Shown piece after piece: positions 1 to 39,510 of a DNA stretch of 39,510 nucleotides. Positions within the stretch are counted from its first letter, which is position 1. Each line of letters starts with the position of its first letter. Position numbers and translations under genes: made by a program. Origin of the DNA: Deltaproteobacteria bacterium (GTDB lineage Bacteria; Myxococcota_A; Polyangia; HGW-17); NCBI GenBank assembly GCA_016937155.1, contig JAFGWM010000018.1:1-39510 (forward strand), read 5' to 3'. Under the pieces are notes generated by a model that worked only from the letters and a program-made list of their open reading frames with translations, was not told the origin of the DNA and ran no database searches.

Positions 1-886
1 GCTGCTGTGGAGGCTGTGCTGCTGCCGGTGGTGGCGCACTGTATGCCTGCTGCTGTGGTGCCGGTTCCTCAAGACCAAGATCATCATCGAATGAAGGTGG
101 CTGACGTTGTGCCGGAGGTGGTGCGGGTCTGCGCGGGGGAGGTCCTCCTACCGGTCGTCCTGCAGGAGGAACTCTTGTTGCAGTCGGAGGCGCTCCAGCG
201 TCAAGATCCAGACCCAAATCATCTTCGAGCATTGGAGGCTGTGCCGCCGCTGGTGGTGCAGGTCTGCGCGGGGGAGGTCCTCCTGCAGATCTTGGAGGTG
301 TGGCCGCAGGAACATCAAGTCCCAGATCATCATCACTTCCAAACAAATCATCGTCAAAAACATCACCTGAAGGTCTGCGTGGAGGAGGTGCGGGTCTGCG
401 TGGGGGTGGAGAATTAAAACCACCACCATTGTCATCCATTGATGGGAATAAATCATCATCCATATCATTACCACCGCCAACTCTAGGTGGTGGTGGTGGG
501 CCACCGGCACCACGGGGTGGTCTGCCAACGGGCGGTGGAGGAGGTGCTGAAGGCGGCATTCCTATGTCATCCATCATATGTGGGCCACCTGTACCATCCT
601 CAATGTATATCATAAATTCGCCAATGAATATTTTGTTTGCGCCGGTAATCTGCTTTGAGGCTGTAATTCTTCTTCCGTCAACGTATGTACCATTGGTGGA
701 ATGGTTGTCAGATACAAAAAATGCACCATTTTGTACACTGATTTTGGCGTGCATCTTAGAGACATTGCCCTTTGGGAGAATAATCTCATTTCCCTGAACA
801 CGACCGATTTTCAATTCACCAATGTTATCATCAAAAGTCAATCTTCTTGGCTCTCCGCCTTTTTCTGCAACTACAACAGTAATCAT
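1..886 (-). CDS. FHA-domain protein, 3' end beyond window
   Basis: About 295 codons are visible on the minus strand with no stop before the window edge. ATG at 886 follows an AGGAGA ribosome site. Residues 1-100 form an FHA phosphothreonine-binding domain: the GR..GNEI strand, the KMHAKI stretch, and the SDNHSTNGTYVDG loop carry the usual Gly-Arg, Ser/Lys-x-His and Asn-Gly signatures. From about residue 115 the chain is low-complexity, alternating Pro/Arg blocks (PPPRRPAPP) with short acidic blocks (DDDLGLD, DDDLFG). It lies 33 bp after the secretin gene on the same strand, so it is probably cotranscribed. In related bacteria FHA domains are found near or fused to CpaF/TadA-type ATPases, so the missing C-terminus could be an ATPase; this is inference. 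The alternative is a stand-alone FHA adaptor read by the Ser/Thr kinases of the cell. Confidence 0.85.
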   Translation of the reverse strand, partial: MITVVVAEKGGEPRRLTFDDNIGELKIGRVQGNEIILPKGNVSKMHAKISVQNGAFFVSDNHSTNGTYVDGRRITASKQITGANKIFIGEFMIYIEDGTGGPHMMDDIGMPPSAPPPPPVGRPPRGAGGPPPPPRVGGGNDMDDDLFPSMDDNGGGFNSPPPRRPAPPPRRPSGDVFDDDLFGSDDDLGLDVPAATPPRSAGGPPPRRPAPPAAAQPPMLEDDLGLDLDAGAPPTATRVPPAGRPVGGPPPRRPAPPPAQRQPPSFDDDLGLEEPAPQQQAYSAPPPAAAQPPQQ

Positions 887-919
887 GGAGTATTTTCTCC
901 TGTAAACGTAAGAGGTTTA

Positions 920-2353
920 TTATTCGAGGAAAAGATCCCAGTATAAATATTTATTGAAATCAAGGAATTTACTTTCAACCAACTGGATCGATTCCTTCAT
1001 TTTAAGCTGTTCTGAATGAACAACCGTGGGGGTCAGCATAATAGCCAGAGAAGATTTTTCTTCCTGATAATCTCTGGATTTGAACAATTCACCTAAAATT
1101 GGAATATGACCAAGAAGAGGGAATTTTTTAATTGTTTTACTTCTGTTGTTCTTATAGAGGCCACTTATAATAAGGGTGGATCCTTCCTTCATTGTAACGT
1201 TCGTCTCAACTTTTCTTGTTCTGAAGCCTGGAACACCACTCACAGCGAGTGACCAATCAACATCAGAAACCTCACTTTTCAGATTGATGGTTATATTTCC
1301 ACGGGAATTGGCAATTGGTTGCAATTCAAGGATTATACCAAACTGCTTCCACTCAATTGTTGAACTGTTGGCAGTAATCATTGGAATTGGAATCTCACCA
1401 CCAACCTGAAGTTTTGCCTTTCCACCACTACCGCAAACAAGCTTTGGCTCAGCCAAAATTCTGGCAACACCATTTTTAAATAGCAAATTCAGTTTGAAAT
1501 TTAAAAGTGCTTCGGGACTCTTCATACTGAACTTCATGGTGTTGGAGCCGGGCCCCATTATGTAGTACTCACCGGTGAACTCTCCACTGAGTACCAATGC
1601 ATCAGGAAGTTCAAGTCCAAAATTTACCATATTGCTGGAACTGATTTCCATGAATCTGACTTTTACCTGAACCTGAGCGCCCTCACCCATTGTCACAAGA
1701 TTGTTAACCTTGAGATGCATTGCACTAATAATAGCTTTCAGTTTTTCCATTTCATTTTTGGAACCGACGGCACCTTCAAGGAAAACTGCACCAGCAACAA
1801 GATTAGCTTTTACGGTTGTCATACCGGCACCCTGCAGAATCTGATTGATCTGTTCAACTGCACTTGGACGATATTTGGTGTAATTAACCACTGATTTTTT
1901 ACCAAAAAGCTCTACAGCTTTCATCACTCTGGCATAATCACCTGCTGTGTATGCATTACCGTCAATTACAATTTTTTCTCCAACGGGCTTTGTGTATATC
2001 CCTTCGGCGTTACCAATAAAAGTGGATATAGCCCTAACCTGTTTTCCAACTCGCACATCAGAAACATCGATTCTAATTCTCACTCTATCGCGGCCGACAG
2101 GAACATAAAGGTCTGTAACACCCTTGGATATTCCCACAACAGTAACTGAAGTATGTGTTGCATTTACAACATCAGCCACTTTGGTATCCAGAATACGGAT
2201 ACTACCTGTGATACGACCGTCAAATTTAATAGTTTCGCTCTGACCAACACTAATGGATATGGTCTGACTTACCTGCTGTGCAGATACCGTCGCCGCCATA
2301 GTTAGTATTAATGTCAAAAGCACCGAATTGGCTAAAGTTTTGAATGCTCTCAC
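920..2353 (-). CDS. cpaC: Tad/type II-like outer-membrane secretin (CpaC family)
   Basis: 477 aa beginning at a GTG (2353) preceded by AGGAGA at 2361-2366. Residues 1-25 are a signal peptide ending TVSAQQ. Residues about 27-98 match the N-terminal domain of pilus secretins (ISVGQSETIKFDGRI, then VADVVNATHTSVTVVGISKG). A middle region follows with BON-like character. The C-terminal half is a bacterial secretin domain with the VPGFRTRKVETNVTMKEG segment, SGLYKNN and the closing FPLLGHIPILGELFKS and LTPTVV segments. Known role of the family: the outer-membrane multimeric channel for Tad/Flp pili or a type II-like secretion machine. The length suits CpaC/RcpA. The FHA gene follows 33 bp downstream. 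No prepilin, TadB/C or CpaB gene is in the window, so the exported substrate is unknown. Confidence 0.9.
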   Translation of the reverse strand: MRAFKTLANSVLLTLILTMAATVSAQQVSQTISISVGQSETIKFDGRITGSIRILDTKVADVVNATHTSVTVVGISKGVTDLYVPVGRDRVRIRIDVSDVRVGKQVRAISTFIGNAEGIYTKPVGEKIVIDGNAYTAGDYARVMKAVELFGKKSVVNYTKYRPSAVEQINQILQGAGMTTVKANLVAGAVFLEGAVGSKNEMEKLKAIISAMHLKVNNLVTMGEGAQVQVKVRFMEISSSNMVNFGLELPDALVLSGEFTGEYYIMGPGSNTMKFSMKSPEALLNFKLNLLFKNGVARILAEPKLVCGSGGKAKLQVGGEIPIPMITANSSTIEWKQFGIILELQPIANSRGNITINLKSEVSDVDWSLAVSGVPGFRTRKVETNVTMKEGSTLIISGLYKNNRSKTIKKFPLLGHIPILGELFKSRDYQEEKSSLAIMLTPTVVHSEQLKMKESIQLVESKFLDFNKYLYWDLFLE

Positions 2354-2652
2354 TTTGATCTCTCCTGTTATTCCGACAACAACTCTGCCAACATGAACGA
2401 TTTAGGTCAAGGCAGAACTTCTAATGGCCATAAGGTTACAATAAAAATACATTTCTGAAAATAGAATTTTATCCGCCAGCATTCAGTGTGCTTTAAATTT
2501 TTCAAATTTTAACAGCAAAAATGATAAATGGTGAATCTCTATATAAAAATTATTTTACAAAAGATCTCCTGAAACATCCATCGACTTTCTTTTTAGATGG
2601 GCTAATTTTACACCAATCTCTGCCGATATACTTTGTTGCCGGAGATTTTCAA
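2354..2652. other. Divergent intergenic region between secretin and Cys-repeat genes
   Basis: About 300 bp separate the divergently transcribed cpaC-like gene and the Cys-repeat gene, so it should hold promoters for both. It is AT-rich toward the plus-strand gene. I see no clean sigma70 hexamer pair. A TGGCA-N6-TTGTC string on the minus strand (2375-2390) has sigma54 spacing but lacks the -12 GC and lies almost on top of the secretin ribosome site. No RNA gene or repeat was recognised. Confidence 0.5.
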
Positions 2653-5600
2653 ATGGGCAGAACTACTAAAAACACTATTCTTATTTTTCTTTTTTTCTTT
2701 TCCGTGTCATGTGGAAGGACATGGATTGGACTAAGAGGTGAAGAAAAATGCGGGGACAACATCTGTACCGATTCTGAATCCTGTACTTCCTGCCCTGAAG
2801 ATTGCGGTCAGTGTCCTGAAAAATGTGGAGATGAAATCTGCTCTGGAGAGGAAACATGTCTGAACTGTCAGTTAGACTGTGGTATCTGCAGTTGCGGTAA
2901 TATGGTTTGTGATCCCGATGAAACATGTGAAAGCTGCAGTCAGGATTGTGGCAACTGCCCCGACAAATGCGGTAATGGTGAATGTGATCCCGATGAAACA
3001 TGCAGTACATGCCCGGATGATTGCGGTATCTGTGCCGACTGTGGGGATGGTGAATGCGGTTCAGGTGAATCATGTATTTCGTGTCCGGATGATTGCGGGG
3101 ATTGCCCCGATGAATGCGGTAACGAAATATGCAGTGAAACAGAAGACTGTAATTCCTGTCCTGAAGATTGCGGGGATTGCCCCGATGTCTGTGGAGATGA
3201 AATCTGCACAGGAGCAGAAGACTGTTACAGTTGCAGTAGAGACTGCGGTATCTGCCCGGGATGCGGGGATGGTGTCTGTACATCTCAGGAAACCTGTTCT
3301 TCCTGTCCTGAAGATTGTGGTAATTGTGCAAATATTTGCGGAGATGGTATATGCTCTTTGACTGAAAACTGTAGTGATTGTCCCGACGACTGTGGCAACT
3401 GTCCGGGATACTGTGGAGATTCTGTGTGTCAGCCTGATGAAAACTGTGTCAGTTGTATGACCGATTGCGGAATGTGCGAATCATGTGGGGATGGAATCTG
3501 TTCAGGTGGTGAAAACTGCACGCTTTGCGGAGAGGACTGTGGATATTGCCCTGATACCTGTGGTGACGGTATCTGCGGTTCAACTGAAAACTGCAGCGAC
3601 TGTTCACAGGATTGTGGCGCATGCCCTGCATTTTGTGGAAACAGCAGATGTGAAGTATCTGAAGACTGCAGCAGCTGCCCTTCAGACTGTGGTCAATGTG
3701 CAGGCTGCGGTGATGATGTATGCCTCGAGGATGAAAACTGCCTTAACTGCCCTTCAGACTGTGGGAACTGCACCGGTGTATGTGGGGATGGGATCTGTGA
3801 ACCAATAGAAAGCTGCCTTAGTTGCGTATCAGATTGCGGATACTGTCAGATTGAATGTGGAGATGGTCAGTGTTCCCCACTTGAAAGCTGTCTTAACTGC
3901 CCTGAAGATTGCGGAAAATATAGTGATTCCTGTCGTGATGGTGTGTGTGGCACAACCGAAACATGCGCCTCATGTCCTGATGATTGCGGAGTATGCGCCG
4001 GATGCGGAAATAATATTTGTGATCCAAATGAAACGTGCAGTTCCTGCCCTGTGGACTGTGGATTTTGCGTTGATGTTTGTGGAGATGGTGTCTGCAATGC
4101 TTCTGAAAGTTGCTCCAGTTGCGAATCTGATTGTGGAACATGCAGTTTTACATGCGGAGATGGTATATGCTCCAATCATGAGACATGTCATAGCTGTCCC
4201 TGGGACTGTGGGAAATGCCCGGATATCTGCGGTGACTCTGTCTGCGGCTCCACTGAAAGCTGTGCAACCTGCTCACAGGATTGCGGTAGTTGCGGGGATG
4301 TATGTGGCGACAGAGTATGCGGAATAACAGAAAACTGCATGAGCTGCCCTGGGGATTGTGGGACATGCACCGGATACTGTGGTGACGGTATCTGCAGCCC
4401 GGATACTGTCCCTCCTGAAAACTGTTCCAGTTGCAGTGCTGACTGTGGTTCATGTTCTTCTTGCGGGGATGGAATCTGCTCAGGAGTTGAAACATGCTCA
4501 AACTGCAGTGCAGACTGTGGGACTTGCGAAAGCACCTGTGGGAACTTTATCTGTGAGCTGGATGAAGCATGTTTAAGCTGTCCTGAGGATTGCGGAAATT
4601 GTGATGTCAACTGTGGAGATGGTATATGTGAAGGGTTTATTGAAACATGTTCAAGCTGCTCAAGGGATTGTGGAACATGCCCTGTGAAATGCGGTAACGA
4701 TATATGTGAAGCAACAGAAAGCTGCAGTTCATGTCCGGCTGACTGTGGAACATGTCCACCCCAGTGTGGCGACGGAACATGCGAATTTGGGGAAAGCTGT
4801 ACTTATTGCCCTCAGGATTGTGGTTCCTGCCCCTCGATCTGTGGGAATTTCATCTGTGAGGAAGGTGAGGATTGTCGCAGTTGTGCCATGGACTGTGGTA
4901 TCTGCCCGGACTGCGGAGATGGCGAATGCCTCTATCCTGAAAACTGTAAAACCTGTCCTGCCGACTGTTATGACGAAAATTGCTCTGATAGTTGTGGAGA
5001 TGCATTATGCACTGGTTCAGAAACTTGTGAAAACTGTCCTAGAGACTGCGGAAATTGTAAAATTTGTGGTGATGGTGTCTGCAGCTTTGGGGAAAACTGT
5101 CTAAGCTGCAGGGAGGATTGCGGATGGTGTCCTTCCAGTTGCGGGGATGGCATTTGCTCCTTCTCTGAGAGCTGTGCAGACTGCATAACTGACTGCGGGG
5201 AATGTTCAGATGTATGTGGAGATAATATCTGCGGAACAACTGAAAGCTGCACAAGTTGCTCGGATGACTGCGGATACTGCCCGGATTGTGGTGACGGCAT
5301 CTGTCAAAGCAGTGAAAACTGCATTTCATGTCCGTGGGACTGCGACTTCTGTGATGATACATGCGGAGATGGAATCTGCGGTAGAAGTGAAAACTGCCAG
5401 ATATGTGAAGATGACTGCGGATACTGTCCTGATCTTTGCGGAGATAACATTTGTGGAACAACTGAAACATGTTCCAGCTGTGAGGATGATTGTGGACGCT
5501 GTCCTGATTTGTGCGGGGATGGCAAATGTGGGCCTTCAGAAGACTGTAGAAGTTGCATGACAGATTGTGGTATTTGTCCGGCAGTCTGCGGGGATGGCGT

Positions 5601-5946
5601 CTGCACAAGAACTGAGACATGTCTTTCGTGCCCTGGGGATTGCGGTACATGTATTGCATGTGGTGATGGTGTCTGCAAACCACCTGAAAACTGTGTTCTT
5701 TGTCCAACCGACTGTGGTTTCTGCGAAGACACCTGTGGAGATGGATATTGTGGCATATCAGAAGATTGCACTAACTGTGCCGACGATTGTGGTGGATGCG
5801 GAGATAGATGTTCTGACGAAATCTGTGGCCCTTCTGAAAGCTGTCTAAGTTGCCCTGAAGACTGCGGACTGTGCAGTGATGTCTGCGGGGATGGCATTTG
5901 TGGTTTACAGGAAACATCCATACAGTGTGCCAGAGATTGCAGTTAA
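2653..5946 (+). CDS. Exported giant cysteine-repeat protein (43 six-Cys repeats)
   Basis: The reading frame is open from 2521, but the ATG at 2653 is preferred: it follows GGAGA with an 8-base gap and starts a signal peptide (Lys, then ILIFLFFFSVSC). This gives 1097 aa. The SVSC-Gly could be a lipobox, although Ser at -3 is not typical, so lipoprotein status is likely rather than certain. From residue 33 to the end the protein is 43 consecutive repeats of 23-28 residues with the pattern CG[DN]xxC-x(3)-E-x-C-x-x-C-P-x-D-C-G-x-C. There are about 255 cysteines and frequent Asp/Glu, and no other domain. Six Cys per unit suggests three disulfides per unit and an extended rod outside the cytoplasm, possibly metal-binding through the acidic residues (inference). 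The motif type occurs in surface proteins of myxobacteria and others, but I know no defined function. It is divergent from the secretin operon. Adhesin, filament or matrix roles are all possible. Confidence 0.88.
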   Translation: MGRTTKNTILIFLFFFSVSCGRTWIGLRGEEKCGDNICTDSESCTSCPEDCGQCPEKCGDEICSGEETCLNCQLDCGICSCGNMVCDPDETCESCSQDCGNCPDKCGNGECDPDETCSTCPDDCGICADCGDGECGSGESCISCPDDCGDCPDECGNEICSETEDCNSCPEDCGDCPDVCGDEICTGAEDCYSCSRDCGICPGCGDGVCTSQETCSSCPEDCGNCANICGDGICSLTENCSDCPDDCGNCPGYCGDSVCQPDENCVSCMTDCGMCESCGDGICSGGENCTLCGEDCGYCPDTCGDGICGSTENCSDCSQDCGACPAFCGNSRCEVSEDCSSCPSDCGQCAGCGDDVCLEDENCLNCPSDCGNCTGVCGDGICEPIESCLSCVSDCGYCQIECGDGQCSPLESCLNCPEDCGKYSDSCRDGVCGTTETCASCPDDCGVCAGCGNNICDPNETCSSCPVDCGFCVDVCGDGVCNASESCSSCESDCGTCSFTCGDGICSNHETCHSCPWDCGKCPDICGDSVCGSTESCATCSQDCGSCGDVCGDRVCGITENCMSCPGDCGTCTGYCGDGICSPDTVPPENCSSCSADCGSCSSCGDGICSGVETCSNCSADCGTCESTCGNFICELDEACLSCPEDCGNCDVNCGDGICEGFIETCSSCSRDCGTCPVKCGNDICEATESCSSCPADCGTCPPQCGDGTCEFGESCTYCPQDCGSCPSICGNFICEEGEDCRSCAMDCGICPDCGDGECLYPENCKTCPADCYDENCSDSCGDALCTGSETCENCPRDCGNCKICGDGVCSFGENCLSCREDCGWCPSSCGDGICSFSESCADCITDCGECSDVCGDNICGTTESCTSCSDDCGYCPDCGDGICQSSENCISCPWDCDFCDDTCGDGICGRSENCQICEDDCGYCPDLCGDNICGTTETCSSCEDDCGRCPDLCGDGKCGPSEDCRSCMTDCGICPAVCGDGVCTRTETCLSCPGDCGTCIACGDGVCKPPENCVLCPTDCGFCEDTCGDGYCGISEDCTNCADDCGGCGDRCSDEICGPSESCLSCPEDCGLCSDVCGDGICGLQETSIQCARDCS
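2749..5943 (+). repeat. 43 tandem coding repeats, about 74 nt each
   Basis: The units are conserved at protein level but differ in codon choice (TGC and TGT mixed, varying third positions), so this is an old or diversifying array and not a recent DNA amplification. Most units are 25 residues. Units 4, 7, 10 and 13 are 24 residues, one residue shorter at the linker, giving a three-unit superperiod in the first third; later 24-residue units (17, 29, 31, 34, 39) are irregular. Unit 16 (3856-3930) has lost its sixth Cys. Unit 23 (4378-4461) carries a short Pro insertion. Unit 30 (4912-4992) has its sixth Cys displaced. The last unit keeps only four Cys and ends at the stop. Confidence 0.92.
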
Positions 5947-6036
5947 CTGATGTCATGTAACGCATTGTTTTTTAATACTATTACACCAACTCCACTTCAG
6001 CTGGTCAGAAAATTATTAATGTGATAGAAATCGGAC

Positions 6037-8094
6037 ATGTTTAATTCTCTGCTATTTCTAATTATGCCAGCCATGTCTTCAGGCAGCAGTGTTGCTGATG
6101 ATGACTTTCCGGTGCCAGCACTGAATACAAGACAGCGAGCCTCGATAATCTCCGAATTGGACAGTCCAAATGCTCTTGTTCGACTCAGAGCAGCATCACG
6201 AATTGGTGAAGAAAAACTTAAAAATGCCATTCCTCACCTGATATCTAGGCTGAATGACTCAAATCCTACCGTGAGAGCTGAGGTCATAAAATCCCTCGGA
6301 ATTCTGAAAGTGAAAACTGTTGCAAATAAGGTTTATAAATACCTTCTGCATGATCCAAGTCCTCTGGTGAGAGCTCGCAGCGCCACTGCTCTGGGAAAAA
6401 TGAAATTCTATCAGGCTGTCCCGGCAATTATACCACTACTGGACAGACCGGATATCAGAGAACGTCTGGCGGCAATAAACGCTTTAGGAAGATTGGGTGG
6501 TCCCAAAGTATTGAAATTAATCACACGAAATCTCGCCAGTTCGAACAGTGAAATAAGGGAGGCTGCTCTCCACGCTCTTGCAGTTCTCAAGGACAAAAGG
6601 GCTGTTTTTTATCTTCACAGGTATATTGAGAGCGGAAATATGGATATCAAAAGAGCTGCTATCAGTGCTCTGAGTATCCGGGATCCTGATTTTTTAAAAG
6701 GCCGGGTTAAAAACCTTCTGAATATTCAGAATGACGAACTTCAACTTGTCGTGCTTGAAGCTATTTCACTTGTTGGATGCCCGGAATGTGAGAAAAAAAT
6801 CAATGAACTGATTAAAACCGGGAATGACCGGATAAGCTGCAAAGCGGCGAGTGTTGCTGCATATCTGAATATCACAAGCAGTATTGATGATATCCTTTAC
6901 AGATTAAGGATGAATCCGACTGTGGCGGCAAAAATGGGATATCTCTGGGCATGTTCACGACTTGGAGCATTGCAGTGTATCAATGATGGTCTTCAGTTTT
7001 TGTCCAGTCCCACATCTGAACAGAAACTTCTTGGGCTGAAAGCACTGAGAATCCTGCGGGCAGCAAGAGCGGATTTGAAGTCACATGTACTTCATTTGCT
7101 GCACGACCATGATAACTCTGTACTAGCTGAAGCAGTCAACTTTCTTTCAGAATATGGTGATCGCAGATTTGTTGATACATCAGGTATAATAAATTCCAGA
7201 TCTCCGGAAATCATCTCATCTCTGGCTAGAAGTCTCAGATGGATTACACCTGCAGAGAAGGAAATTTTAAGAAAAGTTACCGGATGGCTCTCAAGTGACG
7301 ATAATAAAATCAGGGCTGCCGGAGCCCTGGCTGCCGGGATTAGCGGTGATATTAAATACAGTGGAAAACTCCTGTCACTTATCTACAGCCAAGACCTGAA
7401 ACTTAAAAAAGAAGTCGTAATTTCAACTATTCTATTAAAAACACAATACTCCAGTGGAGCATATAATTATCTCGTTAACAGGGAACAGGATAGTGAGTTG
7501 ATAGCACTGGCTCTTCTTGGGCTTTCGATGCTTAACTGGAACAAAAATGTGGAAATAAAATTAATAACTCACCTGAACAGAAGTCTGAAAAAAAGAGATG
7601 AGATAACAGAATTCATATGTTCTTTTGCGTTACTCAATTCCGAGAAAACAGAGCACATAAATAATTTTAATAAAATATTCAGTAGAATTTTCTTCTCAGG
7701 ATTCAACAGCTCAAAAAAACTATATTTAATGAACCTTTTAAAAATAGCTGATGTTAAAAAAAGCAGAGAGTGGTTCCAGAAACTGGCAGACAGCCCACTA
7801 CACAGAGTTAAAATTCACGCTTACCGCTTTTTAGCCCGTTTCAATGAAGAAAACTCAAAAGTGGTTCAAAAAACCAAGCCGGCTGTTAATAAAAACCCAG
7901 GTATCAGTTCTGAAAGGACAATGCTTCAACTTCCTTTTAAATCAAAGCAGAATGAAAACGATGGATGTGCATGTCTTGCAGGAAAATCTGCAACTGATTC
8001 ATCCAAAAAGAGTGCAGGAATCCTGATACTCTTTTTTGCTGTTTCACTTATTTTCATCAGAAAAAAATATGAAAATGTCATCAGAAAATATTGA
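6037..8094 (+). CDS. HEAT-repeat protein with MYXO-CTERM-like C-terminal anchor
   Basis: 685 aa. An in-frame stop lies three codons before the ATG at 6037, so no earlier start is possible; the ribosome site is weak. Residues 1-20 (SLLFLIMPAM) form a hydrophobic segment that may be a signal peptide, though it lacks the usual basic start. Residues about 28-210 hold roughly six clear HEAT/PBS-lyase-type repeats (for example VRLRAASRIG, VRAEVIKSLG, VRARSATALGKM, IREAALHAL), and weaker helical repeats continue to about 600. The end is tripartite: a Gly-Cys-Ala-Cys motif at 643-646, a hydrophobic helix at about 660-674, and a basic tail (RKK..). This resembles the MYXO-CTERM sorting signal, suggesting export and surface anchoring. 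It overlaps the isomerase gene by 26 bp, so the two are probably translated together. HEAT repeats indicate protein binding; the partner is unknown. Confidence 0.85.
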   Translation: MFNSLLFLIMPAMSSGSSVADDDFPVPALNTRQRASIISELDSPNALVRLRAASRIGEEKLKNAIPHLISRLNDSNPTVRAEVIKSLGILKVKTVANKVYKYLLHDPSPLVRARSATALGKMKFYQAVPAIIPLLDRPDIRERLAAINALGRLGGPKVLKLITRNLASSNSEIREAALHALAVLKDKRAVFYLHRYIESGNMDIKRAAISALSIRDPDFLKGRVKNLLNIQNDELQLVVLEAISLVGCPECEKKINELIKTGNDRISCKAASVAAYLNITSSIDDILYRLRMNPTVAAKMGYLWACSRLGALQCINDGLQFLSSPTSEQKLLGLKALRILRAARADLKSHVLHLLHDHDNSVLAEAVNFLSEYGDRRFVDTSGIINSRSPEIISSLARSLRWITPAEKEILRKVTGWLSSDDNKIRAAGALAAGISGDIKYSGKLLSLIYSQDLKLKKEVVISTILLKTQYSSGAYNYLVNREQDSELIALALLGLSMLNWNKNVEIKLITHLNRSLKKRDEITEFICSFALLNSEKTEHINNFNKIFSRIFFSGFNSSKKLYLMNLLKIADVKKSREWFQKLADSPLHRVKIHAYRFLARFNEENSKVVQKTKPAVNKNPGISSERTMLQLPFKSKQNENDGCACLAGKSATDSSKKSAGILILFFAVSLIFIRKKYENVIRKY

Positions 8095-9115
8095 TTCAAG
8101 AAAAAATCGCCATCTCAGATATTTTACAACTGATGAAAAACCTCATCGTAATTTTTTTGATGACATTTATCTGTTTAATTCACCACTTGCTCCACTAAAC
8201 ACTGATGCAATCGATACCGGATGTACATTTTCAGGGAGTGGTTTATCCTTTCCGGCAATGATCAGTGCTGTGACCGGCGGGACAGATGAAGGAGCTGAAC
8301 TTAATCGTCTGATGGCTCAGGCTGCGGCTGTTCATAAAATTGCCTTTCAGTCGGGAAGCATCAGAATTGCCCTTGAAAATCCTGAACTTACACCTCACTT
8401 TCAATTAAACAGGCAAAAAGAACTCTCTTTCTATGCTCTAAATATCGGAGCTGTTCAACTGGGAGAATATCCCGTGTCACAGATTTCTGATTTAATGTGT
8501 AAAACAAATGCGCATGCATTGTTTATACATCTTAATAAGCTTCAGGAGCTGGCGCAGGACTCAGGAGACAGGGACTTTTCTCAAATAAAAAGAAGTATTA
8601 CAGAAACTGTTAAAAATCTGGGATTCCCGGTTTTTTTGAAGGAAACCGGCTGTGGATTTGGCCCTGAGCTTCTGGAACACTACATTGCATCCGGTATTGC
8701 TGGAGTTGATACAGGGGGATACGGAGGAACTGATTTTCTGGAAATAGAAAATCAGGGAAATTCAAATAGTGAGTTAATGAAACCATTTGAAAACTGGGGA
8801 GTTCCAACACCGGTATCTGTAATGTTAAATAAAAGTAAGAATATTGAACTCATCGCTGGTGGTGGAGTCAGGAACGGGCTGGATGCTTTAAAAGCTCTTG
8901 CCGTAGGGGCAAATCTGGTAAGTTTTGCTGGTCCGGTTGTAAGGGCTTATTACAAATCCGGATTGAACGGAATTAATAATTTTCTGAAAAATTTCTTTAC
9001 TCAGTTCAGATACGCCATGCTTCTCACAGGAATTTCATGTATTGATGAAATACCAAAACTAAAATACTCCATCAGTCATCAACTTGAGAGCTACCTCAAC
9101 ATACGGAAATCCTAA
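8069..9115 (+). CDS. fni: Type 2 isopentenyl-diphosphate delta-isomerase
   Basis: 348 aa from ATG 8069; a second ATG lies at 8075, and no strong ribosome site separates them. The open frame extends to 8036 but that start is less likely. The enzyme interconverts isopentenyl and dimethylallyl diphosphate using FMN, Mg and reduced nicotinamide cofactor, in the cytoplasm. Family features seen: RKNRH near residue 11, the flavin-binding TGGTDEG at 69-75, the HLNKLQE segment with the conserved Gln-Glu pair, FLKETGCGFG, DTGGYGGTDF, WGVPTPVS, and a final phosphate-binding AGGGVRNGLDALKALAVGA. The length matches the family. It overlaps the end of the HEAT gene and stops 2 bp before mevalonate kinase, indicating a single transcript. 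It is the last step of making both C5 isoprenoid units from mevalonate. Confidence 0.94.
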   Translation: MKMSSENIDSRKNRHLRYFTTDEKPHRNFFDDIYLFNSPLAPLNTDAIDTGCTFSGSGLSFPAMISAVTGGTDEGAELNRLMAQAAAVHKIAFQSGSIRIALENPELTPHFQLNRQKELSFYALNIGAVQLGEYPVSQISDLMCKTNAHALFIHLNKLQELAQDSGDRDFSQIKRSITETVKNLGFPVFLKETGCGFGPELLEHYIASGIAGVDTGGYGGTDFLEIENQGNSNSELMKPFENWGVPTPVSVMLNKSKNIELIAGGGVRNGLDALKALAVGANLVSFAGPVVRAYYKSGLNGINNFLKNFFTQFRYAMLLTGISCIDEIPKLKYSISHQLESYLNIRKS

Positions 9116-9117
9116 CA

Positions 9118-9999
9118 ATGTATACTGCGCATGGAAAGGCGATTCTCCTTGGTGAACATAGCGTTCTATATGGTTCCGGTGCTCTTTGTATCCCTTTAAA
9201 GACAAGGGTTGAATGCTATTTTGTTCATGAGACAGAATGGAAAATCACAATCAATGATGAATTATTCAGAGATAAAAAAGCCTTCGGGCAACTCATAAAA
9301 ATTCTTGAAGATTATTCAGACACTGGTCACTTCAGTTTTGAAACTGAAATACCACCTGGGGCAGGACTTGGCTTCAGTGCCGCAATCAGCAACATTTTTT
9401 CACAGTTCTGCCTGAGAAACTCCAGCCCGTCTCTAAAGGATATTAATTCACTGTCATATAGATTTGAACAGATATTTCATAAAACGCCTTCGGGGCTTGA
9501 TAATACTGCAGTAACCTATAACTCTCCTGTTTTTGTGCTTTCTCAGACATCTTCTATAAAAAATATGATAAATCTGAAACATATACATGGTAACTTTTAT
9601 CTGACAGATATTAATCCGGAAATTATTACAGGGTTTTGTGGAAGTGTCACGCCAACATCTCAGATGGTTGAAACATTCAGGGGTCTTCCTGATGATAAAA
9701 AAGCTTTTTTTGCTACAAATATAGATTCGTTGATCAGTTCGTTTGTTAAATCATACACTGATAGTGACATGAAATCATGCGGACAGTATCTGACTGAGTC
9801 ACACCGGCTATTATGCGAAATGAAAATGTCTTCACCTCAACTTGACGAAATGGTGGAAATTGCCCTTGAAGCCGGGGCGTGGGGAGCAAAAATGACTGGT
9901 GGCGGCGGTGGTGGATGTGTAATTTCAATGGCACCCCCAAGTAAAACTGAAATGATAATAAAAAGGTGGGCAGAAAACGGTTACAGAACTATTGGTTAA
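9118..9999 (+). CDS. mvk: Mevalonate kinase (GHMP family)
   Basis: 293 aa. It phosphorylates mevalonate with ATP in the mevalonate route to isoprenoids. The three GHMP motifs are visible: HGKAILLGEHSVLYG at residues 5-19 (Lys7), PPGAGLGFSAA at 79-89, and KMTGGGGGGC at 258-267. PSGLDN at 125-129 supplies the likely catalytic Asp128. The segment GSVTPTSQMV matches the mevalonate kinase subgroup better than galactokinase or homoserine kinase. Oddity: Phe86 stands where the family normally has the first Ser of GLGSSAA, in the nucleotide-phosphate loop. The gene starts 2 bp after the isomerase stop. It converges with the zinc-finger gene, and the two stop codons overlap on TTAA. Phosphomevalonate kinase and the decarboxylase must lie elsewhere. 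Confidence 0.9.
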   Translation: MYTAHGKAILLGEHSVLYGSGALCIPLKTRVECYFVHETEWKITINDELFRDKKAFGQLIKILEDYSDTGHFSFETEIPPGAGLGFSAAISNIFSQFCLRNSSPSLKDINSLSYRFEQIFHKTPSGLDNTAVTYNSPVFVLSQTSSIKNMINLKHIHGNFYLTDINPEIITGFCGSVTPTSQMVETFRGLPDDKKAFFATNIDSLISSFVKSYTDSDMKSCGQYLTESHRLLCEMKMSSPQLDEMVEIALEAGAWGAKMTGGGGGGCVISMAPPSKTEMIIKRWAENGYRTIG

Positions 10000-11027
10000 A
10001 CTGTAAAGAATTTCTCAGCTGCTTCTCTGTATCTTTGGGGATTTGTGAATTCTTCTTCTTTAACAGGGTTCGGAGCAACTTCGATCCAGTTATTCCCAAG
10101 ACAAACCGGACAGAAGATAATTCCGGTTCCGTGACACTGTTCACATTCAGGATCCGGTTCATTATTTTCGGTGCTTTCATCACAATCACACTGTATCGCT
10201 TCGTCACCATGAAGGGCGCTATTCATTTCGAGAAGTGCACATGGAGCCTCAATCATGGACACTTTCCTGTCCTTATTTAAGGTAATCAGTAGATCTTCTC
10301 CAGCCAGCTCAAAAACACCATAGTAATTTCCATCCTCTTCAAGGGTGAATTCTTCCATATATGAGGGTTCATACCATGGGAACAGCATTTCCGGCCATCC
10401 GATTGCGTCAGCATCAAAGTATTCTTTGTATATTTCACGTAATTCCAGGAAGTGCTGATAAAATGCCTTATCCATCTTCAGTAGAAATTCCGCCATGAGT
10501 GTATTAATTTTCTCATCACCTTCAATGTCAGTCAGCAGAGCATCTTTACTGGTCAGAGGCTCAAAATTTTCATTTTCCTCCTCACCAATAAAAGATGCCA
10601 TGGAAATAACGCCGGTGCCTTTGCAGTTTGGACATTCACCTGTTCCTTCACACATTGGACATACTTCTTCAGTTCCTTCAATCTCCCCTTCACCTTCACA
10701 AATCTGACATTTCCCGGTAAGGTCCTCATCCCATGTGCAATCGCAAGGTGCGAGAATATCGTTAATAAGAAAACTGTCAGTGGTTTTGGCAAGTACAAAA
10801 CTCTCTCCGGTTGAAAGCTCAACTTTGAACATTCCATCCTTTTCTTCAGTATTAAGAATTTTCGGAGTCTCGGACTCATTAACCTCTTCCATTGTATTTT
10901 TTACAGATTCATGAACTTCAGGTGTTGAATAACTCTCTGTTATTCTGGTCCTCTCAGCCATGAATTTTTTTACGGATTTTGAGTGTTTTTCCAGATATTT
11001 CTCCATGAAATTTTTTACATCAGACAT
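9996..11027 (-). CDS. Protein with split DnaJ-type zinc-finger motifs, function unknown
   Basis: 343 aa, start ATG 11027 with AAGGAG eight bases upstream. Two clusters of CxxCxGxG-like motifs are seen: the first at residues 95-139 (Cys 95, 97, 107, 110, 123, 126, 132, 135), the second at 280-312 (Cys 280, 282, 295, 298, 306, 309). They resemble the zinc-binding region of DnaJ, but there is no J domain. Between them lies an acidic, aromatic-rich stretch of about 140 residues of unrecognised fold. Residues 1-60 are charged and helical. The gene starts 23 bp after dnaB on the same strand, so it is probably the last gene of the rpsF-dnaB operon, and its stop overlaps that of mevalonate kinase. 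A zinc-bearing chaperone-like or RNA-associated role is possible, but nothing here proves it. Confidence 0.8.
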   Translation of the reverse strand: MSDVKNFMEKYLEKHSKSVKKFMAERTRITESYSTPEVHESVKNTMEEVNESETPKILNTEEKDGMFKVELSTGESFVLAKTTDSFLINDILAPCDCTWDEDLTGKCQICEGEGEIEGTEEVCPMCEGTGECPNCKGTGVISMASFIGEEENENFEPLTSKDALLTDIEGDEKINTLMAEFLLKMDKAFYQHFLELREIYKEYFDADAIGWPEMLFPWYEPSYMEEFTLEEDGNYYGVFELAGEDLLITLNKDRKVSMIEAPCALLEMNSALHGDEAIQCDCDESTENNEPDPECEQCHGTGIIFCPVCLGNNWIEVAPNPVKEEEFTNPQRYREAAEKFFTV

Positions 11028-11050
11028 TTATTGCATTCTCCTTATAAATG

Positions 11051-12481
11051 CTAAAAATCGGGACTATCCTGCGGAGGGCCCCACTCATCCTGCTCATACT
11101 GAGCCTTGTTTTCAAATCTTGTATACTTGTGTTTGAAGATCAATTCAACAGACCCCGTGGGACCATTACGATGTTTGGCCAAAATAAGCTCAGCCTGTCC
11201 TTTGAGGGACTCATCATCCCTTTTATAATATTCGGGACGATGCAAAAACAGGATTATATCAGCATCCTGTTCAATTGATCCTGACTCCCTGAGATGACTC
11301 AGCCTCGGCTTCTTGTCCTCAGTTTCCTCAACTTTTCTGTTCAACTGAGCCAGCACAAGAATTGGCACACCAATTTCTCTGGCCAGTGCCTTAAGACCTC
11401 TGGAGATATCACTGACTTCCTGCTCACGATTTCCACCCTTTGTATTATTTCCGTGCATCAACTGCAGATAGTCGATTACAACAAGCCCGCCACCTTCATA
11501 ACCAGCCGGAAAATACTTTCTGTTGGACTTCCACTGGCGGCACCGTGCTCTCAGAGTCTGTATAGAAATACCCGGAGTGTCATCCAGAAGCATAGGATAC
11601 TTATATATTATAGATGCACCTTTTTGCAGCATCCCCATCATAGTATGATCAGACCCCATAATCTTACCTGTTTGAAGAATTGCCCTGAGTCTTTGCATAT
11701 CAACTTTTGAAACACTTGCCAGAAGCCTTGTGGTTAGCTGTTCTGTATTCATTTCGAGACTGAAGACCAGTGTTGGAATATTCTGCGCAGCCACATTTTC
11801 TGCAATATTAAGGGCAAAGCTGGTTTTACCCATAGAAGGCCTTGCTCCAAGAATAATCAAATCACCACTTGAAAAACCACCTGTAAGACTGTCAAGATCG
11901 GTAAAACCACTGGGTATTCCGGATCTTCTGTCCGGATTTCTGGTAATTCTGTCCCACTTGGTGAAAAAGTTCGTAACCTCTTCACCTATTTCACTGAACG
12001 AAGCAACCCGTTCCTCCTGAGTTGCGGCATAAATTTTCCCACCTGCCCAGTCGAAGTATTGATTCTCTTCAATCTCATCGGGAAGCTCATAACCAGCACT
12101 GGTTATCTCCGCACTTGCTTCAATAACCGCTCTCATCCTGGATTTCATTCTCACTATATGAGCATAGTGTTCAGCATTTGCAGTGGTGGGCACCTGTGAA
12201 GTCAACTCCACAAGGTATTCCAGACCTCCAATATTTTTGAGCATATCCCCATGTGTAACCAGCTCATTTTCCATGGTTGTAAGATCAATTGGAGTCTGCT
12301 TCTGATTACAGCTTTGCATCGCTTCATAGATGGTTCTATGAGCTGGAATATAAAAATCCAGAGGGGAAATAACCGGAGCTATGATATCAAAAATTGCATT
12401 ATCAAGGAATACTGCTCCTAAAACCGCAGTTTCTGCCTGTCTGCTGTGAGGTTTTACTTTTCCTGCGGTATCACTGGCCAT
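11051..12481 (-). CDS. dnaB: Replicative DNA helicase DnaB
   Basis: 476 aa, typical length. The hexameric ATP-driven helicase unwinds DNA at the replication fork and recruits primase. Residues about 12-115 are the N-terminal helical domain (RQAETAVLGAVFLDN). Walker A is GARPSMGKT at 212-220, Walker B is VVIDYLQLM at 334-342, and the later AQLNR.VE and SGSIEQDADI..FLHR segments carry the Arg-finger and sensor regions. About 14 extra residues including a Gly run (YEGGG) lie just before Walker B; otherwise the protein is standard. No intein is seen. AGGAA precedes the ATG at 12481. It follows rplI after 162 bp and is followed by the zinc-finger gene after 23 bp. Confidence 0.97.
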   Translation of the reverse strand: MASDTAGKVKPHSRQAETAVLGAVFLDNAIFDIIAPVISPLDFYIPAHRTIYEAMQSCNQKQTPIDLTTMENELVTHGDMLKNIGGLEYLVELTSQVPTTANAEHYAHIVRMKSRMRAVIEASAEITSAGYELPDEIEENQYFDWAGGKIYAATQEERVASFSEIGEEVTNFFTKWDRITRNPDRRSGIPSGFTDLDSLTGGFSSGDLIILGARPSMGKTSFALNIAENVAAQNIPTLVFSLEMNTEQLTTRLLASVSKVDMQRLRAILQTGKIMGSDHTMMGMLQKGASIIYKYPMLLDDTPGISIQTLRARCRQWKSNRKYFPAGYEGGGLVVIDYLQLMHGNNTKGGNREQEVSDISRGLKALAREIGVPILVLAQLNRKVEETEDKKPRLSHLRESGSIEQDADIILFLHRPEYYKRDDESLKGQAELILAKHRNGPTGSVELIFKHKYTRFENKAQYEQDEWGPPQDSPDF

Positions 12482-12643
12482 TTACAATTCCTGAGTTTCA
12501 TTCATCGCGATCGTGTCGCAACTAACGTGCAAAATAATACAACCCGAAGTTTTTAACAATGAGAAACTTTACCTGCTGAAGGTTACGAAAAGAATGTGGA
12601 AAACTGAAGAAATTCCAGTCTGTTTTAATTAAAGAAGTGTTGA

Positions 12644-13096
12644 TTACTCGGAAACAACCCAAACTTTGAGGGTTGCTTCAACTTCGGCATCAAGTTTCAC
12701 TGAAATTGAGTGAACACCAAGAGTTTTGAGAGGCTCATCCATCAAAAGACTTTTTTTATTAAGGGTTACACCCTGACTTCCAAGAGCCTCAATTACTTCT
12801 CTTTGAGTCACACTGCCAAAGAGTTTGTCACTTTCACCAACTTTTTTCTGTATAGTGATAGTAAGTTCCTCAAGTCTGGCCTTCATATCCTCTGAAGTCT
12901 TGATGAGTTTTGAACGTCGGGCTGTGATAACCTGACGGTCATGCTCGAGTTTCGCTTTGTTCTTTTTGGTGGCAACAATGGCTAAACCTTTAGGCACAAG
13001 ATAATTTCTGCCGTAACCGTTACGCACCTTTAATATATCTCCACTTTTTCCAAGATTGGAAACATCATCTCTTAAAATAATTTCCATGAAGCCCAT
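12644..13096 (-). CDS. rplI: 50S ribosomal protein L9
   Basis: 150 aa, usual length. The N-terminal domain (MEIILRDDVSNLGKSGDILKV) binds 23S rRNA and contains the conserved NGYGRNYLVPKGLA segment at about residues 27-40. A long connecting helix follows, then the C-terminal domain (SVTQREVIEAL). AAGGAG lies six bases before the ATG at 13096, which supports that start; an internal ATG three codons later would give the more usual ME.. beginning. It is 18 bp downstream of rpsR in the standard rpsF-rpsR-rplI order. Confidence 0.96.
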   Translation of the reverse strand: MGFMEIILRDDVSNLGKSGDILKVRNGYGRNYLVPKGLAIVATKKNKAKLEHDRQVITARRSKLIKTSEDMKARLEELTITIQKKVGESDKLFGSVTQREVIEALGSQGVTLNKKSLLMDEPLKTLGVHSISVKLDAEVEATLKVWVVSE

Positions 13097-13114
13097 GGTT
13101 AACTCCTTTCGATA

Positions 13115-13348
13115 TTACCTGATCACAGTGAACGGCATAAGAGCAACCATTCTTGCTCTTTTAATAGCGACAGTCAGTCTTCTCTGATGTCTTGCACATG
13201 TACCGCTTATACGTGAAGGAACAATCTTGCCTCTGTCAGTTATATAGTTTCTGAGAAGCTGAGTGTTTTTATAGTCAATAGGCACTGTGATATTCTCACA
13301 GAAATAGCAAACTTTCCGTCTGTTGAAACGTCTTTTTTTATCGTACAT
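13115..13348 (-). CDS. rpsR: 30S ribosomal protein S18
   Basis: 77 aa, usual length. Contains KVCYFC near residues 13-17, IDYKN, the [20 protein letters not shown] core and [13 protein letters not shown], all hallmarks of S18. Cys pairs are retained, so this is the zinc-binding (C+) form. It forms the S6-S18 heterodimer on the 30S platform. The gene lies 11 bp after rpsF. In many bacteria ssb sits between rpsF and rpsR; here it does not. Confidence 0.97.
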
Positions 13349-13359
13349 TGGGCTTCTCC

Positions 13360-13863
13360 TTAATCCTTGTCTTCTTCGTCATCATCAGCATCGGAATCAG
13401 AATCTTCATCATTGGAACCTTCTTCCATTTTTTCCGGTGCAGGTTTAACTTCCGGTTCTTCCTCAACTGCATTCAGATCAGCTACTGCTTTAACCATGTC
13501 ATCACTGAATTCAGCAGGGCGGGCATTGGGATCCACATCTGCATCAACAAGGATTGTCATGTATCTGATTACCTTTTCAATCATTCTGAGAACTCTCTCA
13601 ACTTCAGCCATAAGCTCGAAATATCCAAGAATTCTCCAGTAAAGATAGATACCTTTTCTCTCTTTACGGATTTCATAGGCAAGCCTGCGGCGTCCCCAGT
13701 TTTCAATACTGGCGATGCGCCCTTCTTTTCTTTCCACAACATCACTTACCCTTTTGATCAGGGTTTTGATGTCATCACTTGAAGTCTCAGGTCTGAGAAT
13801 AACGATGAGTTCGTATTCTCTGACACTTCCGATTTCATCCTGATAAGATCTGCTTAATGTCAT
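13360..13863 (-). CDS. rpsF: 30S ribosomal protein S6 with acidic tail
   Basis: 167 aa; a typical S6 is 95-135 aa. AGGGAG precedes the ATG at 13863. The S6 core spans about residues 15-110: [32 protein letters not shown], then an [14 protein letters not shown] segment. The C-terminal 50 residues are strongly acidic and finish in a run of Asp/Glu/Ser ([18 protein letters not shown]). S6 binds S18 on the small subunit. Acidic S6 tails occur in other bacteria (E. coli S6 is glutamylated at its end); this one is unusually long. It heads the rpsF-rpsR-rplI-dnaB operon. Confidence 0.95.
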
Positions 13864-13878
13864 TCAAAATCTCCCTTC

Positions 13879-13943
13879 GGACCGGCCATAGGCACTGGGC
13901 CCCAATCTGGTTATGGAGCAGGAAGCAATTAGAGTATCTGCTC
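13879..13943 (-). promoter_or_regulatory. rpsF leader stem-loops, possible S6:S18 autoregulatory site
   Basis: Two stem-loops can be drawn in the short leader on the minus strand. The distal one pairs GAGCAG with CTGCTC (13938-13943 with 13916-13921). The proximal one (13879-13903) pairs GGCC with GGCC and flanking GG with CC around a small GC-rich bulge, ending just before the AGGGAG ribosome site. Many bacterial rpsF leaders carry a stem with a CCG-containing bulge bound by the S6:S18 complex. A GGCCGGUCC stretch here could serve, but I cannot place the bulge confidently. Confidence 0.35.
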
Positions 13944-13955
13944 TCAGAGGGGTGA

Positions 13956-13984
13956 AAAATAGTTGATAGTCTATCTTTGATCAA
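13956..13984 (-). promoter_or_regulatory. Candidate sigma70-type promoter of the rpsF operon
   Basis: TTGATC (13979-13984) and TATTTT (13956-13961) on the minus strand are separated by 17 bp. Each matches four of six consensus bases. Transcription would start near 13949, giving a leader of about 85 nt that contains the stem-loops described for rpsF. Confidence 0.4.
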
Positions 13985-14133
13985 GATCTTTTTTGACTTT
14001 TTTTTGAATTGTTGTAACTAGTTTCATCGTATCCGCTGTGGAATTTGCACAAAATGGCAGATACCGGGCAGATTTATATGACTGTTTTAGTATTGTATCA
14101 GTATTTTATATAAACCCAAATGAGGCATTTCAA

Positions 14134-16689
14134 ATGGAATACAATTTCACTTCTATTGAAAAAGACTGGCAGAAAACCTGGGAAACAGCTGAAGTTTTTA
14201 CTTCAAAAGTAAAAGAGGATATGGAAAAATTCTATGTCCTTGAGATGTTTCCATACCCATCAGGCAAACTCCATATGGGCCATGTCAGAAATTATTCAAT
14301 TGGTGATGTAACTGCAAGGTGCAAAAGACGAATGGGGAAAAACGTTCTTTACCCAATGGGATGGGATGCGTTTGGTCTTCCAGCTGAGAATGCAGCAATG
14401 AAAGCAAATGTTCACCCTGCCAACTGGACTTATTCCAACATAGACCAGATGCGCCAACAATTGAAAGCACTTGGATATTCATATGACTGGAATCGTGAAA
14501 TAGCCACCTGTCACCCTGATTACTTCAAATGGGAACAGCGAATTTTTCAGCAGATGCTTGATAAAAAACTGGTCTACAGGAAATCTTCATATGTTAACTG
14601 GTGTAATGACTGCGCCACAGTACTTGCTAATGAACAGGTTGAAAACGGACAGTGCTGGCGTTGTGGTAGCGAAGTTGAACAAAAGGAACTTATTCAGTGG
14701 TTTTTCCGAATTACAGATTACGCTTCGGAGCTTTTGAGGGATCTGGATAAACTAAAGGATGGATGGCCTGAAAAAGTTCTCACAATGCAGAAAAACTGGA
14801 TAGGCGAAAGCCACGGGGCAATGGTAACATTCAGACTTGAGGAAAGCTGTAATAACACTGACTCCATTGATGTTTTCACAACAAGAGCTGATACACTTTT
14901 TGGTGTTACTTTTATGAGTATCGCTGCGGAGCATCCCCTTGCTCTTGAACTGGCAAAGGGAACATCCGCAGAAAATGAAGTCTGCGATTTTGTACTGAAA
15001 GTAAGAAATGAAGACAAAATAAAAAGAACAAGTGAGGATTATGAAAAAGAGGGTATTTTCACAGGAAAATATGCGATTAATCCACTGACTGGTGATCGAA
15101 TTCCTGTTTATGTGGCAAATTTTGTGCTCATGGATTATGGAACCGGTGCTGTTATGGCTGTTCCCGCGCATGATCAGAGAGATTTCGATTTTGCACGCAA
15201 GTATAAAATTCCTCTCAAAATTGTTATCAGAGATCAGAACACTCCTGAACATCCTGAAATGATGACTGAAGCTTTCGTTGAAGATGGTATTATGTGCAAC
15301 TCTCAGGAATTTGACGGTACTCCCAACAGAGAGGGAATTGGAGCTGTAGTGAACCGTCTGTCAAATGAAGGTCTCGGCAAAATGACTGTAAATTACAGAC
15401 TGAGGGATTGGGGAATATCCAGACAGCGTTACTGGGGAACGCCAATCCCCATGATCCACTGTGATAAGTGCGGCCTTGTAAAAGTTCCGGACAATGAACT
15501 GCCGGTTACATTACCCGATGATATTAACTGGCAGGATCATAAAAGTGGTTCACCCCTTGCCGCTCACCCCACATGGAAGCATGTCAAATGTCCTGAATGT
15601 GGTAGTGATGCACTCCGTGACTGTGACACAATGGATACCTTTGTAGAATCATCATGGTACTTTCTGAGATATACATCCCCAAGATTTGATCATGCCCCGT
15701 TCCAGAAAAATGAAGCAAATTACTGGATGGGAGTTGATCAGTATATCGGTGGCGTAGAGCACGCCGTAATGCATCTGCTTTACGCAAGATTCTTCACAAA
15801 AGTACTCCGGGATCTCGGATATGTGGATATTGATGAACCATTTAAACGACTTCTTACTCAGGGAATGGTCACAATGGTTACATCAAAATGCGAAAATCAT
15901 GACTGGCTTCTTCCTTCAGAAGTGGAAAACGGAAAGTGCATCCACTGCGGTAATGATGTTGTTTCCGGCAGAGTGGAAAAAATGAGTAAAAGCAAAAAGA
16001 ACGTTGTTGATCCGCTTCAGTACATTGAGAAATACGGGGCTGATACTGTTCGGTTTTTTATGCTTAGTGATTCTCCTCCTGAAAGGGATCTGGAATGGAG
16101 TGATAATGCAGTGGAAGGAAGTCACAAGTTCATACAGAAAGTCTGGAAGCTTTTTGTGAAAGCCCATTCCAGAGGTTACTTTGACCTCGATTGTACCCCA
16201 TCTCCTGTTTCCGTCCTGAAGACGGCTCACAAAGCCCTGAAAAAAGTGACTTCAGATATGGACAGATTTCATTTCAACACAGTCATAGCTGAAATCAGAG
16301 TTCTTTTTAATGAAATATCCGCAATGGAACCTGAAACTGATGGTGAAAAAGCAGCATATGCAAGTGCACTTATAACAGGAATTCATATGCTGAATCCTTT
16401 CGCTCCGCATATGACTGAAGAATTATGGAAAATAGCAGGTAATTCCTCAATGCTTGTAAACACCCCATGGCCTCAGTGGGATGAAGAGTTAATAAAAGAA
16501 AACACGTTTCTTCTGATAGTGCAGGTGAATGGAAAACTCAGAGACAGAATTGAGGTTGGTGTGAATTCTTCAAAAGAGGAAATTGAGTCAGTTATAAGAG
16601 AATCTCCTAAAATTCAGGAGTTTTTATCTGCGGGACCATTGAAAAAATTCATTTATGTTCCAGGCAGGCTGGTAAATCTTGTTATTTGA
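14134..16689 (+). CDS. leuS: Leucyl-tRNA synthetase
   Basis: 851 aa from the ATG at 14134, chosen because GAGG lies eight bases upstream and the protein then begins with the normal [16 protein letters not shown]; the open frame extends to 14038. It charges tRNA-Leu with leucine. HMGH (47-50) in [11 protein letters not shown] and KMSKS (616-620) are the class I ATP-site signatures. A zinc-type insertion ([19 protein letters not shown]), the CP1 editing domain ([21 protein letters not shown]) and a C-terminal anticodon/tail domain are present. Length and order match bacterial LeuRS. Its stop lies 14 bp before the start of lysS. Confidence 0.97.
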
Positions 16690-16703
16690 AAGGACTGTTA
16701 ATA

Positions 16704-18266
16704 ATGTATGAAAATTGTAAAAGCTGGCCTTTTCAGGAAGCAGCATCATTAAAAAAAAGTCACTCTCCCTTCAATGGAAAAGTTCTTTTTGAAACAGGGT
16801 TCGGCCCCAGCGGTCTTCCTCATATAGGTACTTTTGCTGAAGTTGCCCGAACAACATGGGTTAGAAAAGCTTTTGAAAAACTCACAGGACTTGAAACTGA
16901 ACTCGTTGCATTCAGCGATGACATGGATGGACTGCGTAAGGTTCCAACTAATCTGCCGCAAAAGGAAATGCTCAATGAGCACCTAGGAAAACCACTTTCA
17001 TCAATACCGGATCCATTTGGCTGTTGTGAGAGTTTCAGTGCCCATATGAATAAAAAACTATGTGAATTCCTTGATGCTTTCGGCTTTGAATATCGTTTTC
17101 AAAGTTCATCTGAAGCATATAAGCGGGGGGATTTTAATGGGAAACTGCTTAAAATACTTGAATTACACGAAGCAGTCAGACAAATAATAATTCCTACACT
17201 TAGAGAGGAAAACAGAGCTGACTGGTCTCCCTTCATGCCAATCTGTCCCAACTGTGGACGAGTTTATACAACCAGGGTGACTGATACTTTTCCCGAAAGA
17301 GGTACTCTCTCCATGGTTTGTGACAGAAGCTTCGGGGATGTAAGTGGTTGCGGTCATGAGGGAGAAATAAGTGTCACTGACGGAAACGCCAAGGTCGGAT
17401 GGAAAATTGACTGGGCTCTGAGATGGGCCAGTTACGGTATTTCCTATGAAATGTATGGAAAAGATCTTATCGAAAGCGCGAAACTCAGTGCAAAAGTCTG
17501 TCGAAAACTTGATTCAAGACCACCTGCAGGCTTGTTTTATGAAATGTTTCTGGATGAAAACGGAGAAAAAATAAGTAAAAGTGTCGGTAAAGGGCTGACT
17601 GTGGATTCCTGGATGGAATATGCACCTATTGAGAGTCTGCTTTATTACATCTGGCAAAACCCTAAAAAAGCCAAAAGACTTTTCTTTGGAATGATTCCAA
17701 AAGTTGTGGATGATTATCTTGGTGAGATCACACGTTTTCCAGCTTCACCTGTTGAAAAACAGCCTGATATGGCTATATGGCATGTTTATGAGGGAGAAGT
17801 ACCTGCATATGACAGTTCAATAACTTTCAGCGTTGTAAATAATCTTGTCAGTGCAGTTGGTGGAGATGACAGAAATATACTGAATGAATATCTCCTAAAG
17901 TATGACGAAAAATCAGCACTTTTTCCTGAAACAATTAATGCCATGCTGGATCGCTCACTTTCTTATTACCGGGATTTCATTGTTCCCACTAAAAAATTCA
18001 TAATGCCACAAGGCAGGATGCTGGAGGCATTCAGGGATCTTCATGAAAAACTTGTGGAAGCGACAAAAGAAAGTGACGTTGACAGCGTTCATTCCATTCC
18101 CTTTGATGTTGCGAAAGAACATGAAATCAATCCACCTGAGCTTTTTACAGCATTTTATCAGGCAATTCTGGGACAGGACCGTGGGCCAAGATTTGGTGCA
18201 TTTGCAAAACTTGTGGGACTCACAAAACTTGCACAACTGCTGGAACATGTGATAAACCACGACTGA
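16704..18266 (+). CDS. lysS: Class I (archaeal-type) lysyl-tRNA synthetase
   Basis: 520 aa. ATG 16704 follows AAGGA by nine bases; an in-frame TTG at 16686 is less likely. It charges tRNA-Lys. Unlike the class II LysRS of most bacteria this is the unrelated class I form typical of archaea, spirochaetes and alphaproteobacteria: GPSGLPHIGT (the HIGH motif, about 34-43), SDDMDGLRKVP, a zinc-type CPNCGR..CGH region, WKIDWALRW, and KISKS at 289-293 in place of KMSKS. It follows leuS by 14 bp, and its TGA overlaps the next ATG by one base, so the three genes are translationally coupled. Its presence suggests an ancient transfer or a lineage marker. Confidence 0.95.
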   Translation: MYENCKSWPFQEAASLKKSHSPFNGKVLFETGFGPSGLPHIGTFAEVARTTWVRKAFEKLTGLETELVAFSDDMDGLRKVPTNLPQKEMLNEHLGKPLSSIPDPFGCCESFSAHMNKKLCEFLDAFGFEYRFQSSSEAYKRGDFNGKLLKILELHEAVRQIIIPTLREENRADWSPFMPICPNCGRVYTTRVTDTFPERGTLSMVCDRSFGDVSGCGHEGEISVTDGNAKVGWKIDWALRWASYGISYEMYGKDLIESAKLSAKVCRKLDSRPPAGLFYEMFLDENGEKISKSVGKGLTVDSWMEYAPIESLLYYIWQNPKKAKRLFFGMIPKVVDDYLGEITRFPASPVEKQPDMAIWHVYEGEVPAYDSSITFSVVNNLVSAVGGDDRNILNEYLLKYDEKSALFPETINAMLDRSLSYYRDFIVPTKKFIMPQGRMLEAFRDLHEKLVEATKESDVDSVHSIPFDVAKEHEINPPELFTAFYQAILGQDRGPRFGAFAKLVGLTKLAQLLEHVINHD

Positions 18267-18511
18267 TGTGGGGACTTTCGATTTTTCTAATTTCAACAGT
18301 CAGTTTTATCATCCTCTGGCTTCCTCTTCCCGTGCCTTTCTGGATAGGAAGTGCAATAGCCCTAAGTGCCCTTTCTCTCAACATCAAGGCCACAGACAAA
18401 CAAAAGCATGAAAGAAGACTCAGGCGCACAGGTAATCTGATTGCCCTAGCCACATGCGGAGTTACAGCAACTTTTTATCTGATGATTTATATGGGATTAC
18501 GTCTTTTATAA
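18266..18511 (+). CDS. Small two-helix membrane protein, function unknown
   Basis: 81 aa. Two hydrophobic segments (about residues 3-40, possibly two close helices, and 56-78) flank a charged loop (KATDKQKHERRLRRTG). By the positive-inside rule the loop would be cytoplasmic. The ATG overlaps the lysS stop (TGATG), a strong sign of coupling. The stop abuts the stop of the convergent propeller gene with no gap. I do not recognise a family. Confidence 0.7.
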   Translation: MWGLSIFLISTVSFIILWLPLPVPFWIGSAIALSALSLNIKATDKQKHERRLRRTGNLIALATCGVTATFYLMIYMGLRLL

Positions 18512-20533
18512 TTATTCACAAATACGGGAAATAAAGATGTCTGCACTTCCATGTGTCATGTTTGTATTTCCATCCAAATTTCCATCAGTAATACCTGTCA
18601 AATAAAAACAGTTGCTGTTCTCATCCCAAAAAATATCCCTCAGGGAATCATCCATTTCAGTACCGAACTGAATTATTGAACCAGTGTCCCCGTTGGTTGT
18701 ATAGCTCATAGTGTAAGCATCCTGCATACCATTATAGGTGGTACCGAGTTGACTTTCGGTATATCCTGTAATCACAACGCCCTCAACATATGAAACATCT
18801 GATGGTATTATTTTATAGACTCGATCATAGGCTGGAGTACCCCACCGCCTGGACCAGATTTCATCACCATCAGGATCAAGTTTATACAAAAATGAATCAA
18901 AATCACCCTCAGGTGTTGAAATCAGTGTTCCGTCAGTCATCCCTGTAAGATATATATTACCCTCTGAATCACATACCATATCTCTGCCTAAATCATACCC
19001 AGTTCCGCCCCAGCTTTTTTTCCAGAGTTCAGTTCCATTGCTGTCAAACTTAAGCAGATGAATATCCCTGTCACCGCCAAATACACTTCCTTCATAGCCA
19101 TCTCTGCCCATTCCAGTCACATATATATTTCCTGAAGTATCACCTGTAACCCCGTACATGTTATCAGAAGTTGCAGTGCCAAACTGTACTGTCCAATTGA
19201 ATGTTCCATCGGGAGCCCATTTGGTAAGAAAGCCATCAGTTCCTCCAAAAGAGTTGAAACCAGGCATTTCTCCATAAGTTGACCCTGCCACATAATAATT
19301 CCCGTCTGCATCCATATACATTGAATAAACATCTTCAGTGGTATTACTTCCCCACATCCTTGTCCACAATATATCCGCAGTCTCACTGATTCTGGATATA
19401 AACACATCAGATGAATCGTCGCCTGCATTTATCTGGTCATCAAGATTCCCTTTGGTAATTCCTACAACTGTTACAGTATCATCAGCATTTACAACAAGAT
19501 CCCTTAAATACTGATTTTCGCTGTTTCCCCACTGTTTTATCCATAATTTTTCACCAGTATTACTGAACTTAGCCAAAAACAGGTCGTTTTCACCCTGGTT
19601 GATATTTCCATCAAGATCTCCGGGAGTATTTCCTCCCACATAAATATTTCCAATGGAATCCACACCCATAGCCCAGACTTCATCTTCAAGATCTGAACCG
19701 AACAGTATGGTGTTACTGCAGTTTGCCTCAACAATGCACTCATTACATGTAACACTTGATGATGTCCCAGGATTGAAATATCCCAGTTCAGTACATGTGG
19801 ATGGACCGTCAAAATTATTTCCATCACATTCCTCACCTGCTTCCACTATGGTATTTCCACACTCGGAGCATCCGGAAAAATCAAAAGAACAATTTAAACA
19901 ATGTAAATTTCCTCCAATATAACCATAACTCGTACAGTCTTTTCCCCCCAGGTATTCTCCATCGCAATCTTCCCCCTCATCAATTTCGCCATTTCCACAG
20001 TTTTCAGATCCAGCACATTCAGATAAATTCAGTGTACAGGTTTGACTGCAAAATACAGTTCCGGAAAAATAACCATAATCAGTGCAGTCTGTTCCGGTGG
20101 GTATTTCATTTCCATCACACTCTTCACCCTCATCCAGTATTCCATTTCCACATTTGTCATATCCAGTACATCCTGTGTAATCGAATTTACATTCATCGGA
20201 ACAGTTCAACGTTCCACCCTGAATATATCCCAGCGTATTACAGGTCTCATTATCAAGTTCGTCGCCATCACAGTCTTCTTCACCCTCAATTTCCCCATTC
20301 CCGCATTTTCCGGAATCAATGCATTCTGACAAATCAACAGTGCAGTCACTTCTACAAAACACGCTTCCACTATTATATCCGTGATTGACACATTCAGAGC
20401 CATTAAGTATTTCATCACCATCACAGTCTTCACCTATGTCAATTATCCCATTACCGCAAGAACTCATATCACTTGAATTATCACAGGCATTAATTACAGT
20501 AACAGCCAACAATAAAACAAAAACAGATCGCAT
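18512..20533 (-). CDS. Putative lipoprotein with five Cys-rich repeats and an SBBP-type beta-propeller
   Basis: 673 aa from ATG 20533, preceded by GAAGGATGG. Signal peptide with possible lipobox (VINAC, Cys17). Residues about 26-270 hold five Myxococcus-type Cys-rich repeats, each opening CGNGxxxxGExCDG and closing with Cys clusters. Residues about 275-673 hold seven similar units of about 56 aa of the SBBP beta-propeller type (DSIGNIYVGG..GDLDG...DLFLAKFSNTGEKLWIKQWG). Seven units, with the first strand (FGSDLEDE) able to close the ring against the last (ADIFISRI), fit a seven-bladed propeller. A Cys-rich stalk carrying a propeller suggests a surface binding or recognition protein. No catalytic motif is seen. 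It converges with the small membrane protein. Confidence 0.85.
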   Translation of the reverse strand: MRSVFVLLLAVTVINACDNSSDMSSCGNGIIDIGEDCDGDEILNGSECVNHGYNSGSVFCRSDCTVDLSECIDSGKCGNGEIEGEEDCDGDELDNETCNTLGYIQGGTLNCSDECKFDYTGCTGYDKCGNGILDEGEECDGNEIPTGTDCTDYGYFSGTVFCSQTCTLNLSECAGSENCGNGEIDEGEDCDGEYLGGKDCTSYGYIGGNLHCLNCSFDFSGCSECGNTIVEAGEECDGNNFDGPSTCTELGYFNPGTSSSVTCNECIVEANCSNTILFGSDLEDEVWAMGVDSIGNIYVGGNTPGDLDGNINQGENDLFLAKFSNTGEKLWIKQWGNSENQYLRDLVVNADDTVTVVGITKGNLDDQINAGDDSSDVFISRISETADILWTRMWGSNTTEDVYSMYMDADGNYYVAGSTYGEMPGFNSFGGTDGFLTKWAPDGTFNWTVQFGTATSDNMYGVTGDTSGNIYVTGMGRDGYEGSVFGGDRDIHLLKFDSNGTELWKKSWGGTGYDLGRDMVCDSEGNIYLTGMTDGTLISTPEGDFDSFLYKLDPDGDEIWSRRWGTPAYDRVYKIIPSDVSYVEGVVITGYTESQLGTTYNGMQDAYTMSYTTNGDTGSIIQFGTEMDDSLRDIFWDENSNCFYLTGITDGNLDGNTNMTHGSADIFISRICE

Positions 20534-20754
20534 GACAAACCATCCTTCAAAAAAAGTGGACTAAAATTACCTATAATATGTACCGATTGCCAAAGGTTAT
20601 CCCTTTGAAAATTTTTATCAACTGTTAATTACAATTTTGTCATATGGAAAATACATCCAATAAATTCATCGGACAGCTTTGCTTGTAAGTGATATATTCA
20701 GATGGCTAAGTGCAGAGAATTCGAAGAATTATCTCAGGAGATTAAGGATGAGAT
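20534..20754. other. Intergenic region between propeller and RRM genes
   Basis: AT-rich stretch upstream of the propeller gene and downstream of the RRM gene, both on the minus strand. A small hairpin CAAAGG-TTATC-CCTTTG lies inside it, but its following T run reads in the plus direction, where no gene needs it. An 18-codon plus-strand frame at 20702-20758 is too short to call. No terminator for the RRM gene was convincing. Confidence 0.4.
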
Positions 20755-21066
20755 TTAGTAGCTTCTGCGGTTATTGTATCCACCACCACGGTTTCCACCA
20801 AATCCACCACGTCCGCCGCCCTGGGGTTTTGGTCTGGCTTCATTAACGGTAATGGTTCTGCCGTCAACTTCGGTTCCATTGAGAGCATCAATAGCTGCCA
20901 TAGCTTCGTCGCGTTCAGGCATTTCCACGAAACCAAATCCTTTTGGACGACCGGTGTCTCTGTCAGTGATGATACGGCATGATTCTACATTACCATATTC
21001 TGCAAACAGATTTTCGAGGGTTACGTTGTCAGTGCCGTATGACAGATTTCCAACATAAAGATTCAT
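20755..21066 (-). CDS. Glycine-rich RRM RNA-binding protein
   Basis: 103 aa with a single RNA-recognition motif: RNP2 LYVGNL at 3-8 and RNP1 KGFGFVEM at 42-49, carrying the aromatic residues that stack on RNA bases. The tail from about 83 is Gly/Arg/Asn-rich (GGGRGGFGGNRGGG). Such small proteins occur in cyanobacteria and Myxococcota, where some are cold-inducible. AAGGA precedes the ATG at 21066. The long leader with a candidate promoter far upstream suggests post-transcriptional control, perhaps by temperature or by the protein itself (inference). Confidence 0.93.
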   Translation of the reverse strand: MNLYVGNLSYGTDNVTLENLFAEYGNVESCRIITDRDTGRPKGFGFVEMPERDEAMAAIDALNGTEVDGRTITVNEARPKPQGGGRGGFGGNRGGGYNNRRSY

Positions 21067-21446
21067 AACTACTTTTCCTTCTTCTCCACCTGAAGTAAAA
21101 CTTCAAATCATCGGGGAGCAATAAAACAGTTGGCCAGTTCACCCACCTGGCTTCAGATTCGTCAATCCCGCATAAAAGGGTGAACGGGAGAGTAAATAAA
21201 TTTTATCAGTCACTGTGGAACACCAGAGTCCCGATGCTGAAAAAGCAACCCCAAAGACATAACTGGTCTGTTCTGAATTAATAATTGACTGAAAACGCGG
21301 CAAAAATCACCCTGACGTAAAAACGCCCACTGGCACCGGATATTACATACAAATCCATTAAAATCCGGCAGCCCGAAAACTTAAAGCAAGCCACCTTCTC
21401 ATGAAGGAGGCCAAGAGAAACCTTCTTACAGTGTCTCACTATGCAC
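21067..21446 (-). promoter_or_regulatory. Long 5' leader of the RRM gene
   Basis: About 375 nt without a credible gene lie between the candidate promoter and the RRM start. A stem GCCAG/CTGGC (21133-21137 with 21147-21151) stands about 70 nt before the start codon. No known riboswitch consensus was recognised. A 65-codon minus-strand frame at 21278-21475 has no ribosome site and odd composition, and I do not call it. Cold-shock-type mRNAs often have leaders of this size. Confidence 0.4.
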
Positions 21447-21475
21447 CTTTTAGTTGATATTTTATCCCGTGTCAA
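21447..21475 (-). promoter_or_regulatory. Candidate sigma70-type promoter of the RRM gene
   Basis: A perfect TTGACA (21470-21475) lies 17 bp from TAAAAG (21447-21452, four of six bases of the -10 consensus) on the minus strand. The predicted start is near 21440, about 375 nt ahead of the RRM start codon. Confidence 0.5.
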
Positions 21476-21593
21476 CAGACCTTTTTAGAAAAAATACTTT
21501 TTTTGAATACAGTTGGAAAAAATAAAAAATATTCTACTCCCAGTATACAAAACATCTTGTTTTCCACATTTCAATAAGCTAGAAACAGTAATA

Positions 21594-22010
21594 ATGAAAC
21601 AAAATATACGTATCTATTCATTCCATTTATTACTTGTTATATGTGCTTATTCATGCACACATGGCTTAGCCAATAAATATTCCGAAAAAAAATGCATAAA
21701 CTTCAATTTCATTAAAAAAGTAATTTCCAGAGATGAAAAATATATGTTCTCTGAATGCAATAGTGGAAATTCAAGTTTATGTTATGATTATGCCATTTTT
21801 TTATATAATAAAAACAATTCATCTTTCACAATTGATTCTGCTGTTTATTTTAAAAAAGCCTGTGAAGACGGTTTGGGACAAGGATGCTATGCCATTGGCT
21901 GTATGTATCTGAATGGTCTGGGGCTGGCAAAATCCATTGATAAAGGAATTAAATTTTTACGTGCTGCCTGTCAGATGAATATAGAAGAGGCCTGCACAGT
22001 TTTCAAATAA
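21594..22010 (+). CDS. Small Sel1-like repeat protein, probably exported
   Basis: 138 aa from the ATG at 21594; the frame also opens at a TTG at 21513, but the ATG begins a signal peptide (KQNIR, then FHLLLVICAYSC). Cys at the end may be a lipobox, though Tyr at -2 is unusual. The C-terminal half contains about two Sel1-like units with paired Cys (AVYFKKACEDGLGQGCYAIGCMYLNGLGL, quoted in two parts: AVYFKKACEDGLG and QGCYAIGCMYLNG), like the Cys-rich Sel1 family of Helicobacter HcpA. Such repeats form helical protein-binding scaffolds. The gene is clearly more AT-rich than its neighbours, which could mean recent acquisition or weak constraint. It converges with the glycosyltransferase gene, 6 bp apart. 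Confidence 0.65.
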   Translation: MKQNIRIYSFHLLLVICAYSCTHGLANKYSEKKCINFNFIKKVISRDEKYMFSECNSGNSSLCYDYAIFLYNKNNSSFTIDSAVYFKKACEDGLGQGCYAIGCMYLNGLGLAKSIDKGIKFLRAACQMNIEEACTVFK

Positions 22011-22016
22011 ATGCAT

Positions 22017-23699
22017 TCACTTAAGCCAGTTACGGTATTCTTCGGTCGCCTCACGGGAAGGTGTAATAGTTGCTACTGGTGAGAATCCACCCTGCAACCA
22101 CAATTCAAAGAAATGAGAAGGTTTCTGAACCAGTTCCATACCGGATATTTTGGGCCTTACTCCTTTTCTAAGGTCATACACAAGATACCTGAGAATACTG
22201 TAAACTTTATACTTCTCAGAAAGTCGCCGCTGTTTTTCTTTGCTTAATATTCTGCGTGGAATTAGGTAAAATGATGCTTTTTTTTGCATCATAGCTGGTA
22301 ATTTCCATGTCCTAACTGTGTTTCGTCGAATATAATACCTCAGTTGAGGCGAAGAGTTTGATTTTTTATGAACAGCGATGAAATCATCCGGCTGAGAGAT
22401 TCGCCTAATGAATGAACCTATGTATTTAATATCAGATCTCCCTCCATACGGCAATTTCTGGGATTTAGAATAATTCCTGATTCCTCTGGATAATAAATAC
22501 GCTTTATTAATTAAACCTGAGTAGTCTGTAATAAATAACGGTAAAAACAGAATAACACCTGAGAAAAAAAGCACATACTTTATTTTTGTTTCGTAAAAAG
22601 ATACGATTTCACTCCCATCTGTGTTTTGTACAAAAACTTCAGGTATTTTAATCAGAATAGAAAAAGAAATACCAGCCGCTACAGCTACTGCAGGAGTAAT
22701 ATACTGCAAAAAGAATATATGAATATATGCTCCAGCCTTGAAAACGCTGAAATACAGTATTGTGCTCAAAGAAAAAACAGCAATTACAATATCTGATTTT
22801 CCTCGGGTAACAACTCTCCATGTGATAAGGAGAAATCCGGGGATAACTGCAAAAAGACCATAATAATTCATCAGTCGGTCTAAAGTTCTGCTAAACAACT
22901 GATAGTATGAGACTTTAATGCTTCCCATTCCAGCTCTGTACCTTGCAAGGCCCATAAGACCATCTTTTTCACTATATCTGTTCAACCACCAGAAAAGAAA
23001 CATCAGAAGAGTGGATAAAAGTATACCTGTAATCAGAAACAGTTTTATATTACCCTTTCGAAAGAGTGCAAAAAAACCAATTAAACCTGCGATAATAAAT
23101 CCCGGCCAGTCAGTAAAACCAGCCATTAGAAGAGAAATTATAAAAACGAGTGCGCTGGGAAGAGGATATTTATCCCTGAAATCCAGACTAACAATGGCAA
23201 GCATAGTCAGTGCTAAAATCAATGACTCATAATTCGGCATTTTGCCGTACTCTATCTGCATCGGGAAAATACTTAAAAAAATACATCCAAATATCGCCGC
23301 ACTATATCCATAGTGTCTGTTTAAATAGTAAAAAAGCAGCCAGAACAGTATTATTGAGGATAGCAGCGGAAAAAACCTGGCACTGGATTCTGATTCTCCA
23401 AAAATCGAAAATGAAACCCCGGTAAGAATATTTATCAGTGGAGGATGATGCCAGTGGACTTTTCCATGCCGGCCTAAATCCCCATCCTTTACTGTTCCAT
23501 AATTTTTAAAAGGTAAAAGTCGTGTGTTTATAAATCCATATCTGAGATAATTACTTCCTATGGTACTTCTTAGGGCACCATTGAAACCCTGATGACCAAT
23601 AAGAAAAGGCTCCCTGAGACCTCTCAGTTGAAGAATCATAAACAGTAAAAACACGCCGGTTGTAAGAATATACTTTCGTTCGAGGAAATGATTAGCCAT
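22017..23699 (-). CDS. GT39-like polytopic membrane glycosyltransferase
   Basis: 560 aa with about nine to eleven hydrophobic helices in the first 380 residues and a soluble C-terminal part. The HGKVHWHHPPLINIL segment followed by FGESESSARFFPL is the signature region of GT-C family 39 (ArnT/PMT-like) enzymes, which move sugars from polyprenyl-phosphate carriers outside the inner membrane. The first loop (GHQGFNGALRS) lacks the Asp-Glu pair many members have, so substrate and activity are uncertain. The ATG at 23699 lies 5 bp after the kinase stop, so the two are in one operon. It may use isoprenoid carriers made by the mevalonate genes (inference). Confidence 0.8.
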   Translation of the reverse strand: MANHFLERKYILTTGVFLLFMILQLRGLREPFLIGHQGFNGALRSTIGSNYLRYGFINTRLLPFKNYGTVKDGDLGRHGKVHWHHPPLINILTGVSFSIFGESESSARFFPLLSSIILFWLLFYYLNRHYGYSAAIFGCIFLSIFPMQIEYGKMPNYESLILALTMLAIVSLDFRDKYPLPSALVFIISLLMAGFTDWPGFIIAGLIGFFALFRKGNIKLFLITGILLSTLLMFLFWWLNRYSEKDGLMGLARYRAGMGSIKVSYYQLFSRTLDRLMNYYGLFAVIPGFLLITWRVVTRGKSDIVIAVFSLSTILYFSVFKAGAYIHIFFLQYITPAVAVAAGISFSILIKIPEVFVQNTDGSEIVSFYETKIKYVLFFSGVILFLPLFITDYSGLINKAYLLSRGIRNYSKSQKLPYGGRSDIKYIGSFIRRISQPDDFIAVHKKSNSSPQLRYYIRRNTVRTWKLPAMMQKKASFYLIPRRILSKEKQRRLSEKYKVYSILRYLVYDLRKGVRPKISGMELVQKPSHFFELWLQGGFSPVATITPSREATEEYRNWLK

Positions 23700-23704
23700 A
23701 ATTC

Positions 23705-26689
23705 TTACTCAACTGTAGTCACACCTTTTTTACCCGAAAGGACCTCTACTCCCTTGATGGCAAAAAGATACTCAAAATCCTCTACAAATACTGAAGATAA
23801 CACCTTATTATAAAACTCGAGCGCTCTTGAAAAATCACCAGAAATTTCAGATTTTAAACCCAGATAGTAATTTAAATCAGCGTGCTCCCTCAAGGATCTC
23901 GCACGGCTGACAATTGTTTTTTCGTCAATATCACCTTTAAGAAATCTGATGATAACACTTATCCATCTGTCGTAACCATCAGACGAAATATTCCCAAGTT
24001 TATCCCTCCAGTTATAAAGTTGATTTGCTCTCACCTGTACACTCAGGCGGTGAAGCTTAAACATTTTCTTCTGGTCAGGATTTGATGTGCTTTCAATTAT
24101 TTCCTCAATTGAACTGAGAACAGGTTGATATGCCCCTCTTGAAAACTGGCCTATCAAGAGTGAAAAAACTTTGTTCAGTTCCTTCTGTTCATTCATATTT
24201 TCCAGAATTTTAAGATATTTGTCTCTCAACTCAATTTCACCTTTAATGTCATAAAGTCTGATTTTCCATGTAAGAACATCCATATTTCCTGGCTCTATTT
24301 CATATGCCTTTTCAATATACATTGAGGCTTCCGCTGTTTTTTTTCTCAGATAGGCAATCCTTGCCAGTTCCACATATGTGTGTACATATTTATTGTCAAC
24401 CTCCATCACTTTTCTAAAAGTAATTTCAGCTTTTCCAATATCCCCTGTTTCGAGATTCATTCTACCGTAATTGAATAAATACCTTCTGTTCTTTGGTGAC
24501 TTTTTCAGAAGTTGTTCATATCCTTTGAGTGCGCTTTCATTTTTCCCCAGCATTTTATATACCCATGCCCTGTTATTAAGGAGAGTGGCATTATCAGGAC
24601 TGAGTGATACCGCCTTATCCAGATCCCCGAGTGCGGAATCAAATTTCTCCATTGCACTGAAAACCAGTGATCTGTTGTTGTATGGAGCAACATAGTCATT
24701 TTTCAATTCAATTGCTTTGGAAAAATACTTTAGAGCCTTTTTGTATTTTTTCTCGTTTTTAAAAATATTACCAAGGCTGTTATATGCCTTGTAAAAATCA
24801 GGATTCTTCATTATTGCCTTGAAATAAAAATCTCTGGCTTTTGTTTTTTCCCCCTTGTTTTCCCATGAACGTCCGATTTTATATAATTCCAAAGCAGAAT
24901 TCTCCCGTTGATTTCCACTCACCGGAATAGGAATCATTTTAAAAGCCAGTTCTGTAGAGTTCCATACTGTTGAATACTGTCCGTATCTCCATCTGGCTTC
25001 TCTTACAGGAATATGAGATTTGGCACTGCCTATTATACCAAGGGCATTAATAACCTCTATTACCACATCCTGATGGTTTTCAACACCAGGCTTAAGGCGC
25101 TCTATCAGTTTATCAACACCCGAAGTGCACTTCATGCCTCCAAGTGCTCTGGCTGAGAGTTTTCTCACATCACTTGACTCTGCTGTTAGGGCGTCCAGAA
25201 GAATCTTTTCAACAAGGGATTCTTTTAATGAGATCAATTTATATGAATATATATCAAGCCATCTTTCCTCACGTCCCCCCACTTCAGCGACCATTTTTAA
25301 AAGACTGGTTACCTTTGTTTTCACTCTTTGTTGTCTTGCAAATTCAATTTTTTCGCGATTTTTACTGTCTGTAAAGCCCCGATACCAATACATTGAAAGT
25401 GCGGCGACCAGGATCCCCAGTGTGATAAATATAATTGTACGGTTTTTACGTAACCATTTTCTGAAGATTTCATACCCACTGTATTTGTACGAACTGACAA
25501 AACCACCCTCTTGAAATTTCCTGACTTCCCCTGACAGTTCAAGAGCGCTGCCATATCTTTCAGATTTATCCTTCTGCAATGCATGCATTGCAATAGCTGA
25601 CAGTTCCTTTGGGGCTGAGGGTTCAATTTCGGTAGGTTCTTTAATGTCATCAGCTATGACACTCAGTAAAACAGCCATGGGATTGGAACCAATATGGGGT
25701 GGCCGACCGGTAAGTATCTCATAAAGAATGGCGCCAAGAGTATACACATCAGTTCGCTCATCAATTTCCTCAACCTCTCCCCTTGCCTGTTCAGGTGGCA
25801 TATATGGAGGAGTACCCACAGGCTGCCCGGAAATAGTCTCAAAACCTATACTTTTTCTGATTTTTTCGATTTCCCCGGCCAGTTCTCCCCTGCTCAGATC
25901 ATCACCGGACTTCATTTTCGCAAGGCCCCAGTCAAGTACTATGGTTTCACCAAATTCTCCGAGCATAATATTATCCGGTTTTAAATCCCTGTGAATTACA
26001 CCATTACTGTGTGCATATGCCATTGCATTACACAAATCTGTGAAACTGGGGAGTAACTTGAGCCTTTCCTTAAGAGAAGCACCTTTGAGACGTGAACTCA
26101 TGGTGTTACCTTTCACCAGTTTCATCACGTAATAGACACTGCCATCTTCTCTTTGCCCCAACTCATATACCGGAACAATCCCAGGATGCTCAAGATGACC
26201 GGTAATTCTCGCCTCATTGAGAAATCTTAATTCCGCCTGATTGGGAAGGGTTTTGGTATCTCCGGTCTGTCGGCTTATTCTCTCAGGCAAAAGTTCCTTT
26301 ACAGCAACGTTTCGGCCGATATGAGCATCAAATGCCACCATCACCCTGCCAATCCCCCCACGGCCAAGCTCCTCGCTAATTGAATATCTTCCCTTATGCT
26401 CAAAAGTAAGGTTTTTAAAAATACCGGATTCCCCGGTTCCGGACACTTTACTGTCATTTTCTGTCAGTTCGTCATTCCTTCCCGAAACATCAGGACGCTC
26501 ATTTGATTCCTCATGAATCATTGTCTTCGCCCATGCGTCTGAGGATACATCTCTTCTTTCCTGAACAGGAAGTGTATGCCCCAAAGCTATATCATTCAGA
26601 GCCTCATCATTATTTTCTTTTACTGAGCTGTATCCGGGAAAACCGTCAATGGTATTACCCTTGTTACTGACATCGGGGTATTTTTTCAT
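23705..26689 (-). CDS. Transmembrane Ser/Thr protein kinase with HEAT-like and TPR sensor region
   Basis: 994 aa. Residues 1-100 are an acidic, Ser/Thr-rich lead. The kinase domain covers about 101-390: GRGGIG (109-114), VAVKE (Lys131), HRDLKPDN (233-240), DWG (253-255, replacing DFG), TPPYMPPEQARG and TDVYTLGAILYE. All catalytic residues are present. A single membrane helix lies at about 418-436. Beyond it come HEAT-like helices (about 490-560) and some seven TPRs (about 600-830), which would be outside the cytoplasm. Extracytoplasmic TPRs suggest sensing of envelope proteins. AGGAA precedes the ATG. It is followed 5 bp later by the glycosyltransferase. A PP2C phosphatase 1 kb away is a possible partner. 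Confidence 0.93.
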   Translation of the reverse strand: MKKYPDVSNKGNTIDGFPGYSSVKENNDEALNDIALGHTLPVQERRDVSSDAWAKTMIHEESNERPDVSGRNDELTENDSKVSGTGESGIFKNLTFEHKGRYSISEELGRGGIGRVMVAFDAHIGRNVAVKELLPERISRQTGDTKTLPNQAELRFLNEARITGHLEHPGIVPVYELGQREDGSVYYVMKLVKGNTMSSRLKGASLKERLKLLPSFTDLCNAMAYAHSNGVIHRDLKPDNIMLGEFGETIVLDWGLAKMKSGDDLSRGELAGEIEKIRKSIGFETISGQPVGTPPYMPPEQARGEVEEIDERTDVYTLGAILYEILTGRPPHIGSNPMAVLLSVIADDIKEPTEIEPSAPKELSAIAMHALQKDKSERYGSALELSGEVRKFQEGGFVSSYKYSGYEIFRKWLRKNRTIIFITLGILVAALSMYWYRGFTDSKNREKIEFARQQRVKTKVTSLLKMVAEVGGREERWLDIYSYKLISLKESLVEKILLDALTAESSDVRKLSARALGGMKCTSGVDKLIERLKPGVENHQDVVIEVINALGIIGSAKSHIPVREARWRYGQYSTVWNSTELAFKMIPIPVSGNQRENSALELYKIGRSWENKGEKTKARDFYFKAIMKNPDFYKAYNSLGNIFKNEKKYKKALKYFSKAIELKNDYVAPYNNRSLVFSAMEKFDSALGDLDKAVSLSPDNATLLNNRAWVYKMLGKNESALKGYEQLLKKSPKNRRYLFNYGRMNLETGDIGKAEITFRKVMEVDNKYVHTYVELARIAYLRKKTAEASMYIEKAYEIEPGNMDVLTWKIRLYDIKGEIELRDKYLKILENMNEQKELNKVFSLLIGQFSRGAYQPVLSSIEEIIESTSNPDQKKMFKLHRLSVQVRANQLYNWRDKLGNISSDGYDRWISVIIRFLKGDIDEKTIVSRARSLREHADLNYYLGLKSEISGDFSRALEFYNKVLSSVFVEDFEYLFAIKGVEVLSGKKGVTTVE

Positions 26690-26904
26690 TTGTTCCTGTT
26701 ACAATCTGTGTAAATAATCGTAAATCCCTGTGTACATATCCGAAACATACCAGAAACAAATCCCTTTATGTAAAAAATTTATTCCTATTGATATGAAAAA
26801 ATAGCTACAGGCAAAGTATTTGTTGTAATTTAATTAAATACCGGTAATCTCCAAATCTGGTATTACAGACTAACAATACCCTAATATTAGGAAAGGTTTA
26901 AACA
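26690..26904. other. Divergent promoter region between kinase and MscS genes
   Basis: 215 bp, very AT-rich. An imperfect inverted repeat AATACC...GGTATT (26837-26842 with 26859-26864) lies about 40 bp upstream of the mscS start and could be an operator. No strong -35/-10 pair was identified for either gene. Confidence 0.35.
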
Positions 26905-27723
26905 ATGGATTATGATCATCTCATACAGACAATAAGAGACTTGTCAACAACGGTGGGAATAAGAATTGTAGCCTCCCTTGCCATCTTTTTTGCCGGTAGA
27001 ACTGGACTGAAAATTCTTTTAAAATTCACAAAAAAAATATTCGATACGAGAAAAATTGATGAAACAATCTCAAAATTTCTTGAAAGCATGTTATCAATAA
27101 CAGGAAATGTAATTATTTTTCTGGCAATTCTGAATCAACTTGGAATCCAGACCACAAGCTTCGTGGCTCTTATAGGTGCTGCAGGTCTGGCTCTCGGTCT
27201 GGCTCTTCAGGGAGCGTTGTCAAATTTCGCAGCAGGTGTACTTTTACTCCTTTTCAGACCATTCAAAACAGGAGATGTGATAGAAACCGGTTCGAGTATA
27301 GGAGTTGTTGAATCCATCAGTCTACTAGCAACTGTCATTATGACTGCTGACAATCGAAAAATTATCGTCCCCAATGGTAAAGTCATGTCTGACAGGATAA
27401 TCAACTACACCACCACTGGCACAAGACGAATTGATATGATCATCGGGATTTCCTACTCTGATGATATTAGAGTGGCGAAAAAAATACTGGAAGAAATATC
27501 TGCAGGTCATGAACTGGTGCTGAAGGATAAAGATATTACTGTTGGTGTGGAAAGTCTGGGTGATTCCAGTGTAAATCTTGCTGTCCGGCCATGGGTTCTT
27601 ACGGAAAATTATTGGAGTGTAAAATTCAGCCTTCTGGAAAAATTTAAATACGGCCTGGAAGAAGCCGGTATTTCCATCCCATTCCCACAAACTGACATTC
27701 ATCTTTACAAAACAGAAAACTAA
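26905..27723 (+). CDS. Small-conductance mechanosensitive channel, MscS family
   Basis: 272 aa, close to E. coli MscS. AGGAAAGG precedes the ATG. Three membrane helices at about 17-35, 63-80 and 85-115. The pore helix carries the diagnostic Gly/Ala packing (GAAGLALGLALQGALSNFAAG, here split as GAAGLALGLA and LQGALSNFAAG) followed by LFRPFKTGDVIE at the start of the cytoplasmic beta domain. The C-terminal part (RRIDMIIGISYSDD..., SIPFPQTDIHLY) is a complete MscS cage. It releases solutes on hypo-osmotic shock. It converges with the PP2C gene, 5 bp apart. Confidence 0.95.
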   Translation: MDYDHLIQTIRDLSTTVGIRIVASLAIFFAGRTGLKILLKFTKKIFDTRKIDETISKFLESMLSITGNVIIFLAILNQLGIQTTSFVALIGAAGLALGLALQGALSNFAAGVLLLLFRPFKTGDVIETGSSIGVVESISLLATVIMTADNRKIIVPNGKVMSDRIINYTTTGTRRIDMIIGISYSDDIRVAKKILEEISAGHELVLKDKDITVGVESLGDSSVNLAVRPWVLTENYWSVKFSLLEKFKYGLEEAGISIPFPQTDIHLYKTEN

Positions 27724-27728
27724 TAAAA

Positions 27729-28457
27729 CTATTCATTGGCAGCATAGAGAACAATAAAAGTAATATTGTCCTCCCCACCCCTTGCAAGGGCAGTTTCAAG
27801 AAGTATATCCGGAATTCTGGTATAGAAATTATATTTCAGAAGTCGTTCAAGTTCATCCATCTGAAAATAGTTTGAAAGCCCGTCACTGCACATAATATAA
27901 ACATCACCGGCTGTAACAGGAAGCTGTTCCTTATCCGGATAAACTTCTTTTTCAAATCCCACACTTCTTGTGATAACTGACTTGAATCTTGAATTTTTTG
28001 CTTCTTCTTCGGTGATATATCCTGCCTTCAACTGTTCCGCAACCCAGGTATGATCCTGACTTAACTGATCCAGACACCCATCTCTGTATCTATACAGCCT
28101 GCTGTCTCCAACATGCAGAATCTGTAGATGACTGTCAGTGTACCACAATCCGGTGAATGTTGTTCCCATTCCCTTGAGTTCAGGATCTCGCTGAGCCTCC
28201 TGATAAATTGAAATATTTGCATTTACAAGTGCATCATGAAAAAGATCAAGAGGGGAAGAAGATGAAGATTCCAGATTTGATTCCAGATATTCATTCACAA
28301 GAGAGACAGCAAGAGATGATGCACGTTTTCCCCCAACATGTCCGCCCATGCCATCTGCCAGAAGAAAAAGATTCAAATCATCATTAACATGATAACTGTC
28401 TTCATTCTTTTCTCTGATTTTCCCTACATCGGTTCTGGCCCACCAGTGAATTTTCAT
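27729..28457 (-). CDS. PP2C-type Ser/Thr protein phosphatase (PrpC/Stp-like)
   Basis: 242 aa, usual for the bacterial minimal PP2C. Motifs in order: TDVGKIREKNEDSY (Asp20), FLLADGMGGH (Asp35, Gly36), GMGTTFTG, LHVGDSRLYR, QDHTWV, ITRSVG, MCSDGLS and GGEDNIT (Asp230). The metal-binding Asp residues are all kept. It removes phosphate from Ser/Thr and would oppose Hanks-type kinases such as the one at 23705-26689 and FHA-dependent signalling. The ATG at 28457 is preceded by GAGGAA. It is divergent from the lytic transglycosylase, sharing an upstream region with two inverted repeats. Confidence 0.95.
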   Translation of the reverse strand: MKIHWWARTDVGKIREKNEDSYHVNDDLNLFLLADGMGGHVGGKRASSLAVSLVNEYLESNLESSSSSPLDLFHDALVNANISIYQEAQRDPELKGMGTTFTGLWYTDSHLQILHVGDSRLYRYRDGCLDQLSQDHTWVAEQLKAGYITEEEAKNSRFKSVITRSVGFEKEVYPDKEQLPVTAGDVYIMCSDGLSNYFQMDELERLLKYNFYTRIPDILLETALARGGEDNITFIVLYAANE

Positions 28458-28493
28458 AACTTAAAGGTTCCTCGAAATAATTAACATGAAACA

Positions 28494-28531
28494 CAAGTTT
28501 GCCCTAATGGAACAAGTCTATAGCAAACTTG
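28494..28531. promoter_or_regulatory. Perfect 9-bp inverted repeat upstream of PP2C
   Basis: CAAGTTTGC (28494-28502) and GCAAACTTG (28523-28531) are exact reverse complements, 20 bp apart, in the divergent region between the phosphatase and transglycosylase genes. No T run follows on either strand, so it is more like a regulator-binding site than a terminator. It lies about 37 bp upstream of the phosphatase start. Confidence 0.4.
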
Positions 28532-28553
28532 CGAAGATAGTAAAGAATATCTC

Positions 28554-28581
28554 TTGAATTTTTAAAAATGTAGTATAAAAT
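28554..28581 (+). promoter_or_regulatory. Candidate sigma70-type promoter of the transglycosylase gene
   Basis: TTGAAT (28554-28559) and TAAAAT (28576-28581) are 16 bp apart, matching four and five of six consensus bases. The start would be near 28588, about 23 nt before the coding start, with AAGGAG in between. Confidence 0.4.
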
Positions 28582-28589
28582 ACTACATT
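28567..28589. promoter_or_regulatory. Palindromic operator candidate over the -10 region
   Basis: A perfect 10-bp inverted repeat: AATGTAGTAT (28567-28576), a 3-bp AAA spacer, then ATACTACATT (28580-28589). It covers the candidate -10 element and ends 9 bp before the AAGGAG ribosome site. A dimeric repressor binding here would block transcription; in RNA it could also fold near the ribosome site if transcription starts further upstream. Confidence 0.5.
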
Positions 28590-28610
28590 GTGGTATTAAG
28601 GAGATCTGTT

Positions 28611-29270
28611 ATGAAAATTTTTAAAACATTCGCTGCGTTTATGGTTTTCCTTGTTTTCCCAACTGCTTCCTATGGAAACATTTATCGCCATGTTGATAAA
28701 AATGGAGTTGTGCACTACACAAACAGAAAACCTGCCGGAAAAAAATGGAAACTGGTTACCAGAGAATTTGACAAGGGATCAAGAAAAGGTCCAACTGTAC
28801 CAAAACAAAAATGTCCAACATGCGATGTAATCCCGGCAACAGATACAAGCCCTGAAAGATTTTCAAGGTATGATCACTGGATCAGGGAAGCTTCCTCCCT
28901 TTATAAAATTCCTGTTCCACTGATAAAAGCGGTTATAAAGGCTGAGTCGGACTTTGATCCCAGGGTAGTAAGTTATAAGGGTGCTAAAGGTCTGATGCAG
29001 ATAATGCCTGAAGTTCAGATAGATATGGGGATAAAAAGAGTTTTCGATCCCAGAGACAATATCCTTGGGGGAACCAGATTATTAAGATATCTGGCCAACA
29101 TTTTCAAGGGGGACATGATCCTTACAATAGCCGGATACCACGCTGGCCCAAATGCCGTGAAAAAATACAGGGGTATCCCCCCGTATGCATCAACAAAAGC
29201 TTATGTCCCCACGGTAATCCGGTATTATCATTTTTTTAAGAAACAAATGGAAAAAAACTCATCTAGATAA
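28611..29270 (+). CDS. Lytic transglycosylase (SLT family) with N-terminal DUF4124-like domain
   Basis: 219 aa from the ATG at 28611, chosen for AAGGAG at 28598-28603 and the signal peptide (KIFKTF..FLVFPTASYG). Residues 23-41 match the DUF4124 pattern (IYRHVDKNGVVHYTNR), often a cell-wall-associated module. Two Cys (68, 71) sit in the linker. Residues about 86-215 are the SLT domain: catalytic Glu112 in IKAESDFDP, GAKGLMQIMP, the DPRDNILGG motif and AGYHAGPNAV. It cleaves peptidoglycan between MurNAc and GlcNAc, probably for wall remodelling or for inserting a secretion machine. The last 12 bp overlap the 3' end of the convergent protease gene. Confidence 0.93.
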   Translation: MKIFKTFAAFMVFLVFPTASYGNIYRHVDKNGVVHYTNRKPAGKKWKLVTREFDKGSRKGPTVPKQKCPTCDVIPATDTSPERFSRYDHWIREASSLYKIPVPLIKAVIKAESDFDPRVVSYKGAKGLMQIMPEVQIDMGIKRVFDPRDNILGGTRLLRYLANIFKGDMILTIAGYHAGPNAVKKYRGIPPYASTKAYVPTVIRYYHFFKKQMEKNSSR

Positions 29271-30995
29271 AAAATATTTTCTTCTTAACCCAATAGCAGT
29301 CATGGAAAAAACAAGGATCAGCAGACTAACCGGTATGGATCCTTTATTACCACCTGATGAAGAACAACCGCTGTCACTTGAGGAACTGGTATTGTTGTTC
29401 TGACTAATACAGTAATCCGTAGCTGTACAATCCGGATCATCACAGTCTACAAGTCCATCCTCATCATCATCCTTCAGATTTGAACAGAAAATTTCAAATT
29501 TACCCTGACATACTGCTTCACCCTGACAATCAGAGTCACTGCAATCAACCTGACCATCATTGTCATTGTCAAGACCGTCATCGCATTCAGTTTCAGGAAT
29601 AACTTCTTCACACTCAGGAAGATCTGAACAGTCAGGATCAGCACAATCTATTTTGAAATCTCCATCATCATCTATTCCGTTTGAACAATTTTCAGGGGGA
29701 AAATCACAGGATACGGACAGAGAATAAGTGCCAGGATAATTGTATGATTCAACAATCAGATATGCAGGAGTCTCTCCCATTGTATAGGTGAGTGACTCAT
29801 TAGCCAGATCGTTTTCAACGGAAGCGCCTACACACGACTGAGAAGAGCAGCTTTCATTGTCACCTTCAAGAATAAAAAGATCCAGATCCTGTTCAAGATT
29901 TGTAAGAGTGAAAGTAGCCACTGCATCAGGAGGAATTGAAAGATAATAAGCGAATTCACTTCCATTCTCAGTACCACTTGAAAGGCAGTTATAAGTGGAA
30001 AACGCTGCAACTCCGTCTGCAGTGTTGCCAGATACCGTCTTATTGCAACTCAGGAAGTTCTGATAGCCACATGCCATATCAGGACACGAGGAAGTACCTG
30101 CACAATCAGGATCTGCACAATCCGCCATACCATCTCCATTGTTGTCAATTCCATCGGTACAGTTTTCTACTGGAGGATTATTGATAAATGAATTTATTTC
30201 GGACTCATAATATCCGACACTTGTATAAACCCCCGGGCCTGTACAGTATTCAAAACCATATGATGTAATACCACCTACATAGGTCACACCATTTCGGGAT
30301 ACAAGACCCGGCCCACCACTGTCTCCCTGGCAGGTACCGCCATCATCCTGATAAGTATAAAACGTATATGGGGCAATGGGATATGAGCTCCAGCCACCTG
30401 TGGAACAACTGCTGGATGAGGAACATACACCGGCAATACTGCCTGTAAAGATTCGTCTGACATCACTTGTGGATGTATCATCATATCCGTTTGTAAGACC
30501 AAAACCGATAAAATCAACGCTCATTCCAATATCTCCTGAGGAAATTACTGAAGATGCCGGAAGAATTGGTATAGGGTTCACATCTCCTGGAGCCGGAGAA
30601 CTCAATCTGAGCATTCCCATATCATAGCTGGTATTATTATTGTTGTATGAAGGATGAAGATAAACCTGAATGACATCTCTTGAACGGTCAGTAAGGTTAC
30701 AGCTTGTCATATCCTGACAGAAAAACACACTGAATTTCGATGCGCTTGCAGGGGTGGATGTATTCTGGTTTGCAACACAGTGTCCAGCAGTCAACACTAC
30801 ATTCTGAGTAATCAGTGTACCACCGCAGGCATATCCATCTGAGTTATAAACAAAAGGCACAGCATCATGGGATGAATCAGTATCCACTGTACCATTTATG
30901 ATACCTCGCCCGGTTGTGGTTGTGGAAAAATCATCTCTTTCACCACAGCCTGAAGCAAAAAATACAAACAACAATGCTGGAAATAATGATCTCAT
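29259..30995 (-). CDS. Secreted S1 serine protease with PPC-like domain, Asp-rich repeats and MYXO-CTERM-like tail
   Basis: 578 aa; GGAGG precedes the ATG. Signal peptide ends FASGC (possible lipobox, Cys17). IING near residue 32 after an Arg resembles a zymogen activation site. Protease domain about 31-272 with His72 (TAGHC), Asp125 (YDMGML) and Ser226 (GDSGGP). The specificity position six residues before Ser226 is Gly, so Arg/Lys cleavage is not expected; chymotrypsin- or elastase-like preference is more likely. DGIDNNGDGMADCADPDC-type repeats follow, once before and about three times after a PPC-like domain (about 310-430); they may bind Ca. The end has Gly-Cys (543-544), a hydrophobic helix and RRK, like MYXO-CTERM. 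It lies 31 bp after the S41 gene in one operon. Confidence 0.92.
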   Translation of the reverse strand: MRSLFPALLFVFFASGCGERDDFSTTTTGRGIINGTVDTDSSHDAVPFVYNSDGYACGGTLITQNVVLTAGHCVANQNTSTPASASKFSVFFCQDMTSCNLTDRSRDVIQVYLHPSYNNNNTSYDMGMLRLSSPAPGDVNPIPILPASSVISSGDIGMSVDFIGFGLTNGYDDTSTSDVRRIFTGSIAGVCSSSSSCSTGGWSSYPIAPYTFYTYQDDGGTCQGDSGGPGLVSRNGVTYVGGITSYGFEYCTGPGVYTSVGYYESEINSFINNPPVENCTDGIDNNGDGMADCADPDCAGTSSCPDMACGYQNFLSCNKTVSGNTADGVAAFSTYNCLSSGTENGSEFAYYLSIPPDAVATFTLTNLEQDLDLFILEGDNESCSSQSCVGASVENDLANESLTYTMGETPAYLIVESYNYPGTYSLSVSCDFPPENCSNGIDDDGDFKIDCADPDCSDLPECEEVIPETECDDGLDNDNDGQVDCSDSDCQGEAVCQGKFEIFCSNLKDDDEDGLVDCDDPDCTATDYCISQNNNTSSSSDSGCSSSGGNKGSIPVSLLILVFSMTAIGLRRKYFLSR

Positions 30996-31026
30996 AAAAA
31001 ACCTCCAGCAACAGTTTATCTGAAAA

Positions 31027-33978
31027 TTACTCTCTCACCACTGAAAACAGCACATGCGAGAAAAGATCCTTATCATACCTCCCTATCAGAAGAATATTAT
31101 TAAGACCTTTTTCCAGAGGAATTTTTGCATCAAAATCAAGATATGCGCCCTTAGCAGCTTTAAAATAAACTTTCTTCCTTCCAGTTTCAGATTCAACACT
31201 TGAAACAAGAATATAGAAATCTCTTATTTTTTCAGGATGTGCCACATTTCCTGAAATCTGAATTTGTGATTTGGATGTTATAGCTTCAGGAAATTTACTT
31301 ACCCTGATAACAGGAGGAACAATGTGGGCATACCATTTGACTGCCCCAGGACTGACCATTTTGTCAATCGGTTTACCATCATTGCAGTTAACAAATAAAT
31401 CAGGACCATTTGGAATTTGGAGCTTACAAACATTTTTTACAGATGATAAAATTTTGTACTGTTTCAATAACTTGCCAACCATATGACCCTTAAGCATTGG
31501 ATCCGACCAGCCTGAAATCTCTGAATCAAACTGTAAGATTCTGTCTTCCTTTGTGAATTTCAATTTCTGTAAACACTGAGGAAGAATAACTGTTCGGCTG
31601 ACGCCAGTTCTTGATGTCATATCATAAACATCAAGTTCAATCTTTAAGGGTTTGGAGACATCTTTCGCCCTGAATGTAAAAACCGCCATTGTTTCTTTCC
31701 CGGGTTTCAACTCCTTGGGAAGCAAGCGGCCTTCATTTATATAGAGCCTTTTACCACTATGATTTATAAGTCTGAGAACTGGACTTGATGCACTACCCTC
31801 ACCAACATTTTTAACGTTCATAAAAATTTTTACATCTTCACCATTATCCAAACAACCGTCGGATAAAGGGCCTTCATCTGTATAAGCATAACTTATCTGC
31901 AAAACCGGTTTTGGAAGTCGTTTGGATTTAAGATAGAATTTTTTTTCCGAAATCACACCCCTGGTCGCCTCATACAAAACCACAGTATATGGCTCTACCT
32001 CATCAGCACTTCTCTCTGGTATGGTAAAAACGTTCCCCCATTCACCTGTCTGCCCTTTTTTTAGGGTACCAAAAAGAAATTCTTTCTGATCCAAATAGGA
32101 AGCAGGACTTTTTATAACGGCATATAGTCGGCTTGCAGTCCTGTCAGAAACATTTTTAACCTTTATACTAAACCTGGTTTCTTTTCCGGGAAGCACCAAG
32201 GATACCGGTCTGGAACATTTTTTATCTGCCACTTCACAGAATCTCGGCTCAATGGAAATTTCGGGTTTCAAAGTTGACGATGTCATTGTTGCCCAGTCAA
32301 CCTGATATTTTTTTAAATCTTCAATAAGATTGGCTTCCTCATTTGCTTTTACCGATTCAATAAGTTCTGTAGCCTTTTCCAGTATTGAAGATGCCGTCGG
32401 TCCTGAAGCCTTCAGAAGAATATTTCTTGCAAGATCCACAAGGTAGGGGTCAGCTGCAAAATCATCTACGCTGTTTTTTATATTTCGTTTCTCAGTTTTA
32501 CTTTTAAAGTACCTTATTTCATATCTGGGTTTTTCAGGAGGTCTGACCTTATCTGATTTAATAGCTCTGGTGCGTTTGTGAATCTCTCTTGGTATATCAG
32601 GCCAGAAAAGTGATGATACCCCATTAAATATACCAACAGGAACAACACGAACATGCGGAACAACACCCACCTGCTGAATACTGACATCTCCTGCGGTCAA
32701 ATACTGTCTGATTGTCATCTTCAATATAGGGAAATTTTTATCTTTGCTGAAAATCTGCTGAACAGTACCCTTGCCGAAGGTCGTTTCACCCATAATCAGA
32801 GCACGATCCAGATTCTTCAGGGATCCACTTACAATCTCACTTGCACTTGCGCTTCCCCCATTGACCAGAACAATCATGGGAGTGTCAGCAGTAATTGTAT
32901 TTTCCTTTGTGGCATGAAAAACTTTCTTCTGAGTCCCTGGAGCGCCCTCAGTGCTTACAATAACACCCTTTTCGAGGAATGCATTGGCAACATGAATAGA
33001 CTGTGGTAAAAGCCCTCCAGGATTTTCAACCAGATCAAGAATAATTCCTTTTACTTTACCCGACGTTCTTTCAGCTTCCTTGAATTTTGCTGTCATATCA
33101 CTGACAGTGGATGGAATAAAGTGGGCAATGCGCAGATAAAGAATATTCCCCGGGAGAAGTTTTGAACTGACAGATTTAATGTTTATTCTCTTTCTGGTGA
33201 CAACAAATTTTTTCAGTTCTTTCTTATCCTTTTGTCTTATATAAATATCAACAGTTGTGTTTTCAGGTCCGCGAATCAGGTCTACAGCATGCTGTAGTTT
33301 CATATTTACAGTACTGTAATCGTCAATTCTGAGTATTTTATCCCCTTCTCTGAGACCGACATTCCAAGCTGGCTGATCCTTATATGGATTTACAACAGTA
33401 AGTTCCCATTCTTTCATTGAAAGCACCATACCCACGCCACCATACGCGCCCTTGGTGTGCATTTCAAAGTCATCCTGAAGTTTCGGCTTAATGATCACGC
33501 TGTATGGGTCCAGAGCACTCAGCATCCCATTTATAAAACCATATAGGGCATCTTCAAGTTCATCCTCTGAGGCACCCTGCTTTTTCATTTCAACCAGCAC
33601 AAACTCGATGATATCACTTCCCAGATCACGCAAACTCCCAAGAGTTTTAATATCCTTCACCGGAAAATTTCGGGATTTACTGTCAACCTGAACCGATATT
33701 TCTCCAGATTTTTTCTGCCATGCTACACTTGCAATCGTTGTCTGAAGTTGATCCATTCCAGCGTCAAGCATTTCCGATGGTTTCAGTTTGGTGGGATCGT
33801 AATAATTCGCCCTCAAAAGTGAGATTGTGGTAATTAACTCGGGGAAGCGCAACTCCCTTTTTAGAGCAGGATCCAGTCTCTGGGGAATCGATACCAATTG
33901 AGGTTTTTCCTCTTTCTGTTTCGAACACCCTGCAACGATGAGTAATGCCAGAAATACCAGGAGGGTTCTATATTTCAT
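31027..33978 (-). CDS. S41 C-terminal-processing protease, long lipoprotein form
   Basis: 983 aa from the ATG at 33978 (GGAAAG upstream; a TTG at 33993 is less likely). Signal peptide with a good lipobox VAGC (Cys18). Residues about 30-190 are the helical N-terminal region, 190-275 a PDZ domain (GAYGGVGMVL, LREGDKILRID), and 280-450 the S41 protease core with Ser376 (NGGSASASE) and Lys403 (TFGKGTVQ), the catalytic pair. The remaining 500 residues have no catalytic motif; they contain beta-sandwich-like segments (VKNVSDRTAS, MNVKNVGEGSASSPVL) that recall CARDB domains. Typical CtpA is about 400-450 aa, so the C-terminal half is an added module. The gene begins 1 bp after the FG-GAP lipoprotein stop. 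Probably a periplasmic processing protease with substrate-binding extension. Confidence 0.93.
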   Translation of the reverse strand: MKYRTLLVFLALLIVAGCSKQKEEKPQLVSIPQRLDPALKRELRFPELITTISLLRANYYDPTKLKPSEMLDAGMDQLQTTIASVAWQKKSGEISVQVDSKSRNFPVKDIKTLGSLRDLGSDIIEFVLVEMKKQGASEDELEDALYGFINGMLSALDPYSVIIKPKLQDDFEMHTKGAYGGVGMVLSMKEWELTVVNPYKDQPAWNVGLREGDKILRIDDYSTVNMKLQHAVDLIRGPENTTVDIYIRQKDKKELKKFVVTRKRINIKSVSSKLLPGNILYLRIAHFIPSTVSDMTAKFKEAERTSGKVKGIILDLVENPGGLLPQSIHVANAFLEKGVIVSTEGAPGTQKKVFHATKENTITADTPMIVLVNGGSASASEIVSGSLKNLDRALIMGETTFGKGTVQQIFSKDKNFPILKMTIRQYLTAGDVSIQQVGVVPHVRVVPVGIFNGVSSLFWPDIPREIHKRTRAIKSDKVRPPEKPRYEIRYFKSKTEKRNIKNSVDDFAADPYLVDLARNILLKASGPTASSILEKATELIESVKANEEANLIEDLKKYQVDWATMTSSTLKPEISIEPRFCEVADKKCSRPVSLVLPGKETRFSIKVKNVSDRTASRLYAVIKSPASYLDQKEFLFGTLKKGQTGEWGNVFTIPERSADEVEPYTVVLYEATRGVISEKKFYLKSKRLPKPVLQISYAYTDEGPLSDGCLDNGEDVKIFMNVKNVGEGSASSPVLRLINHSGKRLYINEGRLLPKELKPGKETMAVFTFRAKDVSKPLKIELDVYDMTSRTGVSRTVILPQCLQKLKFTKEDRILQFDSEISGWSDPMLKGHMVGKLLKQYKILSSVKNVCKLQIPNGPDLFVNCNDGKPIDKMVSPGAVKWYAHIVPPVIRVSKFPEAITSKSQIQISGNVAHPEKIRDFYILVSSVESETGRKKVYFKAAKGAYLDFDAKIPLEKGLNNILLIGRYDKDLFSHVLFSVVRE

Positions 33979-33979
33979 A

Positions 33980-35239
33980 TTATTTCTTTCCAAGGGTGAT
34001 TACCGCAGGATATGGTTTTGATATAACAATCTCATCTGTTCCATCATCGTTTATATCTGCACAGAACAATTTTTCATAACTGGTGAGATCTGCAATTTTT
34101 GTTATCTCCCACTTATTCTTCCAAACAGCGATCTGAATTGTGTTATTCCCTTTCAGTACAAAAACAGGATTTTCAGAACCTTTCATGTGGCATTTTTCAA
34201 TCTGCATTATTGCATAATCTTCACTCAATTCTCCAATTTTAGTACTTACAAGTTTGCCGGATGAATTACGTTCAACTTTTGTAAAAAGAGCTCTGGCAAT
34301 CTGCCCATAGTTCTTATCCCAGCCGTCACCCATGTATATTTCATATTGTCCATTTTTATCAACATCAGCTGTGGTAATACTTCGAACTCCTCTGGTAGTG
34401 GGAATTTTTTCAGGCATTTTACCACTTTCCATTATCCATGCATCCCCAGGAGACCCGGGAGTATCACCATAAAGTCTTCCAACCATAAGAAGCTGGTGCT
34501 TTTTACTTATAATTGAGTTGAGGCTCCCAGCCATTTTCATAACTTTAATTTTGATTTCCTTTTTAAATGGAGGAAGAAACTCACTGACCTGAACTTCGTA
34601 TTTGGTAACATAGTATCCCACAACAAACCCGCCACCATCACGTGGCTCAAGAGAGGAAATATCATTTCTTGAGGTTGTAATATTCATTGTGGTAGTAAGA
34701 CTAACCTTGCCATCCTTTACTGAATAAACAGTAAGAACAATTGGGGCATTTCTTGTTTTACGGCCTCTACCAGAGGCAACCACCAGATACTGATAATTTG
34801 GAACAGCAGAATTAATGGCAATTGCAAACTTGGGTGTAGCCACCCCCTGAGAGGAAGCAACACGTTTCCCATCCGCTGAAACAAACTCTACTTTGGATGA
34901 TGAAATCGCTGCATATTCAATAGTTTTCACACCTGAAAAGTGTCCAGGAACAACAATATCAGCCTGAAATGGAAATTTGGGGAGTCTTGAAACAGTACCA
35001 TTCAATACCTTAAAACGTTTTCCTTTGGCTCTTTTGCTCACCTGCTTTTTCCGTCTCTGAAGATCCTTCAGATTTGGAGGAGATACAGTAATCATGTCGT
35101 CTCCCTGAGCATAATTCATGGGAACAAATTTTTTCGTTGTGGATTTTTTTTCTGTTTCACCTGAGGACGTGGTTTCTTTTTTTCCTGAGCAGGAAACAGT
35201 TAAGAGCAAAATCATTGAAGCAAAAACACATGTTTTCAT
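33980..35239 (-). CDS. Lipoprotein with FG-GAP/VCBS-like repeats
   Basis: 419 aa. AAGGGG precedes the ATG at 35239. Signal peptide ends LTVSC-Ser (Cys17), a plausible lipobox with Thr at -3. A basic, Lys-rich stretch (25-75) follows. The rest is beta-rich, with at least two FG-GAP-like calcium loops (ADVDKNGQYEIYMGDG, ADINDDGTDEIVIS), typical of integrin-type propellers. No catalytic motif. It is the first gene of the operon with the S41 and S1 proteases and is coupled to S41 (stop and next start 1 bp apart), so it may be a partner or adaptor for the protease. Confidence 0.8.
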   Translation of the reverse strand: MKTCVFASMILLLTVSCSGKKETTSSGETEKKSTTKKFVPMNYAQGDDMITVSPPNLKDLQRRKKQVSKRAKGKRFKVLNGTVSRLPKFPFQADIVVPGHFSGVKTIEYAAISSSKVEFVSADGKRVASSQGVATPKFAIAINSAVPNYQYLVVASGRGRKTRNAPIVLTVYSVKDGKVSLTTTMNITTSRNDISSLEPRDGGGFVVGYYVTKYEVQVSEFLPPFKKEIKIKVMKMAGSLNSIISKKHQLLMVGRLYGDTPGSPGDAWIMESGKMPEKIPTTRGVRSITTADVDKNGQYEIYMGDGWDKNYGQIARALFTKVERNSSGKLVSTKIGELSEDYAIMQIEKCHMKGSENPVFVLKGNNTIQIAVWKNKWEITKIADLTSYEKLFCADINDDGTDEIVISKPYPAVITLGKK

Positions 35240-35298
35240 AATTCACCCCTTTATTTTCTCTGAAAAATAATAATTTATCATGGCATGAAACCGCCAGA

Positions 35299-37614
35299 TC
35301 AGGCTTTATCCCTGATAGCTTTAAGGATTTTATCTGGAGAAAACGGACCAGAAGTTATTCTGATACCAATTGCATCGTAAATAGCATTTGCAATGGCAGG
35401 AAGAGCACCATTTATAGAAATTTCACTTACACTTTTCGCCCCATATGGGCCTGTAGCCTCATAAGTGGGTACCATTATGGTTGTAACTTTTGGCATATCA
35501 GAAGATGCAAAAATTTTATAATGGCCAAATGATGGATTCAGCATTTTCCCTTTTTCATTAAAAATATACTGTTCAGTCAGGGCGTAACTTAAACCATTCG
35601 CAAGAGCCCCCTCGGTCTGACCTTCAGCTAGTTTCGGGTGAATTGTCGTACCGCAGTCCACTGCTGCTACATAATGCTGAACATCAATCATACCGGTATC
35701 TTCATCTACCTCCAACTCTACAAAATGAGCTGCAAAGGGAGGAGGGGATTTTTCCGTTATATGACTGGCGCTGGCAATTATCTGATGCTGATTTTCACTG
35801 TAAAGGGTATGGAGAGCAACATCGCTGATTGTCAGATCAGTATTGCCACCCCTGATATTACCATTTTCTATGGTAAGAGAAGTAACGCTGGAGCCGAGCA
35901 TTTCTGCTGCTGCTTCAAGAATCTGATGTTTAATGAGGGCAGCCGTTTTCTTGACAGCCATACCACTGAGATATGTAGTGGATGATGCATATGCACCAAC
36001 ATCAAATGGTGTAATATCAGTGTCTGAAGAAAGCGGGATAATCATTTCAACATCCACGCCGATTTCCTCAGCTGCAATCTGACTTAAAACTGTGTCACTA
36101 CCTGTCCCGAGATCTGTAGCTCCCATTAAGAGATTAAAACTGCCGTCTTCATTGAGTTTAAGGGTTGCAGCACCCATATCAACATGAGGAATTGAGCTCC
36201 CCTGCATAAGAATTGCGCAACCTTTGCCCCTCTTTCTCGATGGAGAAGAAGGTGGCGCCTTTTCACCCCATTCTATTGCCTTTGAACCGAGTTCGATACA
36301 CTGCTCCAGACCACAGCTTCCTATGGTCATTTCCACGCCTTCAGTGCCTTCACCTAACGCTTTGAATATTGGACTTCCCTGTCCTGATACAATATGATTT
36401 TTTTGTCTGAATTCAATTGGATCCATTCCAATTTCTTTCGCAGCAGCGTCAATGAGTACTTCCATTCCAAAAACAGCCTGAGTTGCGCCGTACCCGCGGT
36501 ATGCACCCCCAACAGGAAGATTTGTATAAGCCGCCTCCATCTTAAAATCAATATTTTCGCATGGATACATTGGGAGAACTTTACTACCCGCATTGGAGCC
36601 AACTGTAAGAGCATGAGAACCATATGCTCCGGTATTAAGGACAACATGCAGCCTTATAGCAGTTATGGTACCATCTTTTTTTACACCAAGTTTAGTGTAA
36701 CATCTTGATGGATGTCTGGTTCTGGAACTGACAAATTCTTCTTCCCTGTTGTAATTTAAAAGAACAGGCATACCTGTAACCAGAGTCAACTTCGAACAAA
36801 CATCTTCAAGAAGGATTTCCTGCTTTCCACCGAAACCGCCTCCGATCCTTGGTTTTATAACTCTTATTTTGCGTACAGGAATTTCACATACCTGACTTAC
36901 AATACGTCTTACATGGAAAGGAACCTGAGTCGACGTGGTAATAATGAGCCGTCCCCCGGGATCCAGTTTTGTATAGGTCACATGGGGTTCAATCGGACAG
37001 TGATGTCCGTAATGGGTTTCAAAGACATCCTCAACAACCGCATCAGCTTCCTCGAAACCCTTATCGGGATCACCAACACTTGTCTCCACTTTTGCTGCCA
37101 TATTTCGTGTTTTATCATAAAAAACAGGAATAATTACCCTTGCATCTTCCTCATCATGGATGATCGGGGCTCCATCCTTCAGCGCTTCAACAGCATCGAA
37201 AACAGGTTCAAGTACCTCATAATCAACCTTTATGAGTTTAAGTGCTTCCCTGGCTATATCCTCTGAATCTGCTGCAACAGCAGCTACCCTGTCACCAACA
37301 TAACGAACTTTTGAATCAAACATATATGTATCATAGGGTGAAGGTTCGGGATATCCCTGACCTGCAGTTGTATGAGGAACACGTTTTACATTTCCGTAGT
37401 GAATAACAGCATGCACCCCATCAAGAGCCTCAGCTTCAGAAGTATCTATGGATAAAATTCTTGCATGAGCGTGGGGGGATGTAAGAATAGCTCCAAAAAG
37501 ATATTCAGGATCAAGGAGATCATTGACGAAAAGACTTCCCCCTGTAGCAAGGGCCATTCCATCAACTTTTCTAACGTTGGTTCCTACTTGCTTCCAGGAA
37601 TTACTCGTTGTCAT
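35299..37614 (-). CDS. Xanthine dehydrogenase-family molybdopterin-binding subunit
   Basis: 771 aa, usual for the separate large subunit. Its N-terminal aldehyde oxidase/xanthine dehydrogenase a/b hammerhead (VDGMALATGG...) precedes the Mo-binding domain. Seen: GGGFGGKQE with Gln265, GGAYRGYG with the substrate-site Arg, and GPYGAKSVSE with the base Glu731. In the mammalian enzyme a Glu stands at the Gln265 position. Gln is, as I recall, also found in E. coli-type XdhA, so purine or another N-heterocycle is a likely substrate, but this is not settled. It hydroxylates with water-derived oxygen and passes electrons via the Fe-S and FAD subunits. It overlaps the Fe-S gene by 14 bp. No XdhC-type chaperone is in the window. 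Confidence 0.93.
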   Translation of the reverse strand: MTTSNSWKQVGTNVRKVDGMALATGGSLFVNDLLDPEYLFGAILTSPHAHARILSIDTSEAEALDGVHAVIHYGNVKRVPHTTAGQGYPEPSPYDTYMFDSKVRYVGDRVAAVAADSEDIAREALKLIKVDYEVLEPVFDAVEALKDGAPIIHDEEDARVIIPVFYDKTRNMAAKVETSVGDPDKGFEEADAVVEDVFETHYGHHCPIEPHVTYTKLDPGGRLIITTSTQVPFHVRRIVSQVCEIPVRKIRVIKPRIGGGFGGKQEILLEDVCSKLTLVTGMPVLLNYNREEEFVSSRTRHPSRCYTKLGVKKDGTITAIRLHVVLNTGAYGSHALTVGSNAGSKVLPMYPCENIDFKMEAAYTNLPVGGAYRGYGATQAVFGMEVLIDAAAKEIGMDPIEFRQKNHIVSGQGSPIFKALGEGTEGVEMTIGSCGLEQCIELGSKAIEWGEKAPPSSPSRKRGKGCAILMQGSSIPHVDMGAATLKLNEDGSFNLLMGATDLGTGSDTVLSQIAAEEIGVDVEMIIPLSSDTDITPFDVGAYASSTTYLSGMAVKKTAALIKHQILEAAAEMLGSSVTSLTIENGNIRGGNTDLTISDVALHTLYSENQHQIIASASHITEKSPPPFAAHFVELEVDEDTGMIDVQHYVAAVDCGTTIHPKLAEGQTEGALANGLSYALTEQYIFNEKGKMLNPSFGHYKIFASSDMPKVTTIMVPTYEATGPYGAKSVSEISINGALPAIANAIYDAIGIRITSGPFSPDKILKAIRDKA

Positions 37615-38083
37615 TTTCTTCCTCCCTCAGAACTTTTGCAGCTTTTTTAACAGCATTGATTTGTTTCACATAACCTGTGCAACGACAGAGGTTACCATCA
37701 AGAGCCTCTTTTATCTCATCATCAGTGGGGTCTTCATTTTCACTGAGGAGTGCATCAGCTGCAAGAAGCATTGAAGGAATACAGTATCCGCACTGAACAG
37801 CTCCTTCATCAACAAATGCTTTCTGCAATGGATGAGGCTCATCAACATTGCCCATAGATTCAACAGTCAGAACACTTCTACCATCTGCCTGCATAGCAAG
37901 TACAAGACATGATTTACAATAAATACCATCAAGGATTACACCACAAGCGCCACAATCACCTTCACCACATCCTTTTTTTACACTGTGAAAACCCAGCTCT
38001 CTAAGAAGATCAAGAAGGGTCAACTCCGGCATCACATCAACATCAAAATCTTCACCATTCACATTTACTGTAATCTGTATCAT
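37601..38083 (-). CDS. Molybdenum hydroxylase [2Fe-2S] subunit
   Basis: 160 aa. First cluster: Cys39, 44, 47 and 59 in CGEGDCGACG..C, the plant-ferredoxin type. Second cluster: Cys98, 101, 133 and 135 in QCGYC...LCRCTGY, with the helical domain. It passes electrons from the Mo site to FAD. It overlaps the upstream FAD gene by 4 bp and the downstream large subunit gene by 14 bp; such overlaps favour equal synthesis of subunits. Confidence 0.96.
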   Translation of the reverse strand: MIQITVNVNGEDFDVDVMPELTLLDLLRELGFHSVKKGCGEGDCGACGVILDGIYCKSCLVLAMQADGRSVLTVESMGNVDEPHPLQKAFVDEGAVQCGYCIPSMLLAADALLSENEDPTDDEIKEALDGNLCRCTGYVKQINAVKKAAKVLREEENDNE

Positions 38084-38937
38084 TCCGCACTACCTTTCTC
38101 ATCACACCTGCAGTTTGCAAAAGCATTCTCCAGTGCTCTTGCTACAAGTTTTTCGGTGACTGATTTCTGATATTCACTGTTTACTCTGAAATCACTTCTG
38201 AATGAAGCCACATTTCCAGCTTTTACACCGGCTGCTTTGAATAATTCACCATCCGGCATCTGACCTGCGAGCATTTCTTCGACCTCAACAAGTCTTGTTG
38301 CAAGATTCACAGCACCGCCAATAGTAATTCTGGCCTGTTCTATACTGCCATCCGAAATCTGGATGGAAGCACACGTGCTCATAATTGCATAATCAACCTT
38401 TGTTCTGGCAAGCTTTATGAAATGCGTTCTGAATTTGAACATATCCACTGTTACACCAGTGATAATTTCACCCTGTTTTAAAACCTTACTGGGATGGGTG
38501 GCATAAAGTTCAGATGAAGAAATAACTCTGGTTTCATCTGCAGTGGCAAGTTCTACCTGAGCATCAAGTGCCAAAAGAGCTACGATCAGGTCACTCCAGT
38601 ATACACCTCTGACCATACTGCCGCCAACAGTAGCCATATTTCGAATTGGAGTTGAAGAAACAGACTTCGCGGCAGCCACAATACTGCAGGGAATATTACC
38701 GGGATACCTTAATATATCCGACATTGTAACCATTGCCCCAAGATGCAGTTTATCACCATCTTCGGTAATACCATCAATTTCTTCGATATCACTGAGATCG
38801 ACCACTTTTGTCCAAGCAGGATTCCTAGAAAGAGCTAAACTGGTACCTCCAGCAATTGCTACACTGCCGGAGTCGCCAAGATGTTCAAGTGCCTCAGCAA
38901 GATTCTGGGGTCTGACATATTCTTCAACGTTAATCAT
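38080..38937 (-). CDS. Molybdenum hydroxylase FAD-binding subunit
   Basis: 285 aa; GGAGGAATC precedes the ATG at 38937, a strong ribosome site for the first gene of the operon. FAD contacts: AIAGGTSL (27-34) and TPIRNMATVGGS (96-107). The C-terminal CO dehydrogenase-type flavoprotein domain is present (ITIGGAVNLATRL). The protein ends in a short tail with NCRCDE. Order FAD, Fe-S, Mo matches the usual CoxMSL/XDH arrangement. The acceptor (NAD or other) cannot be told from the sequence. Confidence 0.95.
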   Translation of the reverse strand: MINVEEYVRPQNLAEALEHLGDSGSVAIAGGTSLALSRNPAWTKVVDLSDIEEIDGITEDGDKLHLGAMVTMSDILRYPGNIPCSIVAAAKSVSSTPIRNMATVGGSMVRGVYWSDLIVALLALDAQVELATADETRVISSSELYATHPSKVLKQGEIITGVTVDMFKFRTHFIKLARTKVDYAIMSTCASIQISDGSIEQARITIGGAVNLATRLVEVEEMLAGQMPDGELFKAAGVKAGNVASFRSDFRVNSEYQKSVTEKLVARALENAFANCRCDEKGSAE

Positions 38938-39179
38938 GATTCCTCCAAAATATAGGAAATATTGAAATTAATTAAACCATTTCTGCCTGTTCTCCCAAAC
39001 CAAACCCACCCACAAACAGGAGTCAAAATTTATATCACATTATAACTATTCTAGTAAACCTATATTCCCTCTCCCGGGTTAGGTTTCACCATTTCCCATA
39101 TTTTTCCTCCCTCCCAGGGTTGCGTTTTGAAAGATTAGTTCCGTTAGCTTTGTGGAGGCTGAAGCTACTGACTCTTTGA

Positions 39180-39209
39180 CCGTATACGGATACCTTCGTC
39201 CGTATACGG
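39180..39209. promoter_or_regulatory. Two identical 10-bp palindromes, 20 bp apart
   Basis: CCGTATACGG occurs at 39180-39189 and again at 39200-39209. Each copy is a perfect palindrome, and their centres are 20 bp apart, about two helical turns. Together they also form an 11-bp inverted repeat with an 8-nt loop. On the plus strand a TTTTTT run follows three bases later, so it could be an intrinsic terminator for an unseen transcript; on DNA it could bind two regulator dimers on one face. It lies about 240 bp upstream of the hydroxylase operon. Confidence 0.5.
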
Positions 39210-39225
39210 CTGCTTTTTTCTTCTC

Positions 39226-39336
39226 TCAATTGTTCTTTTGCACTTTTCTTTTTTCACTTATGAGTTTTTTCTTTTTTTCTCCCTCACAGATCTCTTCGTT
39301 TTTACTTCTTTTCTCACTCTCTTCTCTTTTTGCCAT
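39226..39336 (-). CDS. Possible 36-residue Lys/Glu-rich peptide
   Basis: An ATG at 39336 opens a 36-codon frame (begins MAKREESEKRSKNEE) ending with TGA at 39226-39228. It has 15 Lys or Arg and 9 Glu, and one Cys. GGAAAA stands 9-10 bases before the ATG, a weak ribosome site. The composition could simply reflect the purine-rich strand. No family was recognised. Confidence 0.2.
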   Translation of the reverse strand: MAKREESEKRSKNEEICEGEKKKKLISEKRKVQKNN

Positions 39337-39510
39337 TTAGAATTTTCCGCACCATCTCATTTCTGGCCTGATTCTTTCAACTGATTATTTACCCAGAAAG
39401 GATTGTATTCCGGTTTCACCCTGTCAAACCTTTATTAACATCTTTCCCCCGGAATATACTTTCATCATGGAACCAAGACCCTGTTTCGCAAAAAGAGTCT
39501 ACTTCAACAC

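Follow-up and report, generated by a model that had tools for sequence, protein, structure and literature searches.

The window analyzed here, which is a complete contig (39.5 kb) of a genome of 4.1 Mb, encodes a predicted lipoprotein with an array of 43 cysteine-rich units, whose number, lengths and unit-specific residues have been kept between bacterial families, whereas the number of units in a tandem repeat protein usually changes fast. Neither Pfam nor NCBIfam has a model for this repeat type, nor is there a solved structure of it; if the length of the array were selected, the protein would be a naturally occurring ruler or stalk, stiffened by disulfides, at the surface of a bacterium. 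Judged from sequence comparison, it is the conservation of unit number and unit identity, rather than the length of the array, that is unusual.

Gene, Predicted Lipid Anchor and Repeat Units

The open reading frame (2521/2653-5946, forward strand) gives a precursor of 1097 amino acids when read from the ATG at 2653; a GGAG precedes this start by 9 bases, and the starts of the orthologs agree with it. The lipoprotein pattern PS51257 is found at the N-terminus, MGRTTKNTILIFLFFFSVS-C-GRT, and likewise in all 11 relatives compared, each of which also carries G-R after the lipobox cysteine; the residue at -3 of the window lipobox is a serine, which is less typical. With a lipobox in the window protein and in all 11 relatives, we predict a lipid-anchored lipoprotein rather than a simply exported one, its mature form starting at Cys20 and comprising about 1078 residues. 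An initial annotation of this DNA had described the protein simply as exported and had missed the lipobox. Glycine after this cysteine makes sorting to the outer membrane likely.

After a linker of 12 residues that separates the lipobox cysteine from the first unit, the protein is composed of units only, which begin at residue 33, continue up to the stop codon and are mostly 24 or 25 amino acids long (range 20 to 28); this bears out the earlier description of a single-purpose array of 43 units with no other domain. The precursor contains 256 cysteines, each of which is either Cys20 or within a unit; about 255 had been given before, and the 1097 residues then ascribed to the mature protein are those of the precursor. 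The protein is also acidic, as had been proposed (precursor pI 4.05, charge of about -190 at pH 7), and six cysteines per unit hold for most units, the exceptions being unit 16, with five, and unit 43, with four. The last unit also has four cysteines in three of the orthologs described below (G001, G002 and G100). When the 35 regular units are aligned, C1, G2, C6, E10, C12, C15, D18, C19, G20 and C22 are invariant; P16, previously given as a fixed part of the motif, is common without being fully so.

The mean unit-to-unit DNA identity is 0.59, and 0.42 at third positions, the protein pattern being kept nonetheless. Since the units diverge in DNA yet share this pattern, and since orthologs exist in other genomes, chance is ruled out and the array is real.

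Table 1. Features of the array gene and of its neighbors in the window.
Feature	Position	Strand	Basis
Tad-type secretin (Secretin + T2SS-T3SS_pil_N), divergent neighbor	920..2353	-	Domains; adjoins the array otherwise in G001 and G002 only
Predicted lipoprotein gene, 43 cysteine-rich units, 1097-aa precursor	2653..5946	+	ORF, unit count, orthologs elsewhere
Predicted signal peptide MGRTTKNTILIFLFFFSVS, residues 1-19	2653..2709	+	Sequence; PS51257 lipobox pattern
Cys20, predicted lipidated, mature residue 1; C-G-R-[TSQA] kept in relatives	2710..2712	+	Sequence comparison
Array, 43 units CG[DN]xxC-x3-E-x-C-xx-C-xx-D-C-G-x-C	2749..5943	+	Sequence, unit counts
Unit 16, C22 substituted (CGDGQCSPLESCLNCPEDCGKYSDS), 5 Cys	3856..3930	+	Unit table
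Unit 27, top position conservation over four families	4690..4764	+	Four-family position score
Unit 38, runner-up in position conservation	5512..5586	+	Four-family position score
Unit 43, last, 4-Cys, without C12 and C22	5884..5943	+	Unit table
HEAT-repeat protein, downstream	6037..8094	+	Domains; adjoins the array otherwise in G001 and G002 only

Unit-by-Unit Conservation Between Families

Positional orthologs were found in 9 of 318 genomes sampled from the class, so that the gene is a patchy one: the source genome and two others of its family (G001, a Myxococcota MAG of the same genus, JAHJMN01, and G002), one genome of the same order (G010), four of family f8 (G016, G025, G033 and G041) and one of family f11 (G100). 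Arrays were counted as such when short units lie at the same positions from the C-terminal end and the best unit match falls at offset 0; both features were found directly in the window, G001, G002, G010, G016 and G041, while G033, G025 and G100 were assigned by their unit-length register.

There are 43 units in the window, G001, G002 and G016, 44 in G025 and G041, and 45 in G010, and in G033, whose array is truncated to 42 by the end of the contig, a total of 43 is implied by the register (the counts for G010, G025 and G033 shift by one with the unit pattern used). These arrays come from three GTDB families of the class; the version of a fourth, in G100, has 29 units. In all six arrays tabulated, units of 24 residues occupy positions 1, 5, 10, 13, 15, 27, 31, 34 and 40 from the C-terminal end, position 1 being the shortened last unit. 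Furthermore, each unit resembles most closely the unit of the same number: at fixed offsets, no other mean score is as high as that at offset 0, with z values for the window of 20.4 against G001, 10.6 against G002, 5.9 against G016, 5.2 against G041 and 4.2 against G010, and the position score over four families is 5.59 bits, compared with 3.97 ± 0.20 in 200 shuffles. These fixed-offset and shuffle tests were used instead of a dynamic-programming pairing of units, whose scores the alignment itself inflates. Positional orthology across families is thereby supported, and such unit-by-unit homology means that the array, as read from these comparisons, is an old one that exchange between units has not remade, i.e., that there has been no unit turnover.

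Purifying selection on the coding sequence is supported by dN/dS values of 0.23 (G016/G033) and 0.16 (G041/G025) in two close pairs, or 0.33 and 0.22 when cysteine codons are excluded; the window and G001 proteins are 68% identical, and at this distance their genes show saturation of synonymous sites. As a separate observation, the otherwise intact 44-unit ortholog of G025 (L056) contains one in-frame TGA near position 8467 on the reverse strand, which could correspond to a sequencing error, a pseudogene or a recoding event.

Occurrence of the Repeat Beyond the Orthologs

Long arrays as such are not unique, with matches at E <= 1e-60 in 25 of the 379 genomes of the Myxococcota sample, source genome counted. 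The repeat is present in many Myxococcota lipoproteins, the other arrays of the phylum having 12 to 43 units or an irregular spacing, and within the source genome it occurs at about 12 further places (E < 0.001). A locus of the source genome (L058, contig C34, 9225-11081, reverse strand) encodes a paralogous lipoprotein of 618 amino acids with at least 12 units, and similar proteins exist in the same family (L059, L061, L062 and L064). Several shorter lipoproteins of the phylum (G008/L066, G011/L063, G182/L087, G183/L086 and G160/L093) resemble the window protein in the Cys-G-R of the lipobox and in the repeat, but contain 12 to 15 units and extra cysteine-rich domains, either between units or C-terminal; with so few units, they cannot be matched position by position to the array of 43.

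A second lipoprotein array of 43 units, with a CGRT anchor, is found in another family of the class (G124; L082, 430-4131, forward strand). Its units are homogenized, of 26 amino acids, with a mean identity, cysteines left aside, of 0.62 vs. 0.40 in the window, and it ends in a four-cysteine unit and a short extra cysteine-rich tail. Its 43 units, counted in one assembled genome, may be a coincidence.

Plasmids gave no match to the array. On viral-labeled contigs there are four loci with just 3-4 units each, for which reason a phage system was rejected; one of them (L107, 2805-5258, forward strand) encodes a subtilase-like protein with three units at its C-terminus.

Genomic Neighbors

A divergent Tad-type secretin, to which the initial annotation had drawn attention, accompanies the array in the three genomes of the window's family but not in the others. 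In G001, the gene after that for the secretin encodes an ATPase of T2SS/T4SS type with an FHA fusion. The neighbors of the G010 array are an aminotransferase and an alpha-2-macroglobulin, and those scanned around the f8 arrays include no Pfam-recognized secretion gene. As the orthologs in G010 and f8 have other neighbors, the array travels without Tad genes, and the Tad linkage was rejected as a functional clue beyond the window's family.

Two further observations concern these surroundings. Next to the HEAT-repeat gene of the window, genes for a type 2 isopentenyl-diphosphate isomerase and a mevalonate-kinase-like protein (8036-9999, forward strand), which score just under curated cut-offs, are kept in G001 and G002. 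In G033, a gene with Dictyostelium-type repeats (L052, 1-3219, forward strand; PF00526, E 2.7e-10) precedes the array at a distance of about 4 kb.

Disulfides and Fold

Among 1137 distinct units, whose relatedness inflates the joint count, C12 and C22 are both lost in 147, whereas 22 and 25 units lack just one of the two; C1, C6, C15 and C19 are rarely lost. Within the positional orthologs, G100 has five units from which C12 and C22 are both gone and none that lacks only one. At four of these positions the other orthologs have six-cysteine units, the remaining position being that of the last unit. Joint loss points to a C12-C22 disulfide within the unit, and in unit 16, which lacks C22 only, one unpaired cysteine would be expected. 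There is thus evidence for disulfide pairing within the unit, as suggested earlier; losses of the other four cysteines are too few to show how these pair.

Two AlphaFold2 models, both built from units of the window and of G001 (the second also took two rows from viral-labeled contigs; another alignment, with overlapping fragments out of register, was set aside), reached pLDDT 65 and 75 and pTM 0.26 and 0.35, and they leave the compact rod neither confirmed nor refuted. Both place one 4-residue helix in each unit, and because confidence is low no rod geometry was derived from them. Comparison of these low-confidence models with the PDB gave nothing significant (Foldseek E 1.9-4.3; no Z >= 2 for the first model). 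The top Foldseek rows, the Notch3 NRR and PAPP-A, both with LNR modules, have E > 1 and are taken as a lead only. Sequence matches to solved structures, copper storage proteins and a tetraether synthase, were rejected as spurious cysteine-composition matches.

Possible Roles of the Array

The explanation that we prefer, and that we hold to be about evenly balanced between right and wrong, is that of an outer-membrane lipoprotein forming a headless, disulfide-stiffened rod of constrained length. The protein would be exported by its signal with lipobox and anchored by lipid at C20; the array, which begins 12 residues past the anchor, runs to the stop codon, so that no head domain would be displayed; C12 and C22 would be paired inside the unit; and the roughly 43 units are maintained one by one under purifying selection, all steps that the sequences support. 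The 43 units of the homogenized G124 array, which has a CGRT anchor too, also speak for this reading. Beyond this, we infer the shape of the rod, its location at the surface, its function and a binding of Ca2+. With glycine following the lipidated cysteine, the mature protein would reach the outer membrane, each unit would form a small knot with three disulfides, in which the conserved acids [DN]3, E10 and D18 might provide a Ca2+ site, and the units would stack into an acidic rod of about 65-110 nm, assuming 1.5-2.5 nm per unit. Such a rod would be too long to stand upright in the periplasm and so would lie on the surface or project from it, as a stalk, a spacer or a surface coat, in which particular units (27 and 38) would likely carry specific contacts.

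Against this rod stand the low-confidence models of the fold, with no significant PDB match, and the patchy occurrence of the gene. As to its fixed length, G100, with 29 units, means that 43 is not universal, and the unit number may be kept in a diverged array for no other reason than that recombination between its units has ceased. That the length has no selected function at all, the number being frozen in units too diverged for recombination, would agree with their DNA identity of 0.59 and with the 12 to 43 units, or irregular spacing, of the other arrays in the phylum; dN/dS values of 0.16-0.23 and position-specific residues kept between families nevertheless indicate that the protein, though not its length as such, is selected, and we regard this account as quite improbable. 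At the other extreme, the array could be a molecular ruler at the surface, whose unit number (about 43) is itself selected, is kept across families, was reached again by the homogenized array of G124 and sets a fixed distance outside the outer membrane, which seems to us doubtful.

A tentative alternative, which deserves to be kept in mind, is multivalent binding by a surface adhesin or ligand-binding coat with the units as binding sites, so that positional conservation would reflect unit-specific binding and not length. Units 27, 38 and 31 stand far above the others in position conservation, the top-scoring units are all in the C-terminal half, and there is no head domain to bind; on the other hand, most of the variable positions differ between families and no known binding module matches. 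The charge of about -190, together with the conservation of [DN]3, E10 and D18 in each regular unit, would also suit an envelope protein that serves as a metal buffer or store, or whose Ca2+ bridges give order to the surface. The weak Notch3 NRR and PAPP-A rows contain Ca2+-binding LNR modules. We find this metal role unlikely: those rows are at E > 1, disulfides account better than thiolate metal clusters for C12 and C22 being lost jointly, and the copper-storage-protein matches reflect cysteine composition with high bias. Very unlikely, finally, is a lipoprotein serving the secretin or pilus of the neighboring Tad-type system, which is suggested by the divergent arrangement in three genomes of the window's family and by the ATPase gene of G001, and is contradicted by the other neighbors of the orthologs in two further families (G010 and f8).

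Comparison With Known Families and Systems

The earlier statement that no described family corresponds to this repeat is upheld by the absence of Pfam, NCBIfam and solved-structure matches. As the HMMER composition filter may drop a whole array, short pieces were scanned as well: Pfam gave no real match to the array, the whole protein or the pieces, and NCBIfam none to the whole protein (E <= 1) and one spurious match, outside the repeat type, to the pieces (E <= 10).

LNR modules, such as those of Notch3 and PAPP-A, are small three-disulfide Ca2+ modules and appear as weak structural rows for the window units, but their length and cysteine spacing are unlike those of the unit, with no Pfam match and Foldseek E > 1. 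DUF4215 (PF13948) shares the CGDG-x4-GE-x-C start of the unit and differs from its second half, C-xx-C-xx-D-C-G-x-C; a two-unit piece reaches at best 8.9 bits vs. the curated cut-off of 27 bits. One protein of the source genome (L026, contig C25) mixes four-cysteine units of this repeat with CDDGN repeats of a DUF4215-like kind, a hint at a relationship between the two types.

The closest functional parallel is TraA of Myxococcus xanthus, like the window protein an exported myxobacterial protein with tandem cysteine-rich repeats, in its case of the TIGR04201 type (PMC3325183, PMC12045341). TraA bears a PA14-like/variable recognition head and a C-terminal MYXO-CTERM, whereas the window protein, in which Pfam and NCBIfam scans found neither these nor TIGR04201 repeats, has an N-terminal lipobox and 43 units. 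The repeats of TraA have been proposed to constitute a disulfide-stiffened stalk for presentation at the cell surface (PMC3325183, PMC12045341).
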